DNA of 64,000 nucleotides from Candidatus Thalassarchaeum betae (GTDB taxonomy: Archaea; Thermoplasmatota; Poseidoniia; Poseidoniales; Thalassarchaeaceae), in contig PSPG01000006.1 of assembly GCA_003193925.1 (NCBI GenBank), positions 33,095 to 97,094 on the forward strand. The letters are read 5' to 3'. The translations under genes and the position numbers were made by a program. The notes beneath the pieces were generated by a model. The model made no database searches, was not told where the DNA came from, and saw only the letters and a program-made list of their open reading frames with translations. Below are positions 1-64,000 of this stretch, piece after piece. Numbering within the stretch: the stretch's first letter is position 1; each line of letters opens with the position of its first letter.

Positions 1-275
1 ACATGACGACTCACAACATCCTCGTGGACACGGCTGGCGCCCTCTATCTCATCGACTTCGGACTAGCCCGTATCTCACCCGAGCTCGAGCACCTAGGGAT
101 CGACTTGCAAGTCCTGAACGAATGCCTCACTGCGAGTCATTCGGAGCATGAGGGGGCGGTACAGTCGATGGTTGACGGGTATCTTGCGGCAGACGCTGGC
201 GGTGCAGTCGCCAGCGCCGAGGAAGTCGTAGCCAGATTTAACGCAATCAGAGGCCGAGTCCGGTATCACGGGTAG
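1..275 (+). CDS. bud32: Bud32 (KEOPS kinase/ATPase), C-terminal part, truncated by window edge
   Basis: This is the C-terminal 90 or so residues of a Bud32/PRPK-type atypical kinase; the gene starts before base 1. Visible are the catalytic-loop end (TTHNIL), the metal-binding DFG-equivalent in YLIDFGLA, and the Bud32-type tail ending in RGRVRYHG. In KEOPS, Bud32 works with Kae1 in making tRNA t6A. In many archaea Bud32 is fused behind Kae1, and whether that is so here cannot be seen. The XTP pyrophosphatase starts 9 bp downstream, an arrangement often found in archaea. Family assignment is firm; only the fusion state is open. Confidence 0.88.
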   Translation, partial: MTTHNILVDTAGALYLIDFGLARISPELEHLGIDLQVLNECLTASHSEHEGAVQSMVDGYLAADAGGAVASAEEVVARFNAIRGRVRYHG

Positions 276-283
276 GTGCGCGA

Positions 284-877
284 ATGAGGATACTGTTCGC
301 CACCGGAAACCCCCACAAGGTCGTCGAGGCGGTGCAGATGCTGTCTCCACTGGGCCACAGCGTTGAGCCGCTGCTCGTCGACGGCGAGATGCCCGATTTC
401 GTCGAGCCGCAGGCGGAGGGCCTGGAGGCCGTGGCATTCGCCAAGATCGAACAGGCTCGCATGATGATGCAGGGCACCGAGTTGGAAGGCTCGGCGATAA
501 TGGTCGAGGACTCGGGGCTGTTCATCGACTCGCTGGACGGCTTCCCGGGAGCGTATTCCTCCTTCGTCGAGGGAACCGTGGGACTCGACGGCATCCTCCG
601 GCTGCTCGAGGACGCTGGGGACCGCGGGGCCGAATACAGGGCTGTGGCGATAGTCGACTCCGAAGGCAGGACATGGCAGGCCAACGGGATCTGCAGGGGC
701 AGGATATCCAAGGAGATGCTCGGGAGCGGTGGTTTCGGCTACGATCCCATCTTCGTCCCAGATGAGGGTGACGGGCGCACTTGCGCGCAGATGAGCGCCG
801 AGGAAAAATCAGCCATCTCGCATCGCGGACAGGCCCTGAGGGGCCTCTCCGAGGTCCTCAGTTCTGCGTCAAGGTGA
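284..877 (+). CDS. XTP/dITP pyrophosphatase (RdgB/HAM1 family)
   Basis: House-cleaning nucleotide pyrophosphatase that hydrolyses dITP, XTP and ITP to monophosphates so deaminated purines are not incorporated. The 197-aa length is normal for the family. Diagnostic motifs are TGNPHK near residues 7-12, VEDSGL at 74-79, GGFGYDPIF in the C-terminal half, and SHRGQAL near the end. It follows bud32 by 9 bp, so the two are probably cotranscribed. The ATG at 284 gives the canonical N-terminus MRILFATGN, which fixes the start. Confidence 0.93.
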   Translation: MRILFATGNPHKVVEAVQMLSPLGHSVEPLLVDGEMPDFVEPQAEGLEAVAFAKIEQARMMMQGTELEGSAIMVEDSGLFIDSLDGFPGAYSSFVEGTVGLDGILRLLEDAGDRGAEYRAVAIVDSEGRTWQANGICRGRISKEMLGSGGFGYDPIFVPDEGDGRTCAQMSAEEKSAISHRGQALRGLSEVLSSASR

Positions 878-909
878 AGACGGAGCGCTGTTGTGGGAGT
901 CCGATAGCC

Positions 910-1833
910 ATGGTGTCGCTGACCCGGCTCGTCCTCTGGACCGCGGTTCTGGTGGGCATTCCCCTGTTCCTCGTCCTGCAGGGTGAGGCTAGCCTGATGA
1001 CGCAAATCGCAGGCGGTGCTATACTTCTCGCCCTGATATCCATCCTGATGTTCTCAGGTCGCTCACCTGTCCCGAAGCCATCTCGAAAGAAGGACACTGT
1101 GGCAGTGGAGGAGTTCAAGGATGAGATCGAACTGCCGGCCCCGGTACTCGAGCTAGAGGGCGCCAGCGAGCGGCGCGAGGGGAAAATCCAGCGAAGCAGG
1201 GGCAGAGTGGCTCAGCCTGCTATACCACCGATGCCCGCCCCTCCAGCGATGCCTATGCCCCCCCCGGCCGAGGTAGCACCTGATGGCGAGGCATCATCGC
1301 TACCTCCGATGCCAGTGATGCCGGACGATGGCAGTCAGGTTGCAGCGCGCTACGTGGCGGCGTCGGACCCTCAGTCAGAGCTGGAGACGGAGATCGAGAC
1401 CTTCGTGGGACAGAGACGGGAGAGGCGCGCAGAGATACGCTCCAAGTTGGAGAGGAAGCGTCGGATGGTCCTAGCCGAGAGACGAGCAGCCAAGGTCAGA
1501 ATGTGGTCTGCGGTGGAGGACGGCGAGGACCTCGCTGCCATTCTCAAGGACCCGAATCACGGTCTGATAGTGCTGGAGGAGCCCGAGAGCCCCGATACGA
1601 GCAAGCCACAAGGAATCTCGTACGTCCGAATCGATGGGAGCCGCGTGCTGAAGCTCCGAATGCCTCTGGAGGTGCCAGAGAAGGAGCAGCCGGCCCCGCC
1701 TGAGCCCGAGATGCCAGAACTGCCTCCGCTCCCGCCGCCTGGGGGCATGCCGCCCCCGCCCGGATTGCCACCGATGCCCCCTCCACCTGGCATGCCGCCG
1801 ATGCCTCCTCCAGTCACTTCCGATGACGCATAG
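910..1833 (+). CDS. two-TM membrane protein with coiled coil and proline-rich tail
   Basis: I do not recognise a named family. From the ATG at 910 the 307-aa product has two hydrophobic segments (about 5-23 and 29-48), then a long soluble part. That part holds a first Pro/Met-rich stretch (about 105-135), a strongly charged helical region rich in Arg and Glu (about 155-200, likely coiled coil), a short possibly folded segment (about 200-255), and an almost pure Pro/Gly/Met C-terminal tail of about 50 residues. An in-frame upstream extension to 781 exists but overlaps the XTP pyrophosphatase and lacks membrane character, so it is rejected. The architecture parallels the protein at 29262-30971. 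Confidence 0.75.
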   Translation: MVSLTRLVLWTAVLVGIPLFLVLQGEASLMTQIAGGAILLALISILMFSGRSPVPKPSRKKDTVAVEEFKDEIELPAPVLELEGASERREGKIQRSRGRVAQPAIPPMPAPPAMPMPPPAEVAPDGEASSLPPMPVMPDDGSQVAARYVAASDPQSELETEIETFVGQRRERRAEIRSKLERKRRMVLAERRAAKVRMWSAVEDGEDLAAILKDPNHGLIVLEEPESPDTSKPQGISYVRIDGSRVLKLRMPLEVPEKEQPAPPEPEMPELPPLPPPGGMPPPPGLPPMPPPPGMPPMPPPVTSDDA

Positions 1834-1848
1834 ACCGTCGACTGAATG

Positions 1849-1861
1849 TTGAAGCGCGAAA
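1849..1861 (+). promoter_or_regulatory. leaderless-type promoter element
   Basis: TTGAAGCGCGAAA begins 29 nt before the ATG of the enoyl-CoA hydratase at 1878. The same element at the same distance precedes genes at 5940, 38739 and 49054, and close variants precede several others. The spacing fits a TATA/BRE-like core element feeding a transcript that starts at the start codon. Confidence 0.55.
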
Positions 1862-1877
1862 CGACTCTGGGCGAGCC

Positions 1878-2714
1878 ATGAGCGACGAGGTCCTGCTGGT
1901 CGAGGACTTCGCAGTGGAGGACTGCAGCCCTGTGGGAGGCGTAATCGCGGTCTGGACGCTCAACCGCCCGGAGAAGCTCAACGCGCTGAACCGGCAGTCG
2001 CACATCGCGATCAAGGAGCAGTGCGCGCGCGTCGAGGCCGACGACTCGGTCCGCGCAGTGGTGATTCGCGGCGCCCCCCCTCCTCCGGCGCTCGAAGGCA
2101 AGCGCCCCAAGCCGGCCGCCTTCGCCGCTGGGGCCGACATCGCCGAGTTCGCGGGCAAGAACTCAGACGACGTTCGCGAGTTCTTCGGCAACAACGCCTG
2201 GGAGGCGATATGGGACCTCAGCAAGCCGACCATCGCCATGGTCGACGGATTCGCACTGGGAGGCGGCACCGAGCTGGCGCTGGCCTGTGACCTCAGAGTC
2301 GCCTCGACCCGAGCCAAGTTCGGACAGCCTGAGATTAATCTAGGGCTGATACCTGGCGGCGGGGGGACTCAGCGTCTGTGCAGGCTGCTGGGATACGGCA
2401 AGGCGATGGAGATGACCCTGACCGGGGAGATGGTCGGAGCAGAGGAGGCTCTGAGCATCGGACTGGTCAACAAGGTGGTCGAGCCGGATGATCTCGAGGC
2501 AGCTGCAATGGCGCTGGCCGAGAACATAGCTAGGAAATCACCTTACACAGTCAAGGTCGCCAAGCGCGCCGTCCGCGCGGCGCTCGATCTGCCGTTCACG
2601 GAGGGGGTGCTGGCCGAGCGCTCCGAGTTCGTGGCGCTTTTCGACACCGAGGACAAGGAAATCGGGGTTTCCGCCTTCTTGGAGCACAAGGACGCGGAAT
2701 GGGTCGGTCGCTAA
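1878..2714 (+). CDS. enoyl-CoA hydratase/isomerase (crotonase family)
   Basis: Crotonase-fold enzyme, probably hydrating a 2-enoyl-CoA to a 3-hydroxyacyl-CoA. The oxyanion-hole segment AAGADIAEF (about 83-91) and both catalytic glutamates are present: Glu132 in GGGTELAL and Glu152 in PEINLGLIPGGGGTQR. At 278 aa it is slightly longer than typical (about 260) because of a Pro-rich insertion at about 66-80, just before the oxyanion loop. It starts 44 bp after the membrane protein and has its own promoter element at 1849. The exact acyl substrate cannot be read from sequence. Confidence 0.9.
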   Translation: MSDEVLLVEDFAVEDCSPVGGVIAVWTLNRPEKLNALNRQSHIAIKEQCARVEADDSVRAVVIRGAPPPPALEGKRPKPAAFAAGADIAEFAGKNSDDVREFFGNNAWEAIWDLSKPTIAMVDGFALGGGTELALACDLRVASTRAKFGQPEINLGLIPGGGGTQRLCRLLGYGKAMEMTLTGEMVGAEEALSIGLVNKVVEPDDLEAAAMALAENIARKSPYTVKVAKRAVRAALDLPFTEGVLAERSEFVALFDTEDKEIGVSAFLEHKDAEWVGR

Positions 2715-2759
2715 CCGAACCCCAGCAAGCGTCTTGGCCGAGTGGCATGCCCTGAGTCC

Positions 2760-3308
2760 ATGGCGGGCCGCGTGATAGTGCTGTGTGGACCGCCCGGATC
2801 GGGCAAGGGCGTAGTCGTCGAGTGCGCCACCGCGCGCGGCTTGGCAGTGCTCTCCCTCGGCGACGTAGTGCGCACGGAAATGGCCGAGAGAGGCCTTCCC
2901 GAGACGCCTGAGAACGTGGGACAGACGGCGCTTGCCATGCGCGAGGAGCACGGAGAGGTCATCGTGGTGGACCGACTGATGCCGAGACTTGCCGAGGCGA
3001 TGGAGTCCTCCGACGTCCTGATAGACGGAATGCGCCAGCCCGAGGAGCTGGAGCGGCTTCGTGAGCACATCGGGGATGTCACCATCGTCGCGCTGTCCGC
3101 ACCTGCCCAAACTAGGGCTGAGTGGCTGGCAGAACGAGGCCGCGGCGAGGATGGCGGGGACGAGGAGTTCTCCGTGCGCGAGGAGCGCGAGTGGGGCTGG
3201 GGCCTCGAGCACCTGATGTCGCAGGCCGATGCCATCATCCTCAACGAGGGCTCGGTGGAGGAGCTTGGCCAGAGAACTGACATGATCCTCGAGACACTGG
3301 GCTTCTAA
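2760..3308 (+). CDS. P-loop nucleotide kinase, archaeal adenylate/dephospho-CoA kinase-like (UPF0200 type)
   Basis: Small P-loop kinase with Walker A GPPGSGKG near the N-terminus and a DGMRQPEE segment in mid-protein typical of the archaeal UPF0200 group, which is annotated as adenylate- or dephospho-CoA-kinase-like without settled function. The ATG at 2760 places the Walker A strand immediately after the start; an in-frame GTG at 2742 would add six residues with no obvious role. It runs tail-to-tail with the next gene, the stop codons being directly adjacent. CoA kinase activity is not implied here, because a GTP-dependent dephospho-CoA kinase domain is encoded at 21442. Confidence 0.7.
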   Translation: MAGRVIVLCGPPGSGKGVVVECATARGLAVLSLGDVVRTEMAERGLPETPENVGQTALAMREEHGEVIVVDRLMPRLAEAMESSDVLIDGMRQPEELERLREHIGDVTIVALSAPAQTRAEWLAERGRGEDGGDEEFSVREEREWGWGLEHLMSQADAIILNEGSVEELGQRTDMILETLGF

Positions 3309-3893
3309 TCACTCGAATGCGTCCTCGACCATCCCGACGGGTTCGTCCTCGGCACTCGCATCCATCACGAGCCAAGCGGCTTCGCGTCCGTTCCGCATCA
3401 TCTCTTCCTGGATCTCGCGAATCCTGCCGAGATTCCCGAGATAGTGAGCAAGACCCCGATTGTTGTGCCTCTCACGCTTCATAATGAACTCCTGGTGCCT
3501 GTCCTCGTCCGCAACGTAGAGGACCACACCGCAAGCGACCCCACCGGTCGCTTTCCAGTCATCGAGAATCCAGGCGCCGGGAATCACATGCACTCCCTCG
3601 AGCAGCAGGTCGGAACCCTTCATACTGGCCCGCCTGACGACCGCTGCGACTCCCTCTGAGAGGACCTTGACTGTCTCGTGCCAATCTTGTACGACTCCCG
3701 AGCCCGCCGGTTCGAACGAGGAGCGGTGCAGAGCCGGCAGTTCGTCTGCGTCGAATTGGGTCCGCAGCGTCTCGCGAATGGTGTCGGTGGTCGCGATCTT
3801 GCTGAATTCCAACGATGCCGCAGCGCGTGCCGAGAGGGTGGATTTGCCTACCCCGCTACTCCCGGTGATGACCAGAAGCCGGGGCTTGCTCAT
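3309..3893 (-). CDS. 2-phosphoglycerate kinase-like P-loop protein
   Basis: The 194-aa protein has Walker A GSSGVGKST at residues 11-19, followed by TTDTIRETLR and LHRSSFEPAG, and then LLLEGVHVIPGA. These match the archaeal 2-phosphoglycerate kinase family, first known from methanogens making cyclic 2,3-diphosphoglycerate. There is no N-terminal ATP-cone domain, and no cyclic-DPG synthetase is visible nearby, so a different small phosphorylated substrate is possible. The gene begins 9 bp downstream of the aldehyde dehydrogenase stop on the same strand, suggesting one operon. Confidence 0.68.
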   Translation of the reverse strand: MSKPRLLVITGSSGVGKSTLSARAAASLEFSKIATTDTIRETLRTQFDADELPALHRSSFEPAGSGVVQDWHETVKVLSEGVAAVVRRASMKGSDLLLEGVHVIPGAWILDDWKATGGVACGVVLYVADEDRHQEFIMKRERHNNRGLAHYLGNLGRIREIQEEMMRNGREAAWLVMDASAEDEPVGMVEDAFE

Positions 3894-3902
3894 ATGTGAC
3901 CC

Positions 3903-5321
3903 TCAGCGCTGGATCGACTTGATTTCGAGGTACTCCTCGAGGCCGTGGACCCCTAGTTCGCGGCCGTTTCCCGAGAACTTGTAGCCGCCGAACGGCGCTG
4001 AGACGTTGAACGCGCCTCCGTTGATGCTGACTTGTCCGGTGCGCATCTGGCGAGCGACTCGCATCGCCCGCCCCTCGTCACCAGACCAGACTCCGCCCGA
4101 GAGCCCGTAGTCGGAGTCGTTCGCGAGGGCGATAGCCTCCTCCTCTGTCGAGTAGGTGGTTATCGAGAGAACAGGCCCGAAGATCTCCTCCCGGAAGATG
4201 GCCATCTCCGGCGTCACGTCGGCGAACACCGTCGGCTTGACGAAGTACCCCGAATCAAGGCCATCGGGCATGCCTTCGCCACCTGCGACCAGAGTAGCGC
4301 CCTCCTCGATGCCGCTGGCGATGTATGAGGTCACGCTCCTCTGCTGGCGCTTGGACACCATGGGGCCACAGCGTACCGATTCGTCGAGCGGGTCACCTAC
4401 GGTGTAGCGGACCATCTTACCCAATATCACGTCGACGACCTCGTCGCGCTTCGCATCGGGCACGAGTAGGCGAGTGAGCGCCGAGCACTCCTGCCCTGAG
4501 TTGTTGAAGCAGGCATAGATGGCCGAGCCAGCGGCTCTGCCGATGTCTGCGTCGTCGAGGATGATGTTGGCGCTCTTGCCGCCGAGTTCGAGGGTCACCC
4601 GCTTGACGCTGGGTGCAGCGAGCTCGCTGACGCGCACTCCAGCGCCGGTCGAGCCGGTGAAACTGACCATGTCGACGCCCGGGTGGCTGGATAGGACCTC
4701 CCCTATCTCTCGTCCGTGTCCCGAGACGAGGTTGAAGACGCCTGCAGGCAGGTCAATCTCATGCATGATGTCGGCCAAGGCGAAGGCGTTCAGGGGTGCT
4801 TCCTTGGACGGCTTGACTACCATTGTGCAGCCGGCTGCGATTGCCGGGGCGACCTTGCCGATTATCTGGTGGAGCGGGAAGTTCCACGGTGTGATCATCG
4901 CGACCACACCGACGGGCTCCTTGACGACGAGCGAGTTTCGGACCTCCTCCTCCCACTCAAAGCTCTCGAGTATCTTCGCGTACGAGCGTGAGACCACTCT
5001 AGGAGTCCCCACCATGGCCATCCTGCAGTAGTTGATGGGGGTGCCGACCTCTGCTGTGATGAGTTGCGACAGCTCCTCAGTCTGTTCTTTTATCGCCGTC
5101 GAGAGCTTGTTCAGATACTCCCCCCGCTCATCTATTGAGGTTCTGGACCAAGAGGGGAAAGCGGCTCGTGCGGCGGCCACCGCGACATCGATGTCAGCCG
5201 CCGAGCCGACCGACACCGAGCCGATCAACTGCTCATTGGCGGGATTGACGACCTCGATCGAGCCCTCGCCGTGCGGGGCGACCCATTCACCCCCGATGTA
5301 CAGGTGCTCCCGCGTGTGCAT
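3903..5321 (-). CDS. NAD(P)-dependent aldehyde dehydrogenase
   Basis: Full-length ALDH (472 aa) oxidising an aldehyde to its acid. Key residues are all present: Asn147 in TPWNF, the FTGST cofactor loop at about 221-225, catalytic base Glu245 in LELGGKS, and nucleophile Cys279 in GQECSALTR. The ATG at 5321 gives the usual N-terminus (HLYIGGEW). Longer frames up to 5444 run through the promoter and are rejected. A TATA-like CATAAGACG lies about 28 nt upstream on the minus strand. Substrate is unknown; it is one candidate for the semialdehyde step after the ring-cleavage cluster at 51.7-54.2 kb, but the two are far apart. Confidence 0.92.
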   Translation of the reverse strand: MHTREHLYIGGEWVAPHGEGSIEVVNPANEQLIGSVSVGSAADIDVAVAAARAAFPSWSRTSIDERGEYLNKLSTAIKEQTEELSQLITAEVGTPINYCRMAMVGTPRVVSRSYAKILESFEWEEEVRNSLVVKEPVGVVAMITPWNFPLHQIIGKVAPAIAAGCTMVVKPSKEAPLNAFALADIMHEIDLPAGVFNLVSGHGREIGEVLSSHPGVDMVSFTGSTGAGVRVSELAAPSVKRVTLELGGKSANIILDDADIGRAAGSAIYACFNNSGQECSALTRLLVPDAKRDEVVDVILGKMVRYTVGDPLDESVRCGPMVSKRQQRSVTSYIASGIEEGATLVAGGEGMPDGLDSGYFVKPTVFADVTPEMAIFREEIFGPVLSITTYSTEEEAIALANDSDYGLSGGVWSGDEGRAMRVARQMRTGQVSINGGAFNVSAPFGGYKFSGNGRELGVHGLEEYLEIKSIQR

Positions 5322-5421
5322 GCACGCTCGACTGAGCGACGTCTTATGAGATTCATGTAATTCAAGAACAGCCCCCCCGTCTCGCGAGCATGGCCTTGAA
5401 GGTAGAGCGCCATGAGGTGGA

Positions 5422-5886
5422 GTGAGCGTGCCTCGCAGGCTCATCGTGATGCGCCACGCTGACAGCAGTCGCGACTACCCCAACATGAGCGACCACGACA
5501 GGCCCCTGAACGCGCGTGGACAGAGAGACGCTCCGCGGATGGCGGATGCGCTGTCCAAGAGGGACTGGCTGCCCCAACTGGTGTTGGTAAGCAGCGCCAG
5601 ACGCACTCTTGAGACACTGGAAGGAATGGCACCGCACATGGACGAGGCCAGGATTGACGTCAGGCCGGAGATCTACCATGCCGGCATCAGCACCCTGTTG
5701 ACCCAGTTGGGGGACATGCTGGGCGGCGGTACGACCATGATACTGGGCCATAACCCGGGCTCTGAGAATCTAATCAATCACCTGACAGGCGAGTGGCGCG
5801 AGATGCAGACTGCCGCAGCCGCGTTACTGGTCGAGACTTCAGACGGTTGGACGGTCGAGGAAGTCCTCAGGCCGAGGGAACTCTGA
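5422..5886 (+). CDS. SixA-type histidine phosphatase
   Basis: Histidine-phosphatase superfamily protein of 154 aa. The phospho-acceptor motif RHAD sits at residues 11-14 and the second catalytic histidine in GHNPGSEN near 113. Length and the RHADS...DHDRPLNARG pattern match SixA, which dephosphorylates phosphohistidine proteins; the archaeal partner is unknown. The start is GTG, with 5422 and 5428 both possible. A TTGAAG element at 5396 lies 26 nt before 5422, which favours the first. It is divergent from the aldehyde dehydrogenase. Confidence 0.82.
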   Translation: MSVPRRLIVMRHADSSRDYPNMSDHDRPLNARGQRDAPRMADALSKRDWLPQLVLVSSARRTLETLEGMAPHMDEARIDVRPEIYHAGISTLLTQLGDMLGGGTTMILGHNPGSENLINHLTGEWREMQTAAAALLVETSDGWTVEEVLRPREL

Positions 5887-5909
5887 GGCTTCGGACGCAG
5901 TTCGACAGA

Positions 5910-5922
5910 TTGAAGGCGGAAA
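5910..5922 (+). promoter_or_regulatory. leaderless-type promoter element
   Basis: TTGAAGGCGGAAA begins 30 nt before the ATG at 5940. It is the same element as at 1849 with one base inserted. Confidence 0.5.
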
Positions 5923-5939
5923 CCCTCTGACTTGGTCTC

Positions 5940-6284
5940 ATGAAGGAGTACAGAATCTCGATGAATGACGAACCTGGCGCGCTCGCCGACCACTGTGAAG
6001 CCATAGCCGCTGCGGATGTGAACATACTCGCTGTGGTCGCCATTGGAGGCGACTCTGCATCGGCTGTCATCCTGACTGACAGCCCCGATGCGACCTCCGG
6101 TGCCCTCGATGACATGGGGGCGAATTACACCGTAGCTGACCTGAAGTCGATCAAGATGGATCACGAACCAGGGGCCTTGGCCTCGTTTACGAGGGGCATG
6201 GCCAGTTCAGGTGTCAATCTCAAGTCGCTGTATATCATGTCGATCGACGGCGACAGCGCTACCATCGGGTACACGACAGACTGA
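5940..6284 (+). CDS. tandem ACT-domain protein
   Basis: A 114-aa protein made of two consecutive ACT-like repeats. The first is about residues 1-60, with NDEPGALADHCEAI; the second is about 68-114, with DHEPGALASFTRGM. The (D/H)EPGALA turn in each is the usual ligand-binding corner of ACT domains, which bind amino acids or other small metabolites. No enzyme domain is attached, so it is a stand-alone regulatory or sensor protein of unknown ligand. It has its own promoter element at 5910 and is followed directly by a tRNA gene. Confidence 0.78.
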   Translation: MKEYRISMNDEPGALADHCEAIAAADVNILAVVAIGGDSASAVILTDSPDATSGALDDMGANYTVADLKSIKMDHEPGALASFTRGMASSGVNLKSLYIMSIDGDSATIGYTTD

Positions 6285-6293
6285 GACGAATTA

Positions 6294-6368
6294 GCGGGCA
6301 TGGTCTAGTGGTTATGACAGCAGGTTCCCAACCTGCTAACCCGGGTTCAACTCCCGGTGTCCGCACCA
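6294..6368 (+). tRNA. tRNA-Gly (anticodon CCC)
   Basis: A full cloverleaf can be drawn. The acceptor arms GCGGGCA and TGTCCGC pair, the anticodon stem GCAGG/CCTGC encloses loop TTCCCAA with anticodon CCC, and the T-arm is CCGGGTTCAACTCCCGG. The discriminator A is followed by an encoded CCA. It lies 9 bp after the ACT gene. Confidence 0.95.
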
Positions 6369-6427
6369 TTCCGAACAACCCCGCCTTGAGCAACGCTAAT
6401 CCGCGATTCGCGATTCGCACGCACGCA

Positions 6428-6502
6428 GGGCCCGTGGGTTAGCTTGGCCTATACTTGGCGCTTCGGGGGCGTTAGACCCCAGTTCAAATCTGGGCGGGCC
6501 CA
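6428..6502 (+). tRNA. tRNA-Pro (anticodon CGG)
   Basis: Acceptor arms GGGCCCG and CGGGCCC pair perfectly. The anticodon stem GGCGC/GCGTT has two G-U pairs and encloses loop TTCGGGG with anticodon CGG. The T-arm is CCCAGTTCAAATCTGGG. Unlike the two tRNA-Gly genes and tRNA-Met in this window, no 3' CCA is encoded (the acceptor is followed by ACT), so CCA must be added by nucleotidyltransferase. Confidence 0.93.
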
Positions 6503-6521
6503 CTCCTATAGCGTCTGATCT

Positions 6522-8105
6522 TCAGTGGACCAGCACACTGCCCTCATCGGAATGGACCAGAATCTCCCTCGTCGACAATCCGAGCATCTTCTTGGAAGCC
6601 AGCAGCCCGCTGTAGACCGCACCCATCACCCCATGAGACGTCGTCGAGGCGCCACAGTGGTACAGACGGTCGATCTCGGTCCTTATCGGGAAGCCGAACG
6701 GACCGATCTGCCTTGCCGACTTAGCGGTCCCGTAGAGGTTGCCGCGATGCGAGTTCACATAGTACTCGTTGGTCAGCGGGGTGCCCAACTCGCAGAGCAG
6801 CAGATGGTCGCGCAGCCCCGGTATCAGTGGCTCGAGCATGTCCAGCATCCTTTCGGTCAAGTCGCGCTTGAACTCTTCGTACTCCTCCGAACGTTCCTCG
6901 GTCAGGGTTCCGAACCACGGCCTGAAGGCGTCGTACGAGACGAAGGTGAAGGCCTCCATCGTGTGTACTCCCTGCTTCCTGTTCGAGGGGTCCTTGAGAG
7001 TGGTGACGGTCAGGAATGCTCCCCTTATCGGGCCTGCATTGCCCAGATCCTCCTCCTCGGCGTAGCGGTAGATGCCGTCGATGTCAGCCTCCTTGCAGAT
7101 CCAGTAGTTGCCCGAATCCAGCCCCATGGCCTCCAAGTCGAGGTCTGTGGCCATGAACAGACTCAGGCTGGAGACCGAGTACTCGGTTCTCCCCAGACGA
7201 CGTAGCAGCTTCCCAGACAGGTGCTCGTCTCCGATCAGGTTGTGGTAGGTGACATGTGCATCTGCGTTCGAGAGCACCATTTCAGCAAGGATCTCAGTGC
7301 CATCGGTCAGACGCACCCCCGTTGCCCGACAGCCATCCGGCCCATCTTCGAGTAGAATGCTCTCAACCTCGGTGCGCAGCCTGATCTCACCGCCCTTGGA
7401 CCTCAACCTGCGAATGAATGCCTTCGGGAAGGCACCGCCTCCCCCCTTGGGATACCAGCCCCCGTCCCAGTAGTGTGCATCGATGGCGATGTGCTGTGCA
7501 GCGGGAACGCGCTCCGGACTCATTCCATGGTCCCCGGAACGCGCCTCGAGTATGGTTATGAGGAACGGGTCACTGACGTACTTCCTGATTCTGCCTGATA
7601 TCGGCCGCAGCCCTGTGAGGGCTAGCCAGGGTGCGACAAAGAGAGTCTTCAGAGGGGCAAGCGGACCGCGCACCCTCCTGCTCCGACTCATCTCCTCATC
7701 GATTCGCTGCATGTAGCGGAAGTACCGCTCGATTCCCCTGCGCTCGTGGGGGAAGCGCTCGCAGAGCCTCTCCCTGAAGGCAGGCATCCCCTTGGGTATG
7801 TCGAAACGCTCCTCGCCGACGAGGACGTGGTCGTAGCCGTCAGGGTTCAGCTCGTAGAACTCCATGTCCCCCCCGACTCCTAGCCCCTCTAGGATGGCTC
7901 GCATATCGCCTCCCTCCTGCAGACCACCTAGGTAGTGTACACCGGGGCTGAAGCGATGCCCGTCGAGGGAGAAGGAATGCGTCCATCCTCCCGGCAGGTA
8001 GTGCTGTTCTAGCACGAGTACCCGCTTTCCCGAGTTGGCAAGAGCCACGGCCGCAGTCATACCACCGGCTCCCGAGCCGACCACTACGACGTCCCATCGC
8101 TCCAT
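6522..8105 (-). CDS. FAD-dependent oxidoreductase, carotenoid isomerase/retinol saturase-like
   Basis: A 527-aa flavoprotein with an N-terminal dinucleotide-binding motif GSGAGGMTAAVALANSG (about 10-26) and the C-terminal FAD-binding motif of the phytoene desaturase superfamily (CGASTTSHGVMGAVYSG). Length and the HYLGGL segment resemble CrtISO and retinol 13,14-reductase-like proteins, acting on isoprenoid polyenes. No carotenoid biosynthesis genes are adjacent, so the substrate is unknown. It lies 32 bp downstream of the 3-hydroxyacyl-CoA dehydrogenase on the same strand and may be the last gene of that operon. Confidence 0.78.
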   Translation of the reverse strand: MERWDVVVVGSGAGGMTAAVALANSGKRVLVLEQHYLPGGWTHSFSLDGHRFSPGVHYLGGLQEGGDMRAILEGLGVGGDMEFYELNPDGYDHVLVGEERFDIPKGMPAFRERLCERFPHERRGIERYFRYMQRIDEEMSRSRRVRGPLAPLKTLFVAPWLALTGLRPISGRIRKYVSDPFLITILEARSGDHGMSPERVPAAQHIAIDAHYWDGGWYPKGGGGAFPKAFIRRLRSKGGEIRLRTEVESILLEDGPDGCRATGVRLTDGTEILAEMVLSNADAHVTYHNLIGDEHLSGKLLRRLGRTEYSVSSLSLFMATDLDLEAMGLDSGNYWICKEADIDGIYRYAEEEDLGNAGPIRGAFLTVTTLKDPSNRKQGVHTMEAFTFVSYDAFRPWFGTLTEERSEEYEEFKRDLTERMLDMLEPLIPGLRDHLLLCELGTPLTNEYYVNSHRGNLYGTAKSARQIGPFGFPIRTEIDRLYHCGASTTSHGVMGAVYSGLLASKKMLGLSTREILVHSDEGSVLVH

Positions 8106-8137
8106 GCCGTTCTATGCTCCCCTCATTGGTCCAAACG

Positions 8138-9013
8138 TCATCGCTCGACCTTCTCGCCGCTGCTCCAGTCGTAGATTCCCTTGCCGGTCTTCTTGCCGAG
8201 GTCGCCCGCCTCGACCAGCCGGTCAAGCATCGGGTGAGGCCGGTACCTCTCGTCACCAAATGCGTCCGCGAGGTTGTTGAGGATGTCCCTGCGGATGTCC
8301 AGGCCGACGAGGTCGCCCAACTCCAGTGGCCCCATCGGATGCCTGTAGCCCAAGCGCATCGCGGTATCGATGTCGCTGGCCGAGGCGACTCCGTCAGCGA
8401 GCATACGCATCGCTTCGTTGCCGAGCACGACACCGAGTCGGCTACTCGCGAAACCGGGAACGTCACGCACTAGAATAGTCGTTTTGCCCATCGCAGAACC
8501 GATTGATTGTGCGGCTGCGATGGTGTCTTCTGACACAGCGTCGTGGCGCACCAGTTCGAGCAGTTCCATGAGCGGGACTGGATTGAAGAAGTGCATCCCG
8601 ATGACGCGCTCCGGGCAACCCGTCGCGCCGGCGATGTCCGAGATCGGCAGGCTTGAGGTGTTGGTGGCGAGCACCGCGTGACTCGGTGCGAGCCGCTCGA
8701 GCTCCGCGAAGATGCCCTGCTTGAGCTCCATGCTCTCGGGCACCGCCTCGATGACGAGATCAGCGCCGGCCACAGCCTCGGCCAGGTCGCTGGCCGCATG
8801 CAGGTTATCTGACCACTCGGCCTTCTGATCGGGTGTGGTCTTGCCTCGCTCGATGCCCTTGTCCCAGAAGGCATCGATCGCCGCCATTCCCTTGGCCAGT
8901 CCCTCGGGGAAGGCGTCGTACAGCCGCGTCTCCCATCCTGTCTGGGCACAGACTTGGGCTATCCCAGCGCCCATAGTGCCGGCGCCGAGGACGGCAACGG
9001 CCCGGACCTCCAC
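8138..9013 (-). CDS. 3-hydroxyacyl-CoA dehydrogenase (3-hydroxybutyryl-CoA dehydrogenase type)
   Basis: Single-domain-pair enzyme of 291 aa, the usual HBDH size, oxidising 3-hydroxyacyl-CoA with NAD(P). The Rossmann motif [11 protein letters not shown] occupies about 10-20, NTSSLPI and the catalytic GMHFFNPV are in mid-protein, and [15 protein letters not shown] is the C-terminal domain signature. It follows the unknown gene at 9018 by 4 bp, and that gene follows the BoxB-like oxygenase, so all three are probably cotranscribed. In this setting it may oxidise a 3-hydroxyacyl-CoA formed after aromatic ring opening; that role is inferred from context. Confidence 0.9.
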
Positions 9014-9017
9014 TCAA

Positions 9018-9578
9018 TCACTCCCGGCCGTAGGCCGCGAGCGCGGCTTGGAACAGTCGCTGGCGTGGCACATCGTGCTCTAGGAAGCAGGTGAACGGCG
9101 CGACCTCCTTCAACAGCTCGATGGCGGTGACGTAGGCGCCGTAGACGAAGGGGTCTGCGACCTCGGTGGAGGGTATGTCGATGCCGAGTTTGGCCAGCCC
9201 CTTGCGGGAGTCCTCGTCCCAGATGGCGTAGGTGTGATGAGTGAAATGAAGATAGGCGGATAGCCTGCGGATGTCCGAGCGGGCCTTGTCGGTCAGGCTC
9301 TCTATGAGTAGGGTGTCAGGGTACCGGATCGCATACAGCGACAGCATGACCTCCCTCTGGGTCTCCTCGCGCCAGTCGCGCTTCTCCAGCCCCATCCAAT
9401 CGTCGATCATGTCGAGCATCTGAGGCGTGTACGGCCTGCGGATCCGATAGAGCAGCCCCTCATACGAGTTCGCATCCTGCTCCTCAGAGTGGTGATGCTC
9501 GTGGAAGTACTCAGTCAGGCGGTCGAAGAAGGGCCTGCAGCGCTCCTTGTCGAACGAGGTGAGGGCTATGTGCTGCAT
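9018..9578 (-). CDS. uncharacterised protein between BoxB-like oxygenase and HBDH
   Basis: I do not recognise a family. The 186-aa product is soluble, rich in aromatic residues and histidine (FHEHHHSEEQD near residues 29-39, HFTHHTY in mid-protein), with no signal peptide or membrane segment. Predicted mostly helical by composition. It sits 19 bp behind the oxygenase gene and 4 bp before the dehydrogenase gene on the same strand, so it is likely an operon partner, for example an accessory or maturation factor. The histidine clusters could bind metal, but no known motif fits. Confidence 0.7.
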   Translation of the reverse strand: MQHIALTSFDKERCRPFFDRLTEYFHEHHHSEEQDANSYEGLLYRIRRPYTPQMLDMIDDWMGLEKRDWREETQREVMLSLYAIRYPDTLLIESLTDKARSDIRRLSAYLHFTHHTYAIWDEDSRKGLAKLGIDIPSTEVADPFVYGAYVTAIELLKEVAPFTCFLEHDVPRQRLFQAALAAYGRE

Positions 9579-9597
9579 GGCGAGGACCCCGGGTGGT

Positions 9598-10740
9598 TCA
9601 CTCTCCCTTCCACTCTCGGTACTGGATCCATTCCTGTTGCATGTACTCGTTCACCAGGCGCTCCTCTTCCTCATCTGACGGCATGACCTCAATGAGGTAC
9701 TCCTCCCAAGCGGCCTCATCGCCCTCGAATGGCTCGCCGTGAACGGTATACCTCTGTCCGGCGTACTTGCCGATTTCACGGTTGAACCTGTCCGAGGGGA
9801 CGTAGAGGTCTGGCTCGCCCTTCTTGCGCACCTTGCTGATTCGCCGCATCTCGTCGCACAGCTCCTGGTAGTACAACTCGCGGCTGGCCTCGTTCAGGTG
9901 CTCCCTGTCCGCAGCCCCCTGCGCCTCGCGCTCGTCGTAGCGCCCCTTGATCCCGTATACATAGGCCCACTGGGCACTGGTCGATTCGTCCGTGCCGAAC
10001 AGGTCGAGGCCGGTGCTGGCCCACTTGTTGACGTACTTCTGGATTAGGGCGCACGGGATCGCTCCCTGCTTGACGATCCGGCGTAGGCCGTTCGCCCCCG
10101 TCCCGAGGTGGAACGACTCCTCCTTGAGCATCGGGCCCATGCTCGCTGCGAGAGGCTTGAACGAGGAAGTGCTGAGCATCTTCAGCTGGTACTTGCCGTC
10201 GCGGTCGATGAAGTGAGTGAACATGAAGAAGTCCAGCCAGTGGTCTATAGGCTCGTTGAACGAGCCTAGGACCCTGGTGCCCTCCTGTGCGTTGCGCTCG
10301 AGCAGCTTGGCAGCCTCACGGACGCCCCGCTCGCCGAAGAAGGTGCACAGCAGATAGGCCATCTGCCAGCCGTGGCGCTGCTCCTCGCACATGATGCGCA
10401 GCGCCGACTTACGGTCGTACTCGGTCGGGGCGGAAGCGAGAAGGTGGTTCTGCTGCTCGACTGAGGCGAACTCGGTGTCGCCCTGGACGCTGACCATGTT
10501 GATGATCGCGTCACGGATGGTCTGCTGGGGGATATGCATTCCACGCTCCCATTTGGGCTTGCCCTCGAAGTCCCCGAACTCGATCTGGCTGCCTGCGGTG
10601 TCCCAGTCGAACTTGATGTCGAAGCGGTAGTCGCCCAGCCACGATGGGTCGAAGCCGATTCTGGTTTGCCACTCGCTGAAATCCTGAATCCACACCTCGA
10701 AGTTCTGTGTGTAATCCTGCACAATCTCACCGTCGGCCAT
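9598..10740 (-). CDS. BoxB-like di-iron oxygenase (benzoyl-CoA 2,3-epoxidase family)
   Basis: Ferritin-like di-iron protein of 380 aa. The candidate ligand set reads in order: Glu90 (DTEFASVEQQ), Glu120 and His123 (EEQRHGWQM), an Asp in the FIDRDGKYQ segment (about 178-183), and Glu208 with His211 (EESFHLGTG). The EQRHGWQ, DHWLDFF and MLKEESFH segments resemble BoxB more than PaaA. BoxB epoxidises benzoyl-CoA with O2 and electrons from BoxA. Bacterial BoxB is about 470 aa, so this is a shorter form. It is downstream of an enoyl-CoA hydratase and upstream of an unknown gene and a 3-hydroxyacyl-CoA dehydrogenase. A TATA-like TTTGATATACC lies 32 nt before the ATG. The true aromatic-CoA substrate is unknown. 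Confidence 0.8.
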   Translation of the reverse strand: MADGEIVQDYTQNFEVWIQDFSEWQTRIGFDPSWLGDYRFDIKFDWDTAGSQIEFGDFEGKPKWERGMHIPQQTIRDAIINMVSVQGDTEFASVEQQNHLLASAPTEYDRKSALRIMCEEQRHGWQMAYLLCTFFGERGVREAAKLLERNAQEGTRVLGSFNEPIDHWLDFFMFTHFIDRDGKYQLKMLSTSSFKPLAASMGPMLKEESFHLGTGANGLRRIVKQGAIPCALIQKYVNKWASTGLDLFGTDESTSAQWAYVYGIKGRYDEREAQGAADREHLNEASRELYYQELCDEMRRISKVRKKGEPDLYVPSDRFNREIGKYAGQRYTVHGEPFEGDEAAWEEYLIEVMPSDEEEERLVNEYMQQEWIQYREWKGE

Positions 10741-10752
10741 GCACCAACGGCA

Positions 10753-10783
10753 CTGATAACAGGTATATCAAACGCTGTATCAG
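10753..10783. promoter_or_regulatory. inverted repeat flanking the TATA-like box of the BoxB-like gene
   Basis: CTGATAACAG (10753-10762) and CTGTATCAG (10775-10783) are near-perfect inverted copies. They flank the TATA-like sequence upstream of the minus-strand start at 10740. A repressor bound here would cover the core promoter, so this is a candidate operator for substrate-controlled expression. Only the repeat is seen; the regulator is unknown. Confidence 0.4.
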
Positions 10784-10788
10784 AGATT

Positions 10789-10806
10789 CGCACTCTTTAG
10801 AGTGCG
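10789..10806 (-). terminator. hairpin after enoyl-CoA hydratase stop
   Basis: CGCACTC TTTA GAGTGCG forms a perfect 7-bp stem with a 4-nt loop immediately downstream of the stop of the gene at 10813. It may end that transcript, or it may be part of the regulatory region of the next gene. No long U-tract follows. Confidence 0.35.
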
Positions 10807-10812
10807 ATTCGC

Positions 10813-11694
10813 TCAATTACCCTCGAATTCGGGAACTTCCCTCTTGACGTAGGCCGCGATCCCCTTCTTCGCATCGCCGCTCTGGAACAGATCCGACTGC
10901 AGCTCCCTCTCGAGGGCCAGGTGGTACTCCAGCGGTATCTCCATACCGCTCTGGACGCTTCGCTTGATGTTCCCTATTGCCTTGCTGGCAGCGTAGGGCA
11001 GAGTGAACTGCCCGGCGTAGTCCATGACGTCCTGGCGAAACTCTTCGAGGCTGCCGGCCCAGACATCGTGGACGAGGGACATCTCCTTGGCTTCCTCGTA
11101 GGAGAACTTGCGACCGGTCACCATGATCTCCATCGCCTTCGCCTTGCCGACTAGTCGGGAGAGGCGTGCGGTGCCGCCGGTTCCGGCGAGCACGCCGAGG
11201 GAGACCTCGGGCAGGCCGACCTGACCAGAGTCCTTGCGGCCGATTCGGATGTCGGCGGCCATAGCGATCTCCAGACCGCCGCCGACCGCGTGGCCGTTGA
11301 GGGCGGCAATGACGAGCTTGGGAGTCTGCTCGAGCCTGCTGAGGGTCTCATTGGCATGCAGGCAGAAGAAGTACTTGAAGCCGGGAGTGACCGAGTCGAG
11401 CATGCTGATGCTGGCACCCGCAGAGAAGAACTTCTCGCCGTGCCCGGTCATCACTATCACGGTGACGTCATCGTCGAAGCGAGAGCGCAGCACAGCCTCG
11501 TCGATGTCCCTCATCATGGCGTGGGTGTAGAGGTTGACCGAGGTCTTGCCTTCGACCAGGGGCTCACCCTCTGAATCGGAGCATAGTTCGATGACGGCGA
11601 TTCCGTTGGCCGTCACTCCGTAGTTCACCAGGTTGTTCGGCATCGGCTCCAGTTCTGGCCAAGAGGTCATGCTCGCGCCACCGAGGGCCGCCAT
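10813..11694 (-). CDS. enoyl-CoA hydratase/isomerase beside BoxB-like oxygenase
   Basis: Crotonase-family protein of about 293 aa with oxyanion-hole segment FFSAGASI, catalytic glutamates in GGGLEIAM and GLPEVSLGVLAGTGG, and a conserved ATGR-like TGRKFSYEEA. It is half the size of bacterial BoxC (about 550 aa), so it is not a direct BoxC match. It could act as hydratase or dihydrolase on a ring-oxidised acyl-CoA. ATG 11694 is chosen over a TTG at 11703; ATG 11670 is also possible. It lies 29 bp downstream of the FAD protein at 11724 and upstream of the oxygenase with its own promoter between them. Confidence 0.88.
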   Translation of the reverse strand: MAALGGASMTSWPELEPMPNNLVNYGVTANGIAVIELCSDSEGEPLVEGKTSVNLYTHAMMRDIDEAVLRSRFDDDVTVIVMTGHGEKFFSAGASISMLDSVTPGFKYFFCLHANETLSRLEQTPKLVIAALNGHAVGGGLEIAMAADIRIGRKDSGQVGLPEVSLGVLAGTGGTARLSRLVGKAKAMEIMVTGRKFSYEEAKEMSLVHDVWAGSLEEFRQDVMDYAGQFTLPYAASKAIGNIKRSVQSGMEIPLEYHLALERELQSDLFQSGDAKKGIAAYVKREVPEFEGN

Positions 11695-11723
11695 ATCAAT
11701 CAAACGGGCCCAGAGGACGCCTT

Positions 11724-12950
11724 CTAGGCGTCACTCTCGCCGAACGAGGTCTTGACCCCGCTCCTGCGGATCGCGTCCCACTGAGCACCGATTTCGACGG
11801 CGCGGACGCTGGGCTCCCAAATGTCACGGCTCAGCGACTTCCTGAACGGCATGCGGTACACGGTCCTCCCGTCGGCCAGCCGCTTGCGACGGAGCATCCC
11901 AAGTTTCACTATCGGCCAGAGCAGACTCCAGACGATTCCCGGCTTGTACAGCCACCTCATGAAGGCCAGACCGTCCCCCTTCTTCTCTTGGTCGCGCATC
12001 CAGTGGTTGGCTACCATCTTGAAGCCGCGGTCTCCGACCCGATTCATCAGGAAGCGATTGATCGCACTGGTCCTGACGAGAGGAACGAGGCGACCACGGA
12101 CCTCGGTCTCGTAGTCGCACTCGCCTAGGATCGACTTGGCGGCGAGCACGCCGCTGGTGATCGCGTATCTCATCCCGAAGCCCCACATGCAATCCTGCAG
12201 CCCGCCGGCCTCGCCGACGTAGTACCGCCCCTCATGGACGTACTTGTTCGGCTGCGCGAAGTCGCCCTTGCCGCCGACCCTCTTGATGGGTCTGCGGTTG
12301 AGCACGTAGCGCTGCTCGTACCAAGCGATGGTCTCGTTGAGGTAGCGGGAACTCTTACTCTGCTGGCGCCACAGGCACGTGCAGATCAGTCCGATGCCGT
12401 CGATGACGATGAGGTAGGTGTACGCCCCTGGTCCCAGTTTGTCGTTGAGCTGGAAGCTAACCTGGTTGGGATGGTCGGTGTGAAAGATCTCCCCGTACGC
12501 CACCGCGCTCGTCTCCTTCGGGCCTGCGGCGATGATATGGCAGTCCCCGGGCTCCCTCCGAGTGTCGTAGTGGATCTCGGCCCCCGCCTCCACCGCCATC
12601 CGCTTGAAGCCCTGGTCGATGCAGTGCTCGTCCGTCCCACGCTCGACGACGCGGAATGCGATTCCCTCGGTGTGGACATTGGTGATCACATCGTCCGGGT
12701 GTATTAGGTCGACACCGTTGAACGCGTCTGACTTGAATTCCTCCGGGTCGAAGCCCCACTCGCGCATCTCGTCGAAGAAGTCCCGCTCGCTGGTCCAGTT
12801 CTCGATTCCCTGGAAATCACCGTCGAACCGAGCTCCGCTGTCGCTGCGTATCTCGTGGACGTGAACTTCGTGGCCGGCCTTAGCCAGATAGGTGGCAGCG
12901 GCGAGGCCCGAGAGACCTCCGCCGAGGACGTGGATGGGCTCCTCACTCAC
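11724..12950 (-). CDS. FAD-dependent oxidoreductase, geranylgeranyl-reductase-like
   Basis: About 408 aa from GTG 12950, giving MSEEPIHVLGGGLSGLAAATYL, with the dinucleotide motif GGGLSGLAAA directly at the N-terminus and a second FAD motif (YVGEAGGLQDCMWGFGMRYA) in the C-terminal half. This is the layout of the geranylgeranyl reductase / UbiH-like flavoprotein group. The start is decided by a TTCAAGCG promoter element 29 nt upstream; an upstream TTG (13004) would pass through the promoter. A C-terminal segment (WSLLWPIVKLGML) is hydrophobic and may touch the membrane, fitting a lipid or isoprenoid substrate. Confidence 0.72.
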   Translation of the reverse strand: MSEEPIHVLGGGLSGLAAATYLAKAGHEVHVHEIRSDSGARFDGDFQGIENWTSERDFFDEMREWGFDPEEFKSDAFNGVDLIHPDDVITNVHTEGIAFRVVERGTDEHCIDQGFKRMAVEAGAEIHYDTRREPGDCHIIAAGPKETSAVAYGEIFHTDHPNQVSFQLNDKLGPGAYTYLIVIDGIGLICTCLWRQQSKSSRYLNETIAWYEQRYVLNRRPIKRVGGKGDFAQPNKYVHEGRYYVGEAGGLQDCMWGFGMRYAITSGVLAAKSILGECDYETEVRGRLVPLVRTSAINRFLMNRVGDRGFKMVANHWMRDQEKKGDGLAFMRWLYKPGIVWSLLWPIVKLGMLRRKRLADGRTVYRMPFRKSLSRDIWEPSVRAVEIGAQWDAIRRSGVKTSFGESDA

Positions 12951-12966
12951 GGTAATGCTACCGAAC

Positions 12967-13012
12967 ACCCCCGCTTGAACGGTTGGGTGTGCCGTCGCGT
13001 TCAAGCGGCGGA
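12967..13012. promoter_or_regulatory. divergent pair of leaderless-type promoter elements
   Basis: TTCAAGCGGGGGT on the minus strand (12979 down to 12967) is 29 nt before GTG 12950. TTCAAGCGGCGGA on the plus strand (13000-13012) is 28 nt before ATG 13028. Two opposed copies with the same spacing are strong internal support for both the element and the two chosen starts. Confidence 0.6.
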
Positions 13013-13027
13013 CCCCGATGGCACGGC

Positions 13028-13450
13028 ATGCACCGCATACACGTGCGCATCGAGCCGGAGCGACTAGACCCGGAGGAGCTGCGCGAGCTGGTCGACTCGG
13101 ATGGCTGCGGCAGCGTGGTCACCTTCGTCGGGCTTACTCGTGGCGAGGACAACGGAGTGACCGTTGAGAGACTCGAGTTCGATGCTTGGGAGGAGCGCCT
13201 ACCAACGGTCCTCGAGGAACTCGCCGAGCAGGCATTCGGCCAGTTCGGCGTGAGTTCCGTGGTACTTGCTCACCGGACCGGCTCGGTCGGGCCAGGTGAG
13301 CCCATCGTGTGCATCCACGTCGGCTCGGCCCACCGAGCTGAGGGCTTCGAGGCCTGCAGTTGGCTCATTGACGAACTGAAGCGCCAGGCGCCGCTATGGA
13401 AGAAGGAGATCCGCGCCGACGGAGAGGTCTGGAAGGCAGGACTCGGCTGA
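13028..13450 (+). CDS. moaE: molybdopterin synthase large subunit MoaE
   Basis: The 140-aa product carries the MoaE pattern: CGSVVTFVGLTRG near residues 29-41, VLAHRTGSVGPGEPIVCIHVGSAHRAEGFEA in the middle, and the catalytic-site end APLWKKEI with its conserved lysines. MoaE with thiocarboxylated MoaD converts cPMP into molybdopterin. No MoaD is seen in the window. The promoter element at 13000 fixes ATG 13028. moaC lies 1.7 kb away on the same strand, separated by two minus-strand genes. Confidence 0.92.
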   Translation: MHRIHVRIEPERLDPEELRELVDSDGCGSVVTFVGLTRGEDNGVTVERLEFDAWEERLPTVLEELAEQAFGQFGVSSVVLAHRTGSVGPGEPIVCIHVGSAHRAEGFEACSWLIDELKRQAPLWKKEIRADGEVWKAGLG

Positions 13451-14797
13451 TCATCTCGCGTCCATGGCCCCGCTCACGCTGGCGACGGCCTCGGGCACGT
13501 TCGCCGCGATCCCCTCGACCATCATCCAGCCGTGTCCCTTCACGCCGTCGCCGACTAGACGGACTCCCTCCACGCCGATGTCCGAGGGCAGCTCAGCGCC
13601 TTGCGGGGCACGGTTGCACGGCCAGTTTCGGTGGTAGGTGTGCACGCACAACTCCTCACCGTGGTCGGCAAGCCAGGGAATCGCATCGTGGAGATCCTCG
13701 CGACCCTTGTCGATCTCGGACTTGACGCTCGGGTCGGGGACGTGCTGGTGTGTGATCATCATGTGCTTGCCCTCGGGGGCCAGACTCGGCTCTGAGAAGG
13801 TAGGGAGAACGTAACCACCGACCCTCTCGAGATTTGGCAGCATGGTGACGCCGCTGCTGCGATGCGGGATGTCGTCGTCCAGGGCGAACACGAATCCGAT
13901 TCCGCCGACCGCCTGAGTGTTGCGCACTTGCTCTCTGACTCCAGCGGCGACCTCGAAGTCGTCTGAGAGCGCCGCCAGAAGGTTCGGATGGCCGCCGTTG
14001 TGGATGATCGAGTCGGCGCCGACCCAGATCCCCTCTTGGCGCCCCCTGCGCCTCACACCTATGCAGAACCGATTGCCCTTGGTCGACTCCTCAGCGTCAC
14101 CGGGGAGTATCTCGGTCACCTCGTTGGAGAGTTTCACTCGAGCGCCATTCTCCCTTAGATCCGCGCGCAGACCGTTTATCACGCCCTTGCACCCGCCCTT
14201 GGGGACTGCTGGCCTGTCGCTCCAGAACGAGTTCTGCAGCATCTTGACGACGGTAGAGGCAGGCATCTGGTCGAATCTCAGGCTGATCGCGAAGTTGGCG
14301 AAGGCATCGGCAAAGTCGACGAACTCCTCGGAGAACCTCTTTGACATCCATGTTCTCCCATCCTCAGTCTCATCACCCCACGGGTGATTGGCACGCTTCA
14401 GCAGCAGCCTCGGGAGATTGAGGGTGTCCCTGACTGAGAACCAGGGGAGTATGCCGTATACCGAGTTCGCCTCCTGTAGCTTACCGTCTTTCATCCGGCA
14501 TGCGAACTTGGTGGTCGGGAGGAACTCCACCCCATGCCGACCGAGATCCAGACCTCCCGAGATTTTCTTGCCCAGCAGGAGTTTGGCGAAAGGACCCTTG
14601 CGACCGTGCGGGATCATGTGGACGGCGCCGGTGGGAATCTGGAAGCCGTCGTGGTCGTGCTGGGTGAACCTGCCACCGGCGAAGGACATCCTGTCGTACA
14701 CCGTGACATCGTACTTCTGTGTCTGCGCGAGGCAGGCTGCGGAGGCCAGTCCTCCGACGCCCGCGCCGATTACCACGGCCTTGGGCTTCTCGCTCAT
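13451..14797 (-). CDS. phytoene desaturase-like FAD oxidoreductase
   Basis: A 448-aa flavoprotein with N-terminal GAGVGGLASAACLAQ (about 12-26) followed by the GGRF turn typical of the CrtI/amine-oxidase superfamily, and a C-terminal FAD loop (LVGDGVKGHGWMMVEGIAANV). It is shorter than true CrtI (about 490-510). Genes of this class are common in archaea with undefined lipid or carotenoid substrates. It is convergent with moaE (stop codons abut) and 9 bp downstream of a ferredoxin gene that could deliver electrons to it. Confidence 0.75.
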   Translation of the reverse strand: MSEKPKAVVIGAGVGGLASAACLAQTQKYDVTVYDRMSFAGGRFTQHDHDGFQIPTGAVHMIPHGRKGPFAKLLLGKKISGGLDLGRHGVEFLPTTKFACRMKDGKLQEANSVYGILPWFSVRDTLNLPRLLLKRANHPWGDETEDGRTWMSKRFSEEFVDFADAFANFAISLRFDQMPASTVVKMLQNSFWSDRPAVPKGGCKGVINGLRADLRENGARVKLSNEVTEILPGDAEESTKGNRFCIGVRRRGRQEGIWVGADSIIHNGGHPNLLAALSDDFEVAAGVREQVRNTQAVGGIGFVFALDDDIPHRSSGVTMLPNLERVGGYVLPTFSEPSLAPEGKHMMITHQHVPDPSVKSEIDKGREDLHDAIPWLADHGEELCVHTYHRNWPCNRAPQGAELPSDIGVEGVRLVGDGVKGHGWMMVEGIAANVPEAVASVSGAMDAR

Positions 14798-14806
14798 CGG
14801 GGCACC

Positions 14807-15067
14807 TCAGGAGTAGACGAGGGCACCGGTCGGACACCACAGCAGGCACCTCAAGCAGTCCGTGCAGTTATCGTCGATGACTTCGCACAGGCCCTCGACG
14901 ATCAGCGCATCGTCCTTGCATGCCATCAGGCAGTACGAGCAGCCCACGCAGAGCTCGTCGATGACCTGTAGTTTGACGCCTTCCTTGGCCGGTCTGTCGT
15001 GCGAGAGGCCCGAGACAAGTTCGGGCACCGTGCCCGGAGTCGCCTTCTTCCGGAACGCCTCGGCCAT
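14807..15067 (-). CDS. 2[4Fe-4S] ferredoxin-like protein
   Basis: An 86-aa protein with two cluster motifs: CVGCSYCLMAC (about 41-51) and CTDCLRCLLWCP (about 68-79), each with a fourth Cys supplied from the other motif. The N-terminal 38 residues precede the fold. ATG 15067 is preferred to longer frames: a TATA-like CTGAAATATGG lies 29 nt upstream. It is 9 bp upstream of the desaturase-like flavoprotein, and the two probably form an operon and an electron-transfer pair. Confidence 0.88.
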   Translation of the reverse strand: MAEAFRKKATPGTVPELVSGLSHDRPAKEGVKLQVIDELCVGCSYCLMACKDDALIVEGLCEVIDDNCTDCLRCLLWCPTGALVYS

Positions 15068-15146
15068 GCAGGCCCATTTCGCCCTCCATATTTCAGTTCG
15101 ATGCAGTCCCGCCGCCGGTCTGAATAGGGATGATGCCCTCGGCGAG

Positions 15147-15632
15147 GTGCGCGCAAAGGCGGATGGTGCTGGTATGGAGGAGTCCTGGACCGGAATCGTG
15201 GATGTCGGCTCGAAGCCGGTGGTTGCGCGCGAGGCCGTGGCCACGGGGCTGCTGGTGCTCTCGAACGAGGGCATCGACGTCGTCGCAAACGGGCGCTCGC
15301 CCAAGGGAGATGTCCGCGAGGCCTCAACGGTAGCAGTCATCCAGGCCGTCAAGGAGACCCCCCGCACTCTGCCTCACTGCCATCCCATACCTATCGAGGG
15401 CTGCACTGTCGACTGGAAGGTCGAGGACAACGGCCTGCGTTGCACCGTCTCGGTGCGTACCCACTGGACCACCGGCGTCGAGATGGAGGCGCTGTGCGGA
15501 GTCAATGCGGGCTTGTTGTGCGCTTGGGACATGCTCAAGCCGATCGAGAAGGACGCTGACGGGCAGTATCCCATCTCCAAGATCGAGGACGTCCGGGTCC
15601 TGCGTAAGAGCAAGGGCGACCCGCATGATTGA
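15147..15632 (+). CDS. moaC: cyclic pyranopterin monophosphate synthase MoaC
   Basis: MoaC converts the MoaA product to cyclic pyranopterin monophosphate. Motifs include VDVGSKPVVAREAVA, the KGDVREAS catalytic region, LPHCHPIPIEG, and TGVEMEALCGVNAGLL. The product is 161 aa from GTG 15147, which has a CTGAATAGGG element 27 nt upstream; ATG 15174 is a possible shorter start. A MoaA is not in the window. The FBPase gene starts within about 25 bp of its stop, so they are likely cotranscribed. Confidence 0.9.
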   Translation: MRAKADGAGMEESWTGIVDVGSKPVVAREAVATGLLVLSNEGIDVVANGRSPKGDVREASTVAVIQAVKETPRTLPHCHPIPIEGCTVDWKVEDNGLRCTVSVRTHWTTGVEMEALCGVNAGLLCAWDMLKPIEKDADGQYPISKIEDVRVLRKSKGDPHD

Positions 15633-15656
15633 ATGCTGAGGCTCACTCGGCCCACC

Positions 15657-16604
15657 ATGGCGACTATCGACCTCGCCGAGCACTTCCTGCAGGCCACTGA
15701 GGCGGCTGCCGTCGCAGCCTCTGCTTGGAAGGGCATGGGAGACCGGAAGGCCGCCGACGGCGCGGCGGTCGAGGCCATGCGCGCTGTGTTCGACAAGGTC
15801 CCTTTCGACGGCCGAGTCGCCATCGGAGAGGGCGAGCGCGACGATGCTCCGATGCTGTGGATTGGCGAGCCTCTGGGCTCGATGCAGGGCGAGCCCGACG
15901 CACCGAGGATAGACATCGCCGTGGACCCGCTCGAGTGCACCAACCACGTCGCCCTAGACCTGCCCAACGCGATGGCCGTGCTGGCAGCCGCCCCCCGCGG
16001 CTGCCTGCTGCACGCACCCGACTGCTACATGGACAAGATAGCCGGACCGGCTGCTGTGGCAGGCGAGGTCAGCCTTGAGGCCGACGTCTCCTACAACGTC
16101 GAGGCCGCCTGCGCCGCTCTCGACAAGCCTTCTTCCGAGCTGCGCATCGTCGTCATGGACAGGCCGCGGCACGAGCAGTTGATACGCGATCTGAAAGAGC
16201 ACGACGTTGACATCGTACTCATTGGCGACGGTGACATCGCAGCCGCTCTCGACTCCGCCGACCCCAACTCCGACATCGACATGCTGATGGGAATCGGGGC
16301 GGCCCCCGAGGGAGTCATCACCGCTACAGCGCTGAGGGGATTGGACGCACCGTTCGAGGGACGACTCGTGTTCAAGAACGATGGTCACAGAGAGCGCGCC
16401 GAGAGTATGATCGACGGAGACGTCGACAGGATATGGGGGCGCGATGAACTCTGCTCATCGGATGATTCGGTGTTCATCGGCTCGGGCGTGTGCACCGGGC
16501 GGACAAGGGGGGTGGAGATCTTGGACGACGGTCGCGCCTCTGTGCATTCAGAGATTATCGACGTGAACTCTGGCGAGCACACCTATGTATCCTCCGTGCG
16601 ATGA
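15657..16604 (+). CDS. glpX: class II fructose-1,6-bisphosphatase (GlpX family)
   Basis: Gluconeogenic FBPase, 315 aa from ATG 15657 (ATG 15633 is possible but extends past the family N-terminus). The family core reads GDRKAADGAAVEAMR, GEGERDDAPM (57-66) and NAPD-like LLHAPDCYMDKIAGP. The metal/phosphate motif, normally DP(I/L)(D/E)GT, here reads DPLECT at 90-95, with Cys replacing Gly. It is followed by a class I aldolase, so the two adjacent gluconeogenesis steps are encoded together. Most archaea instead use the bifunctional FBP aldolase/phosphatase. Confidence 0.9.
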   Translation: MATIDLAEHFLQATEAAAVAASAWKGMGDRKAADGAAVEAMRAVFDKVPFDGRVAIGEGERDDAPMLWIGEPLGSMQGEPDAPRIDIAVDPLECTNHVALDLPNAMAVLAAAPRGCLLHAPDCYMDKIAGPAAVAGEVSLEADVSYNVEAACAALDKPSSELRIVVMDRPRHEQLIRDLKEHDVDIVLIGDGDIAAALDSADPNSDIDMLMGIGAAPEGVITATALRGLDAPFEGRLVFKNDGHRERAESMIDGDVDRIWGRDELCSSDDSVFIGSGVCTGRTRGVEILDDGRASVHSEIIDVNSGEHTYVSSVR

Positions 16605-16645
16605 GTTCTTCTCCATCCACTTGCACGTTCGCATGAGGCACTACT

Positions 16646-17665
16646 GTGGACACCGGATTGCTTGAGAGGGCCGCTAGCGAACTCGTGGCTCCCGGCAAGG
16701 GCGTCCTAGCAGCGGATGAGAGCAACGGCACGATGTCGAAGCGTCTGGCCGCCGTGGGGGTGGAGCCCTCGGCCGAGACCCGGAGGTCATACCGGGCCAA
16801 CTTGCTTGCCACCGTCGGCTACGAGTCAGCTGTGGGAGGAGTGATACTGTTCGACGAGACCATGCGGCAGAGCATGGATGACGGGACTTCCATTCCAGAC
16901 GCCCTGATAGCCAGGGGGGTACACCCCGGAATCAAAGTCGACACCGGGGCCAAGGACCTCGCACACCGCCCCGGTGAGAAGATCACAGAGGGCCTCGACG
17001 GCCTGCGCGAGCGCTGCTCTGAGTACTTCCAGATGGGCGCTCGCTTCGCCAAGTGGCGGGCGGTGATCAAGATTGGCGACGGGATACCGAGCGCTGCTTG
17101 CCTCTCGACCAACGCCCACGCGCTCGCGCGCTACGCCTCAATCTGCCAGGAGCAGGGCCTCGTACCCATCATCGAGCCCGAGGTCCTGATGGAGGGCTCG
17201 CACGACGCCCAGCGCTGCTACGACGTGACCGCTGAAATCCTCGATGCTACCTTCGCAGCCTGCGACGAGCAGGGAGTGCACATACCCGGTGCACTCCTCA
17301 AGCCGAACATGATCATAGCGGGGAATGACTGTGCGAACCAGATTTCCCGTGAGGAAGTGGCGAGAATGTCAGTCGACTGCCTGACCAACCACGTTCCTCA
17401 CGACCTGCCGGGGGTCGTCTTCCTCTCAGGAGGGCAGTCGGACGAGGACGCCACGGCCCATCTCAACCTGATGAACCAGATAGGAGCCGGGCATCCCTGG
17501 CAACTCTCATACTCCTACGGCCGGGCGCTTCAGGCCCACGCTCTGAAGACTTGGGCTGAAGGAGGGGCCGACTCTTCGGCGGCCAGCCAAGACATGTTCG
17601 CACACAGGGCCAAGATGAACAGCCTCGCTCGAAGCGGTGACTGGAGCTTGGACCTCGAGGCCTAA
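16646..17665 (+). CDS. class I fructose-bisphosphate aldolase (eukaryote/bacterial type)
   Basis: Aldolase of 339 aa, matching the classical class I family (about 340-360 aa) rather than the archaeal DhnA type. Features: GKGVLAADESNGTM near the N-terminus, GARFAKWRAVIKIGDG, EPEVLMEGSHD, the Schiff-base lysine at about 219 in ALLKPNMIIAG, and FLSGGQSDEDAT. The start is GTG 16646. It lies 41 bp after glpX on the same strand. Having a classical class I aldolase next to a GlpX FBPase suggests a bacterial-like gluconeogenic module acquired by transfer. Confidence 0.93.
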   Translation: MDTGLLERAASELVAPGKGVLAADESNGTMSKRLAAVGVEPSAETRRSYRANLLATVGYESAVGGVILFDETMRQSMDDGTSIPDALIARGVHPGIKVDTGAKDLAHRPGEKITEGLDGLRERCSEYFQMGARFAKWRAVIKIGDGIPSAACLSTNAHALARYASICQEQGLVPIIEPEVLMEGSHDAQRCYDVTAEILDATFAACDEQGVHIPGALLKPNMIIAGNDCANQISREEVARMSVDCLTNHVPHDLPGVVFLSGGQSDEDATAHLNLMNQIGAGHPWQLSYSYGRALQAHALKTWAEGGADSSAASQDMFAHRAKMNSLARSGDWSLDLEA

Positions 17666-17917
17666 TCAGTTTTCGTCCAAGGCACCGGGCCTCAGTTGCC
17701 AAACGCATATCTCGTAGCGGCCGGAGAGCGCGCCGCCGCGCTTGGTTGTTGCGACCTTCATGATGTCCTTGTCCTTGGAGAGGACGTTGCCCAGTTGTTG
17801 GGGGGTGGTTCCGTGGCGCATCGTCGAGTTGACGTGCTCGAGTATCTCGGTGGTGTTCGCCTCTCCCCTCACATCCAGGAATTTCTTAATCTTCTGTCGT
17901 AGTCTTGTCGTCCTCAT
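17666..17917 (-). CDS. small winged-helix-like protein (second of a paralogous pair)
   Basis: An 83-aa basic protein: RLRQKIKKFLDVRG, then TTEILEHVNSTMRHG, and a wing-like KVATTKRGGALSGRYEICVW. This looks like a compact winged helix-turn-helix. It resembles the neighbouring 88-aa protein in layout (helix, TxEI helix, D-I-V/K strand, R-x-G wing, terminal W), so they are likely tandem paralogues. ATG 17917 is preceded by an AAGGAG Shine-Dalgarno-like sequence; GTG 17935, overlapping the upstream stop, is an alternative. It is tail-to-tail with the aldolase gene. Target unknown. Confidence 0.65.
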   Translation of the reverse strand: MRTTRLRQKIKKFLDVRGEANTTEILEHVNSTMRHGTTPQQLGNVLSKDKDIMKVATTKRGGALSGRYEICVWQLRPGALDEN

Positions 17918-17931
17918 GGCATATCTCTCCT

Positions 17932-18198
17932 TCACTTCTTGTCGGGCTTCGCACGCTCATGGTGCCTAACCCACTTCTCGGTGGCCCACTCCGAGAGGGG
18001 GGGCGCGCTGCCGGTCATGCCGCTTCTGCGAACCGTGCCGATGCGAACGATCGAACTGTCAGACTCCAGAAGAGCCGCGACGTCAGCACCCTTGGCTTCG
18101 TCATCGTGGCGATTCAGCCAAACTGCGATTTCCGCTGTGTTGCGTGGCCGCTCTGAGAGGTAATTTCGGACAATTTCCCGGACTCTCTCCGCGCCCAT
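17932..18198 (-). CDS. small winged-helix-like protein (first of a paralogous pair)
   Basis: An 88-aa protein starting at ATG 18198: GAERVREIVRNYLSERP, NTAEIAVWLNRHD, ALLESDSSIVRIGTVRRSG, ending with a W-rich charged tail. It matches the downstream protein in order of elements and is a probable winged-helix DNA-binding protein. A longer frame to 18282 lacks conserved character. The downstream gene's alternative GTG overlaps this stop by 3-4 bp, indicating one transcript. Confidence 0.6.
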   Translation of the reverse strand: MGAERVREIVRNYLSERPRNTAEIAVWLNRHDDEAKGADVAALLESDSSIVRIGTVRRSGMTGSAPPLSEWATEKWVRHHERAKPDKK

Positions 18199-18383
18199 CT
18201 CTCCCCGCTCCAACACGATATCAGAACCGGCGACCGGTCCGATGGGCGTAGGGTGGCGGGCGCTGATATAACCGTTCTGCACGAAATCACTCTTCTTCGT
18301 TACACATAGTTGCGAGAATATGGCGTGTTTTCAGGTCAGTAGTAGGTGTAGAAATGAAACTGGCACATTCTCTATAGGAAATA

Positions 18384-18420
18384 TGTAATTAAATGTAACG
18401 AAATAGGATAATTTATTACA
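18384..18420. promoter_or_regulatory. AT-rich promoter with inverted repeat upstream of the 873-aa winged-helix gene
   Basis: TGTAATTAAA (18384-18393) and TTTATTACA (18412-18420) form a near-perfect inverted repeat in a markedly AT-rich patch. The right arm overlaps a TATA-like GATAATTTATT about 40 bp before the ATG at 18457. It could be an autoregulatory operator for the winged-helix protein. The 18199-18456 gap otherwise shows no gene. Confidence 0.4.
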
Positions 18421-18456
18421 TCGACCTTAGGTAGTTGTATTCGGAGGTGGTCAGTA

Positions 18457-21078
18457 ATGCCAAATGATACGCCTGAGGCCCAGAAACACGGTTCCGATAC
18501 CACACCGCGAAAAATCCGGAGCATGCATCGCAGGCGCCTCCTGAATCGTCTTACTGAAGGAGGCGGCACGGTCAGCGTCCTCGCACGCGAGGTCGGGCTC
18601 AGGGTCCCACACGCCTCAGCCGAACTAAGACGGATGAGAAACGATGGACTGGTCGCCAGCGACCTGTCTGCAGGAAGCCGTGGTGCAAGGATCCACCTGA
18701 CCGAATCGGGATGGGAGTCGGTGAGGGATGACGAGTTGGCCAGGGCCACCGAGGCCTTGCCTCTGCCGGATGACACCAGCATGTGCTGTCTGCTGGCTCG
18801 TGACGGACCCAACCTCCTGCTGGGTGTTATGGAGCCAACTGACTCCCCATTGCTGCTGATTCCGGACCGCCCTCCGAGCCCCGTCGGCGACGACTCGTCG
18901 TCCACCGGAAGCGATGGGGTACCTTGGAGTTGGGCCGTGCTGAGGGAGAGGAATCCGAGGTGGTTCGACCTCTCCTCAATGGAGGTGAAGCCTGCCCCCC
19001 CTCCCTCCTCTGATCCAGAGAGCATAGCGGCCTACGCAGGTGAACGGACAGTGATCGGGATTATCCGGGCTCGCCTGCTGGACTCGGAGCGACCCGTCGC
19101 AATAGCCCCTGGTCAGTGGTTCGGCACTCCGAGCTTCCGACCGGCGCCACCACTGCCCGAGAGCAGTTATCACAGGGGCCAGTGGGTGCTGGGCGCTTGT
19201 CACGAGCTCTCTCCGCATGTTCGACCCAAGGATCCGATTGCCGCAGTTATGGAGGAGAGACTGCCCCGCACAATGCTGCTGCGGACTGCGAGGGCCAACT
19301 CGCTGGTCATCGCCGACCTCGGCGGCCTCGACGCCGAGGGCGACGCCTATCCACTGTCCGCGCTCGATTTCTGGATTGAGCGGGCCCACCCGCGTCTGAC
19401 CGACGCCGAGCGACGCAAGCGGGTGCAGGCCCTGCGCGACCGAGTCAGCGCGACGCGCAGGGTGCGGACCGACGACTCGACCTGGCGTCGCTTCAGGAGG
19501 GACTGGGGCGAGTCGGTGTTCACCGACGACGAGGACGCCATTAGGATCCTCGACCTGAGGGGCTTGGGCGGCTCATCGGGCGAGGCGCTCGTGCGATGGG
19601 CGCTCAACGACGAGGAGCGCCCCCCGATGGTCCTCGAAGTCAGCGATGACCTGCCTGACGACCTGGTGTCTTCGATCATCTCCCACTCCAATCTGCGGCT
19701 GGCACTCCTCGAGAGGGACACCCCCGCATTCGCATCCCTCGACAGGCTGGTGGCCGACCCACTGAGGCCTCTGCCTTGGCTGCAACTCTCGACTAGGGGA
19801 GGCAGGATCCTGCCCATTCGCCTCATGGACCCGATGCAGACTCCAATGTTCATCGCCTTGGATGACCCTGCCCCGTCCCCATGGGCCTCCCTGGGCATCG
19901 AGCTGGATGAGCCGGCAGAACTGGACGAGGGCCACCTGTCGGTGATCAACTCGGCAATCTCGCAGCACCCGAACGGCAGCGAGGAGTGGGCCAATCAGAT
20001 GGAGGCCAGATACCCGATCGCCGCTTGGATTGCGTCACCCCCACGAACTAGATGGCCGCGGTGGCAGCGACTCCGGGACCGACTGAGTTCCGAATGGCTG
20101 GTCCTCATGGATCTCGACAACCTGCCATTGGAGAGGCTCTCGGAGGTCGCCGAGGAGGCTCCCGACTCGGTACTCGCCGAGTTTTCCAGCAAGTTGACTC
20201 TGAAGTTCAGGGAGGATTCGGAGACTGCCCTTCGAGCCAGACCGGCCACCGATCCCAAGGACGCGTCTCGCGGGGCGGCTTGGGTCGCAACCCAACTACT
20301 GTCAAACGCCCCCTGGCTGCCTGAGCACATGCACGCAGACCTCCTGCGTTGGTCACTCGAGGCATGGCTATCCCACCCTCCCCTGCACTCCCTGCAGGCT
20401 CTCGAGGGAGTCGCGTGGCTCTACTCCTCCGGCAGGAATGACGATGCCAGTTTCCGGCCGATACTCGAGGGGATACGCAGCAGGGGGCGGGAGATGCCGA
20501 AGGGTCACGACCTGAACACATGGGCCAGGCTCGTGGACAGGGTGCTCGAAGGGAGCGAACTCGATTTGGAGGAGTTGGAGAGGACCGCCAGCGTCCTCCC
20601 GACTGGATGGTGGGCACCAATCTCTCCTGAGATTCTAGTCATCCTCTTGAGGGAAGAGGAGTCCACTGACTGGCTCATCTTGAACCCACTTCCCTGGTGC
20701 GCGGCAGTCCTACGCCCCGTCGGTGAGGAGTGCCAGGCCCCCGGGTTGCGTTCCTACACGCACCCCGGATGCGACCCCGAGATCCACTCCTTGCTCATTC
20801 GCAGGCTCCGTGGGAGGCGCGAGCGCGAGGGCCTGCCCGACAGCGCTGCGCCCTTGCTCGACCTGATGGAGGCGCTCGACGCCATCAACGAAGGGAGGGC
20901 CCCCCGTCCAGGCAGGACCCATCCGCTCTCGGGATGGCTGGCTCAGCCTGTCGAGAAGTGGCCCAAGTTCTCCGCCAGCGTCGCATTGGACGGCGATGCT
21001 GAGATCGCCGAGAGACTGCTGCTCCGAAGCTCGGGTTATCACACAGGAATAGTCTCCTCCACTTCGATTTCGGGCTGA
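18457..21078 (+). CDS. large uncharacterised protein with N-terminal winged helix
   Basis: An 873-aa protein I cannot place in a named family. Residues about 20-85 form a MarR/ArsR-like winged helix: RRRLLNRLTEGGGTVSVLAREVGL, an HASAELRRMRNDGLV recognition helix and a wing. The remaining 790 residues are soluble, acidic and Trp/Leu-rich, with no nucleotide-binding loop or membrane segment that I can see. A GGAGGTG Shine-Dalgarno-like sequence sits just before the ATG, unlike the leaderless genes around it, and the promoter is AT-rich with an inverted repeat. Size and context suggest a lineage-specific regulator or a large ligand-sensing transcription factor. Confidence 0.8.
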   Translation: MPNDTPEAQKHGSDTTPRKIRSMHRRRLLNRLTEGGGTVSVLAREVGLRVPHASAELRRMRNDGLVASDLSAGSRGARIHLTESGWESVRDDELARATEALPLPDDTSMCCLLARDGPNLLLGVMEPTDSPLLLIPDRPPSPVGDDSSSTGSDGVPWSWAVLRERNPRWFDLSSMEVKPAPPPSSDPESIAAYAGERTVIGIIRARLLDSERPVAIAPGQWFGTPSFRPAPPLPESSYHRGQWVLGACHELSPHVRPKDPIAAVMEERLPRTMLLRTARANSLVIADLGGLDAEGDAYPLSALDFWIERAHPRLTDAERRKRVQALRDRVSATRRVRTDDSTWRRFRRDWGESVFTDDEDAIRILDLRGLGGSSGEALVRWALNDEERPPMVLEVSDDLPDDLVSSIISHSNLRLALLERDTPAFASLDRLVADPLRPLPWLQLSTRGGRILPIRLMDPMQTPMFIALDDPAPSPWASLGIELDEPAELDEGHLSVINSAISQHPNGSEEWANQMEARYPIAAWIASPPRTRWPRWQRLRDRLSSEWLVLMDLDNLPLERLSEVAEEAPDSVLAEFSSKLTLKFREDSETALRARPATDPKDASRGAAWVATQLLSNAPWLPEHMHADLLRWSLEAWLSHPPLHSLQALEGVAWLYSSGRNDDASFRPILEGIRSRGREMPKGHDLNTWARLVDRVLEGSELDLEELERTASVLPTGWWAPISPEILVILLREEESTDWLILNPLPWCAAVLRPVGEECQAPGLRSYTHPGCDPEIHSLLIRRLRGRREREGLPDSAAPLLDLMEALDAINEGRAPRPGRTHPLSGWLAQPVEKWPKFSASVALDGDAEIAERLLLRSSGYHTGIVSSTSISG

Positions 21079-21085
21079 AAGCCCG
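21071..21085 (+). terminator. hairpin overlapping the stop codon
   Basis: CGGGCT GAA AGCCCG forms a 6-bp stem with a 3-nt loop, and the TGA stop lies inside it. It may mark the transcript end of the 873-aa gene. Confidence 0.35.
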
Positions 21086-21441
21086 CAATATACCAACCGA
21101 GGGGTTCTTGACCACCTCCGGTGGCCGATGTACTCCCGAGCTGCAACACCGTGGCGACGAAGCCCCCCGCTGGAGGAATAGGATGAATCACGGTACCAAG
21201 TTCGGGTCGCCACTTGTCGAAGACCAGTGTGACCAGCTGCAATGGAATGATCACTGGAGCAAAGCAAGTGGCCGGATTGTGTTAGGTCCCCGGATGACCG
21301 GAAGGAATGAATCAAGGGACTACCCTACAATCCGACAGACGTCCCGGGGTGGGTCAGGCGCCTGAGCCAAGCTGTGAAGGCCGCCGTTACGCCCCGGGGC
21401 ACACATTTCAACCCGGAGCAAGAAACGAGGTGGGAATTCGA
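21086..21441. ncRNA. 356-bp intergenic region with nested inverted repeats, candidate structured RNA
   Basis: No convincing gene is seen. Several exact inverted repeats are: GTGGCGAC (21151-21158) with GTCGCCAC (21206-21213); GCCACTTG (21209-21216) with CAAGTGGC (21265-21272), enclosing CCAGTG (21224-21229) with CACTGG (21252-21257); CGGATTGT (21273-21280) with ACAATCCG (21327-21334); and the palindrome TCAGGCGCCTGA (21354-21365). The first two pairs share bases and would compete. This density of pairing suggests a structured RNA, or a regulated leader of the downstream CoA gene. Strand is unknown. It does not match RNase P or SRP RNA signatures. A 71-codon minus-strand frame (21254-21039) also exists but is unsupported. 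Confidence 0.35.
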
Positions 21442-22458
21442 ATGCACAGCGTCGGTCTGATCGGCGGCACATTCGACCGCTTCCATGCCGGCCACCTGTC
21501 CCTGCTCCAAAGCGGCCTCTCGGAATGCTCCTCGCTGGAGGTCTGGCTGACCTCCGATGCGGCAACCGGAACGAAGGATCCGCGCATCAATCCGTGGGAG
21601 ACTCGCGCCGGTGAGATGAGGGAAGCGCTCGGGCAGGATGCAGAAAGGGTCAGCATGCATGTCCTTGAGGACAACCACGGACCAGCTTCGACTCACACCG
21701 ACGCCTCCGCTATCGTCTGCACTGCAGAGACCCGTCCGGAGTGCGAGATAATCAATCGGATGAGGGGCGACAACGGGCTGGACGAACTGGCAATCATTGA
21801 GGCCGAGCACGTCCTCGCTTGGGACGGCGATCCGATTTCGAGCACGAGAATCAGGAACGGCGAGATCGACCGCGAGGGACTGCCTTGGATTCCGGACTCG
21901 GTCAGAGAGGGCAGAATAATACTGACTCCGGAGGTCGAGGCAGAGCTCAAGGAGCCGTTCGGCCTATTGGTGCCGGGCCCAGAGGACGACCCTTCCGTAG
22001 CCATGTCCGAGGTACTTGCCCATACTGAATGGGAGTGGGGCCCGATCATCGCCGTCGGGGATGTGACTGTCCGCGCATTGCAGGACCTCGGCCGTCCAGC
22101 TGACATCGCTCTGGTCGACGGGCGCACTAGGAGGGAGCCTTGGGAGGGCGCCGAGGGGCTCGATCCCTCGGCCTACGATGGGGTGTTGCATTGCGAGAGC
22201 CCCGCTGGCTCCCTCACCCCCTCCTTATTGGAAGCCTGCGAGCACGCCGTGTCCTCTTGGATGGAAAGCCGAGCGACCCATCTCATTGAAGTCGACGGCG
22301 AGGAGGACCTAGCTCCTCTGCTCCTGCATCCTCTCGCCCCGCTTGATTCGGTAGTGCTCTACGGCCAGCCTGGCAAAGGCGTCGTCGTCAGGTGGTGCAG
22401 CGAGGAAGCCAAGCAGCGCTGCCGCAGGCTGCTGAGCGGTTTTAAGCCGGCCGATTGA
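21442..22458 (+). CDS. CoaD-type phosphopantetheine adenylyltransferase fused to GTP-dependent dephospho-CoA kinase (DUF359)
   Basis: This 338-aa protein joins the last two steps of CoA synthesis. Residues 1 to about 155 are an archaeal PPAT nucleotidyltransferase: GGTFDRFHAGH at 8-18 and ISSTRIR at 132-138. Residues about 160-338 match the DUF359 GTP-dependent dephospho-CoA kinase: VGDVTVRAL at 205-213 and IALVDGRTRR at 222-231. The DUF359 family was shown to be the archaeal dephospho-CoA kinase in Thermococcus. ATG 21442 is preceded by GAGGTGG; longer frames run into the stem-loop region. PanB is encoded at 56962. Confidence 0.88.
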   Translation: MHSVGLIGGTFDRFHAGHLSLLQSGLSECSSLEVWLTSDAATGTKDPRINPWETRAGEMREALGQDAERVSMHVLEDNHGPASTHTDASAIVCTAETRPECEIINRMRGDNGLDELAIIEAEHVLAWDGDPISSTRIRNGEIDREGLPWIPDSVREGRIILTPEVEAELKEPFGLLVPGPEDDPSVAMSEVLAHTEWEWGPIIAVGDVTVRALQDLGRPADIALVDGRTRREPWEGAEGLDPSAYDGVLHCESPAGSLTPSLLEACEHAVSSWMESRATHLIEVDGEEDLAPLLLHPLAPLDSVVLYGQPGKGVVVRWCSEEAKQRCRRLLSGFKPAD

Positions 22459-22459
22459 G

Positions 22460-22999
22460 TCAGGACTCGGCATCGGCCATCGCGTGGATGCCGAAGCCGA
22501 ATGCGACGAACACGATCATCACAGCGTAGACGCCAGGGTCGACCCAGGTGGTGTTCACAGCACTCCAGTACAGGTAGAACGTCACGCCCAGCACGATGAG
22601 CCAGCTGGCCAGAGTCCTGCTCGCGCCTCCCTCGGAAGAGAACAGGCTGGAGACGACTGGACGCTGCGGGATGCCTCGGGCCCAGACCCCGACTCCACCG
22701 TCGACTGCCTTGCCCATGCCCATGCTGCCCAAGGCTAGCAGCGCTATCCCGAGCAGGCCGAAGACCGCATCGTCAAGTACGAAGGACGAACCATCGTGCG
22801 CGATGTATGATAAATCGACGCCGTGGTTACCGCCGATGAATCCGATCCACAGCACCTTGAATCCGGGGGAGTAGGCTCCGGATAACAGATTGACGACGGT
22901 CAGAGCAACGACCCAGACGCCGAGCACTATCGCAGCGCCCGATGCGGTGCCGCTGGGGCGGGTCAGAGCATCGCCCCACTCCGAATCTGCCATGGACAT
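22460..22999 (-). CDS. four-TM membrane protein of unknown function
   Basis: A 179-aa integral membrane protein with hydrophobic segments at about 22-42, 76-94, 130-148 and 155-173. Loops contain GGNHGVDLSYIAHDG and a Gly-rich segment. I recognise no family. ATG 22999 has a TTATACCGAAAGG element exactly 29 nt upstream, favouring it over ATG 22993. It is convergent with the CoA-kinase fusion gene. Confidence 0.72.
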   Translation of the reverse strand: MSMADSEWGDALTRPSGTASGAAIVLGVWVVALTVVNLLSGAYSPGFKVLWIGFIGGNHGVDLSYIAHDGSSFVLDDAVFGLLGIALLALGSMGMGKAVDGGVGVWARGIPQRPVVSSLFSSEGGASRTLASWLIVLGVTFYLYWSAVNTTWVDPGVYAVMIVFVAFGFGIHAMADAES

Positions 23000-23054
23000 C
23001 GGGCCGGCGACCTTCCCTTTCGGTATAACGATTGTCTGAGGGCAGACGAGACTC

Positions 23055-24293
23055 TCAGAGTTGGCCCTGCAGGTTGTACCTGCCTAGAGCCGCCTCGCCG
23101 ATCAGCGGCTCGCTCTCACCCATTGTGCTGATGGCGTCTATCGCCTTGGGGATGGCCGAGTTGACCTGCTTGCTCCTGCCACCTCGGCCCTTGCTCACGT
23201 TCCTAGCCATAATCAGGCCGAGCGTGTCGAGTTCGTTCAGCAGGGAGGAGATTCTCCGGGGGGTCAGAGGCTCGAAGCCGATTTTCATGCACGCGTCCGC
23301 GTAAGTCCGGTAGATCTCGCCAGTCGAGATGTTTCTCAGGCCATTCTCCTCGTTCAACTTGATCGCAAACAGCACTAGCTTCTGATGCAATGGCAGCGTC
23401 TTCAGGACAGGCGTCACCTGGTCGTACTCCAGTTGGCTCTGCGCTAATCTCACATGTCTGGGGTCGACCTTCACCTGGGCCCTCTGCTCCGCCTTCTGAA
23501 CAGAGATGCGCAGAAGGTCGAGCGCCCTACGCGCGTCGCCATGTTCCTGGGCTGCCAAGGCCGCGCACAACTCGAGCACGCCTCCCTCCAACACGTCATC
23601 GCGCAGGCCGGTCTCGACGCGCTCGCTCAGGATGTCCTGTATCTCGGGGGCCCCGTATGGGTGGAAGACGAGGTCCTCCTGACTCAGTCTCGAACTGACC
23701 CTGGGGCCAAGTTGCTGAGTGAAGTTGAGGTCGTTGCTGATGCCGATGATGCAGCATCGGCCATTCCTCAGAACGGTGTTGAGGCTGGTGAGGTTGTACA
23801 GCAGGTCGTCGCCAGCGCGGGCGACAAGATTGTCGATCTCGTCGAGCACGATTATGTGGACTCCACCAGCCCTGTCCATCCTGTAGATCAGTGTCTCGAG
23901 GACCCTGTCGGTGGGCCAGCCAGTGAAGGGGATGGGTGTGTCCCCCCGCCTGGATAGTTGCGATGCGATGGTCTGGACCACGCGATACTTGGTGTCGACG
24001 TTGCGGCAGTTTATCTCGTAAGTCTGGACGGGCTGCCCCATCTCAACTCCCTTGTCGAGGAGTTGTCCGAGCACGAACCTCGTGACCACAGTCTTGCCCG
24101 ATCCGGGCACCCCGTAGAGCAGCATGTTAGAGGGGATGTGGCCGTTTAGGGCATCGACCAAATTTCTAACCAAGGACTCGATCTCGTGGTCGCGGTGGGG
24201 GAGGTTGGAAGGCTCGAAAGCGTGGTCGAAAGCCTTCCTGTCGATGAAGAGACTATCTTGCCCTAGGATTTTCTCGAAAATGTTTCCGTCCAT
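23055..24293 (-). CDS. cdc6: Orc1/Cdc6 replication initiator
   Basis: AAA+ origin-binding protein of 412 aa, which recognises the origin and loads MCM. Walker A is GVPGSGKT at 61-68 and Walker B IIVLDEID at 147-154; the sensor-1 strand ISNDLNF and the C-terminal winged-helix domain (from about 310) are present. Length is normal. The 401-bp region just upstream holds AT-rich sequence and is the natural candidate for an origin. No TTGAA-type leaderless element lies 28 nt before this start, so the mRNA may have a leader. Confidence 0.94.
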   Translation of the reverse strand: MDGNIFEKILGQDSLFIDRKAFDHAFEPSNLPHRDHEIESLVRNLVDALNGHIPSNMLLYGVPGSGKTVVTRFVLGQLLDKGVEMGQPVQTYEINCRNVDTKYRVVQTIASQLSRRGDTPIPFTGWPTDRVLETLIYRMDRAGGVHIIVLDEIDNLVARAGDDLLYNLTSLNTVLRNGRCCIIGISNDLNFTQQLGPRVSSRLSQEDLVFHPYGAPEIQDILSERVETGLRDDVLEGGVLELCAALAAQEHGDARRALDLLRISVQKAEQRAQVKVDPRHVRLAQSQLEYDQVTPVLKTLPLHQKLVLFAIKLNEENGLRNISTGEIYRTYADACMKIGFEPLTPRRISSLLNELDTLGLIMARNVSKGRGGRSKQVNSAIPKAIDAISTMGESEPLIGEAALGRYNLQGQL

Positions 24294-24694
24294 TTTCTTC
24301 CACCACGGGCCAAGGCGCGTCTCCTGCCTCCCATCTTACTCCACAGGAGTAGGTGCCGGCCAACGCGGATTCTCACCGAGGCCGTCAGAGGTAATAAGAC
24401 TGTCCGAGTTAATTCGTCGGCGACTTGAATTCTCTCTCTCTGAGAGGCCCCATATATATGAGTTGCCACCGACGCTACAGCCCTACTTAATTTACACTCA
24501 GTACATCGATTGTGCACATCTTTAAGCAGTGTGAAAAATACATCGTCTGCTTCGTTCCTAACCTCTCCTCGATCTGAATGGATTCACCTCCAATCACAGC
24601 TCGTCGCCACGGTCGGAGAGCCCTTCTGAGACGCCTCGATGCCACGCAATTCCATGGCTATGGTGGTGGCCAATATAAACTAAGATAATTTATC
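24294..24694. other. candidate replication origin upstream of cdc6
   Basis: A 401-bp gene-free stretch next to cdc6, the usual site of archaeal origins. It contains a TACTCC-ACA-GGAGTA inverted repeat (24337-24351) that shares only the CTCCA-N-GGA core with origin recognition boxes, a CT-rich tract, and an AT-rich zone at about 24450-24560 that could be an unwinding element. Complete ORB sequences are not evident. An AGATAA/TTATCT palindrome at 24683-24695 borders the end of the next gene. Confidence 0.38.
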
Positions 24695-25510
24695 TCAAGA
24701 ATTAATATCTAGGGAAAAATTGCCATTCTCGTCGATAATCAGATTATCCCCGTCCTCGAGCTGGTGCACCGAACTTGGAAGTTCTGGCATCGGGAAACCA
24801 CCCTCGATGCCCACACCGCTGGCGTAGTTGTGGGTGACCAACACGAGGGCGTCCGGGTATCTCCGTGCAAACGAGATGACATCCGATGGGGTGTGGTGGT
24901 GAGGGCTCTGAACGAAGTCCGGAATGCCCATTTCGAGCAGGACGGCATCGGCTCTGGCGCTCCTCTGTTCTATTCCCTCGCACGGCCCCGAGTCGCCACA
25001 GTGTAGGAGGCGGAAGCCGCTCGAGTGGACCAACTCGTATCCGTGCGGGTCAGTCTCGGGCGTGTGGCAGACCGGGAACCTCTCATAGCTCCAGTCGGTA
25101 CCAGCCAGTTCTCCCGACTCCGACTCCGACCAGTTCGCCCGCTCATCGAGGGCGGCGTCCAAGCTGCCGGGGAATCCAGTCCTGCACAGCACGTCGAGGA
25201 TGTCTCTGCCCCCAGGCCTCAGATGCACACCGAGGGTTTTGGTGGCATCCGGATCGGAGACGTGCTGCCGCTCGAGCAGGAGAAAGGGGAACCCGAAGGT
25301 ATGGTCGGCGTGCCAGTGAGTGAACAGCAGATGCTCGATGTCGGCCGGGGAGACTCCTGCGCGTCGGAGTTGGACCAACACGGTAGGCGGCGCGTCTACC
25401 AGCACGCTACTATCCAGCAGGGCCAGCGCGTGCATGCGCCCCGGAGGGGAGAATGCGTTGCCGGTGCCGAGGAAGTCAATGCGCGCCACGAACCCCGATG
25501 AGGGCCCCAT
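24695..25510 (-). CDS. metallo-beta-lactamase-fold hydrolase, RNase Z/ElaC-like
   Basis: A 271-aa MBL-fold protein. The metal motif THWHADH spans 64-70, with further ligands in LLHCGDSG and the late VTHNYAS. The N-terminal FLGTGNAFSPPGR resembles the RNase Z/ElaC-type opening, but the exosite arm of true tRNase Z is not evident, so a general phosphodiesterase or hydrolase is also possible. It runs divergently from the flavin reductase gene at 25617. An AT palindrome (24683-24695) overlaps its stop and could act in termination. Confidence 0.8.
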   Translation of the reverse strand: MGPSSGFVARIDFLGTGNAFSPPGRMHALALLDSSVLVDAPPTVLVQLRRAGVSPADIEHLLFTHWHADHTFGFPFLLLERQHVSDPDATKTLGVHLRPGGRDILDVLCRTGFPGSLDAALDERANWSESESGELAGTDWSYERFPVCHTPETDPHGYELVHSSGFRLLHCGDSGPCEGIEQRSARADAVLLEMGIPDFVQSPHHHTPSDVISFARRYPDALVLVTHNYASGVGIEGGFPMPELPSSVHQLEDGDNLIIDENGNFSLDINS

Positions 25511-25616
25511 GACTTGACCTCATCGCCTGCCTCGTCAGAACGGCGGCTGCCCCCGTTCAGCATTTCTTCATAAACAGGCCGTGTTTCGCAAGGCCCGAAG
25601 ACTTCGAGGCCTCGAT

Positions 25617-26897
25617 ATGCCAGACTGGAGTGTGAAGAATCCATACTCGTCAATACTCAGTGAGAACTTCGTTCTCAACAGCGAGGGATCACGTAAGGAG
25701 ACCCGCCATGTCGTCTTCGACTTGGGCGACTCCGGATTGGAGTACAAGGCCGGCGATGCCATCGCCGTGATTCCGAGATGCCCGCCCGAACTGGTCGATG
25801 AGATACTCTCCATGTGCAACTTCTCAGGGGACGAGAAGGTCGAGACCCACTTGGGGGCATGCAGCCTGCGGGAGGCACTCACAGACCGCTACGAGGTCCA
25901 TCGTGTTTCGAAGAAGTGGATCGGGGGCTTGGGACCACGACTGACCTCTGACACCGGGACGATAGGGATTCGGATCGTCAAGCGACAGCGCGTCTCGTCC
26001 GACGATGGCTCGCTGCTGATGGACTGGGAGGGCAGCGGAGTGGATGAAGACGTTCCCGAGGGGTACGCCGAGATAGGCTTTGCCAGCAATCCGGCCGAAG
26101 ACCTGTGGAACGAACTCACTGGAGACGCCAAGGCGATGGAGGACTACATCTGGTCGCGCGACTACATCGACGTCCTCGGGGACTTCGGCCACATTGGATT
26201 CACCCCGCAGGAATTGGTCGACGGCATGGACCGGATGAAACCACGACTCTACTCGATAGCGAGCAGTCCCGAGCACGAGCCGGGCACCGTGCACCTGACC
26301 GTTGCCACCGTGCGCTACAATCACCACGAGCGCGACCGAACCGGCCTATGTACTGGCTTCCTCGCCGAGCGCTGCGAGGTCGATGACACCGAAATCGGTG
26401 TGTTCATGTCGCCGACCCGCTCGTTCGTTTTGCCCGAGGACGGCTCCATCGACATCATCATGGTCGGCCCGGGCACGGGCATCGCTCCGTTCCGAGCTTT
26501 CCTCCAGCAGCGTGAGTTCGATGGCGCGACCGGGCGCAATTGGCTGTTTTTCGGAGACTGGACCGAGGGGGGCGAATACTACTACCGCAAGGAGATGGAG
26601 GCTTGGAAGGAGAACGGATTGCTCGACAGGCATGACCTAGCGTGGTCCCGCGCTGGTCCGGAGAAGGTCTACGTCCAGCACCTCATGAAGCAGCACGGCG
26701 AGGAGATCTGGAGCTGGCTCAGCGGCGGCGGCTACTTCTACGTCTGCGGCGACAAGAACTACATGGCCAAGGACGTGCATTCCACCCTCATCGAAATCTG
26801 CGCCGAGCACGGCGGCATGTCCGACGAGGAGGCGAAGGAGTTCGTCGAGACCGGCCTGATGAAGACCGAGAAGCGCTACCTGAGGGACGTCTACTGA
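25617..26897 (+). CDS. NADPH-sulfite-reductase-like FAD/NADPH reductase without flavodoxin domain
   Basis: About 426 aa, corresponding to the FAD-plus-NADP half of CysJ and other diflavin reductases. FAD binding: RLYSIASSP and GLCTGFLAER. NADPH binding: GPGTGIAPFRAFLQQR, then FFGDW and FYVCGDKNYMAKDV. The flavodoxin domain is absent, so it must pass electrons to a separate flavodoxin, ferredoxin or enzyme. BoxA, the partner of BoxB, has this module plus a ferredoxin domain, making this a conceivable electron source for the oxygenase at 9598. No sulfite reductase hemoprotein is nearby. GTG 25581 is an alternative start. Confidence 0.85.
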   Translation: MPDWSVKNPYSSILSENFVLNSEGSRKETRHVVFDLGDSGLEYKAGDAIAVIPRCPPELVDEILSMCNFSGDEKVETHLGACSLREALTDRYEVHRVSKKWIGGLGPRLTSDTGTIGIRIVKRQRVSSDDGSLLMDWEGSGVDEDVPEGYAEIGFASNPAEDLWNELTGDAKAMEDYIWSRDYIDVLGDFGHIGFTPQELVDGMDRMKPRLYSIASSPEHEPGTVHLTVATVRYNHHERDRTGLCTGFLAERCEVDDTEIGVFMSPTRSFVLPEDGSIDIIMVGPGTGIAPFRAFLQQREFDGATGRNWLFFGDWTEGGEYYYRKEMEAWKENGLLDRHDLAWSRAGPEKVYVQHLMKQHGEEIWSWLSGGGYFYVCGDKNYMAKDVHSTLIEICAEHGGMSDEEAKEFVETGLMKTEKRYLRDVY

Positions 26898-26950
26898 CCC
26901 CGCCTCTGGCTCCGCATGACTCATACGACGCGCACGCAGGGGGCTTCACC

Positions 26951-28294
26951 ATGTTCCGGCGCGTTCTCATCGCGAACCGCGGCGAAATCGCGCTGCGGAT
27001 ACTGCGCTCTCTTCGCTCCCTCGGAATCGAGGCGGTTGTCGCTCACGGCCGCGATGACCGACTGACTCTGCCGGTCCGACTGGCTGACGAGGGCGTCTTC
27101 ATCGCCCGAGACGACCCCTTGGCCTCCTATCTGGACATCGAGGCGATCGTGGCCGCGGCCAAGGAGGTCGGGGCCGACGCCGTTCACCCGGGCTACGGAT
27201 TCCTAGCAGAGAACCCGACCTTCGCTGAGAGGCTGGCGGAGGAAGGCATCAAGTTCATCGGACCCAGCCCCGAGGTGCTACGACTCCTAGGTGACAAACT
27301 GGCGGCAAGAGATGCTATGGTCAAGGCCGGGTTACCGGTCGCTAAGGGCTCTGGCAAGCCGGTGTCCGAGCAGGCCGAAGCCAGCAGCGTGGCCGAGGAA
27401 ATCGGCTACCCGGTGATGATCAAGGCCGCGGCCGGCGGGGGCGGCATCGGCATACAGGTGGTGAACTCCGCTGACGAGTTCGAGGCCGCACTGAGGCTCT
27501 GCCAAGGCCGCGCGCTCTCGGCCTTCGGCGATGATAGGGTCTTCATAGAGAAGTTCATCGAAGGCGCCCAACACATCGAATTCCAAGTCTTGGGCGACGG
27601 CTCGGAGGCGGTGCACTTCGGCGAGAGGTTCTGCTCTATACAACGCCGCCACCAGAAGATCCTCGAGGAGGGCCCGTGGCTGTCCGACGAGATACGGCAG
27701 CAACTCGGTGCGAAGGTCGTCGCAGGAGCAGAGGCTGTCGGCTACGAGGGACTGGCGACATTCGAGTTCCTTCGAGACACCGAGGGCGAGTTCTACTTCC
27801 TCGAGGTCAATCCGAGGGTGCAGGTAGAGCACACGGTGACCGAGATGATCGCCGGCGTCGACCTCGTCTCGTTGGGAATACGCGTGGCCGCTGGGGAGTC
27901 ACTACCACTCTCCCAGGATGACATCAAGCTCAGCGGGCACGCCATTCAGGTGAGGATCAACGCGGAGAACCCGTTCACGCTCGAGCCATCGCCGGGCCGT
28001 CTCTGGGAGTGCCACTGGCCCGGCGGCCCGGGCGTGCGCGTGGACACGCACGCGCACACGGGGTACGACATGCCCCCCTCCTTCGACTCACTACTGGCCA
28101 AGCTGGTCGTGTGGGCGCCCACGCGCGAGGAGGCCATTGCCAAGATGGACGCAGCGCTGGGCGAGACCCTGATTATCGGAGTGGACACTCTGATACCCCT
28201 GCACCGGGCGATTCTGAACGAGACCGACTTCCGCAATAGAGAAGTGAACGTGGAATACCTCGACGGGCACCCAGGACTGCTGGACGGGAGGTGA
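26951..28294 (+). CDS. accC: biotin carboxylase subunit of an acyl-CoA carboxylase
   Basis: ATP-grasp biotin carboxylase, 447 aa, the normal AccC size. N-terminal FRRVLIANRGEIALRI, PGYGFLAENPTFAERL, the glycine-rich ATP loop KAAAGGGGIGI, EKFIEGAQHIEFQV, and the catalytic RVQVEHTVTE are all present. It carboxylates biotin on a carrier protein, then a carboxyltransferase (candidate at 61885) passes it to acyl-CoA. There is no fused or adjacent biotin carrier domain. The start is the ATG preceding FRRVLI; the frame is open further upstream but lies inside the reductase gene. The PfkB-family gene follows closely. Confidence 0.94.
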   Translation: MFRRVLIANRGEIALRILRSLRSLGIEAVVAHGRDDRLTLPVRLADEGVFIARDDPLASYLDIEAIVAAAKEVGADAVHPGYGFLAENPTFAERLAEEGIKFIGPSPEVLRLLGDKLAARDAMVKAGLPVAKGSGKPVSEQAEASSVAEEIGYPVMIKAAAGGGGIGIQVVNSADEFEAALRLCQGRALSAFGDDRVFIEKFIEGAQHIEFQVLGDGSEAVHFGERFCSIQRRHQKILEEGPWLSDEIRQQLGAKVVAGAEAVGYEGLATFEFLRDTEGEFYFLEVNPRVQVEHTVTEMIAGVDLVSLGIRVAAGESLPLSQDDIKLSGHAIQVRINAENPFTLEPSPGRLWECHWPGGPGVRVDTHAHTGYDMPPSFDSLLAKLVVWAPTREEAIAKMDAALGETLIIGVDTLIPLHRAILNETDFRNREVNVEYLDGHPGLLDGR

Positions 28295-28304
28295 GGCAGT
28301 GGAG

Positions 28305-29261
28305 ATGGTGATCGTCGGAAGTATAGGTTTCGATGATATCGAGACTCCTGAGGCCAGCGGCTCCGATCTGCTCGGTGGGGCTGCCACTCACGCCGGCCTG
28401 TCATCTGTCTTCCATTTGCCGCTGCAACCGAGGAGGCCACCTAGGGTTGGCTTGGTCAGTGCGGTTGGAACCGACTTCCCGAGCGATGCTCAGATCATCC
28501 TCGAGGAAGCCGGACTCAACTTGGCAGGTGTGGTCCGCAGGGACGGCCGGACCTTCCGATGGGCCGGTCGATACGAGGGCTCGATGGAAGAGGTCCATAC
28601 GATATCTACCGATGTCAACGTGCTGGGGGACTTCAGCCCCGAGGTCCCCGCCGCCTGGAACGACCCCGAAGTCCTGTTCTGCGCCAACACGCACCCGCGT
28701 ACACAAGTCTCCGTGCTGGACCAGTGTCCCGGCGCGGCTGTGACCGCACTCGACTCCTTCATGCTGTGGATCGAGACCGAGTTCGAGGCCCTGTCAGAGG
28801 CCCTGCGCAAGGTCGACATCGCGATACTGAACGAGGAGGAGGTCTGTGCGATAGCAGGCGACGGAATCCTCTCTCGCGCCGTGGAAGCGGTTCGCTCCGG
28901 CGCCGCTCTGCACGGCGGCGAGGCCGCCGGACCAGGGCCCCGCAGCCTGATCGTCAAGCGTGGCGGGAGCGGCTCGGTCGCGCACCTTCCGTGCGGTACC
29001 ATCACCCTCCCTGCCTATCCCACCGAGGACATGGTCGACCCCACGGGGTGCGGCGACTCCTTCGCCGGCGCACTGCTGGCCAACATAGCCGGGCGCAAGG
29101 GCGCGTTGAACCAGCTCGACACGATGCGCAACGCGCTTGTGCATGCTACTGTGACGGCCTCGTTCACCGTCGAGGGGCTGGGTGCATCGGGGCTTTACGA
29201 ACTAGAGCGTGGGAGGTACCACGCTCGCGCTGACAAGTACCGACGAATGGTCGGGCTGTGA
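28305..29261 (+). CDS. PfkB-family sugar/nucleoside kinase
   Basis: A ribokinase-superfamily protein of 318 aa. The N-terminus MVIVGSIGFDDIETP and LGGAATHAGL match the branch of PfkB proteins whose substrates are mostly undefined. The C-terminal signature reads DPTGCGDSFAGALL, with Cys in place of the usual Ala in the GAGD anion hole and the catalytic Asp retained. ATG 28305 is chosen over GTG 28299 because family members start directly at the first strand. It begins 10 bp after the biotin carboxylase stop. Confidence 0.85.
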   Translation: MVIVGSIGFDDIETPEASGSDLLGGAATHAGLSSVFHLPLQPRRPPRVGLVSAVGTDFPSDAQIILEEAGLNLAGVVRRDGRTFRWAGRYEGSMEEVHTISTDVNVLGDFSPEVPAAWNDPEVLFCANTHPRTQVSVLDQCPGAAVTALDSFMLWIETEFEALSEALRKVDIAILNEEEVCAIAGDGILSRAVEAVRSGAALHGGEAAGPGPRSLIVKRGGSGSVAHLPCGTITLPAYPTEDMVDPTGCGDSFAGALLANIAGRKGALNQLDTMRNALVHATVTASFTVEGLGASGLYELERGRYHARADKYRRMVGL

Positions 29262-30971
29262 TTACTCCAGCCTGCGGATTCCGGGCAGCGGATGCAGATC
29301 TCCTTTCGATGAGGTCCTCCTCAACTGCGAGAACCTCAGACCACCTGCTGGTGGGGGTAGCTCCGTGGGACCTCTCTCCTCCCCGCTCGACACCCTGTTG
29401 ACGACTTCACTCAGGGCGTCCTTGGCCGAATGGCTCTGTGCCCCCTGCATCTCCCTGACTCGCGCAGCCACGTCAGCTTGGTGGTCCTGGTCGCTGCGCA
29501 GACGGATGTGCTGTGAACTCTGGAAGCGAGCATCCGAGCTCGCGGTCCCGCCATCACCGTCACCATATTCGGAGGCATAGGAATGCACCCCCCTTCGAGC
29601 GGTTCTGGAAGCCGGGCGCAACAGGGCCTCAATCCAGCTGGGACTCGATTTTCGCATAGCCCTCTTGTTGGTCTTGACACGTCCGGTGCTCATGGAGCTC
29701 GCCAGCTTCGAGATGCCGGGAAACTCCTCGAGGCTGGCGGCGTCGAGGGCAGGCGGCGTAGGATTGCCGCCTTGGCCTAGAAGGGCCTGTCGGGCTCGGG
29801 CCTGCTTCACGACCCCCGCCCTGCATTCGTCTCTGACGGCATCTTGGGTCGGAGCGGGCAGGCCGGGTCCGAGGTAAGGTCCGGCAGGGGGTCCGAATCT
29901 GCTGTGGGCCCTCCTAATCAATTGGGAGCTGGTCGGCCTCCTCTGCACTGCCAGAGGGCCCGTGGCGTGGATGTAGGTGCTGGGTTCTGTGTAGGTCGGT
30001 GGGCTCGGCGTCGGGGTGCCCCTCGGCGGTGGAGTGGTCGGCGGCGAGTAGCTGGAAGGCGGTTCGGCATCAAAGATGCCGCCTTCGCCGAAGAGGTCCA
30101 TGGCCCCGGCCGCAGCCTCCCCGAGAGCCGAGTCGATCCTGCTGTCTGCGTCAGGCTTCTCGTTGTACCAGTCGGGTGCCTCCTCACGACCCCAGGCCCT
30201 CACATAGGCATCCGGGACGGCCTCCTGCGGAGGAGCCGACGGCTGGTAGGTCTGAGGCGAGTATGACGGCTCAGTAGCGACGCGCTCCTCGGCCTCCCGG
30301 GGAAACAACGGCTCTGTCGTGGCCTGAGGCGGCTCAGGTGCTGTGGTAGGCGCCGGAGCACCGAAATCGAAGGACATCAGCTCCTCCTCGATATCGGTCA
30401 TGAGCAGGTCATCCTCGGGTGCGGCCAAGAGCCCCCTGGGCTCTGGCAGATTTCCGCCCGCATCCCTGAAAGCAGGGTATGACGGCAGTTCGGCATCGAT
30501 GTGCTCGAGCCCCATCCTGGCCTCTTCCATCGAGCAGCCATGGCGGATTCGGTCGACCATCAGGCACAGTCTGAGCAGGACCCCCTCGCTGCCGGAGACG
30601 ATGTGCCTGTCACCGGCCTCGGTCTCGATGGCTAGGACCGAGGTGCGAGAGACCAGGTATCCGAGCAGCGTCAGCGCGCCTGCAGCTGTCGACACCATGG
30701 CGTATGGAGGGAGCATGACGCTTACCCCGAGGTAGATTGCTAGGAAGCCCAAGGGGACCAATCCTCCAGGGAGCATCGGGACCTTCATGTGGCGCATTCT
30801 GGATATCGACCCGAGCGTCAGTCTAATTCCGTGCCCATCGAATCTCTCCAGCGTCAGCTGACGCTTGGTGAGGACTGCGACGAACCTTCCTCCTGACCCG
30901 ACCAGATTCAGATTGCCGAACAGTTCCGACTTCTCATCATCCTGGTCGGGCTCACGCCCGACTGAGTGCAT
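29262..30971 (-). CDS. two-TM membrane protein with long proline-rich disordered region
   Basis: A 569-aa protein of unknown family. Residues about 15-65 form a small beta-rich segment resembling a membrane-proximal PH-like fold (FVAVLTKRQLTLERFDGHGI), followed by two hydrophobic segments (about 70-88 and 94-112). After a globular stretch to about 195, residues 200-420 are Pro/Ser/Thr-rich and likely disordered, and the C-terminus is basic and polar. ATG 30971 is chosen because a TTATAGCC box lies about 35 nt upstream and the longer frame has no conserved start. The layout recalls the protein at 910-1833. Its stop abuts that of the PfkB gene, convergent. Confidence 0.72.
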   Translation of the reverse strand: MHSVGREPDQDDEKSELFGNLNLVGSGGRFVAVLTKRQLTLERFDGHGIRLTLGSISRMRHMKVPMLPGGLVPLGFLAIYLGVSVMLPPYAMVSTAAGALTLLGYLVSRTSVLAIETEAGDRHIVSGSEGVLLRLCLMVDRIRHGCSMEEARMGLEHIDAELPSYPAFRDAGGNLPEPRGLLAAPEDDLLMTDIEEELMSFDFGAPAPTTAPEPPQATTEPLFPREAEERVATEPSYSPQTYQPSAPPQEAVPDAYVRAWGREEAPDWYNEKPDADSRIDSALGEAAAGAMDLFGEGGIFDAEPPSSYSPPTTPPPRGTPTPSPPTYTEPSTYIHATGPLAVQRRPTSSQLIRRAHSRFGPPAGPYLGPGLPAPTQDAVRDECRAGVVKQARARQALLGQGGNPTPPALDAASLEEFPGISKLASSMSTGRVKTNKRAMRKSSPSWIEALLRPASRTARRGVHSYASEYGDGDGGTASSDARFQSSQHIRLRSDQDHQADVAARVREMQGAQSHSAKDALSEVVNRVSSGEERGPTELPPPAGGLRFSQLRRTSSKGDLHPLPGIRRLE

Positions 30972-31090
30972 CCGGCAGTTTGAGCGACTCTGGTTGGCTA
31001 TAACTGCTCGGGGTGCTGAGAGTCCGCGCGTGCGCCTTACGCGCACACGAGCCGAACGCCGAATGCAGCAGTTTCAGGTTGTTTACGATC

Positions 31091-31540
31091 TCATCCCATT
31101 GCGTTACGGGCAGCCTGCGCCCTATCCCAGAGATCATTCTCCTCGTCTGTGGAAGGTGTGAATTGGGGAATCTCAGTGGGCCTCATCTCAGAGTCTACAG
31201 CACACATAAAGAAGAAGCCGGAGCAGATCTCCTCGCCCTCCCACTCGGAGCGTGAGAGTCGGCATGAAACCACATGCACGCCAGCCGTATGGGGCGAGGT
31301 CCAGACGACCCTCGCTGTAGTACGGATGACGTCGCCTTGGTAGGCCGGTCTGCGGAACTTCAGGGCGTCGATGGAGATGGTGACGAACTCGCTGTGGGCG
31401 AACTTGCTCGAGACCATACCAGCCGCGGTGTCCATGATCGACATCAGACGACCTCCGTACAGCGTGTTCATCGAGTTGGTGTCCCCGGGGAACACCTCGT
31501 TGAGCAGCACGACGGGCTTGAGGGAGTGAGGCTCACCCAT
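31091..31540 (-). CDS. hotdog-fold acyl-CoA thioesterase (YciA/BACH-like)
   Basis: A 149-aa single hotdog domain with the acyl-CoA thioesterase pattern: FPGDTNSMNTLYGGRLMSIMDTAAGMVSS containing the catalytic Asn and Asp, then SIDALKFRRPAYQGDVI. It hydrolyses acyl-CoA to free acid and CoA. ATG 31540 is preferred; a further ATG at 31567 adds nine residues. It is transcribed in the same direction as the membrane protein downstream, 119 bp apart. Confidence 0.88.
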   Translation of the reverse strand: MGEPHSLKPVVLLNEVFPGDTNSMNTLYGGRLMSIMDTAAGMVSSKFAHSEFVTISIDALKFRRPAYQGDVIRTTARVVWTSPHTAGVHVVSCRLSRSEWEGEEICSGFFFMCAVDSEMRPTEIPQFTPSTDEENDLWDRAQAARNAMG

Positions 31541-31653
31541 GTCTCTCAGCCGACCTCGAGAGCCCATCCCCCTTCAATCTAACATTTCTGCAATCTTCCC
31601 CGAATCGGTTCTTCGACCGTTGTCTTCAACCGAAGGTGACCGTTCGGAGAGCC

Positions 31654-32451
31654 ATGGAAGTGCCTCTACTGCGGTGGAATCCAGCGATTCTGGAGGACCC
31701 GGACGGCGGACGCATCGTGCTGTGGCCGCATCTGCCATGCGTCCGGATGCCGAACTCCCTGCGATACAGGGACTCCTGGGACGGCCTGGCCCTTCTGTTC
31801 AGCCTGAGCGATCTGAGCGCTTGGAGGCATGATGAGGAGCAGGACAAGCAGAGCCCGGGCGTTCACATCGAGGCCGCTATAGCATCGGGAACCGTCCTAG
31901 GTCGGCTGATGAAGGACCTTCAGGAGCACGAGGTCGACGGGCCCAAGATTCCCGACCCGGAGCAGACCCGCCTGCTGCTGCACGCGGACAACGCCAGAGG
32001 CGGCATGCCTATCTACGCTATCGAGCCGGAACTGGATGACGAATCGTGGTTGAACTGGCTCGAGAGGAGCGCAGACGAGCAGTCGCGAGTCACCTCCCTG
32101 CTGTCCACTCTCACGACCTCTCGACGTTGGCGCAAGACCCTCTCCCTAGCGATACCGATGGTCGAGAGGTCCAAGGGGGTCGGCCCGGACTTGGGCGCCG
32201 CCGCAGCCTCGTGTGCAGCTTGGTGGATCGAGGAGCAAGGCGCCCTGACGCCGGAGATGCTCTCTGAGCGAAACCACCGCTTCGCGGCCCGTCTGCGGGG
32301 CGCACTCGCAGATTTGAGGAACAACAGGGTTGATGATGCTGTAGCACGGGACGCCACCCTGCTGACACCCGTCCATCAGGCATGGCTGCCCTCCTTGGAG
32401 GTCGCGGTCGGCACTTGGCCGGACGCGGAAACGATGCGGAAGGAGGGCTGA
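31654..32451 (+). CDS. uncharacterised soluble protein upstream of TBP-like gene
   Basis: A 265-aa soluble protein with no recognised motif. It begins MEVPLLRWNPAIL, is rich in Trp and Leu, and has a helical middle (residues about 130-200) and a charged C-terminus. The stop precedes the ATG of the TBP-like gene by 2 bp, so the two are almost certainly cotranscribed and may act together. A degenerate promoter-like TTCAACCGAAGG lies 29 nt before ATG 31654. Confidence 0.7.
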   Translation: MEVPLLRWNPAILEDPDGGRIVLWPHLPCVRMPNSLRYRDSWDGLALLFSLSDLSAWRHDEEQDKQSPGVHIEAAIASGTVLGRLMKDLQEHEVDGPKIPDPEQTRLLLHADNARGGMPIYAIEPELDDESWLNWLERSADEQSRVTSLLSTLTTSRRWRKTLSLAIPMVERSKGVGPDLGAAAASCAAWWIEEQGALTPEMLSERNHRFAARLRGALADLRNNRVDDAVARDATLLTPVHQAWLPSLEVAVGTWPDAETMRKEG

Positions 32452-32453
32452 TC

Positions 32454-32981
32454 ATGGAGGAGGGGGGAATCGTCATCGACGTCGAGACCCAGACCTTCAT
32501 GTTCACACCCTCTTCCCCGATCAACCACCAGGAGGCAGTGACTCTCGCAGGTGGCTCGGTCAGTGGCCCCTACGTCGTGGTCAGCCACGAGCAGCCGCGC
32601 GCCACCTTCGTCATCGAGCCGAGCGGCTCGGTGCTGGTCCACGGGATAGCCCGGGGCGAGGTCGCTAGGCTCGCCATCCAGGAACTCCTGTTAACTCTCG
32701 GGATGTCGGAGGAGAATCTGCGGATGGAGTCGGGAGACATGCTCATCAGATTCTCTATCGGACGAACTGTGCTACTCGATCTGGCCGCGGAGAGATTCGC
32801 GGACATCGAGATGGACGACCGCCTCGGGGCGCTGAGGATCACCGCGACTCTGCACAACTCGCAACTACTGATGTTCAACAACGGCCAAGGTGTCGTACTC
32901 GGGCAGTCCTCGAAGAAGATCGCCGAGATGGCCGTCCGACACTGGGCCGACTTGCTGGAGGAAGAGGGAGCCCTAGCGTGA
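32454..32981 (+). CDS. divergent TBP-like protein
   Basis: A 175-aa protein, near TBP length, with two halves that both follow the TATA-binding-protein pattern: a strand ending in a conserved turn, S-G-x-V-x-x-x-G, then a long helix. Half one reads RATFVIEPSGSVLVHGIARG, then EVARLAIQELLLTLG; half two reads SQLLMFNNGQGVVLGQSS, then KKIAEMAVRHWADLLE. The phenylalanine pairs that kink TATA DNA in TBP are not clearly conserved, so DNA binding is uncertain. It follows an unknown gene by 2 bp. This assignment rests on pattern, not on a strong motif. Confidence 0.5.
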   Translation: MEEGGIVIDVETQTFMFTPSSPINHQEAVTLAGGSVSGPYVVVSHEQPRATFVIEPSGSVLVHGIARGEVARLAIQELLLTLGMSEENLRMESGDMLIRFSIGRTVLLDLAAERFADIEMDDRLGALRITATLHNSQLLMFNNGQGVVLGQSSKKIAEMAVRHWADLLEEEGALA

Positions 32982-32985
32982 GAGC

Positions 32986-33879
32986 ATGATGTTGGTCGAC
33001 GGACGCTGGACCGGCCCCATCCTCGACCAGCACCTCCACCTCGACCGCTCCAACAGGTTCCTCGACGCAATCGCCGAGTTCACTCGAGTCGGCGGTACCG
33101 GTATCATGCTGGTTCACAAGCCCGCCTTCTCCGCTGCCGCTCTTCCGACAGACCTCGACGGCTACCGGGCTGCCTACGCAAATACGCTGAGCATGGCCGA
33201 CGAGGTCGGGGCCGAGTTCGGAATCGACGTCGGAGTCGTACTCGGCCCTCACCCCGTCGTATGGGCGCATCAGATTGAGCCGCTGGGCCTCGAGAGGTCG
33301 AGCGAGCTCCACCTCGAGGCCGTAGGGCTCGCTCTCGAGCATATCGAGGCCGGTGAAGCAGTCTGCCTGGGGGAGGTCGGAAGGCCTCACTATCCCGTCG
33401 ACGAGCAGACTTGGGCGGCTGCCAACGAGCTCCTAGTCGAGGTCATGTCGCTGGCCGCTGGGGCCGGCACTACGATCCAGCTGCATGTGGAGGACAACGG
33501 CGAGACCACCTGCAGGGAGCTCGCCGAGTTGTGCGACAAGGCCGGCCTGCCGAGGAACAGAGCGATCCGGCACTACGCCCCGGCCGACGTAAGCTCTGGC
33601 TTCACGCACGGACTCGCAGCTACTGTGAGTGTGGGCAGGCAGAGTGTCGAGAGGCTGGTCGCAACAGCGCGTTCAGCAGCAGCGCCCTGGGGGATGGAGA
33701 CCGACTTCCTCGATGATCCTCGACGACCCGGAGCGGTGCTCGGTCCCAAGACGGTCCCCAAGCGCACCCAGCAGTTGTGCGCTGCGCTGCTCTCAGCCGA
33801 CTGGAGCGAGGACGAGGTCAGTGACCTGATGACGGGCATCCACAGCGAGTGGCCAGCAGATCTGTACGCTACTCGCTAG
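32986..33879 (+). CDS. TatD-like metal-dependent hydrolase
   Basis: A 297-aa TIM-barrel metallohydrolase of the archaeal TatD-related group. Metal ligands visible are the HxH of LDQHLHLD (residues about 13-20), Glu of LGEVGRPHY, His of IQLHVED, His of IRHYAP, and the final Asp of METDFLDDP. TatD proteins are typically 3'-5' DNases, but the archaeal branch is not well characterised. It starts 4 bp after the TBP-like gene, completing a three-gene operon. Its 3' end overlaps a small convergent membrane gene. Confidence 0.82.
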   Translation: MMLVDGRWTGPILDQHLHLDRSNRFLDAIAEFTRVGGTGIMLVHKPAFSAAALPTDLDGYRAAYANTLSMADEVGAEFGIDVGVVLGPHPVVWAHQIEPLGLERSSELHLEAVGLALEHIEAGEAVCLGEVGRPHYPVDEQTWAAANELLVEVMSLAAGAGTTIQLHVEDNGETTCRELAELCDKAGLPRNRAIRHYAPADVSSGFTHGLAATVSVGRQSVERLVATARSAAAPWGMETDFLDDPRRPGAVLGPKTVPKRTQQLCAALLSADWSEDEVSDLMTGIHSEWPADLYATR

Positions 33880-34069
33880 GCCACCGTAACTCGGGCATGA
33901 ACATCATCACGGCACCCGTCACGAACAGTATCATGGTCAGGACGAAGCCTTGGAACTCGCCTATTGGGACCTCATACCCTAGTTCTGCTAGGCCCATCCT
34001 CCACATCGGCCCGTTGATCGGCAGGAACAGGAACATCACGACTACCCCCAACTTCTGACGGAGCAGCAC
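33869..34069 (-). CDS. small two-TM membrane protein
   Basis: A 66-aa frame with two clear hydrophobic segments (about 6-24 and 42-58) and charged termini, which is unlikely to arise by chance. No family recognised. Its stop lies inside the end of the TatD-like gene (11-bp convergent overlap). No strong promoter element is seen upstream. Confidence 0.55.
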   Translation of the reverse strand: MLLRQKLGVVVMFLFLPINGPMWRMGLAELGYEVPIGEFQGFVLTMILFVTGAVMMFMPELRWPSE

Positions 34070-34119
34070 GAACGAGCCACTTTGGGCCGGTTGATGAAGT
34101 GAACGGAGGTAGACATTAT

Positions 34120-34193
34120 TGGTGCGCCCGCCGGGATTTGAACCCGGGACTGGAGGTTGGAAGCCTCAGATGATACCCCTTCACCACAGGCGC
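34120..34193 (-). tRNA. tRNA-Gly (anticodon UCC)
   Basis: Read on the minus strand, acceptor arms GCGCCTG and CGGGCGC pair with one G-U. The anticodon stem TGAGG/CCTCC encloses CTTCCAA with anticodon TCC; its outermost pair is a T-C mismatch. The T-arm is CCGGGTTCAAATCCCGG. Discriminator A is followed by an encoded CCA. Confidence 0.92.
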
Positions 34194-34248
34194 GGTGACC
34201 CGCCGACCTCAGGCTCCCACTAAACCGATTCGGTGGGGGAATAACGAC

Positions 34249-34315
34249 GAGTGAAGCATTCACGCGTCCCCCATCGCGGAGGGACGATGCCATCTCCGGC
34301 GGAGTGAAGCATTCA
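34249..34315. repeat. 14-bp direct repeat upstream of ABC exporter
   Basis: GAGTGAAGCATTCA occurs exactly at 34249-34262 and 34302-34315. Each copy contains the small palindrome GTGAA-GCA-TTCA(C). The second copy runs into TTCAAAGGGTG, the promoter-like element 30 nt before ATG 34342. Two operator half-sites for one regulator are plausible. The surrounding 34194-34341 gap has no gene. Confidence 0.45.
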
Positions 34316-34341
34316 AAGGGTGCCGTCAGAACGAGCGACCA

Positions 34342-36237
34342 ATGTTGCCGAACCCACGAGCTGGTACTGACCGGGGTATCGCAATCAGCAAGGATGGGTC
34401 TGACCTCGCTGATGAGAAGCAGGTTGTCGGCCGCAAGATATGGCGGGTAGTCCCTTATCTCAAGCGCTATTGGAGGCGAGCCGCGGGGGGCGTAGGAGCG
34501 AATGCCGCTGCTCGAGCCTTCGACCTAATTCCTTTCATCGCCATAGGCGCGGCCGCAGATTATTACCGCGATAAAACATTCACCGCCTCTACCATCGAGA
34601 GCCTGGTCACATCAGATATCCTCCCGTCATTCGGTCCGATAGAACCTGTCGAATTCGGCTTTGGTCTGCTGATTCTCGTCTCCTTCTCGTTTCTCGCTGT
34701 CTTCCAGGGCATTAGCGAGTACCTCTGGCAGTCCACCGCCTACATGGTACAGCACGACATCAGGATGGATGCGACGACGAGCCTGATGGCTATGGAGGCC
34801 TCCTACTTCGAGACCCGTCAGACGGGCAATCTGATGTCGGTGCTGTCGGCAGACATAGCTCAGTTGGAGGACATAGTATCCGATGCCAGCACCAGCATTA
34901 TACGCATCGCCATCACCTTCACCGCCGCGTTCGGTATCATGTACTGGATGTCCCCAACCCTGGCGCTCATCCTGTTCATCCCCTTGGTATTGGTCATACC
35001 AATGGTGGTCTGGTTCTCGACGAAGGTCCAGCGTCGCTACAGGAAGCAGCGCGAGAGCACTGGCGGTATAGTCGCCATTCTGGAGAACGTGCTCTCCGGA
35101 ATCACTGTCGTGCAGGCCTACAATGCAACCGACTTCGAGCGCTCTCGGGTAGAGAGAGAGAGCGGTAACTACCGAGATCAGGCGATACTCGCCGCCAACC
35201 TGCGCAACCGGTTCATTCCGGGGATCTATGTGGTCGCCGGCCTCTCGTTCGGTCTACTGGTCTCGGCCGGCGGCTGGCTCATGGAGTCGGGAGAGATAAC
35301 CGTCGGACAGTTCGTCACCTTCCTGCTGATTTCAACGCGCATGACAATGCCGATGTTTATCCTCGGAATGCTGCTGAACCAGCTCCAGCGCGGCGAGGCG
35401 GCTTCCAAGCGGGTGTTCGCGCTGATAGACCTCGAGCCGTCCATCTTCAACAAGCCCGATGCTATACCGCTCGATGGTCCCATCAGGTCGATCTCGTTCG
35501 ACGATGTCACCTTCGCCTACCCTACTTCCGAGGTCAATGTGCTGAATGAAATCTCATTCTCAGCATCGTTCGGAGATTTCCTCGGCGTGATGGGTCACAC
35601 CGGAGCAGGCAAGAGCACCATCCTCAAGCTGGTCGAGCGCTTCTACGAACCTCAGCAAGGCAGGGTCCTAATCAACGGCATCGACATCAACGAATACACC
35701 ATCGAATCGGTCAGGGACCGAGTCGGCTTCGTCTCCCAGGACCCCTTCATGTTCTTCGGCAGCGTCCGCGACAACGTCGCCTACGCGCGCGACGCCTCCG
35801 ACGAGGAGATTCAGCGGGCGCTGGAGACGGCAGGAGCTTGGGATTTCGTGTCTGAGATGGCCGAGGGCGTCGAGACAATGGTCGGTGACAGAGGGGTCAT
35901 GCTCTCGGGGGGGCAGCGCGCCCGCATCGCCCTCGCCCGCGCGCTGCTCAAGGACCCGGACCTGCTCATACTCGACGAGGCGGCGGCAGCCCTCGACGCG
36001 GAAACCGAGAAGCGCATTCAGCAGTCGCTGTTCGGCGCCTCCAACGGCGGCGAGCAGCGAATCACCATCGCTGTCGCCCACCGCCTCGCGACCATTCGCA
36101 ACGCCGACGAGATCATCGCGATGGTCGACGGCGCCATCGTCGAGCGAGGCACTCACAGGGAACTGATCGACAACGACAACGTCTACGCTTCTCAGTGGTT
36201 GATACAGACCGGTGAGCTCGGTGCGGCAGAGGCTTGA
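34342..36237 (+). CDS. ABC exporter, fused permease and ATPase (MsbA/multidrug type)
   Basis: A 631-aa half-transporter: six-TM exporter domain at about 40-360, then the nucleotide-binding domain. Walker A GHTGAGKST is at 418-426, the signature LSGGQR near 520, Walker B LLILDEAAAALD near 540, and the H-loop VAHRLATI near 578. The usual DEATSALD reads DEAAAALD, keeping the catalytic Glu. It probably works as a homodimer exporting lipids or hydrophobic compounds. Promoter-like TTCAAAGGGTG sits 30 nt before the ATG, next to a 14-bp direct repeat. It is convergent with the glycosyltransferase, 2 bp apart. Confidence 0.93.
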   Translation: MLPNPRAGTDRGIAISKDGSDLADEKQVVGRKIWRVVPYLKRYWRRAAGGVGANAAARAFDLIPFIAIGAAADYYRDKTFTASTIESLVTSDILPSFGPIEPVEFGFGLLILVSFSFLAVFQGISEYLWQSTAYMVQHDIRMDATTSLMAMEASYFETRQTGNLMSVLSADIAQLEDIVSDASTSIIRIAITFTAAFGIMYWMSPTLALILFIPLVLVIPMVVWFSTKVQRRYRKQRESTGGIVAILENVLSGITVVQAYNATDFERSRVERESGNYRDQAILAANLRNRFIPGIYVVAGLSFGLLVSAGGWLMESGEITVGQFVTFLLISTRMTMPMFILGMLLNQLQRGEAASKRVFALIDLEPSIFNKPDAIPLDGPIRSISFDDVTFAYPTSEVNVLNEISFSASFGDFLGVMGHTGAGKSTILKLVERFYEPQQGRVLINGIDINEYTIESVRDRVGFVSQDPFMFFGSVRDNVAYARDASDEEIQRALETAGAWDFVSEMAEGVETMVGDRGVMLSGGQRARIALARALLKDPDLLILDEAAAALDAETEKRIQQSLFGASNGGEQRITIAVAHRLATIRNADEIIAMVDGAIVERGTHRELIDNDNVYASQWLIQTGELGAAEA

Positions 36238-36239
36238 GC

Positions 36240-37328
36240 CTAGCCTCTGACACGGTCGTCTATCTGCAGGCCGGAATTGCCGATGAAAATGCGCCACCAG
36301 CCGCGCAGCACGCCCATTCCGTAGTTCCAATGCAGCGCGAAGGTAGCAATCGAGGAGAGGAAGACCGTCTTCGGAGTCCGGCAGGGAGAGCTCCCCTTGG
36401 CCGCCCCGTACCAGGCAATGAGGTTGTACAGAACGATCAGGCTGACCAGAGTATGGACTCCTGCGCGAGGCCAGCCCATCGGAACGGTCTCGTACGAGAT
36501 GTCCCAGAACTCGGGCCAGTTCAGGCCGCCATTGGCGAGCCCCCAGAAGAAGAACCCGAATGCCGCTATCACTATCGGAGGGAATAATGCCACCAGAGTG
36601 TGGCTCCAGGCGCGCAACTCGCGGTGCTCGTGACTCGCTAGAGTCCTGACCAGACCGTAGTTGCGAATCTGCCTCTTCACCCTTGAGAGGTCCCTGCGAC
36701 GGTGCCACATCACAGCTGTCCTGTCGGTCCACAGCCGGTGGCCGGCTTGCCGAATCAAGTGGTCGAGGATGACGTCCTCAGCACCGATGCATCCGGGCTG
36801 GAAGCCTCCGACCTCCTGCAGTACAGAGCGCCGGTATGCGGAGTTGACTCCGGGCAGCTGCTCGACCTCATCGAGTTTCCCCGCCCCTTGCCTGCCGTAG
36901 TTCGTTCCCACGGTGAAGATCGTGCTGCAGAAGCTGACGTCGATGATCTGCTGCTGCAGGGTGGAGTGCTCCGGCGGGGCGAAGTTGGGCCCACCGACTC
37001 CTGCCACCCCCGGCCTCTCGAACCAGCGGGCTAGGTTGGCGACCCACTCCTTTGGGACGATGACGTCGTCATCGGTGAACATCACCAAGTCAGATTCCGT
37101 CGCTTCGAGCGCGACGTTGCAGGCGTCCGCGCGAGTGCGTGAGGCGTCGTCGTCGATGAATCGGACTCCCCTTGACTCAGCCTGCTCTCGACCCGAATCG
37201 CTTCCTGGGCCGACTACCACTATTTCCAGCGGGCCATAGTAGGTCTGGGAGAGCAGCCCGTCGAGCGTGATACCCAGTTCCACCGCGTTTGCGACGCTCG
37301 GGACGATGACGCAGACTGAGCGGCTCAT
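36240..37328 (-). CDS. membrane-anchored family 2 glycosyltransferase
   Basis: A 362-aa GT-A enzyme. The N-terminus SRSVCVIVPSVAN opens the Rossmann-like domain, the metal motif FTDDDV is near residue 90, and the acceptor-site GAEDVIL and RRR of the transferase core follow. The C-terminal third has three to four hydrophobic segments (from about 240). It likely transfers a sugar to a lipid or glycan on the membrane. ATG 37328 is chosen; a GTG at 37370 would overlap the PCNA gene. It is downstream of pcn on the same strand. Confidence 0.88.
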   Translation of the reverse strand: MSRSVCVIVPSVANAVELGITLDGLLSQTYYGPLEIVVVGPGSDSGREQAESRGVRFIDDDASRTRADACNVALEATESDLVMFTDDDVIVPKEWVANLARWFERPGVAGVGGPNFAPPEHSTLQQQIIDVSFCSTIFTVGTNYGRQGAGKLDEVEQLPGVNSAYRRSVLQEVGGFQPGCIGAEDVILDHLIRQAGHRLWTDRTAVMWHRRRDLSRVKRQIRNYGLVRTLASHEHRELRAWSHTLVALFPPIVIAAFGFFFWGLANGGLNWPEFWDISYETVPMGWPRAGVHTLVSLIVLYNLIAWYGAAKGSSPCRTPKTVFLSSIATFALHWNYGMGVLRGWWRIFIGNSGLQIDDRVRG

Positions 37329-37366
37329 GGCCTGCCGGCCCCAGTTTGCCCCCTTGAGTTCACGGG

Positions 37367-38116
37367 TCACTCGTTAGAGACGCGTGGTGCTAGGAAGTAG
37401 GTCCAGTTGGCACCGCCGTCGTTACTGCTCCAGCTGAGGCAGAGCGGGTACTTGTCCTGAAACTGAATCTGGACATCCTGCGCGAAACCTCGATCGGCCA
37501 GTTTCCTAGTCAGCGGTTCGAGGAACTGCAGGGAGTAGGTCGACTGGGTCGGGGCAGCGCATTTCAGTTCGCTGAGCTCACCGGCCTCGAAGCGGACGTT
37601 CACACCCTCGCCAGCCTCGACGGTCACGCTGACACGCAACTCCTTGCTGTCGAGGCTGAGCTCGACCAACTCGCCGACGAACCTGGCTGCTCGGAGGGCC
37701 CGGGAGAGCTTCTCCGCGCCGATAGTGGCGCTGCAGTTGAAGTCCAATTGGGGCAACTTCGGGTCCTGAAGGGCCCCCGTGTCGAGACCACGCAGGATTC
37801 GGTGGACCGCCCCGACTCTCAGGTTGACTGCCCCGACCGCGTCGTCGTAGTCGATCTCGACGAGGTCGGAAGGTCCTGCCAGCGTCATCAGGTCCCTCAA
37901 CTTGCCGAGCTCGAGCCCGATCTCGACCGGCTCGACCTCGTAGGTCTCGAAGCATGCGTCTGAAATCGTGGCAGAGAGAAGGGCGACGTGCGAGCCGTCG
38001 ACGACCTTGATGCTGAGTCCCTTCTCGCCCCATGACATCTTGGCCTCATCGGTGAGGACCGAGAGCAGTTCGATGATCTCCCGCATAAGTTGGGTGTTCG
38101 CAGTAACTCTGAGCAC
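37367..38116 (-). CDS. pcn: DNA polymerase sliding clamp (PCNA)
   Basis: A 249-aa sliding clamp, exactly PCNA length when started at GTG 38116 (MLRVTANTQLMREIIELLS). A GAGGTGA Shine-Dalgarno-like sequence lies just upstream, supporting that start over ATG 38161. Two-domain clamp pattern is seen, with DGSHVALLSATI in domain one, the interdomain GLDTGALQDPKLPQLDF loop, and a C-terminal FLAPRV. It encircles DNA and is loaded by RFC, whose small subunit is at 57888. TFS is upstream on the same strand. Confidence 0.93.
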   Translation of the reverse strand: MLRVTANTQLMREIIELLSVLTDEAKMSWGEKGLSIKVVDGSHVALLSATISDACFETYEVEPVEIGLELGKLRDLMTLAGPSDLVEIDYDDAVGAVNLRVGAVHRILRGLDTGALQDPKLPQLDFNCSATIGAEKLSRALRAARFVGELVELSLDSKELRVSVTVEAGEGVNVRFEAGELSELKCAAPTQSTYSLQFLEPLTRKLADRGFAQDVQIQFQDKYPLCLSWSSNDGGANWTYFLAPRVSNE

Positions 38117-38187
38117 GGACTCACCTCGGTACGTCGCTCCTGATACTTGGGGGTCTTTCATTCTTCGTAGGCGGCTCTACGGGATTG

Positions 38188-38568
38188 TCATTGGTACTCC
38201 CTAAAGTGCTTCGAGCAGTTCGAGCAGGTGCAGATCTTGGTCTCAGGCTCGTCGCTGGCCCTGGTCTGCTTCAGCTCGACGTAGATTTCGTTACAGTCGC
38301 ATTTGGGGCACCTGATTTCACCTACGCGCAGGGTGCCCCGCGCCACTTCCTCGGCGACGACCTCGGTGAGGTGCCTCAGGCTCTTTTCCGAGCCCGCGGC
38401 AGTGGCGTTGGACAAGTCGACGACCTCACCGGTCATCGGGTCTGTGAAGGTGCCTCCTGAGCCATCGATCCCAGAAAGGGGCCCCTCATACCCACATTTG
38501 TAATTCGGGCACTTGATGTCTCCATCGGGTCTTGGGAACGCCAAAGAACCGCATTCAGGACAAAACAT
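38188..38568 (-). CDS. tfs: transcription factor S (TFIIS-like RNA cleavage factor)
   Basis: A 126-aa protein with two zinc ribbons. The N-terminal one uses Cys3, Cys6, Cys20 and Cys25; the last pair is spaced C-x4-C rather than C-x2-C. The C-terminal TFIIS ribbon uses Cys87, Cys90, Cys115 and Cys118 and carries the acidic hairpin tip Asp106-Glu107 that drives transcript cleavage in RNA polymerase. It is divergent from nop5 across a 170-bp gap. Confidence 0.93.
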   Translation of the reverse strand: MFCPECGSLAFPRPDGDIKCPNYKCGYEGPLSGIDGSGGTFTDPMTGEVVDLSNATAAGSEKSLRHLTEVVAEEVARGTLRVGEIRCPKCDCNEIYVELKQTRASDEPETKICTCSNCSKHFREYQ

Positions 38569-38709
38569 CTACTCACTAAGCCTAACCGGTTTTCCACCAC
38601 GCCGAACAAGGACAATCAAACCGTCTATTCAATTTATCCTTTCCTCGGCCAGCCTCGCAGCCCTGCAATCGCGTATCCCATTAACGCACTCTGCGAGCCG
38701 ACCGCACCG

Positions 38710-38722
38710 TTGAAGCGAGAAG
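38710..38722 (+). promoter_or_regulatory. leaderless-type promoter element
   Basis: TTGAAGCGAGAAG begins 29 nt before GTG 38739 of nop5. It matches the elements at 1849 and 49026 and supports the GTG start. The rest of the 38569-38738 gap holds the divergent tfs promoter. Confidence 0.55.
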
Positions 38723-38738
38723 GCGCCACGGGGGATTC

Positions 38739-39743
38739 GTGCGGATTCACTTCGATTGGAGACTCGCTCGAGCCATCGATTCCGACGGCAACGTCGTCGA
38801 TGAGCTGGACTGGTCTTCCAAGAGGTCTGTCGGAGCCCTGGCTGACAGGCTGGCCGAGCTCCAATCCGGCAGACTGAGCCCCGAGGCAAGGACTCTGGCC
38901 GAGAGATTCGCCGATGCCGAGGCAGATCATCTGGGGGCGATGTCCGATTCGGGCTGGCCCGAGCTGGATGAGGATGAGCAGGCACTGTTCTCCGAGGCCA
39001 CTGACAGGCTGGCTAGGAGGGGCGTTGCCGATGCCGCCGCAGATTTCGACAGGCGCCTCGATATGCTCTCGTCCGCGGCGAGCGAGCTCCGAGCATCTTG
39101 GACGACAAGCGAGGCGCGATGCGTGGAGTGGGCAGGACTCTTCCTAGCCGAGCTCGACCTTGACGGCCAGCGTCGTGAGATACCCTGCGCTGTGGCAGAG
39201 GCAGGCTCGATAGACGAAGCGGCTGAGGCGCTGGGAATCTCAGCTCCTGAGCATAAGCCATCGTCTGCAGAATGGGAGGCTCTGAGGGGTCACGCCAGAG
39301 GTGTGGTCGAACTCACCGGAAGGCTGGAAACTGCTGAGGACGCGACCCGGGAACTCGCTCGCGAATACGTCCCGACCCTCAGCAGGGTGGTGGGGCCCCT
39401 AGGCGCGGCTAAGATGATCGTCCTCGCAGGAGGCCGCGAGAGGCTTGCCCGGATGCCCAGCGGCAGCCTGCAGGTACTCGGTGCGAGTAGCGCGATGGCA
39501 GCGCACCGCAGGGGGGCCCCACCGCCGAAGCACTCACCGACACTCTTCTCCCTGCCGCAGATATCGAAGGCACCCCGCTGGGTCAGAGGAAAGATAGCTC
39601 GTTTCATGGCCGGCAAGTGCTCGATTGCAGTCCGGGTGGACCACTTTGATGGGGAACCGTGGGACGAGGAGCAGATAGCCGAGATCAATCGGGAGTGTGA
39701 GAATATCCGCAATCGTTTTCCGAAGCCCCCAAAGAGGGGGTGA
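38739..39743 (+). CDS. nop5: Nop5 (box C/D sRNP scaffold)
   Basis: A 334-aa protein. The C-terminal NOP domain is clear: VVGPLGAAKMIVLAGGRERLARMPSGSLQVLGASSA, then PKHSPTLFSLPQI, APRWVRGKIARFMAGK and IAVRVDHFDG. The N-terminal half is divergent but helical, as expected for the coiled-coil part. Nop5 bridges L7Ae-bound box C/D RNA and fibrillarin for 2'-O-methylation. GTG start is set by the promoter element at 38710. The fibrillarin gene starts 4 bp downstream, so the pair is one operon. Confidence 0.88.
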   Translation: MRIHFDWRLARAIDSDGNVVDELDWSSKRSVGALADRLAELQSGRLSPEARTLAERFADAEADHLGAMSDSGWPELDEDEQALFSEATDRLARRGVADAAADFDRRLDMLSSAASELRASWTTSEARCVEWAGLFLAELDLDGQRREIPCAVAEAGSIDEAAEALGISAPEHKPSSAEWEALRGHARGVVELTGRLETAEDATRELAREYVPTLSRVVGPLGAAKMIVLAGGRERLARMPSGSLQVLGASSAMAAHRRGAPPPKHSPTLFSLPQISKAPRWVRGKIARFMAGKCSIAVRVDHFDGEPWDEEQIAEINRECENIRNRFPKPPKRG

Positions 39744-39747
39744 GCGA

Positions 39748-40458
39748 GTGCCTAGAAGGCCTGTGAAGCTGGGCTGGGGAGTCAGGCGCGAGGGCCGCTC
39801 GCTGTGGACTAGGAACGCTGTTCGCGGAATCTCAGTCAGAGGCGAGCGCCGCAAGAGGGACAGCCGCATTGAGTGGCGGGCATGGGACCCCACTCGCTCC
39901 AAGGTCGCGGCGGCGCTTCTGCTAACCGGAAACGACGCATCCGACATGCTTCCCGAGCCGGGCTCTACCTGCCTCTATCTGGGGGCTTCGACAGGTAGCA
40001 CCGTGAGCCACATTCACGATCACGTCTGCGGCGCGGGAAACCATCACGGAGGCCAAGTCGTAGCGGTCGAGATATCGCCTCGGATGATGCGCGATCTGAC
40101 AGCGCTCGCAAGCAAGAGGCCCGGCCTCGTCCCGGTCTTGGGTGATGCCCGAATCCCACATGCGGTAGCCCCCTACATCCGAAGCCAGGCCGACTGGATG
40201 CACCAGGATCTAAGCATCGCCGACCAGGCTCAGACCTTCGTCAAGATGGCCGGCGCCTTCCTCAAGCCGGGAGGCACAGGACTGCTCTCTCTGAAGGCTG
40301 CCAGCGAGCGGTCATCGGACGGCGACGACGACTCTAGGTTCGAGAAGGCCGCGAGAATCCTGGGGGAGTCGGAGCTCGAGGTCGTGGAGAGGATAGACCT
40401 TGCCGGACTAGAGGATCAGCACATCGTATTCCACGTTCTGTTGCCCGCAACTGACTAG
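39748..40458 (+). CDS. flpA: fibrillarin-like rRNA/tRNA 2'-O-methyltransferase
   Basis: A 236-aa SAM-dependent methyltransferase: WDPTRSKVAAALL, the SAM motif TCLYLGASTGSTVSHIHD, VVAVEISPRMMRDL, and the catalytic region WMHQDLSIADQAQTF with a late KPGGTGLLSLKA. Start is GTG 39748, giving MPRRPVKLGWGV, 4 bp after the nop5 stop. It forms the catalytic subunit of box C/D sRNPs with Nop5. The 3' end overlaps the convergent gene at 40455 by 4 bp. Confidence 0.93.
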   Translation: MPRRPVKLGWGVRREGRSLWTRNAVRGISVRGERRKRDSRIEWRAWDPTRSKVAAALLLTGNDASDMLPEPGSTCLYLGASTGSTVSHIHDHVCGAGNHHGGQVVAVEISPRMMRDLTALASKRPGLVPVLGDARIPHAVAPYIRSQADWMHQDLSIADQAQTFVKMAGAFLKPGGTGLLSLKAASERSSDGDDDSRFEKAARILGESELEVVERIDLAGLEDQHIVFHVLLPATD

Positions 40459-40874
40459 CCGCCGAGGGTAAAACCGGCGCCGCCCAGCAAGACGGCGCCG
40501 AACAATACTCCACCCGCAATTATCAGGAGTGCGAGATAGTTCATCACAAGGCCGGCTATCGCCATCCCTCTGCCTTCACCACCCATCTCCTTCGCCTTGT
40601 TGATGCCCATGTGGCCGGTGACAATCCCAGCGATCATAGCGAATGGAATCAAGCATACGGTGAAGCACAGTCCCGACAGGACGATGCAGACCCAAGTCAC
40701 GATTCCCATGACCATTGAGATAGTCGCTACATCGTTGCTCTGGGGGATTTTCATCAGCGGTTGCACGTAGGCGCTGGCCTGACCCGAGGCGGCGTATGGG
40801 TTGGGTTCTGCAGACTCGTCCGAGCCAGCACTGGGGGTGCCCGAGAGCACCACTGTCTCCGGCTCTTCTTCCAC
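40455..40874 (-). CDS. DUF4190-like membrane protein
   Basis: A 139-aa protein with an N-terminal disordered part (about 1-45, with NPYAASGQ) and two hydrophobic hairpin segments, MVMGIVTWVCIVLSGLCF and GMAIAGLVMNYLALLIIAG, separated by GHMGINKAKEMGGEGRG. This alternation matches DUF4190-type proteins of unknown function. Start is GTG 40874, with TTCAATTGGCGGTG 28 nt upstream on the minus strand. It is divergent from mutM. Confidence 0.78.
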   Translation of the reverse strand: MEEEPETVVLSGTPSAGSDESAEPNPYAASGQASAYVQPLMKIPQSNDVATISMVMGIVTWVCIVLSGLCFTVCLIPFAMIAGIVTGHMGINKAKEMGGEGRGMAIAGLVMNYLALLIIAGGVLFGAVLLGGAGFTLGG

Positions 40875-40956
40875 GGCTCTCGGTATCGCACCGCCAATTG
40901 AAACTACCCCTGCGCCCCCGCGTCACAATGAAGGAGCCGCACAGACTCGGAACCCC

Positions 40957-41811
40957 GTGCCCGAGTATCCGGAGGTGTGTACGGTCCGACTCGGTCTCGA
41001 GAGGCACCTCGTCGGCAGACGAATCATCGACATCGAGCTTCGACGGCCTGACCTCCGCTTCCCCTTCCCCCCCGGGTTCGATCAGCTCCTGCGAGGCAGG
41101 GCGGTCCAGAGGATCGACCAACGCGGCAAGTACCTCCTGCTCAGACTCGATGAGGGCGAGTACACCTGGCTGAGCCACTTGGGAATGTCCGGCCGCTGGA
41201 CCCTGCTGGGAGCGGAAAGTGAGGATAGCGACGAGGGTCCGCACGACTGGGTCGTGGTGCACCTAGACAACGGCGAGCGAGCGGTCTATTCGGACCACCG
41301 CCGCTTCGGTTTCATGGACTTCTTCCCCACCGACGAGCAGGAGCAGCACGAGCTGCTCGCGCATCTGGGGCCAGACCCGACCCCTGACCATCTGACCCCG
41401 ATGGATCTGGCCGAGAGGCTCCGCGGCCGCAGGACTCCGATGAAGGCCGCGCTGCTCGACCAGAAGACGGTCGCGGGCCTTGGCAATATCTACGTCTGCG
41501 AGATCCTGCATCGCGCGGGAGTATCACCTCGCAGGTCGGCAGCGAATGTAGCGGGAAAGTCGGGGGTGACCAGACGAGTCGAGAGGATAACCGCCGCCAC
41601 GCACGACGTTATCACCGAGGCGATCGACGCCGGTGGTTCTAGCATCAGCGACTTCGTCGGCGTCGGCGGCGCCCTCGGTTACTTCACTCGTAGCCACCAG
41701 GTCTACGGCAGGGAGGGCGAGCCCTGCCTCACTGAGGGTTGCGATGCGACCATCCGGCGCTTCGTGCAGTCCGGGCGCTCGACCTTCTACTGCCCGGGCT
41801 GCCAGCGCTGA
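40957..41811 (+). CDS. mutM: formamidopyrimidine-DNA glycosylase (Fpg/MutM)
   Basis: Bacterial-type base-excision enzyme for oxidised purines. The frame is open upstream, but the enzyme needs an N-terminal proline, and GTG 40957 gives MPEYPEVCTVR, exposing Pro as nucleophile and the catalytic Glu next to it. An ATGAAGGAGCCG element lies 28 nt upstream. Also present are QRGKYLLLRL, LGNIYVCEILHRAGVSP and the C-terminal zinc finger (CLTEGC...FYCPGCQR). Length 284 aa is typical. Fpg is uncommon in archaea, which usually rely on other glycosylases. Confidence 0.93.
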   Translation: MPEYPEVCTVRLGLERHLVGRRIIDIELRRPDLRFPFPPGFDQLLRGRAVQRIDQRGKYLLLRLDEGEYTWLSHLGMSGRWTLLGAESEDSDEGPHDWVVVHLDNGERAVYSDHRRFGFMDFFPTDEQEQHELLAHLGPDPTPDHLTPMDLAERLRGRRTPMKAALLDQKTVAGLGNIYVCEILHRAGVSPRRSAANVAGKSGVTRRVERITAATHDVITEAIDAGGSSISDFVGVGGALGYFTRSHQVYGREGEPCLTEGCDATIRRFVQSGRSTFYCPGCQR

Positions 41812-41859
41812 ACTACCACCGATCTTCTTGGAACTCCCAGTCGTGGCTCATCGCATCGC

Positions 41860-44800
41860 CTACATGTTGCGCCGGAACTTTCCACCTGTCTCAAACAGTG
41901 CTTGGGTGACTTGTCCGACGGTGCAGTGCTCGACGATGTCCATCATCACCTCGAACAGGTTCCCGCCCTTGCGAGCGACCTGCTTGAGCCTCGCCAGACC
42001 TTCCTCGGCCTCGGCCGCGTGAGCCTCCTTAAACGCCTTGTTGCGTTCGATCACCATCTGCCTCTCGGCCTCGTCAGAGCGCGTGACATCGACGTCGAAG
42101 TCGTCGGCCGACATCACCGCCGACCCCTCGTCGACGTAAGTGTTGACGCCGATGATCGGTAGCTCGCCGGAGTGCTTGCGGTGCTCGTAGACCATCGACT
42201 CGTCCTGGATGCGGTTGCGCTGGTAGTTGACCTCCAGAGAGCCCAGCACGCCACCGCGGGCGTGCATCTCCTCGAAGATCCTCAGCACCTGCTCCTCGAC
42301 GTTGTCGGTCAGCCACCCGGCGATGTATGAGCCCTGCAGCGGGTTCTCGTTCTGCAGCCAGCCGTACTCCTTCGAGAGGATGAGCTGGATCGCCACAGCG
42401 TCGCGCACCGTGTCCTCGGTGGGGGTGCCGAAGGCCTCGTCACGGCTGTTGGTGTGCAGGCTGTTGGCGTTGTCCGCCAGTGCGTAGAGCGCCTGCAGGG
42501 TGGTGCGGTAGTCGTTCCATGTGAACTCCTGCGAGTGCAGGCTGCGCCCGCTCCCCTGGATGTGGTACTTGAGCTTCTGACCGCGCTCGTCGACCCGGTA
42601 GAGGTCGCGCATGGCAATCGCCCAGATTCGCCTACAGACGCGCCCAATCACTGCGTATTCGGGGTCCATCCCGTTGGAGAAGAACCAGCTGAAGTTGCGT
42701 AGGAACTTGTCTGCGTCGAGCCCGCGCGTGTTGAATAATTCGACGTAGGTCAGGCCGTTCGAGAGAGTGAGAGCGGCCTGCGATATCGGGTTGGCGCCCG
42801 CCTCGTCGATGTGGTAGCCGCTGATACTGACGAAGTAGTGGTTCCTGACCTCGTTCTCGACATAGAACTCCGCGACGTCCCCCATCATCCGCAATGCTGT
42901 GTCGAGGTTGAAGACCAGTGTGTTCTGACCCATCGCCTCCTTGAGTTGGTCCGCCTGGACGGTGCCCCTTACCGTGCTCAGCGTCCGCGCCCTGATCTCG
43001 GCCCGCTCGTCGTCGGACGGCTGTCTGCCGTTCTCCTCCTCGAACTTCGCCACCTGCTGTCGGATGGCCACGGTGAAGAAGGCGGCAAGGTGCCACCAGT
43101 AGTTGCCGTTGATGGTCTTGGAGACCGAGGTGTTGGCAGCACACAGGTCGAAGCCCTCAAACAGCTTCTCCATCTCTTCCACCGTGCTGATGCTAACGCC
43201 CGACTCGCAGACCTTGCCGAAGATGTCGAGCCTTTCCACCGGGTCGTGGCCGTACAGGCTGGGAGAGTCGAATGCGACCGAGATCCGGTTGAACGGCTGG
43301 CCCTGCGAGAGGAAGTGGTAGCGCTTGTTGGTGCGCTCGGCGCTGCCCTCGCCGGCGAACATGCGGACGGGCAGCTCGTCCTCGCGCCTGAACGGGAACA
43401 CTCCGCCAGTGTAGGGGAAAACTCCCGGCGCGTTCTCCTTGCGGATCCACTCGAGGCGCTCGCCCCAGTCCTCGGTGTCCGGGAGGGCGACCCTCGGGAG
43501 GTCGAGCCCCGAGAGGGTGGTCTTGGTGGTCTCGACCGAGATCTCCTCTCCTCTGACCGTGTAGGTCGCTCGGCCAGAGCGGTAAGCCTCTGCACGCTCA
43601 TCGAACTCCTCCAGCGCCAGCCACGCCTCATCGGAAACGGCAGCCCTCACGCTTGCAGCCTCCACATCCAGGTCGGATGCAGCGTCGTCCTTGCCGGACT
43701 TGCGCATCTGCCTTGACGCCGCTTCCAATTGCTGGACCAGCCTGACTTGGGATGACACCTCGGCGGTCCTGTCGTGGTAGCCTCGTACCGCGGCGGTGAC
43801 CTCAGCGAGGTAGCCCTGCCTCTCGGGAGGAATCGGGGCCGATTTGTGGGGTAACCCACCGGCATTGAGTCTGGGCTCGGAGGCAGCGAACTCGGTCCCC
43901 TGCCGGTCATTGAGCATCGTCGCAAGCCTTTGCCACAGCTGGTCCACGCCCGCGTTGGCGAACTGGCTGGCGATGGTCGGGATGACTGGGAGTGTGCTGT
44001 CTTCAGCATCCCACATCTCGCGGTTGCGCTTGAACTGCTTTCGAATCTCGGAGAGCGCGTCTTCGGAACCCCTTCGGTCGAACTTGTTGAGAACGACTAT
44101 GTCCGCGGCATCGAGCATCTCGAGCTTCTCGAGCTGGCTCGGAGCGCCGTACTCGCGAGTTGTGACGTACATCGATACGTCAGCGACCTCGGTGATGGCG
44201 TCGTCGCCCTGGCCGATGCCGCTGGTCTCAACCAGCACGAGGTCGAAGCCGACCGACTGGCAGGCCTCGATCGCTCTGCCGACGCAGTCAGCGATTTCCC
44301 TGCCGCTGGCGCGGCTTGCGAACGAGCGCATGAACAGGTGCTCGTCGGAAAGCGAGTTCATCCTGATCCTATCGCCCAGAAGCGCACCTCCGGTGCGCTT
44401 GCGTGTGGGGTCCGTTGCCAGCAGCGCGACCCTCTTGCCTGGATTGTCGCGCTGGACTCTCAGCATGATCTCGTCCATCAGGCTTGACTTGCCCGCACCT
44501 CCGGTCCCGGTCAGCCCGACTACCGGGCAAGCATCCTCCTCCGCGCACGAGCGCACGCGCTCGAGGGTCGAGGCAAACGTCCCCTCATCGCCGTTCTCGG
44601 CCAGAGTGAGCAGTCGAGCCACGGCGCCGTGGTCCGCAGCGGTGATGGGTCCGGTGAGCGAATCGAAGCGAGACTCGTCGAGCAGGTCGATTCCTAGAGC
44701 TGTGTCCATGGCGTCCTGCACCATGCCCACCAGCCCCATCTGGCGACCGTCGTCGGGCGAGTAGATGCGGGCGATTCCGCTATCTCCGAGTTGTTTGATC

Positions 44801-45156
44801 TCGTTCGGCAGTATCGTCCCCCCTCCACCTCCGAACAGGAAGACGTGGCCGAAGCCAGCTTCGTCGAGAATCTCCTTGGTGTGGGTGAACATCTCCACGG
44901 CACCGCCCTGATAGGACGTGATCGCAACGGCGTGAGCATCCTCCTGGATGGCCGCGCGTGCGACCTCGTCGGCCCCGCGGTCGTGCCCGAGATGGATGAC
45001 CTCGCAGCCCTGGCTCTGCAGGATCCTGCGAAAGATCCCTATGGCCACATCGTGACCATCGAAGATGGCCGCAGCAGTAACGACTCGCAGCGGCATGCGA
45101 CCGCCCGAGGCACGGGCGGAATCACCCGAAACGCCATCCTCAGCACCGCTAACCAT
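41860..45156 (-). CDS. icmF: fused acyl-CoA mutase IcmF (B12 domain, G-protein chaperone, mutase)
   Basis: A 1098-aa protein in IcmF order. The B12 domain spans about 20-150, with DGHDVAIG and cobalt-ligand His35; the MeaB-like GTPase about 200-450, with Walker A GLTGTGGAGKSS at 214-225; a linker; and the mutase TIM barrel from about 540 on (TGGVFPFRREDELPVRMFAG, RNHYFVSISGYHIDEAGA). IcmF interconverts isobutyryl- and n-butyryl-CoA, or related acids, with its own repair chaperone; methylmalonyl activity cannot be ruled out. ATG 45156 is chosen over a longer frame. It follows the LysE gene by 113 bp on the same strand. Confidence 0.92.
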   Translation of the reverse strand: MVSGAEDGVSGDSARASGGRMPLRVVTAAAIFDGHDVAIGIFRRILQSQGCEVIHLGHDRGADEVARAAIQEDAHAVAITSYQGGAVEMFTHTKEILDEAGFGHVFLFGGGGGTILPNEIKQLGDSGIARIYSPDDGRQMGLVGMVQDAMDTALGIDLLDESRFDSLTGPITAADHGAVARLLTLAENGDEGTFASTLERVRSCAEEDACPVVGLTGTGGAGKSSLMDEIMLRVQRDNPGKRVALLATDPTRKRTGGALLGDRIRMNSLSDEHLFMRSFASRASGREIADCVGRAIEACQSVGFDLVLVETSGIGQGDDAITEVADVSMYVTTREYGAPSQLEKLEMLDAADIVVLNKFDRRGSEDALSEIRKQFKRNREMWDAEDSTLPVIPTIASQFANAGVDQLWQRLATMLNDRQGTEFAASEPRLNAGGLPHKSAPIPPERQGYLAEVTAAVRGYHDRTAEVSSQVRLVQQLEAASRQMRKSGKDDAASDLDVEAASVRAAVSDEAWLALEEFDERAEAYRSGRATYTVRGEEISVETTKTTLSGLDLPRVALPDTEDWGERLEWIRKENAPGVFPYTGGVFPFRREDELPVRMFAGEGSAERTNKRYHFLSQGQPFNRISVAFDSPSLYGHDPVERLDIFGKVCESGVSISTVEEMEKLFEGFDLCAANTSVSKTINGNYWWHLAAFFTVAIRQQVAKFEEENGRQPSDDERAEIRARTLSTVRGTVQADQLKEAMGQNTLVFNLDTALRMMGDVAEFYVENEVRNHYFVSISGYHIDEAGANPISQAALTLSNGLTYVELFNTRGLDADKFLRNFSWFFSNGMDPEYAVIGRVCRRIWAIAMRDLYRVDERGQKLKYHIQGSGRSLHSQEFTWNDYRTTLQALYALADNANSLHTNSRDEAFGTPTEDTVRDAVAIQLILSKEYGWLQNENPLQGSYIAGWLTDNVEEQVLRIFEEMHARGGVLGSLEVNYQRNRIQDESMVYEHRKHSGELPIIGVNTYVDEGSAVMSADDFDVDVTRSDEAERQMVIERNKAFKEAHAAEAEEGLARLKQVARKGGNLFEVMMDIVEHCTVGQVTQALFETGGKFRRNM

Positions 45157-45269
45157 GCTAATTCGGACCCTGCGGGTCCACAAGAATGCGCCGCCCACTG
45201 ATAATAGGCCAATATCGACCTGTCCGGGACTTAGCTCAGGACCTTCGCCTGCCCTTTGCCATACTGTGA

Positions 45270-45902
45270 TCACAGGTAGCCGCCGAACAGAAGTCCGGCG
45301 AAGAAGAACATCAGCAGGCCCATCGCCGCATCGATCCTGTGCGCCTGCGAACGCAGCTTCGCAACCCCGTCACCGCGGGTCAGCACAGTGGCCACGGTCA
45401 CATACCAGGTGGAATCTATGGTCATGCCCAGAAGACCCATGCCAAGGAGAGTCTGCATTCCCATTTCAGCCTCGATGAAGGGGGCGTATAACGCTAGCAT
45501 CCAGGCTAAAATCTTCGGATTGAGGAGGGCTATTGCGAACCCCTGGGCGAAGCCCGCACGGCCTGAAGGGCCGTGTTCGTCATCAGGGGAATGCTCGTAC
45601 GGGCCCGAGAGAGCGTGCTTGAGGAACGTGTAGCCGAGCCAGACCAGCAGCGCCGTCCCGCCCCACCTGAGTATGACCACTGTGGAATCGTGAAGAGTTA
45701 GAGCGGTGGCGATACCAGCGGCGGCTAGGAAGGCGTAGATGCCGAAGCCGATGCCGTGACCTAACCCTGTCATCACGCCCTGCGTGCGACCTCCTACCAT
45801 GGTGTTGCGAAGTATCACAGCAAGACTCGGCCCGGGGCTCATCGCACCTAGAATGAACACGGTGGCCAGAGCCACCCAAGCCTCGGGTGTCAACGGGATC
45901 AC
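45270..45902 (-). CDS. LysE/RhtB-type amino acid exporter
   Basis: A 210-aa inner-membrane exporter with six hydrophobic segments. The family motif GAMSPGPSLAVILRNT is at about 19-34, and FAIALLNPKILAWML corresponds to the second conserved region. It exports amino acids or small derivatives. GTG start, 12 bp after the acyl-CoA synthetase stop, suggesting cotranscription. A charged loop (about 103-117) separates the halves. Confidence 0.88.
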   Translation of the reverse strand: MIPLTPEAWVALATVFILGAMSPGPSLAVILRNTMVGGRTQGVMTGLGHGIGFGIYAFLAAAGIATALTLHDSTVVILRWGGTALLVWLGYTFLKHALSGPYEHSPDDEHGPSGRAGFAQGFAIALLNPKILAWMLALYAPFIEAEMGMQTLLGMGLLGMTIDSTWYVTVATVLTRGDGVAKLRSQAHRIDAAMGLLMFFFAGLLFGGYL

Positions 45903-45914
45903 CCGTTATGGCGA

Positions 45915-47711
45915 TCAGGCGTACATCGCTTCAATCTCATCAGCCCAGTTCTCGCGGATCTGCTTCCTGCGAATCTTCAGAGTGGGTGTCAGCTCACCAG
46001 CGTCTACGTTGAGGTCTCGAGGCAGCACGGTGAACTTCTTGATCTGCTCCGGGCTACTGAACTTCTGATTCAGTTCGGCTACAGCAGCCTCGAGTTGCTT
46101 ATGCGTCTCGCTTCCGACCGCTGTGTACTCGGACAGGTCGTGGCCCAGTTCGGCCAGCCTAGCGAGCTGCTCCCCGGGGTCCTTCGGGACCTCGGTCGCT
46201 CCGTCGAGGCCGTGCACGTCACGCAGAATCGCGCCAACGTCCAGCGTAAACAGGGCGCTGCAGAACTTGCGGTTATCGCCGATGAGCATGCACTGCGAGA
46301 CCACCGGGATGCCCTTCATCGTCTCCTCGATCACCAGCGGAGCTATGTTCTTGCCAGCCGAAGAGACGTATATCTCCTTGATTCTGCCAGTGATGTAGAC
46401 ATAGCCGTCCGAGTCGATGCGGCCGAGGTCGCCGGACTTGAGCCAGCCGTCCTCGGTCATCGTCTCAGAGGTGGCCTCTGGGTCGCGGTAGTATCCGGCC
46501 ATCACGTGCCGGCCGTTGAACTGGATCTCGCCCTCGCCGTTCTCGTTGGCATCGCCAATCCTCAGTTCGGTCCCCTCCATCGGCTTGCCGACGCTGCCGA
46601 TCTTGTTGTTGCCGTCGTAGTTCAGCGTGGCTCCCGCAGTGGTCTCGGTCATGCCATAGCCCTCGTAGAGCGGGATCCCCAGCTTTTGGAAGAGGTTCAG
46701 GATGTCGGGATTGATCGGCGCTGCGCCGGTGATGGCGTATTTGGTGTTGGAGAAACCGATCGCCGCCCTCGCCTTCTTCCTGATGATGCCACCGAGCACT
46801 GGTACCCTGAGGAGCTTGAGCTTGCTGCCGAGGCCCGCCATGAGGTTCGAGTAGACCTTCTCGTAGATTCTCGGGACTCCGATGAACAGGTGGGGCTGGA
46901 CCTCCTTGCAGTAGTCTATCGAGTGCAGCGGGTTGTCGACCACGCGCATGTGCATGGCATCGCGGATCCAGATGTGGTTGTCGGCTAGCTGTCCAAAGAC
47001 ATGGGCACAGGGCAGCCACGAGACGTAACCGTCGCCCTGGTTGTAGCGAGTGACTTGCTGGACGCTCCAGATCTCGAACTCGAAGTTGTCATGGGTCAGA
47101 ACGACTCCCTTCGGGTTACCAGTGGTACCGGACGTGTAGATCAGGGCCGCGGTGTCCGAGGGCTTGATGCTCGAGATGCGGTCCGTGACCGCTGAGTCCG
47201 GCATCCCGGCCCCCTTCGACATGAAGTCGGACCACGACATCGCCTTGGGGTGGTCGATCATCTCGACGCCGTCCAACACCACTGCGACCTCGACCTTGTG
47301 CAGGTCATCGAGGACACTGAGGAGCCTGTTGCTGCACTTCTTGTCCGCATCGCCGCCGTCCATCGGGTTGTGCCCCACGAAGACCACCTTGGAGTCGGAG
47401 TTGCCGACGACCCAGTTCACCTCGTCGGGCGAGCAGGTGTGGTAGACGCCGACTGCGGAGCCGTTGCACATGTTGGCCGCGGCGTAGGCCGCGTACCACT
47501 CCATCCGGTTGTACGAGTAGATGCTCAGCTTGTCGTCGATCTGGAAGCCCAGGGCGAGCAGCGACTTGGACACTCCCATAGCGGTGCCGCAGAACTCGGA
47601 CCAGGTCATGTTGACCCAGTTCCCGGACGGGCCCTTCCAGGATATCGCGTTCTCGTTGGCGTATTTCTCGGCGTTTGAAAGCAGGTACTGAGGCGTGGTC
47701 ATCGCTGACAT
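45915..47711 (-). CDS. long-chain acyl-CoA synthetase (AMP-forming, FadD15 type)
   Basis: A 598-aa adenylate-forming ligase that activates fatty acids with ATP and CoA. Core motifs: LIYTSGTTGNPKGVVLTH (A3/P-loop), the YEGYGMTETTAG region (A5), GWLKSGDLGRIDSDGYVYITGR (A7/A8), and the catalytic lysine near the C-terminus in LTPTLKIRRKQI. It resembles the eukaryote-like FadD15 branch by length and by SSAGKNIAPL. ATG 47711 is used; ATG 47702 is an alternative. LysE lies downstream in the same direction. Confidence 0.93.
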   Translation of the reverse strand: MSAMTTPQYLLSNAEKYANENAISWKGPSGNWVNMTWSEFCGTAMGVSKSLLALGFQIDDKLSIYSYNRMEWYAAYAAANMCNGSAVGVYHTCSPDEVNWVVGNSDSKVVFVGHNPMDGGDADKKCSNRLLSVLDDLHKVEVAVVLDGVEMIDHPKAMSWSDFMSKGAGMPDSAVTDRISSIKPSDTAALIYTSGTTGNPKGVVLTHDNFEFEIWSVQQVTRYNQGDGYVSWLPCAHVFGQLADNHIWIRDAMHMRVVDNPLHSIDYCKEVQPHLFIGVPRIYEKVYSNLMAGLGSKLKLLRVPVLGGIIRKKARAAIGFSNTKYAITGAAPINPDILNLFQKLGIPLYEGYGMTETTAGATLNYDGNNKIGSVGKPMEGTELRIGDANENGEGEIQFNGRHVMAGYYRDPEATSETMTEDGWLKSGDLGRIDSDGYVYITGRIKEIYVSSAGKNIAPLVIEETMKGIPVVSQCMLIGDNRKFCSALFTLDVGAILRDVHGLDGATEVPKDPGEQLARLAELGHDLSEYTAVGSETHKQLEAAVAELNQKFSSPEQIKKFTVLPRDLNVDAGELTPTLKIRRKQIRENWADEIEAMYA

Positions 47712-47777
47712 GCCTCAGGACAGAACATTTGCCGACTTAATTGTTTACTAGCCCCAGAGAGGCTATCTCTCGAAGGC

Positions 47778-48512
47778 TCAGGGCAGCACTGCTCTAACAT
47801 TGGCACGCCAGTCCGCGCCACCGTTCCGATTAGCCAGTGGCGAGGCTGGCGAGGGGTGCCAGCAGCCGACGATCTCGACGGCGGTGCCTGCGAGCGCAGC
47901 CCTCGCCCGGGCCTCGGCGAACTTGCCAACGCCAATCACCCGCTCCGCGCCGAGGACTCCGACCACCTCCAGCAGGTGCTCGTCACAGCGCTCGAGCAGG
48001 GCCTGTGCTGTCGTCCCGGCGACCTTGTCCGGCGTGATGTTGGCTGCTCGGGGGCCCGAGAACAGCATCAATGGGCAGTGGTTGACGAGGAACACGTGCT
48101 CGAATATCGAGTCGGCAGTGCCGTAGTACTCAGCCAGAACCCCCCATAGGCGAGTTCCAGAGACCTCCTCGCGCGGGTGAGCGAGCCCGTTCACGGGCCT
48201 CAGAGGATGTGGATCCCGGGGCTGTCCGACCTCCAGCCCGCTGATTCCCAGCAGTTCGCGCACTACAGTGGTGGCAGCGAAAGGTATCCCCATCTGCCCC
48301 ATGCCGTGAGGCCCCGGGTTCATTCCCAGAAGTAGGGTCTTGGCTCCCCTGCCGCCGCCGCGCCGGATGAAGGCCTCGTGCGGCGCCCAAGCGTACTCGA
48401 GTGGGTTGTAGACGCTATCGACCGTGCCTTCTGCTACGAGTGCGTCCCCGAGCGGTCCGACGTCATCGCGCAGGCTCACAGCAGCACGAATCAACTGCTC
48501 TACGACCATCAT
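47778..48512 (-). CDS. SMUG1-like single-strand-selective uracil-DNA glycosylase
   Basis: A 244-aa glycosylase that removes uracil from DNA. The active-site motif GMNPGPHGMGQMGIPF, the NHCPLMLF strand and the late HPSPASP loop match SMUG1. The aromatic residues and the Asn in GMNPG are preserved. SMUG1 is best known from animals and some bacteria, so an archaeal copy is notable. ATG 48512 starts 4 bp after the YbaK stop; longer frames would overlap that gene. The two genes are likely cotranscribed. Confidence 0.88.
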   Translation of the reverse strand: MMVVEQLIRAAVSLRDDVGPLGDALVAEGTVDSVYNPLEYAWAPHEAFIRRGGGRGAKTLLLGMNPGPHGMGQMGIPFAATTVVRELLGISGLEVGQPRDPHPLRPVNGLAHPREEVSGTRLWGVLAEYYGTADSIFEHVFLVNHCPLMLFSGPRAANITPDKVAGTTAQALLERCDEHLLEVVGVLGAERVIGVGKFAEARARAALAGTAVEIVGCWHPSPASPLANRNGGADWRANVRAVLP

Positions 48513-48516
48513 AACA

Positions 48517-48981
48517 CTACTGCTTGACATCGGCGACCGTGGCCCCGGAGAGCCTGAGCAGCTCATCGGGGGTGATGGGGAAGACGGTCTGGGCGGTGCC
48601 ACCTGCTCCCCAGACCAGTTCGTACTGCATCAGGTCCTCGTCCAGAAGCACGAAGACGGGCTTGGGATGACCGAATGGAGGGACTCCCCCGATCTGGTAG
48701 CCTGTGGCCTCGAGGACGTACTCCGGGGCCGCCATCCCCGGCTTGTACCCGATCGCCCGCTTCAACTTGCGTTTGCGGTCCACCCGATTGGCACCCGAGG
48801 TGATGACGATGACCGCGCCCTCCTGCCCGGCGAAGACGATCGATTTGGCGATGTGGGCGACGTCGCAGCCGAGCTGGTCCGCGGCGTCCTGGGAGGTCCG
48901 GGTGCCCTCGGCGTAGAGCCGGGCCTCAGGCGAGTACCCGAGCTTCTGGCATTCAGACAGCCACAGCTCGTGCCCGTCCAT
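48517..48981 (-). CDS. YbaK/ProX-type aminoacyl-tRNA deacylase
   Basis: A 154-aa YbaK-fold protein that clears misacylated tRNAs, such as Cys-tRNA-Pro or Ala-tRNA-Pro. Visible are the TSQDAADQLGCDVAHIAKSIVF segment with its invariant Lys, and the GYQIGGVPPFGH loop with the SGANRVD strand. ATG 48981 is used; a GTG at 48999 adds six residues. Next to the uracil glycosylase on the same strand, it probably heads that operon. Confidence 0.9.
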   Translation of the reverse strand: MDGHELWLSECQKLGYSPEARLYAEGTRTSQDAADQLGCDVAHIAKSIVFAGQEGAVIVITSGANRVDRKRKLKRAIGYKPGMAAPEYVLEATGYQIGGVPPFGHPKPVFVLLDEDLMQYELVWGAGGTAQTVFPITPDELLRLSGATVADVKQ

Positions 48982-49025
48982 GACCTGCCATCGAGCCACC
49001 CGACTTCATCGTTAGGGGAGTGTAA

Positions 49026-49038
49026 TTGAAGCGAGAAA
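49026..49038 (+). promoter_or_regulatory. leaderless-type promoter element
   Basis: TTGAAGCGAGAAA begins 28 nt before ATG 49054. It differs from the element at 1849 by one base. Confidence 0.55.
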
Positions 49039-49053
49039 CCCCGTCGCCGCGGC

Positions 49054-49794
49054 ATGGAGTGGCTGTACGAAGGCAGCACTGTGCGCAAGACCCTGCAGGC
49101 GGCTATCGCCATCCAACTCGTCACGCTCGTCACGTGCTACGCAATCTGGGTCTACCAAGGGTGTGACCCGTTCATGCCCTTCATCTCCGACACCGACACC
49201 AACCCGGTTTCAGGAGTGCCCTTCACCATCGGCTTCAGCGTCAGCGGTCTGCTGATGGCTCTGCTCAGCTGGCAGGTGTTTCACCTCAGGTCCGACTGGA
49301 TCGCCACTAACTCCGGGGCTTCGCGCCTAGGGCTTCTGAACGCATCCTCGGCAGTCGCAGCCTTCTTCGCCGGGGTATGCACCATCTGGATTGCCTTCAC
49401 TCCGTGGAACGAGCAACTGGCCCTGCACCTCTTCCAAGCCAAGCTCATTTTCGGGGGATTCGTGCTCTGGGCCATACTGTCTACAGTGCTGGCCAGCGAG
49501 ATGGCGTCCTTGGATGCGAGATTCGAGGAAGTATACAGGCCTCGACGTCTCAGGACCGCCTTCGTGGTCGTCTGCGCTTCCCTGATGGGGCTCAGCGTGT
49601 TGCAGTACACCGGAGCATCCTTCCTCGCCTCCGCCAGCTTCGAGAGCTACCTCGAGATGGTCGAGCTCTGCACCGACCTCTCAATTCCTGAGATGTCGAG
49701 GGCGGCCCTGTTCGAGTGGGCAATGGTGCTTGGGCTAATCGCAGTGGTCGAGACCGGCCTTCACGAGGTCTCACTGCTGACATCGGACGAGTGA
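49054..49794 (+). CDS. DRAM/Frag1-like six-TM membrane protein
   Basis: A 246-aa membrane protein with about six hydrophobic segments (about 14-34, 55-76, 95-115, 130-148, 165-183, 222-240). The first loop carries FISDTDTNPVSGVPFTIGF, which matches the FISDTG signature of the Frag1/DRAM/Sfk1 family, known mainly from eukaryotes. Function in archaea is unknown. Promoter element at 49026 fixes the start. It is followed by another multi-TM gene. Confidence 0.72.
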   Translation: MEWLYEGSTVRKTLQAAIAIQLVTLVTCYAIWVYQGCDPFMPFISDTDTNPVSGVPFTIGFSVSGLLMALLSWQVFHLRSDWIATNSGASRLGLLNASSAVAAFFAGVCTIWIAFTPWNEQLALHLFQAKLIFGGFVLWAILSTVLASEMASLDARFEEVYRPRRLRTAFVVVCASLMGLSVLQYTGASFLASASFESYLEMVELCTDLSIPEMSRAALFEWAMVLGLIAVVETGLHEVSLLTSDE

Positions 49795-49849
49795 TTGCTG
49801 CCTAGTGCCTATGCAATGTTCATGACCATAACACAGCGCGGGGTGGGCC

Positions 49850-51292
49850 ATGTGGTGGCCGATCGGGCCCTATGGCACGATGATGGCAGTGATCCTGCTT
49901 TCGACGATCCCGCTGCGGAACTTCCTCACCCGTGACGAGCCCGAGAAGCGCCTCGCGCTCTCGGAGCTGCCCGACGAGATCCGCACCAAGGGATACCGCT
50001 GGATCATAGCACTCTACGTGGTCATGTACCTCTACAAATTTTTCATCGATCACCACAACGAGCCCATCAAGGCGAGGGTCGGGGGCTACACGCACTGGAT
50101 CCACGGGTTCGAGGGCGACTTCACTCTCTGGGCGCAGGAGGCCTTCAGAAACGACCTGCTGACAGACATCCTGTCGTTCCACTACCTGTTCGTGTACCTG
50201 TTCATAATCTGGTTCTCCCCGATGTACTTCATCCTCGTTCGCGACCACGTCATGGCAGACAAGGCGGCCCTGAACTACCTCGTCATCTACCTCCTCGCCG
50301 TCCCCCTCTACCTCTTCTTCAACGTCGAGGTGACCTCCTCCTACATCCCCGGGATGGACGCGCTTTTCTACCACGACAGCTGGTATCTCGGGTTCATCAC
50401 CGACAACGACCCTACTGACAACGGAATCCCCAGCCTGCACTTCGGGCTGCCCATCGGGCTGCTAATCATCCACAGGCTGCACTGCCGCGAGCAAGGCATC
50501 GACATCCGCGAGTGGCGACATCGGGAGTTCGACCTCTTCGTACTAGCTAACTGCGTGATCTACATCTTCTCGATTCAATACCTCGGCGTACACTGGATCC
50601 TCGACATCATCCCGGGGGTCATCCTAGCCGTCGTATGCGCGCTCTTCGTCCACAAGTGGCAGCCCCGCATACGCGCGCGGCCTGAGAACGGGTGGAAGTC
50701 CCTCATCCCCGAGAAGCGCTCGTTGACCACGGCCGTGGTGTTTGCACTTCTTTGCACCTCTGCGCTGGCTATGGTGGCAGTGGATGGCTCGGGCACGGAC
50801 GAGGACATCCCGACCATGCGGATGGGCCCTGGTGACGTGAACATCGACACCGTAGAGATCCACAGCCTATGGGACCCGGTTGGCGTGGAGGTGCGCAATG
50901 TCGGCGAAGCTCCTGTCCACGTGATCATACTCGAGCGCAGTCTAGTGGTCCCCCATACTGACAATGGAGAGGTAGACTGGGATTCGGTGGTGGCGGGTTC
51001 TGCCCTTGACCCGGACTTCCAAGGCGTGGTCCTCGGTGCCGGCGAGTCCTGGGAGACCGAGGTCATGACGCCGTCAATATTCGACACAAAACTGATCCTC
51101 TGCAGAGTAGCCGGAATCGAGGATGGAGTGGGCGAGCTGCGCATCACCATGCACTACGTGGACGACGAACTCCTGTGGAGCGCCCTGCTATCGTCCCTGC
51201 CGGCCTTCCTGGTCACCGGGCTCGTCATCGACGATAGGTTGCGCCGCTCAGAGGAAGTAGTGGGCGAACAGCCCGCCGATGTACAGGCCTGA
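49850..51292 (+). CDS. PAP2-superfamily (AUR1-like) membrane phosphatase/transferase with extracellular domain
   Basis: A 480-aa protein. Residues about 1-275 hold six to seven TM segments with the phosphatase motifs IPSLHFGLP and YLGVHWILDIIPG, corresponding to conserved PSxH and HxxxD catalytic elements. This arrangement resembles AUR1-type inositol-phosphoryl transferases as well as PAP2 phosphatases. After a TM at about 290-310 comes a beta-rich extracytoplasmic domain (about 315-440), then a last TM. It likely acts on a lipid phosphate. Its 3' end overlaps a convergent membrane gene by 45 bp. Confidence 0.75.
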   Translation: MWWPIGPYGTMMAVILLSTIPLRNFLTRDEPEKRLALSELPDEIRTKGYRWIIALYVVMYLYKFFIDHHNEPIKARVGGYTHWIHGFEGDFTLWAQEAFRNDLLTDILSFHYLFVYLFIIWFSPMYFILVRDHVMADKAALNYLVIYLLAVPLYLFFNVEVTSSYIPGMDALFYHDSWYLGFITDNDPTDNGIPSLHFGLPIGLLIIHRLHCREQGIDIREWRHREFDLFVLANCVIYIFSIQYLGVHWILDIIPGVILAVVCALFVHKWQPRIRARPENGWKSLIPEKRSLTTAVVFALLCTSALAMVAVDGSGTDEDIPTMRMGPGDVNIDTVEIHSLWDPVGVEVRNVGEAPVHVIILERSLVVPHTDNGEVDWDSVVAGSALDPDFQGVVLGAGESWETEVMTPSIFDTKLILCRVAGIEDGVGELRITMHYVDDELLWSALLSSLPAFLVTGLVIDDRLRRSEEVVGEQPADVQA

Positions 51293-51655
51293 GACTGCGC
51301 CCAGTCCCAACCAGGTACCGATCCGGAACGCCGGGTAGTTGTACTTCCAGACATAGGCAGACTGGAACAGCCAGAAGAGGATCACCGGGACGAACCAGAC
51401 GAAGAAAATCAGTTGCGGCAGGAAGGCGACGAGCATCCCGACGTTGACCCCCGCGATCAGCTCCATGCTGCCCCCGATCTGCTTGGGAGCGTAGTAGAGC
51501 AGCATGCTCGCGAGAACCAGTCCTGCGAACGGAGTGCCCAGTTCCCAGTCGAACAGCATCGGCACCCCGTCGACTATCTGAGTGATACAGGCGAGGGCGA
51601 ATCCGAGCAGGCTCGGTAGCACTACGGGCCACAGCGGCGGCTCCTCCCACTTCAC
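51248..51655 (-). CDS. four-TM membrane protein of unknown function
   Basis: A 135-aa protein from GTG 51655 with four hydrophobic segments and a C-terminal glycine-rich membrane segment. A TTCATTTGGGGGT element is 30 nt upstream of GTG 51655, so that start is preferred over longer frames that would cross the divergent promoter of 51739. The 3' end overlaps the PAP2-like gene, convergent by 45 bp, so the two may interfere in expression. Confidence 0.62.
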   Translation of the reverse strand: MKWEEPPLWPVVLPSLLGFALACITQIVDGVPMLFDWELGTPFAGLVLASMLLYYAPKQIGGSMELIAGVNVGMLVAFLPQLIFFVWFVPVILFWLFQSAYVWKYNYPAFRIGTWLGLGAVSGLYIGGLFAHYFL

Positions 51656-51738
51656 AGCGATGCGGCTATTGCACCCCCAAATGAAGGCTGCGAGGTACTC
51701 CGGAAGGTTTTCTTTAGATTTCTTCACCTCGGGATAAC

Positions 51739-52644
51739 ATGGCAAAGGGAGGAATCGTGCTTGGATGCCTTGCACCCCACCCTCCTCATGTGGTGTACGC
51801 GGAGAGCCCCCCCCAGAATGAGCCGTTCGCTGAGGGCGGCTGGGAGACCCTGCGCTGGGGCTACCACAGACTGGCCCGCAAGCTGAAGGGCATAGACTAC
51901 GACTGCATCGTCGTCCTAACCCCGCACTGGCAGACCTACGTGGGAACCCACTTCCTCGGTCTCGAGCGCTTCAAGAACATCAGTGTCGACCCGGTCTTCC
52001 CCAATCTGTTCAGGTTCCACCACGACATACAGGTCGACGTCGAACTGGCTGAGGCGATGCACGATTCGGCTGCCGAGTCGGGAATCATCACCAAGATGAT
52101 GCGCAACCCGGACTTCAGGGTGGACTACGGCACCATAGTCAGCTGCCACATGCTCAATCCAGACTGGGACAAGCCGATTGTCACAATCAGCTCCAACAGG
52201 TCCACGCACTACTACAGTAACGAGGTGATGAACGAGCAGGCAGCCGCACTGGGCGAGGCCGCGATGAAGGCGATCGAGGCCAGCGGCAAGAAGGTCGTCC
52301 TCGTCGCCAGCCACTCGCTGTCGCACCGCCACTTCGTGACCGAGGCCCCACTGCCCGAGGACATGAGCAGAGAGCACATCTACAATCACAGCCAGTACGT
52401 CTGGGACATGAAACTCGTGCAGATGATGCGCGAGGGCAAGATGAGGGAGGTCATCGACATCCTGCCCGAGATGATCGAGCAGACCATGGCCGAGGCAGAG
52501 GGCGGCGGACTCAGCTGGATGATGGCTGCGATGGGCTACCCCGACTACCCTGCTGAGATCTACGGCTACCAGTCCGTCATCGGCACGGGAAACGCCATCG
52601 CGGCATGGGACCCGAATGCTGCGACGCGCGAATTGGTTCTCTGA
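51739..52644 (+). CDS. LigB-type extradiol dioxygenase, catalytic subunit (2-aminophenol 1,6-dioxygenase beta-like)
   Basis: A 301-aa LigB-superfamily ring-cleavage enzyme. Candidate iron ligands are His14 (APHPPH) and His63 (LTPHWQ), plus a C-terminal acidic residue in the EGGGLSWM or YPAEIYGYQ region. The catalytic acid/base histidine is in VASHSLSHRHF. All are intact, marking it as the active beta subunit. The next gene encodes a paralogue lacking these histidines, the pattern of the AmnB/AmnA pair. It is first in a three-gene operon ending with a RidA-family protein. AT-rich sequence before the ATG carries a TATA-like TTCTTTAGATT. Exact substrate is unproven. Confidence 0.82.
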   Translation: MAKGGIVLGCLAPHPPHVVYAESPPQNEPFAEGGWETLRWGYHRLARKLKGIDYDCIVVLTPHWQTYVGTHFLGLERFKNISVDPVFPNLFRFHHDIQVDVELAEAMHDSAAESGIITKMMRNPDFRVDYGTIVSCHMLNPDWDKPIVTISSNRSTHYYSNEVMNEQAAALGEAAMKAIEASGKKVVLVASHSLSHRHFVTEAPLPEDMSREHIYNHSQYVWDMKLVQMMREGKMREVIDILPEMIEQTMAEAEGGGLSWMMAAMGYPDYPAEIYGYQSVIGTGNAIAAWDPNAATRELVL

Positions 52645-52653
52645 GGTGATCGA

Positions 52654-53580
52654 ATGAGCGAGGAGCCTGACATCGTACTCGGATTCTACGTGCCCCCGCA
52701 CCCTCACCCGCTGCTTGCGCACGAGCAGAACGAGGGCTGGGGCAGGTTGCGCGAGGCCTTCGACACATGCCGCCAGAGAATCGAGGAGAGTGGGGCCGAC
52801 CTGATGCTGATCTACTCGACCGTCTGGCCCAGCATCGTCGGTCACCAGATCCAGGCACACCCGAAGCCGGTGTTCACTCATGTCGACGACGACTTCCACT
52901 TCCTCGGAAGCATGCCGTACGAATTCAGCATGGACTCCGAGTACGCTGAGAAGTTCAAGGACGCGTGCGAGGCGCGTGGCCTGCACGCGCGCACCGTGGC
53001 CTACGACGGCTTCCCAATCGACACCGGCTCGGTGGTCGCACTCAAACTGCTCAACCCCGACAACCGCATCCCGGCGTGCATAGTCTCCAGCAACGTCTAC
53101 TCCAATCGGGCCGAGCAGATAGTCCTGGGCAAGGCGGCCCGCGACGCGATGTCCGAGTTGGGCAAGAAGGTCGTAGTGGTGGTGGTGGCGAGCCTGTCAA
53201 ACCGCATGTTCACCGAGCACATAGACCCTGCCGATGATAGGATCCACAGCGCCAAGGACGACGAGTGGAACCGCAAGATCCTCGAGTTCTTCGCCGACGG
53301 CAGGCTGGAGGACATCAGCCAGCTGAGCCGCGACATCCACGGTCAGATCAGGGTCAACAAGGTAGTCGCCTACAAGCCTGCGTGGTGGATGGCCGCCACT
53401 ATGGGGCAGCACAACAACTACACCGGCGAGGTGCTGGCCTACGAGGCCCTGCACGGAGCCGGCGGGGCGGTGATACAACTCACCCCCGCCAAGGGCGGTG
53501 TGGGCGACAAGGAGTTCGATGAGGACGATGTGGAGTACTACCACGGCGACCGCAGCGTGCTGGACAAGGGGATGCTGTGA
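52654..53580 (+). CDS. LigB-type extradiol dioxygenase, non-catalytic paralogue (2-aminophenol 1,6-dioxygenase alpha-like)
   Basis: A 308-aa paralogue of the previous gene, starting 9 bp after it. The N-terminal PPHPHPL is retained, but the second ligand region reads YSTVWPS instead of a TPHW, and the acid/base region reads VVASLSNRMF instead of VASHSLSHRHF. So two of the key histidines are gone, as in AmnA, the structural alpha subunit of the alpha2beta2 2-aminophenol dioxygenase. It likely forms a heterotetramer with the 51739 product. The RidA-like gene overlaps its stop by 4 bp. Confidence 0.8.
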   Translation: MSEEPDIVLGFYVPPHPHPLLAHEQNEGWGRLREAFDTCRQRIEESGADLMLIYSTVWPSIVGHQIQAHPKPVFTHVDDDFHFLGSMPYEFSMDSEYAEKFKDACEARGLHARTVAYDGFPIDTGSVVALKLLNPDNRIPACIVSSNVYSNRAEQIVLGKAARDAMSELGKKVVVVVVASLSNRMFTEHIDPADDRIHSAKDDEWNRKILEFFADGRLEDISQLSRDIHGQIRVNKVVAYKPAWWMAATMGQHNNYTGEVLAYEALHGAGGAVIQLTPAKGGVGDKEFDEDDVEYYHGDRSVLDKGML

Positions 53581-54191
53581 TGCCTCGCGACAAGCATCCG
53601 GAGCCTGATGAAGAGGATAGCATCGTCGAGGAGATTTACGACGAGATCGGCGAGAGCGTGATAGGCAAGGGCGCCGAGGTCATCGGGGCAGCCGCCGGTC
53701 TGGTTGTCGGAGGCCCTTTGGGGGCTTTGATAGGAGGGGTCGCCGGCAAGAGAGCCGCGAGCAAGCTGTTGGGCGACGACGGGCCGTTCATCACCGAGGA
53801 AGGCCCCTCTGCAGTGGGTGCGTACCCGCACTTGTACAAGGCCGGCAAACTGCTGTTTCTCAGCGGCATGGGACCGCGCACCCCCGACACCAACGAGATT
53901 CCCGGAGGGCCCGTCAGAGACGCTGATGGCAACCCGCTGGACTACGACATCCAAGCCCAGACTCACTCGGTCATCAACAACGTCCGCGTGATCCTCGAAG
54001 CGCATGGATCAAGCTTGGAGGACGTGGTCGACGTGCTGGTCTTCCTCGTCGATATGGAGCGCGATTTCCCCGGCTACAACGAGGTCTACTCGCACTACTT
54101 CGCAGACATCCTGCCGGCGCGCACCACCGTGGCAGTGGAGGCTCTGCCCACTGCCATAGCCATCGAGCTGAAGGTCATCGCCAAGGCCTAG
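53577..54191 (+). CDS. RidA-family protein with N-terminal glycine-zipper extension, candidate 2-aminomuconate deaminase
   Basis: A 204-aa protein. Residues about 75-204 form a RidA/YjgF domain (GKLLFLSGMGPR, DIQAQTHSVINNVRVILEAHG, and the substrate-binding Arg in LPARTTVAVEALP). In 2-aminophenol degraders, 2-aminomuconate deaminase belongs to this family. Residues about 1-70 are an acidic N-terminus followed by a Gly/Ala zipper (IGAAAGLVVGGPLGALIGGVAG), which is unusual for RidA and suggests membrane association or oligomer packing. ATG overlaps the preceding stop (ATGA-type), so it is translationally coupled to the dioxygenase pair. General imine deaminase activity is the alternative. Confidence 0.82.
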   Translation: MMPRDKHPEPDEEDSIVEEIYDEIGESVIGKGAEVIGAAAGLVVGGPLGALIGGVAGKRAASKLLGDDGPFITEEGPSAVGAYPHLYKAGKLLFLSGMGPRTPDTNEIPGGPVRDADGNPLDYDIQAQTHSVINNVRVILEAHGSSLEDVVDVLVFLVDMERDFPGYNEVYSHYFADILPARTTVAVEALPTAIAIELKVIAKA

Positions 54192-55216
54192 TCACCTATC
54201 CATTCGATGTCCTCGGATGCGCACCAGGTCGGTGCGGTCAGCGGGTTGCAGCGGCTGGGCGTGCCGTTGGGTATGGCTATCCAGTAGTCCATCCCCTCGA
54301 CAGGCCCGGGATAGTCCGTCGAGATGCTGTGCGCGCCGGACGCGAGAGCGGCCTCGAAGCGCGCGGTGTCGTTGTTGTCGGCCTCCCCGCCGCCGCTATC
54401 GGCCCGGGTGCGGACGATGTAGCCCTCGCTGACCAGCCGGGCGATGTCCTCGCCGCTGCCTACGGGATCGGTCAGCGAGAAGATGGACGCCTCGCTGCTC
54501 CCCTCAGGGGACAGCGTGAACATCAGTGCACCGACGAGTCCGGGGTGCTCTTCGAGGTAGAGGTCGCGCATATCTCCGCCTGCGAGCAGGACGAAGATCG
54601 CCTTGCCCCGGCTCTCCTCGAGCAGCGGCCAGCCGTCGTTGAGAATTCCCTCGCTGAGGGTAGGCCACTCGCCGCGCACGTCATCGGGGGTGATGGTGAG
54701 GTTGCGCGGCCAGAACTCGGCGATTTCGTCCTCGATGTCCTGCAGCAGGCCCGAGAGCTCCACGGTGGTGGTGATGTCGACCGCCTGCTCGGGCCAGTCC
54801 TTGGGTTCGACCCAGATCATCAACGGGTGGTGCTGGTCGTTGGCCTCAGACCAGGCCAGCAGGGTGCTCAGGCAGTCCTCGAAGGTCGGACAGGTGGTGC
54901 CCGAATCGTACTGGTTGTGGTAGACCCGCAGACCCTCGCGCACGTCCCACCAGACATCGATCTCGAACTGCCTGACGCCTAGGTCAGCGGCCTGGACGTC
55001 CAGCGGCTCGTGGGTGTAGACGTATTCACGGGTCGGCGAGACCAGCGGCTCGATGTGGTACGAGTTGTGGGTCCCCTCCATCTGGATGTGGTTGAGTCTC
55101 AGCGGCTCTTTCTCCTCGTCCTCACCGAACAGGCCCCCGCTGCCGCCGAGGCCGAAGCACCCGCTCAGCGGAGCCGCCATCAGCATGACTGCCAGTATGC
55201 CGTTCAAGAGCCTCAT
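54188..55216 (-). CDS. secreted lipoprotein, Ca2+-dependent PI-phospholipase C-like
   Basis: A 342-aa extracellular protein. From ATG 55216 it begins MRLLNGILAVMLMAAPLSGC, a clear lipoprotein signal peptide with a lipobox cysteine. The catalytic domain opens RLNHIQMEGTHNSYH, the signature of the Ca2+-dependent phosphoinositide phospholipase C family (PF16670 type), with further EIDVWWD and the late ADNNDTARFEAALASGAHSISTDYP. It probably cleaves phospholipids or related phosphodiesters outside the cell. It is convergent with the RidA gene (4-bp overlap) and divergent from the permease. Confidence 0.85.
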   Translation of the reverse strand: MRLLNGILAVMLMAAPLSGCFGLGGSGGLFGEDEEKEPLRLNHIQMEGTHNSYHIEPLVSPTREYVYTHEPLDVQAADLGVRQFEIDVWWDVREGLRVYHNQYDSGTTCPTFEDCLSTLLAWSEANDQHHPLMIWVEPKDWPEQAVDITTTVELSGLLQDIEDEIAEFWPRNLTITPDDVRGEWPTLSEGILNDGWPLLEESRGKAIFVLLAGGDMRDLYLEEHPGLVGALMFTLSPEGSSEASIFSLTDPVGSGEDIARLVSEGYIVRTRADSGGGEADNNDTARFEAALASGAHSISTDYPGPVEGMDYWIAIPNGTPSRCNPLTAPTWCASEDIEWIGD

Positions 55217-55296
55217 TTTCAATCTCCCAGAGGGAGCGTCGACAAAGAAGGATTCGGCGGGAGAACCTTCAACAACGGCCGAGATTCGGCTAAACC

Positions 55297-56949
55297 ATGA
55301 GGCCATTAGATCCGAAAGACCTCGTTGGCATCGTCCTTACGCCCATGGAAATCGTTTCCGACACACTGGAGCGCAAGTTGGGGCTCTTCTCGGTGGTCAT
55401 CATCTCGCTGTCGGCGATGATAGGCAGCGGACTTTTCGTCCTTCCGTCTCTGGCCTACGCGATGGTCGGAGGAGGGGTCTGGCTGGCCTTCGTACTCGCA
55501 GCGCTCGTAGTTATCCCCGGGGCGATGAGCCAGAGCGAGCTGGCCTCGGCCATGCCGACCTCGGGGGGATCCTTCGTCTTCATCGAGCGAACCTTCGGGC
55601 CCATGATCGGGACCATGGCCGGCCTCGGACTTTGGGCCTCCTTCCTGCTCAAGGCCGCCTTCGCGCTAATCGGCTTCTCCGCCTATCTGATGTTCGTACA
55701 GGGGGATCTGGGGACCGATATCACCGCCATTCAGGCGGCCCTCGGCATGCTGGCTCTCATCGCCATCATCAACATCCTCGGCATGAAGAGGATAAAGTCC
55801 ATCCAGACGCCTATCGTCGCCCTGACTATCCTCATGCTGGTCGGCCTGACCATCTGGGCGATCGCCAGCGGTGAGGCAGACTACTCGAGGGCCCGGCCTG
55901 TGCTGCAGACCACGAGCGACTGGACGATGATGGGGGAGACCACCGCCTTCGTGCTCATCTCCTACGCTGGAGTGGCCAAAGTAGCGGCTATAGGCGGGGA
56001 GATCAAGGATCCCGGCAGGAACCTGCCCGGGGGCATCATGACCTCCCTCGCAATAGGCGCAGTGCTCTATGCCGCCCTCGTCGCGACCATGGTGGCCGTA
56101 ATCCCAGACGAGGCATTCTACGGCGCGGATGGACATGCCATAGAGGACCCGGTCCGCGCCTTCGCCGAAGCGATAGGCGGGCACTATGTGGCCCTCTTCG
56201 CCGCGGTGGTTGCGGTCCTGACCATGACATCGATGGCTCTGGCGGGCATCCTCGCTGCCTCGCGCTACCTGTTCGCTATGTCCCGGGACAGCCTGCTGCC
56301 TCAATCCCTGGAGGATCTGCACCCCAAGTACGACACACCCCACATCGCGATTGGCCTCACCGCACTGGCAATGGCCACAGCACTCGTCACCATAGACGTC
56401 CACCAAGTCGCCGAGTACGCCTCGGGCTTCCAGATCATGGTGTACGTCCTGATGTGCCTGTCCGTCCTTGTCCTGAGGAAGGCCTCGCCCTCGCATGCAT
56501 GGTACCTGCCCGAGTATGACGCTCCTTTCCGCCCCTTGCTGCAGTTATTCGGAATCGTGTCAGGAGTGACCCTTCTCTGGTTCATGGGCTCCGAGGCCCT
56601 GATTGGTGCGGTTTCCGCGGCCGCCCTCGGAGCGCTGATCTACCAGATCTACGGCAAGAGGCACCTCAGCCACAAGATCTCGCCGTGGGAGACTTTCAGG
56701 TTGATGTCCTCCGACCCCTACCGGGCCGAGTCCCGCCGACGCTCCGCCGCCTTCTTCTCGGCGGACACCTGGGGCAACAATCTGCTGACTCTCAGGCAGT
56801 TCACTTCCTGCGTCGAGGCTCTGGGCATGGAATACGAGGACCCAGACACGCTGCGCGATTACTTCCACGCAGCCGACGAGAACGGTGACGGCCTGATTCA
56901 CATAGACCAGTTCCTGATGGCTCTCGAAGCAATGGCTTCCGAGGACTGA
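55297..56949 (+). CDS. APC-family amino acid permease with C-terminal EF-hand domain
   Basis: A 550-aa protein. Residues about 25-450 are a 12-TM APC transporter, with SLSAMIGSGLFVLP as the first-helix signature and YAGVAKVAAIGGEIKDPGRNLP in the middle. The C-terminal cytoplasmic part (about 460-550) carries a canonical EF-hand loop, DENGDGLIHIDQ, at about 526-537, preceded by a second, degenerate helix-loop region. Position 12 is Gln rather than Glu/Asp. A calcium-binding domain on an APC permease is unusual and suggests Ca2+-dependent control. TTCAACAACGG is 29 nt before ATG 55297, fixing that start. Confidence 0.88.
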   Translation: MRPLDPKDLVGIVLTPMEIVSDTLERKLGLFSVVIISLSAMIGSGLFVLPSLAYAMVGGGVWLAFVLAALVVIPGAMSQSELASAMPTSGGSFVFIERTFGPMIGTMAGLGLWASFLLKAAFALIGFSAYLMFVQGDLGTDITAIQAALGMLALIAIINILGMKRIKSIQTPIVALTILMLVGLTIWAIASGEADYSRARPVLQTTSDWTMMGETTAFVLISYAGVAKVAAIGGEIKDPGRNLPGGIMTSLAIGAVLYAALVATMVAVIPDEAFYGADGHAIEDPVRAFAEAIGGHYVALFAAVVAVLTMTSMALAGILAASRYLFAMSRDSLLPQSLEDLHPKYDTPHIAIGLTALAMATALVTIDVHQVAEYASGFQIMVYVLMCLSVLVLRKASPSHAWYLPEYDAPFRPLLQLFGIVSGVTLLWFMGSEALIGAVSAAALGALIYQIYGKRHLSHKISPWETFRLMSSDPYRAESRRRSAAFFSADTWGNNLLTLRQFTSCVEALGMEYEDPDTLRDYFHAADENGDGLIHIDQFLMALEAMASED

Positions 56950-56961
56950 GAACGCAGGCGT

Positions 56962-57822
56962 GTGGTTGAAGGCGTCAATCGCGCTCGGTACACTCCCGGA
57001 GGGAGTGCCACGGTTTCCAGTCGAGCGAAGAAGGTCACCACCCAGACGCTTCAGAAGATGAAGCAGGCTGGCGAGAAGATCGCCATGCTGACATCGTACG
57101 ACTACTCGCTGGCACGCCTCGTCGACGGCGCTGGAATCGACGTCATCCTAGTTGGCGACTCTGCCTCCAATGTGATGGCCGGAAACGAGACCACGGTGCC
57201 GATCACCCTCGACCAGATGATCTACCACGCCCAGTGTGTGGTAAATGGGGTCGACAGGGCCCTAGTCGTCGTCGATATGCCGTTCGGCTCCTACCAAGGC
57301 GACTCCAAGACCGCGCTCGACTCGGCGATCCGCATCATGAAGGAGTCCGGAGGCCACGCGGTGAAGCTCGAGGGCGGCTCCGAGGTCTGCGAATCGGTCG
57401 AGCGGATCGTCAACGCGGGAATCCCCGTGATGGGACACCTCGGGCTGACGCCGCAGTCGATCTACAAGTTCGGCACCTACACCGTCCGGGCCAAGGAGGA
57501 CGCCGAGGCTGCCAAGCTGATGGAGGACGCCAAGGCGCTCGAGGAGGCGGGCTGCTTCTCGGTGGTCCTCGAGAAGATACCCGCTGAGCTGGCCAAGCAG
57601 GCCAGCGAGTCGCTGAACATCCCGACCATCGGCATTGGAGCCGGCGCTGATTGCGACGGGCAGGTCCTCGTGCTGCACGACATGCTCGGCATCACCAAGG
57701 ACTTCTCACCGAGGTTCCTGAGGAGGTACGCCGAGATCGGCGACACGGTCGAGGCCGCTGTAAAGCGGTACGTCGAGGACGTCCGCAGCGTAGAATTCCC
57801 GAACGAGGAAGAGAGGTACTGA
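56962..57822 (+). CDS. panB: 3-methyl-2-oxobutanoate hydroxymethyltransferase (PanB)
   Basis: Makes ketopantoate for pantothenate and CoA synthesis. Family core: [17 protein letters not shown], the metal-binding [32 protein letters not shown], and the [21 protein letters not shown] segment. Length from GTG 56962 is 286 aa, with a roughly 20-residue extension before the usual start. The next in-frame start, ATG 57058, is too late. A TTGAAGG element at 56966 lies inside the frame, so the true start might use a non-canonical codon just downstream. It is 12 bp after the permease gene. Confidence 0.93.
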
Positions 57823-57887
57823 GCAGGGGCGCGCCGCGCCGCCCCCAACATTCATGGACGCCCGCATCTGGATGAGGAAGGACTGTC

Positions 57888-58847
57888 ATGAGCGAGTTGT
57901 GGGTCGAACGCCATCGTCCGCGCACCGTGGGCGACATCAAGGGCCAGCGGGCGGTGGTCGACCGGCTCAAGGCGTACGCCGAGATGCGCACCTTCCCGCA
58001 CCTGCTGTTCGCCGGCCCAGCGGGCACTGGCAAGACCACAGCGGCCCTCGCTCTGGCCCGCGACATCTTCGGCGATGAGGACTACAGGACCAGCCTGCTG
58101 GAGATGAACGCCAGCGACGAGAGGAAACTCGAGTCGATCCGCACCAAGGTCAAGCAGTTCGCCAGAACCGCCCCGGTCCCGGGTACCACTTTCAAGATCA
58201 TCTTCCTCGACGAGGCTGACGCCCTCACCCCAGACGCACAGGGGGCGCTGCGCCGCATCATGGAGCAGAACTCCGAGACCTGCAGGTTCATCCTCACGTG
58301 CAACTACTCGTCGAAGATCATCGAGCCGATCCAGTCGCGCTGCGCGGTCTTCCGCTTCCGGCCTCTGGCCGATGACCAGGCCCTCGAGATGATCCAGTCG
58401 GTGGCCGCCGCCGAGGGCATCAACCTCGACGCCGAGGCCGCCGATGCCATCGTCCACGTCAGCCTGGGCGATTTGCGCAAGGCGATTACCTCGCTGCAGG
58501 TGGCAGCCTCGCTCGATGCCAACGTGACCCGTGAACTGGTCTACGAGACCACCGCCACCGCACCCCCGGAGGAGCTGCACGGATTCATCCTCGCCTGCAA
58601 GGAGGACGGCTTCCAGCCGGCTCGCCGCAGGCTGAAGGAGCTGCTCGACAGGTTCGGGCTGGCCGGCACCGACCTCGTCAACCAGATGCACCGCGAGCTC
58701 GGCTCTGTGGCCTTCCTCGACGAGGCCCAGAAACTGGCGGTGACCGAGACGATGGCAGAGTGCGACTTCCGCATGGTCGAGGGCGGCGGCGAGGCCCTGC
58801 AGCTAGATGCGATGACAGCGAGGCTCTGCTCGCTCATCGGCAACTAG
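57888..58847 (+). CDS. rfcS: replication factor C small subunit
   Basis: Clamp-loader AAA+ subunit of 319 aa. N-terminal WVERHRPRTVGDIKGQ, Walker A GPAGTGKT at 43-50, Walker B FLDEADAL near 107-114, and the SRC motif in IQSRCAVFRFRPL are all typical. The C-terminal collar domain follows. It loads PCNA (37367) at primer ends, together with a large subunit that is not in the window. Its 3' end overlaps the convergent membrane gene by 4 bp. Confidence 0.94.
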   Translation: MSELWVERHRPRTVGDIKGQRAVVDRLKAYAEMRTFPHLLFAGPAGTGKTTAALALARDIFGDEDYRTSLLEMNASDERKLESIRTKVKQFARTAPVPGTTFKIIFLDEADALTPDAQGALRRIMEQNSETCRFILTCNYSSKIIEPIQSRCAVFRFRPLADDQALEMIQSVAAAEGINLDAEAADAIVHVSLGDLRKAITSLQVAASLDANVTRELVYETTATAPPEELHGFILACKEDGFQPARRRLKELLDRFGLAGTDLVNQMHRELGSVAFLDEAQKLAVTETMAECDFRMVEGGGEALQLDAMTARLCSLIGN

Positions 58848-59782
58848 GCGACCTGGGTGATGACGAGCCTGTAGTTCGCAGTCCAGACGTTCTGCTCCCA
58901 TGGGTCGCCGACCTCGCTCAGCGTGACCCTGACCTCGTACTCGCCCGGGCCGAGCTCGCCGAGGTCCCAGGCGAGCCCGATGTCCTCCGAGCGAGGCGCG
59001 ATCTTGGGTCCCATCTGAGCGCTGGTGAGGGTGTTCTTCGCATACCCGCGGGTCCAATTCCCATCTACTGCGCTGTAGTCGGCCAGGGCATCAGTCAGAC
59101 TCCCCACGACCGCGCTGCCGTCGGTCAGGTCTCCAATGACCGATCCTTCGGAGTCCTTGAGCAACTCCCCGTGATACCACACGCTAGCCACTATGGTAGC
59201 GTTCTCGGCATCGACGTTGTCACGCACGGCCATCCCGAGCACGATCTCCACAGTGTCCTGGTTCAGTCCCACAGTGTAGGTGCCCTTGCTCCACGAGGCG
59301 CTCTCGACGCCATCGGTGGCCTCGATGTCGAGGCCGCTTGCTATGGCTGGAGCGGCGATGTCGCCCATAGGCGGGTTGACGAGCATGAAGGAGAGCGCGA
59401 GCCAGGTGAAGACGTACAGGAAGCAGGCTCGGAACCAGTTGCTGAAGGTGAACAGGTCGTAGTACTTGCTGGGCATCAGGACCTTGTGCAGGGGGGGCAC
59501 GGTGACCGCGAGCAGCACGGGCAGCAGCCACAGCACCCTCTCGGGCTCGGTGAGCGTGGGCATGAACGAGTAGCGCATGAAGACGCAGACGGCCAGTCCG
59601 TAGACGATGACGAGCCACATAGAGTAGGCCTCGGCCTTCTCCTTGAGGGCGTGCTCGGCCGGGTTGAACGGCTCGATCAATCGGCTCTCCTTCTCCTTCT
59701 GCTTGTCGTCATCGCTTTTCTTGCTGCGCCGCTTGCCACCGGAGTAGGCGCTCGTGCGCATCGCGCTGTCGACATCGACCAT
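58844..59782 (-). CDS. membrane protein with extracytoplasmic beta domain, unknown
   Basis: A 312-aa protein of no recognised family. The first 50 residues are charged and basic. Hydrophobic segments occur at about 55-72, 83-96 and 118-135. Residues about 145-312 look like an extracytoplasmic beta-sandwich with alternating polar strands and an acidic, Asn/Asp-rich surface. It converges with rfcS. A TTGATTTGCGCC sequence lies about 37 nt upstream and could be its promoter. Confidence 0.7.
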   Translation of the reverse strand: MVDVDSAMRTSAYSGGKRRSKKSDDDKQKEKESRLIEPFNPAEHALKEKAEAYSMWLVIVYGLAVCVFMRYSFMPTLTEPERVLWLLPVLLAVTVPPLHKVLMPSKYYDLFTFSNWFRACFLYVFTWLALSFMLVNPPMGDIAAPAIASGLDIEATDGVESASWSKGTYTVGLNQDTVEIVLGMAVRDNVDAENATIVASVWYHGELLKDSEGSVIGDLTDGSAVVGSLTDALADYSAVDGNWTRGYAKNTLTSAQMGPKIAPRSEDIGLAWDLGELGPGEYEVRVTLSEVGDPWEQNVWTANYRLVITQVA

Positions 59783-59902
59783 GGAATCCAGTCATCGGCG
59801 GGAGCGCGGCGCAAATCAACCCTGCGCGTGCTCACTGTGGTACGTCTGCGACATTTCCGCGGTACGAACGCTCAAATGGTCACCGGTGGTCGAAGGTGCA
59901 TT

Positions 59903-60055
59903 GCCGAGGTGGCGTAGTTGGTAGCGCGTCGGACTCATAGGGTAACATTCAGCGGGGACTCGCTCCCTGCAGATGCATCGATGAGCGCAACAGCCTAACT
60001 GAAGATTGTCTGAGACATCCGAAGGTCGAGGGTTCAAGTCCCTCTCTCGGCACCA
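59903..60055 (+). tRNA. elongator tRNA-Met (CAT) interrupted by a 77-nt intron
   Basis: Exons join to a full tRNA-Met. Acceptor arms GCCGAGG/TCTCGGC pair, the anticodon stem TCGGA/TCCGA encloses CTCATAA with anticodon CAT, the T-arm is GAGGGTTCAAGTCCCTC, and CCA is encoded after discriminator A. The interruption is at the canonical position 37/38. Confidence 0.94.
59940..60016 (+). other. archaeal tRNA intron with bulge-helix-bulge
   Basis: The splice motif is complete. The central 4-bp helix CTCA/TGAG is flanked by 3-nt bulges TAG and ACA, and exon-side GGA pairs with TCC. Splicing after TA and after AC gives an intron of 77 nt. On the intron side, GGTAACATTCAG pairs with CTGAAGATTGTC over 12 positions with two mismatches and two G-U pairs, extending the helix. 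Confidence 0.92.
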
Positions 60056-60062
60056 AATTATC

Positions 60063-60371
60063 CTAAGTGCCAATCAATTGGTAATCATCACTCAGCGGAG
60101 TGGCTCCCGTCTCGGTCAGGATGAGTTTCCCGTCCTCGAAGCGATTGAAGGTCAATACGGCCTCTGAGGTCGAGCCGTTGGCGAAGTGTGCGATTCCGTG
60201 CTCGATGCCGATCTCGTCATTCTCGAACAGGATGCGATGGTTCTCCATGGTCACGCCACCACTGCCTGCGATGGCGATGAAGTCGCTCTTGCCCATCACC
60301 ATTCCACCAACGTGTGGGATGAACCGGTAGTCCTCATGGACCAGGGGCTCCAGTGCTGCCTTGTGGTCCAT
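60063..60371 (-). CDS. small SnoaL/NTF2-like protein
   Basis: A 102-aa protein from ATG 60371. The pattern (helix with ALEPLVHEDYRFIPH, then strands with HRILFENDEIGIEHGI and EAVLTFNRFEDGKLILTETGATPL) fits the NTF2-like/SnoaL fold, with HExxxxH-type polar residues in the pocket. Function is not predictable. A TTTATGCCCC box lies about 31 nt upstream. The frame continues upstream over the gatD promoter but with no conserved content, so the short start is used. Confidence 0.62.
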   Translation of the reverse strand: MDHKAALEPLVHEDYRFIPHVGGMVMGKSDFIAIAGSGGVTMENHRILFENDEIGIEHGIAHFANGSTSEAVLTFNRFEDGKLILTETGATPLSDDYQLIGT

Positions 60372-60489
60372 GGCCGATGAGTGGAGAGGGGGGGCATAAA
60401 CCCCGTGTCCGATTCGAGCATTCCTACTCAGCGTCAAGTTCCACGCCAAAGGCGTGTGATTCATTGAGTAGTGGGCCGACGCACCGGCC

Positions 60490-61836
60490 ATGGTGGATTG
60501 GCCGGACCCGGGAACCCCGGTGAAGTTGACCGTCAAGACCTGGTCGGGCTTGGCCGAGCACCTCGGCCTCGCACTGCCGCCCGCCGGTCCGAAACTGGTG
60601 ACCATGAAACTGGCCAACGGCTACAACATCTCGTTCCCCCACTCCTACGTCGAATCGGTCGAGGAGATCGACGAGGTCCCTACTACCGAGGAGGAGCCCG
60701 AGCCTGAGATTGAGCAGGACGACTCGCTGCCCCTCGTGCACCTGATCCACACCGGCGGCACCATCGCCAGCAAGGTCGACTACAGGACCGGTGCGGTCAG
60801 TGCGAGGTTCACCCCCAATGAGCTGCTGGACGCGGTGCCCGAGCTGCTCAGCGTCGCCCGCATCCGCGCTGTCAACCTCGGCAGCATGTGGTCCGACGAC
60901 ATGCGCCCGCGCCACTGGAACAGGATGCTGCAGGCCACCAGCGAGGCGTTTGCCGAGGGCGCTGTTGGGGTGGTCATCACCCACGGCACCGACACCCTGC
61001 ACATCTCCGCGGCAGCGATGTCCTACGGCTGGGCCGGGCGGGGCGGCAGGCCGCCGGGAAGGATCGTGCTGACCGGCTCGCAGCGCTCGCCCGACAGGGG
61101 CTCCTCGGATGCCGCCGAGAACCTGATCGCAGCCGTCCACTGGGCGGCCAACGGGCCCGAGCCCACCGGCTACCGCGACTCCTCTGTGGTCATCCTGCAC
61201 GCCGGCTCATCGGACGGCAGCTGCTCCGTTCTGCCAGGATGCGCGACCCGCAAGTACCACTCGTCGAGGAGGGACGCGTTCAAGCCGATCAACCAGGAAC
61301 CGCTCGCCCACGTCAAGCTCGGCCCGGACGGGCCCTCCATAGAGATGGGCGATGCTGTGGCCTTCGACGCGAGGCCCGAGGCCATCGCCCCTATGATGTT
61401 CGACGAGTCGACCCGAATCGCCCAGTTCATCGCCGACGCCCACCTGCAGCCCGACATCGTCGAGGCGGCCATCGACGCTGACTACGACGCCCTGCTGTTC
61501 CACGGCACCGGACTGGGACACCTGCCGATAGCCGACCCGCAGAACGACAGCCCGGAGAACACCCGACTGCGAATCATGCTGGCCGACCACTGCGCCGCAG
61601 GCGGCGTCGTGGTCGTTGTTACTCAGGCCATCCACGGCCCGGTCCACATGGACGTCTACGACAAGGGCCGCGACCAGCAGGAGATGGGCATCATCGGGCA
61701 CGGCTCGCTGTGCCCGCCGTCCTCAGCGCTGGTCAAGCTGCACCACCTGCTCTCGAGGGACGAGGGAAGGGGCGCAGTCGGGGAGGGTTGGGAGCAGGAT
61801 CTGCTCGGCGAGAACCCGCCCGACGCCCTGTCCTGA
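60490..61836 (+). CDS. gatD: Glu-tRNA(Gln) amidotransferase subunit D (GatD)
   Basis: A 448-aa protein. A short N-terminal beta domain with an acidic linker (about 1-80) precedes an asparaginase-like catalytic domain with HTGGTIASK (first Thr nucleophile region) near 87-95, THGTDTLH near 164-171, and TGSQRSPDRGSSDA. GatD releases ammonia for the GatE subunit to amidate Glu-tRNA-Gln. GatE is not in the window. The extra N-terminal domain distinguishes GatD from plain asparaginase. It lies 49 bp before the carboxylase gene. Confidence 0.9.
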   Translation: MVDWPDPGTPVKLTVKTWSGLAEHLGLALPPAGPKLVTMKLANGYNISFPHSYVESVEEIDEVPTTEEEPEPEIEQDDSLPLVHLIHTGGTIASKVDYRTGAVSARFTPNELLDAVPELLSVARIRAVNLGSMWSDDMRPRHWNRMLQATSEAFAEGAVGVVITHGTDTLHISAAAMSYGWAGRGGRPPGRIVLTGSQRSPDRGSSDAAENLIAAVHWAANGPEPTGYRDSSVVILHAGSSDGSCSVLPGCATRKYHSSRRDAFKPINQEPLAHVKLGPDGPSIEMGDAVAFDARPEAIAPMMFDESTRIAQFIADAHLQPDIVEAAIDADYDALLFHGTGLGHLPIADPQNDSPENTRLRIMLADHCAAGGVVVVVTQAIHGPVHMDVYDKGRDQQEMGIIGHGSLCPPSSALVKLHHLLSRDEGRGAVGEGWEQDLLGENPPDALS

Positions 61837-61884
61837 GGATTCTTGGCCGTCTTGCTGATGAACCGGCTTGCACTTGGCTGAGCC

Positions 61885-63435
61885 ATGCCGGGCTCCACGC
61901 GCAGCGACGAACTCGACGCCCTGAGGCAGGATGCGCAGAGCCCGGGCGACAGGGCCAGCCTCAGGGAGCTGCGCAAGTCGGGCCGCCAGACGGCCCGCGA
62001 GCGCATCAACTCGCTGCTGGACCCCGACTCCTTCGTCGAGGTAGACGCATTCGTCCAGCACCGCGCCAGCGAGCACAACATGCACCTCCACCGACCCCTG
62101 GGAGACGGCGTGGTCGCAGGCCACGGCATGCTCGACGGCAGGCGGGTGGTGTGCTTCGCCCAGGACTACTCGGTGTTCGCCGGGACGATGGGGGAGATGC
62201 ACGCGAGGAAGATAGTCAAGGTCGCCGAGTTCGCCGAGAAGTCGCAACTGCCGATGATAGGGATCTGGGACGGCGACGGCCAGCGCGTCGAGGAGGGAGT
62301 CACGTCCTTGGGCGCGACGGGCAACCTGCTTGACATCATGGTGGCGTGCTCGGGCAGAATCCCCGTCATCTCAATCATACTGGGCACCGTATCGGGCGTC
62401 AGCGCCCTTGCCGCGGGCCTGTCCGACTTCGTGATTCTGGGGGCCGAGCACGGTCAGATGTTCATGCGCAGCCCGTACATGATCCCAGAGATAGTCGAGG
62501 GCGAGTTGGACGAGGCGAGCCTCGGCGGAGCCGAGCAGCACGCCAGTCGAAGCGGCATCGCGTGCCTGGTGGCCGAGGATGAGGGCGACGCCATCGACAT
62601 AGCCGCGGAGATCCTCTCCTACCTGCCTGACCACACCCTGGCCGAGCCCGTCAAGGTGCCCAGCGGTGACAAGTGGGACAGGAAGTGCAAGGGACTCGCC
62701 AAGACGGTGCCATCGGACTCCAACCTGCCCTACGACATGCGTGAGGTGATCGCCGAGGTGGTCGACGAGGGCAGGTTCCTCGAGCTGTTCCCGGGATACG
62801 CCGAGAACATCGTCATCGGCTTCGCCCGCCTCGATGGCCAGTCGGTCGGGATCGTCGGCAACCAGCCCAAGGTCCTAGCAGGCTGTCTGGACATCGATGC
62901 CTCGGTCAAGGCCGCCCGCTTCATCCGCACCTGTGACGTGTTCAACGTGCCAGTCGTCACCTTCGTCGACGTGCCTGGCTTCCTGCCCGGGACGGTGCAG
63001 GAGTGGGGAGGCATCATCCGGCATGGGGCCAAGCTGCTGTTCGCCTACGCCGAGGCCACCGTGCCGAAGCTGGCGGTGGTCACCCGCAAGGCCTACGGGG
63101 GAGCCTACCTGGCGATGAGCTGCAAGCACCTCGGCACGGACTACAACGTCGCTTGGCCGGCAAGCGAACTCGCCGTCATGGGGGCTGATGGGGCGGTGAA
63201 CATCATCCACAGGAAGGAGCTCTCCGAGGCCGAGGACCGCGAGTCGGTGCACGGCGAGTTGGTTGAGGAGTACCAGCGCAAGTTCGGCGACCCCTACGCG
63301 GCCGCCCGCAGCGGCTGGCTGGACGACGTGATCGAGCCCGCCGAGACCCGCAAGAAGCTGATCCAGGCGCTGCGTCCGCTGATGAGCAAGCGAGAGTGGG
63401 TGCCGCCGAAGAAGCACGGAAACATTCCTCTGTGA
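61885..63435 (+). CDS. pccB: acyl-CoA carboxylase carboxyltransferase (PccB/AccD5 type)
   Basis: A 516-aa carboxyltransferase with both crotonase-like halves. N-half: KSGRQTARERINSLLDPDSF, VFAGTMGEMHARKI and GATGNLLDI; C-half: VDVPGFLPGTVQEWGGIIRHGAKLLFAYAEATVPK, then VTRKAYGGAYLAMS. It carboxylates acetyl-, propionyl- or similar acyl-CoA using carboxybiotin made by the biotin carboxylase (candidate at 26951). No biotin carrier gene is seen in the window. An ATGAACCGGC element is about 28 nt before the ATG. Together with IcmF this may serve short-chain and odd-chain acyl-CoA use. Confidence 0.94.
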   Translation: MPGSTRSDELDALRQDAQSPGDRASLRELRKSGRQTARERINSLLDPDSFVEVDAFVQHRASEHNMHLHRPLGDGVVAGHGMLDGRRVVCFAQDYSVFAGTMGEMHARKIVKVAEFAEKSQLPMIGIWDGDGQRVEEGVTSLGATGNLLDIMVACSGRIPVISIILGTVSGVSALAAGLSDFVILGAEHGQMFMRSPYMIPEIVEGELDEASLGGAEQHASRSGIACLVAEDEGDAIDIAAEILSYLPDHTLAEPVKVPSGDKWDRKCKGLAKTVPSDSNLPYDMREVIAEVVDEGRFLELFPGYAENIVIGFARLDGQSVGIVGNQPKVLAGCLDIDASVKAARFIRTCDVFNVPVVTFVDVPGFLPGTVQEWGGIIRHGAKLLFAYAEATVPKLAVVTRKAYGGAYLAMSCKHLGTDYNVAWPASELAVMGADGAVNIIHRKELSEAEDRESVHGELVEEYQRKFGDPYAAARSGWLDDVIEPAETRKKLIQALRPLMSKREWVPPKKHGNIPL

Positions 63436-63479
63436 GGAGTGTGGGAAAGCCTCAAACGCCCCCATTTGACCCCCGAATC

Positions 63480-64000
63480 ATGAGCAACAGGCTTCTCTCT
63501 GCCGCAATCTGCTTACTAATGCTGACTTCGATGGCCCCCACAGTCACCGCTGTAGGACCCCCCGACTCCGTGATTTGGGGAATTTCGTATGACTGGACGA
63601 ACTATGAGAACGACATCGAGGAAATGACAGGAATAGACACCAATGCCGTCAACGAGGACCTCGAGGCAGCCGCTGATTACGCGGGCTTCTTGCTGGAGAG
63701 CGATCAGGTCGTGAGCGGCATGACTGAATTCTTCATCGAGTCCTGGGACGATGACGAGCCAGTCGAGATTACCGACGCCAGTGGCGTCACCCACGAGGTC
63801 ACCAAGAGGATGACGGAACTGACAGTCCGGCACGGCATCCTCGGAGACATGGGCTTCACTGCTGCTTGGACCGATGAGAATGAGAGCATCGACATCTGGA
63901 TGAGCGCCTCTATGGAAGAGTTGTTCGTGATTGATGCGGCGTACATCGAGTATGTCGACGAGGATCTCATGGTCTATGGCGGCGACTTGGAGATGAGCGG
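63480..64000 (+). CDS. secreted protein of unknown function, truncated by window edge
   Basis: The frame starts at ATG 63480 and stays open to the window end (173 codons visible). The first 24 residues, MSNRLLSAAICLLMLTSMAP and on, are a clear signal peptide. The mature part is acidic and Asp/Glu-rich (GISYDWTNYENDIEEMTG), with no known domain in the visible part; it looks extracellular and beta-rich. It begins 44 bp after pccB. Confidence 0.72.
   Translation, partial: MSNRLLSAAICLLMLTSMAPTVTAVGPPDSVIWGISYDWTNYENDIEEMTGIDTNAVNEDLEAAADYAGFLLESDQVVSGMTEFFIESWDDDEPVEITDASGVTHEVTKRMTELTVRHGILGDMGFTAAWTDENESIDIWMSASMEELFVIDAAYIEYVDEDLMVYGGDLEMS

Follow-up and report, generated by a model that had tools for sequence, protein, structure and literature searches.

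What pathway is served in a marine archaeon by three adjacent genes that resemble those for the ring cleavage of 2-aminophenol? The window that we analysed, a stretch of 64,000 nucleotides, comes from a member of Marine Group II (MGII; Candidatus Poseidoniales, Thalassarchaeaceae; nearest matches 87-93% identity). Among planktonic archaea of the surface ocean, MGII are described as the most abundant; they are uncultivated, and their presumed food is proteins and peptides (PMC6461757). The original prediction, made from the sequence of the window, was that the genes encode an active and an inactive dioxygenase subunit together with a deaminase, acting perhaps in the breakdown of amino acids or aromatic amines. 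We consider it reasonably probable that the locus provides ring opening and deamination at the end of a tryptophan catabolism that works without kynureninase, its other enzymes being encoded elsewhere in the genome.

The three-gene locus and its iron site

Table 1. The dioxygenase locus and its conserved neighbour in the window (feature, position, strand, remarks)
AmnB-like catalytic beta subunit, putative	51739-52644	+	301 aa; LigB; iron-site residues H14, H63, E252
AmnA-like alpha subunit, beta paralogue without iron ligands	52654-53580	+	308 aa; LigB
RidA-family protein	53577-54191	+	204 aa; best PDB match 2-aminomuconate deaminase
APC-family amino acid permease	55297-56949	+	dioxygenase-gene neighbour conserved in both Poseidoniales families

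The three open reading frames are coupled just as had been described, with a gap of 9 bp between the beta and alpha genes and a third gene that starts either at a GTG at 53577, giving a 4-bp overlap with the alpha gene, or at an ATG at 53580. With the Pfam LigB profile beta scores 100 bits and alpha 61 bits, and the third protein, which has a Gly-rich N-terminal extension of approximately 70 aa, scores 90 bits with Ribonuc_L-PSP/RidA. The intact LigB motifs APHPPH, TPHW and SHSLSHRH were located in beta, and the variant motifs STVW and SLSNRM in its paralogue alpha. When beta was aligned with the structurally characterised 3vsg_B, residues H13, H62 and E251 of the latter, the established iron ligands of the enzyme, fell opposite the three iron-site residues given in Table 1, so that all are kept. 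All three ligands are lost from alpha, both in the window and in the three relatives examined.

Among all PDB sequences the best match to beta was the beta subunit of 2-aminophenol 1,6-dioxygenase (8ihg_A, E 2e-103; 3vsg_B, E 1e-102), and alpha was matched best by an alpha subunit of the 2-aminophenol-dioxygenase type (7txy_A, E 3e-41). These profile and structure matches, along with the missing iron ligands of alpha, bear out the active/inactive AmnB/AmnA pairing that had been proposed. The RidA protein gave 6izh, a 2-aminomuconate deaminase, as its top match (E 6e-25), with the generic RidA-family protein 2csl barely behind. Membership of a protocatechuate or MEMO-like clade had been raised as a contrary outcome; beta resembles neither type, since it reached 103 bits with the HpaD_Fe profile of homoprotocatechuate/protocatechuate-type enzymes against a cut-off of 316, and 13-18 bits with the MEMO profile. 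We conclude that AmnB/AmnA/AmnD-type identities are supported for these putative proteins by their sequence matches. The nearby permease is possibly an importer of the amino acid substrate.

Distribution and phylogeny of the locus

The beta gene was found in 88 of 97 Poseidoniales genomes, including all 27 of high quality, and in both families of the order; because it recurs so widely, the arrangement of the locus is not a matter of chance. In the sister family Poseidoniaceae alpha and RidA are fused into a single protein (476 aa in genome G060), and the same fusion is present at loci of Planctomycetota, Myxococcota and Latescibacterota. That the iron-less subunit is joined to the deaminase speaks for a shared pathway of the three genes and, along with the 6izh match, agrees with the suggestion that RidA is the deaminase type of the aminophenol pathway.

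A maximum likelihood tree was built from 42 beta subunits without an outgroup. It can be seen to fall into two sides separated by a long branch and a 100/100 split, one containing the archaeal proteins and their counterparts from about 20 bacteria, among them Planctomycetota, Myxococcota, Acidobacteriota, Bdellovibrionota and Latescibacterota, and the other containing the characterised AmnB with two proteobacterial relatives. The archaeal and bacterial proteins thus form, in this tree without an outgroup, a sister clade of 3vsg/8ihg and are not nested within it. Seven near-fixed residues alone distinguish the two clades, which have the same iron site and agree at most of the invariant positions. 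The Poseidoniales proteins cluster together inside the bacterial set (support 92/86), which is consistent with a single early acquisition from bacteria.

Gene neighbourhoods and tryptophan genes

Clustering of neighbouring genes from sister MGII genomes and bacteria revealed a recurrent set that, by Pfam and NCBIfam, consists of a luciferase-like monooxygenase (LLM), an Asparaginase_II-family protein (AsnII), an aldehyde dehydrogenase (ALDH) and a short-chain dehydrogenase (SDR), to which the bacterial clusters add the arylformamidase KynB (TIGR03035) and tryptophan 2,3-dioxygenase (TDO). In complete bacterial operons the genes all point the same way, in the order SDR-LLM-AsnII-ALDH-AmnB-AmnA-RidA-KynB. 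At L103 (Planctomycetota) and L105 (a bacterial MAG) TDO heads the operon, giving nine same-direction genes in the order CDO-like-TDO-SDR-LLM-AsnII-ALDH-AmnB-AmnA-RidA-KynB, where AmnA-RidA is one gene. Six further complete or near-complete operons were reached through LLM matches (L170, L171, L173, L174, L176 and L177), and the cultured bacterium Acanthopleuribacter pedis has one cluster of TDO-SDR-LLM-ALDH-RidA and a separate one of AmnB-AmnA-AsnII. These neighbourhoods narrow the earlier idea of amino acid breakdown, pointing as they do to tryptophan and kynurenine. Among the clustered genes we recognised none for a dedicated flavin reductase. As two-component enzymes of the LLM type receive FMNH2 that diffuses freely from reductases (PMC9864536), this absence is no contradiction.

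In the window's genome the dioxygenase trio lies apart from the tryptophan genes, with TDO at C1:7770-8762 and an LLM-AsnII-ALDH group at C20:7981-11849; an SDR beside LLM was not found there. The original prediction had suggested seeking the dehydrogenase step elsewhere in the genome, and a close relative of the expected enzyme is indeed present: the top seven PDB matches of the C20 ALDH are all 2-aminomuconate 6-semialdehyde dehydrogenases (4u3w, E 7e-139), as are the best structures for the ALDH of locus L072. Thus the best PDB matches of beta, alpha, RidA and ALDH are successive enzymes of the 2-aminophenol/2-aminomuconate pathway. The TDO has 4hka as its PDB match (E 3e-46), making its assignment plausible, and across the order TDO occurs in 93, AsnII in 91 and LLM in 91 of 95 genomes. 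A search with PF01557 for a 4-oxalocrotonate decarboxylase or hydratase typically returned one short FAH-family protein per genome, which is more aptly called a generic FAH hydrolase and is not a clear AmnE. Kynureninase was not detected in the window's genome, and exceeded the cut-off in one of 60 MGII genomes and in none of 20 bacterial genomes carrying the AmnB/AmnA pair. Likewise, none of the 60 MGII genomes has a KynB-family formamidase (PF04199), which weighs against the route proposed below; we asked whether a formyltransferase-like gene that lies upstream of LLM in Thalassarchaeaceae might take its place, and this was not supported.

LLM was present in 16 of the 20 bacterial genomes with beta, and among the four that lack it are the two genomes of the classical AmnB clade. 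In a set of 343 Planctomycetota genomes, AmnB (counted as full-strength matches) and LLM occur together in 14, LLM alone in five, AmnB alone in none and neither in 324, so that LLM totals 19; the association gives a Fisher p of 4e-21 if the relatedness of the genomes is ignored. We did note that the five LLM-positive Planctomycetota without AmnB count against the route proposed below. At three such loci (L178-L180) the neighbours of LLM show no aromatic-pathway context.

A candidate kynureninase-free route and its alternatives

Without kynureninase, the enzymes left to link kynurenine, an aryl ketone whose side chain resembles aspartate, to 2-aminophenol are the flavin monooxygenase LLM, the asparaginase-type hydrolase AsnII and the SDR. 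We propose that TDO would open the ring of tryptophan and that deformylation, by KynB in bacteria and by a step that we infer in the archaea, would yield kynurenine. The FMN-dependent LLM would then oxidise the aryl ketone of kynurenine in a Baeyer-Villiger reaction, in which the electron-rich 2-aminophenyl ring would migrate to give L-aspartate beta-(2-aminophenyl) ester, and AsnII, a Ser/Lys hydrolase, would split the beta-aspartyl ester into L-aspartate and 2-aminophenol. As the product of LLM would correspond to an asparaginase substrate in ester form, AsnII fits as the hydrolase; the SDR is given no step in this scheme. The later steps would follow the known Amn scheme (PMC10470539), with AmnB/AmnA converting 2-aminophenol to 2-aminomuconate 6-semialdehyde, ALDH oxidising this to 2-aminomuconate, and RidA deaminating the latter to 4-oxalocrotonate (2-oxohex-3-enedioate). 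What we observe are the identities of the genes, their linkage and co-occurrence, and the conservation of active sites; every reaction of the route, the Baeyer-Villiger and ester-hydrolysis steps above all, is what we infer.

AsnII is related to the class 3 L-asparaginase ReAV of Rhizobium etli (7os3), with which it has in common both Ser-Lys tandems and Arg47, the residue that holds the alpha-carboxylate of the substrate, Ser48 being the nucleophile (PMC12292245). Wherever these positions are covered, the subfamily keeps ReAV Arg47, Ser48, Lys51, Ser80 and Lys263 (62-64 of 64 sequences, with one ambiguous residue at Lys51). It differs from ReAV at Lys138, where all 63 covering sequences have Glu or His, and at Cys249, where 64 of 64 have Asp. 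The zinc site Cys135-Lys138-Cys189 is therefore not preserved, the two cysteines also being lost in a subset. Lys138 is a zinc ligand conserved in 97% of ordinary members (PMC11024299), and because it is never kept here we do not class AsnII as an L-asparaginase. The pattern is that expected for a changed leaving group with the aspartyl moiety retained, which its residues suggest may be the case.

For LLM a single-sequence search of the PDB returned no match. In structural comparison its model (pLDDT 83) scores highest with bacterial luciferase (Z 28.6), followed by the type II Baeyer-Villiger monooxygenase of camphor degradation (Z 24.8) and by F420 enzymes (at most 23.1), so that its FMN-monooxygenase relatives rank first. 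With luciferase and the type II enzymes (3,6-diketocamphane monooxygenase; 4uwm, 5aec) it has in common the luciferase TIM-barrel fold, although at about 15-19% identity in structural alignments LLM stands as a subfamily of its own.

The fold similarity of the LLM model does not tell hydroxylation apart from Baeyer-Villiger activity, and the main alternative is that LLM converts kynurenine by hydroxylation into 3-hydroxykynurenine, which is an o-aminophenol too, after which AmnBA would cleave the ring directly and AsnII would free aspartate by C-C hydrolysis. This scheme would draw on an identical gene set, would dispense with kynureninase equally and would lead to identical end products. However, luciferase-family (group C) monooxygenases are, to our knowledge, enzymes of Baeyer-Villiger oxidation, S- and N-oxidation and desulfonation and not of aromatic ring hydroxylation, and we know of no Ser/Lys amidase that acts as a C-C hydrolase. 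The active site of beta is also markedly AmnB-like: beta has its iron ligands and most of its invariant residues in common with an enzyme that acts on small aminophenols. Because of this likeness and of the chemistry of the luciferase family, we regard 3-hydroxykynurenine as an unlikely intermediate.

The separation of the trio from the tryptophan genes in the window's genome, together with the fact that the closest characterised enzymes use 2-aminophenol and its chlorinated form, would be in keeping with archaea that take up 2-aminophenol or related aminophenols from dissolved organic matter and whose tryptophan genes are independent. It is the operons that disfavour such a use, since in bacteria the pair is linked with TDO, KynB, LLM and AsnII in single operons, and in other MGII with LLM, AsnII and ALDH; moreover, AmnB never occurred without LLM among the Planctomycetota, whereas the genomes L110 and L111, which do lie near characterised AmnB, are without LLM and have neither AsnII nor KynB near the pair. 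We therefore think an exogenous source quite improbable. As TDO and KynB are the normal upper enzymes of the kynurenine pathway, the trio might also be imagined to complete its ordinary 3-hydroxyanthranilate form with the help of an unrecognised kynureninase or KMO. With kynureninase above the cut-off lacking from all 20 bacterial carriers and from 59 of the 60 MGII genomes, and with neither the cupin 3-hydroxyanthranilate (3-HAA) dioxygenase nor the ACMS decarboxylase that it requires seen in the clusters, we rejected this conventional pathway and give it very little credence.

Returning to the Baeyer-Villiger route, its lower part has a clear precedent. The AmnA/AmnB enzymes of Pseudomonas and Comamonas CNB-1 (8ihg, 3vsg) and of the ARO microcompartment (7txy; PMC10470539) likewise comprise two LigB-fold subunits, an active beta and an iron-less alpha, and a semialdehyde dehydrogenase and a RidA-type deaminase act next, as here. 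The present genes differ in forming a separate clade (the 100/100 split), in having archaeal hosts, in the frequent fusion of alpha to RidA, and in being linked to LLM, AsnII, KynB and TDO, whereas characterised AmnA/AmnB are linked to xenobiotic or microcompartment genes. The head of the route, TDO and KynB, is common to the kynurenine pathway (TDO, KynB/KFA, KMO, kynureninase and 3-HAA dioxygenase); that pathway opens the ring with its cupin dioxygenase, whereas here there is no kynureninase and AmnBA would open it.

We found no description of a kynurenine Baeyer-Villiger/2-aminophenol/asparaginase route in the open-access literature, subscription papers and preprints being outside the scope of the search, and no mention of tryptophan or dioxygenases in the open-access MGII literature checked. 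Judged provisionally from that open-access literature, each enzyme family is known, and what would be new is the route, along with two of its reactions. We put it at slightly better than even that this is a new tryptophan route, in which a luciferase-type Baeyer-Villiger monooxygenase and a repurposed class 3 asparaginase, acting as a beta-aspartyl aryl esterase, replace the PLP-dependent kynureninase, and that it is core to MGII and scattered among bacterial phyla. As Acanthopleuribacter pedis KCTC 12899 is a cultured carrier, the route is directly testable.

If the proposal is correct, kynureninase chemistry would be replaced within a textbook pathway, and the LLM and class-3-asparaginase-like subfamilies would gain new, testable functions. 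There would also be a natural source of 2-aminophenol to feed aminophenol meta-cleavage, a compound whose precursor was stated to be unknown in the study of the ARO microcompartment (PMC10470539). For MGII themselves, an oxygen-dependent core pathway that carries tryptophan into central metabolism would give their niche a concrete definition and provide marker genes for it.

Deformylation candidate and outlying genomes

Within the proposed kynureninase-free route from tryptophan to 2-aminophenol, no arylformamidase (KynB) was found in Thalassarchaeaceae. In this family a gene of the formyltransferase fold lies directly upstream of the luciferase-like monooxygenase (LLM) or short-chain dehydrogenase gene, and we regard its product as a putative enzyme for the missing deformylation step. 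Kynureninase itself exceeded the cut-off in one of 60 MGII genomes, at locus L147 on a 15 kb contig (G028:C29) that is probably a contaminant or a recent acquisition. A genome titled 'Micrococcales bacterium' (L056, NZLD01000051.1) carries an MGII locus with a beta subunit 81% identical, and is mislabelled or misbinned.

Neighbouring genes

The APC amino acid permease gene lies near the dioxygenase genes, an arrangement conserved in both Poseidoniales families (see table). The L072 permease has EF-hand motifs at its C-terminal end and that of the window a similar terminal loop, DENGDG; the PI-PLC-C1-like protein of the window has a hydrophobic, signal-like N-terminus. We also noted that panB is often near the dioxygenase cluster in both families.

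Two planctomycete loci, L182 and L183, the latter with an aminotransferase in the vicinity as well, pair a divergent LLM with an FAD monooxygenase and possibly represent a related pathway or a biosynthetic variant. In two bacterial operons (L103 and L105), tryptophan 2,3-dioxygenase (TDO) is preceded by a cysteine-dioxygenase-like cupin.

Coordinates of features in the window and at loci (L) of related genomes
Feature	Locus	Coordinates	Strand	Remark
Formyltransferase-fold gene	L137	6432-7154		
Formyltransferase-fold gene	L072	1054-1830		
Alpha-RidA fusion	L139	3669-5099	(-)	
Alpha-RidA fusion	L105	8894-10357		
Alpha-RidA fusion	L093	8864-10336		
Divergent LLM (47%) and adjoining VioC/KMO-like (KMO, kynurenine 3-monooxygenase) FAD monooxygenase	L183	4954-7580	(-)	Planctomycetota
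Divergent LLM (47%) and adjoining VioC/KMO-like FAD monooxygenase	L182	4996-7682		Planctomycetota
Cysteine-dioxygenase-like cupin protein	L103	1548-2141		ahead of TDO
Cysteine-dioxygenase-like cupin protein	L105	1529-2098		ahead of TDO
APC amino acid permease	window	55297-56949		
APC amino acid permease	L072	10244-11959		
Ca2+-dependent PI-PLC-C1-like protein	window	54188-55306	(-)	between RidA and permease genes
panB (ketopantoate hydroxymethyltransferase)	window	56962-57822		
panB	L139	6583-7404		
panB	L141	9379-10200		

RidA extension and fusion to the alpha subunit

In the window, the RidA domain is preceded by an N-terminal extension of about 70 aa (53577-53790) that is Gly-rich and glycine-zipper-like; because the RidA proteins of relatives range from 141 to 215 aa, this extension is not conserved. 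In Poseidoniaceae and several bacteria, alpha and RidA form a single protein, and therefore the inactive alpha subunit may serve to scaffold the deaminase.
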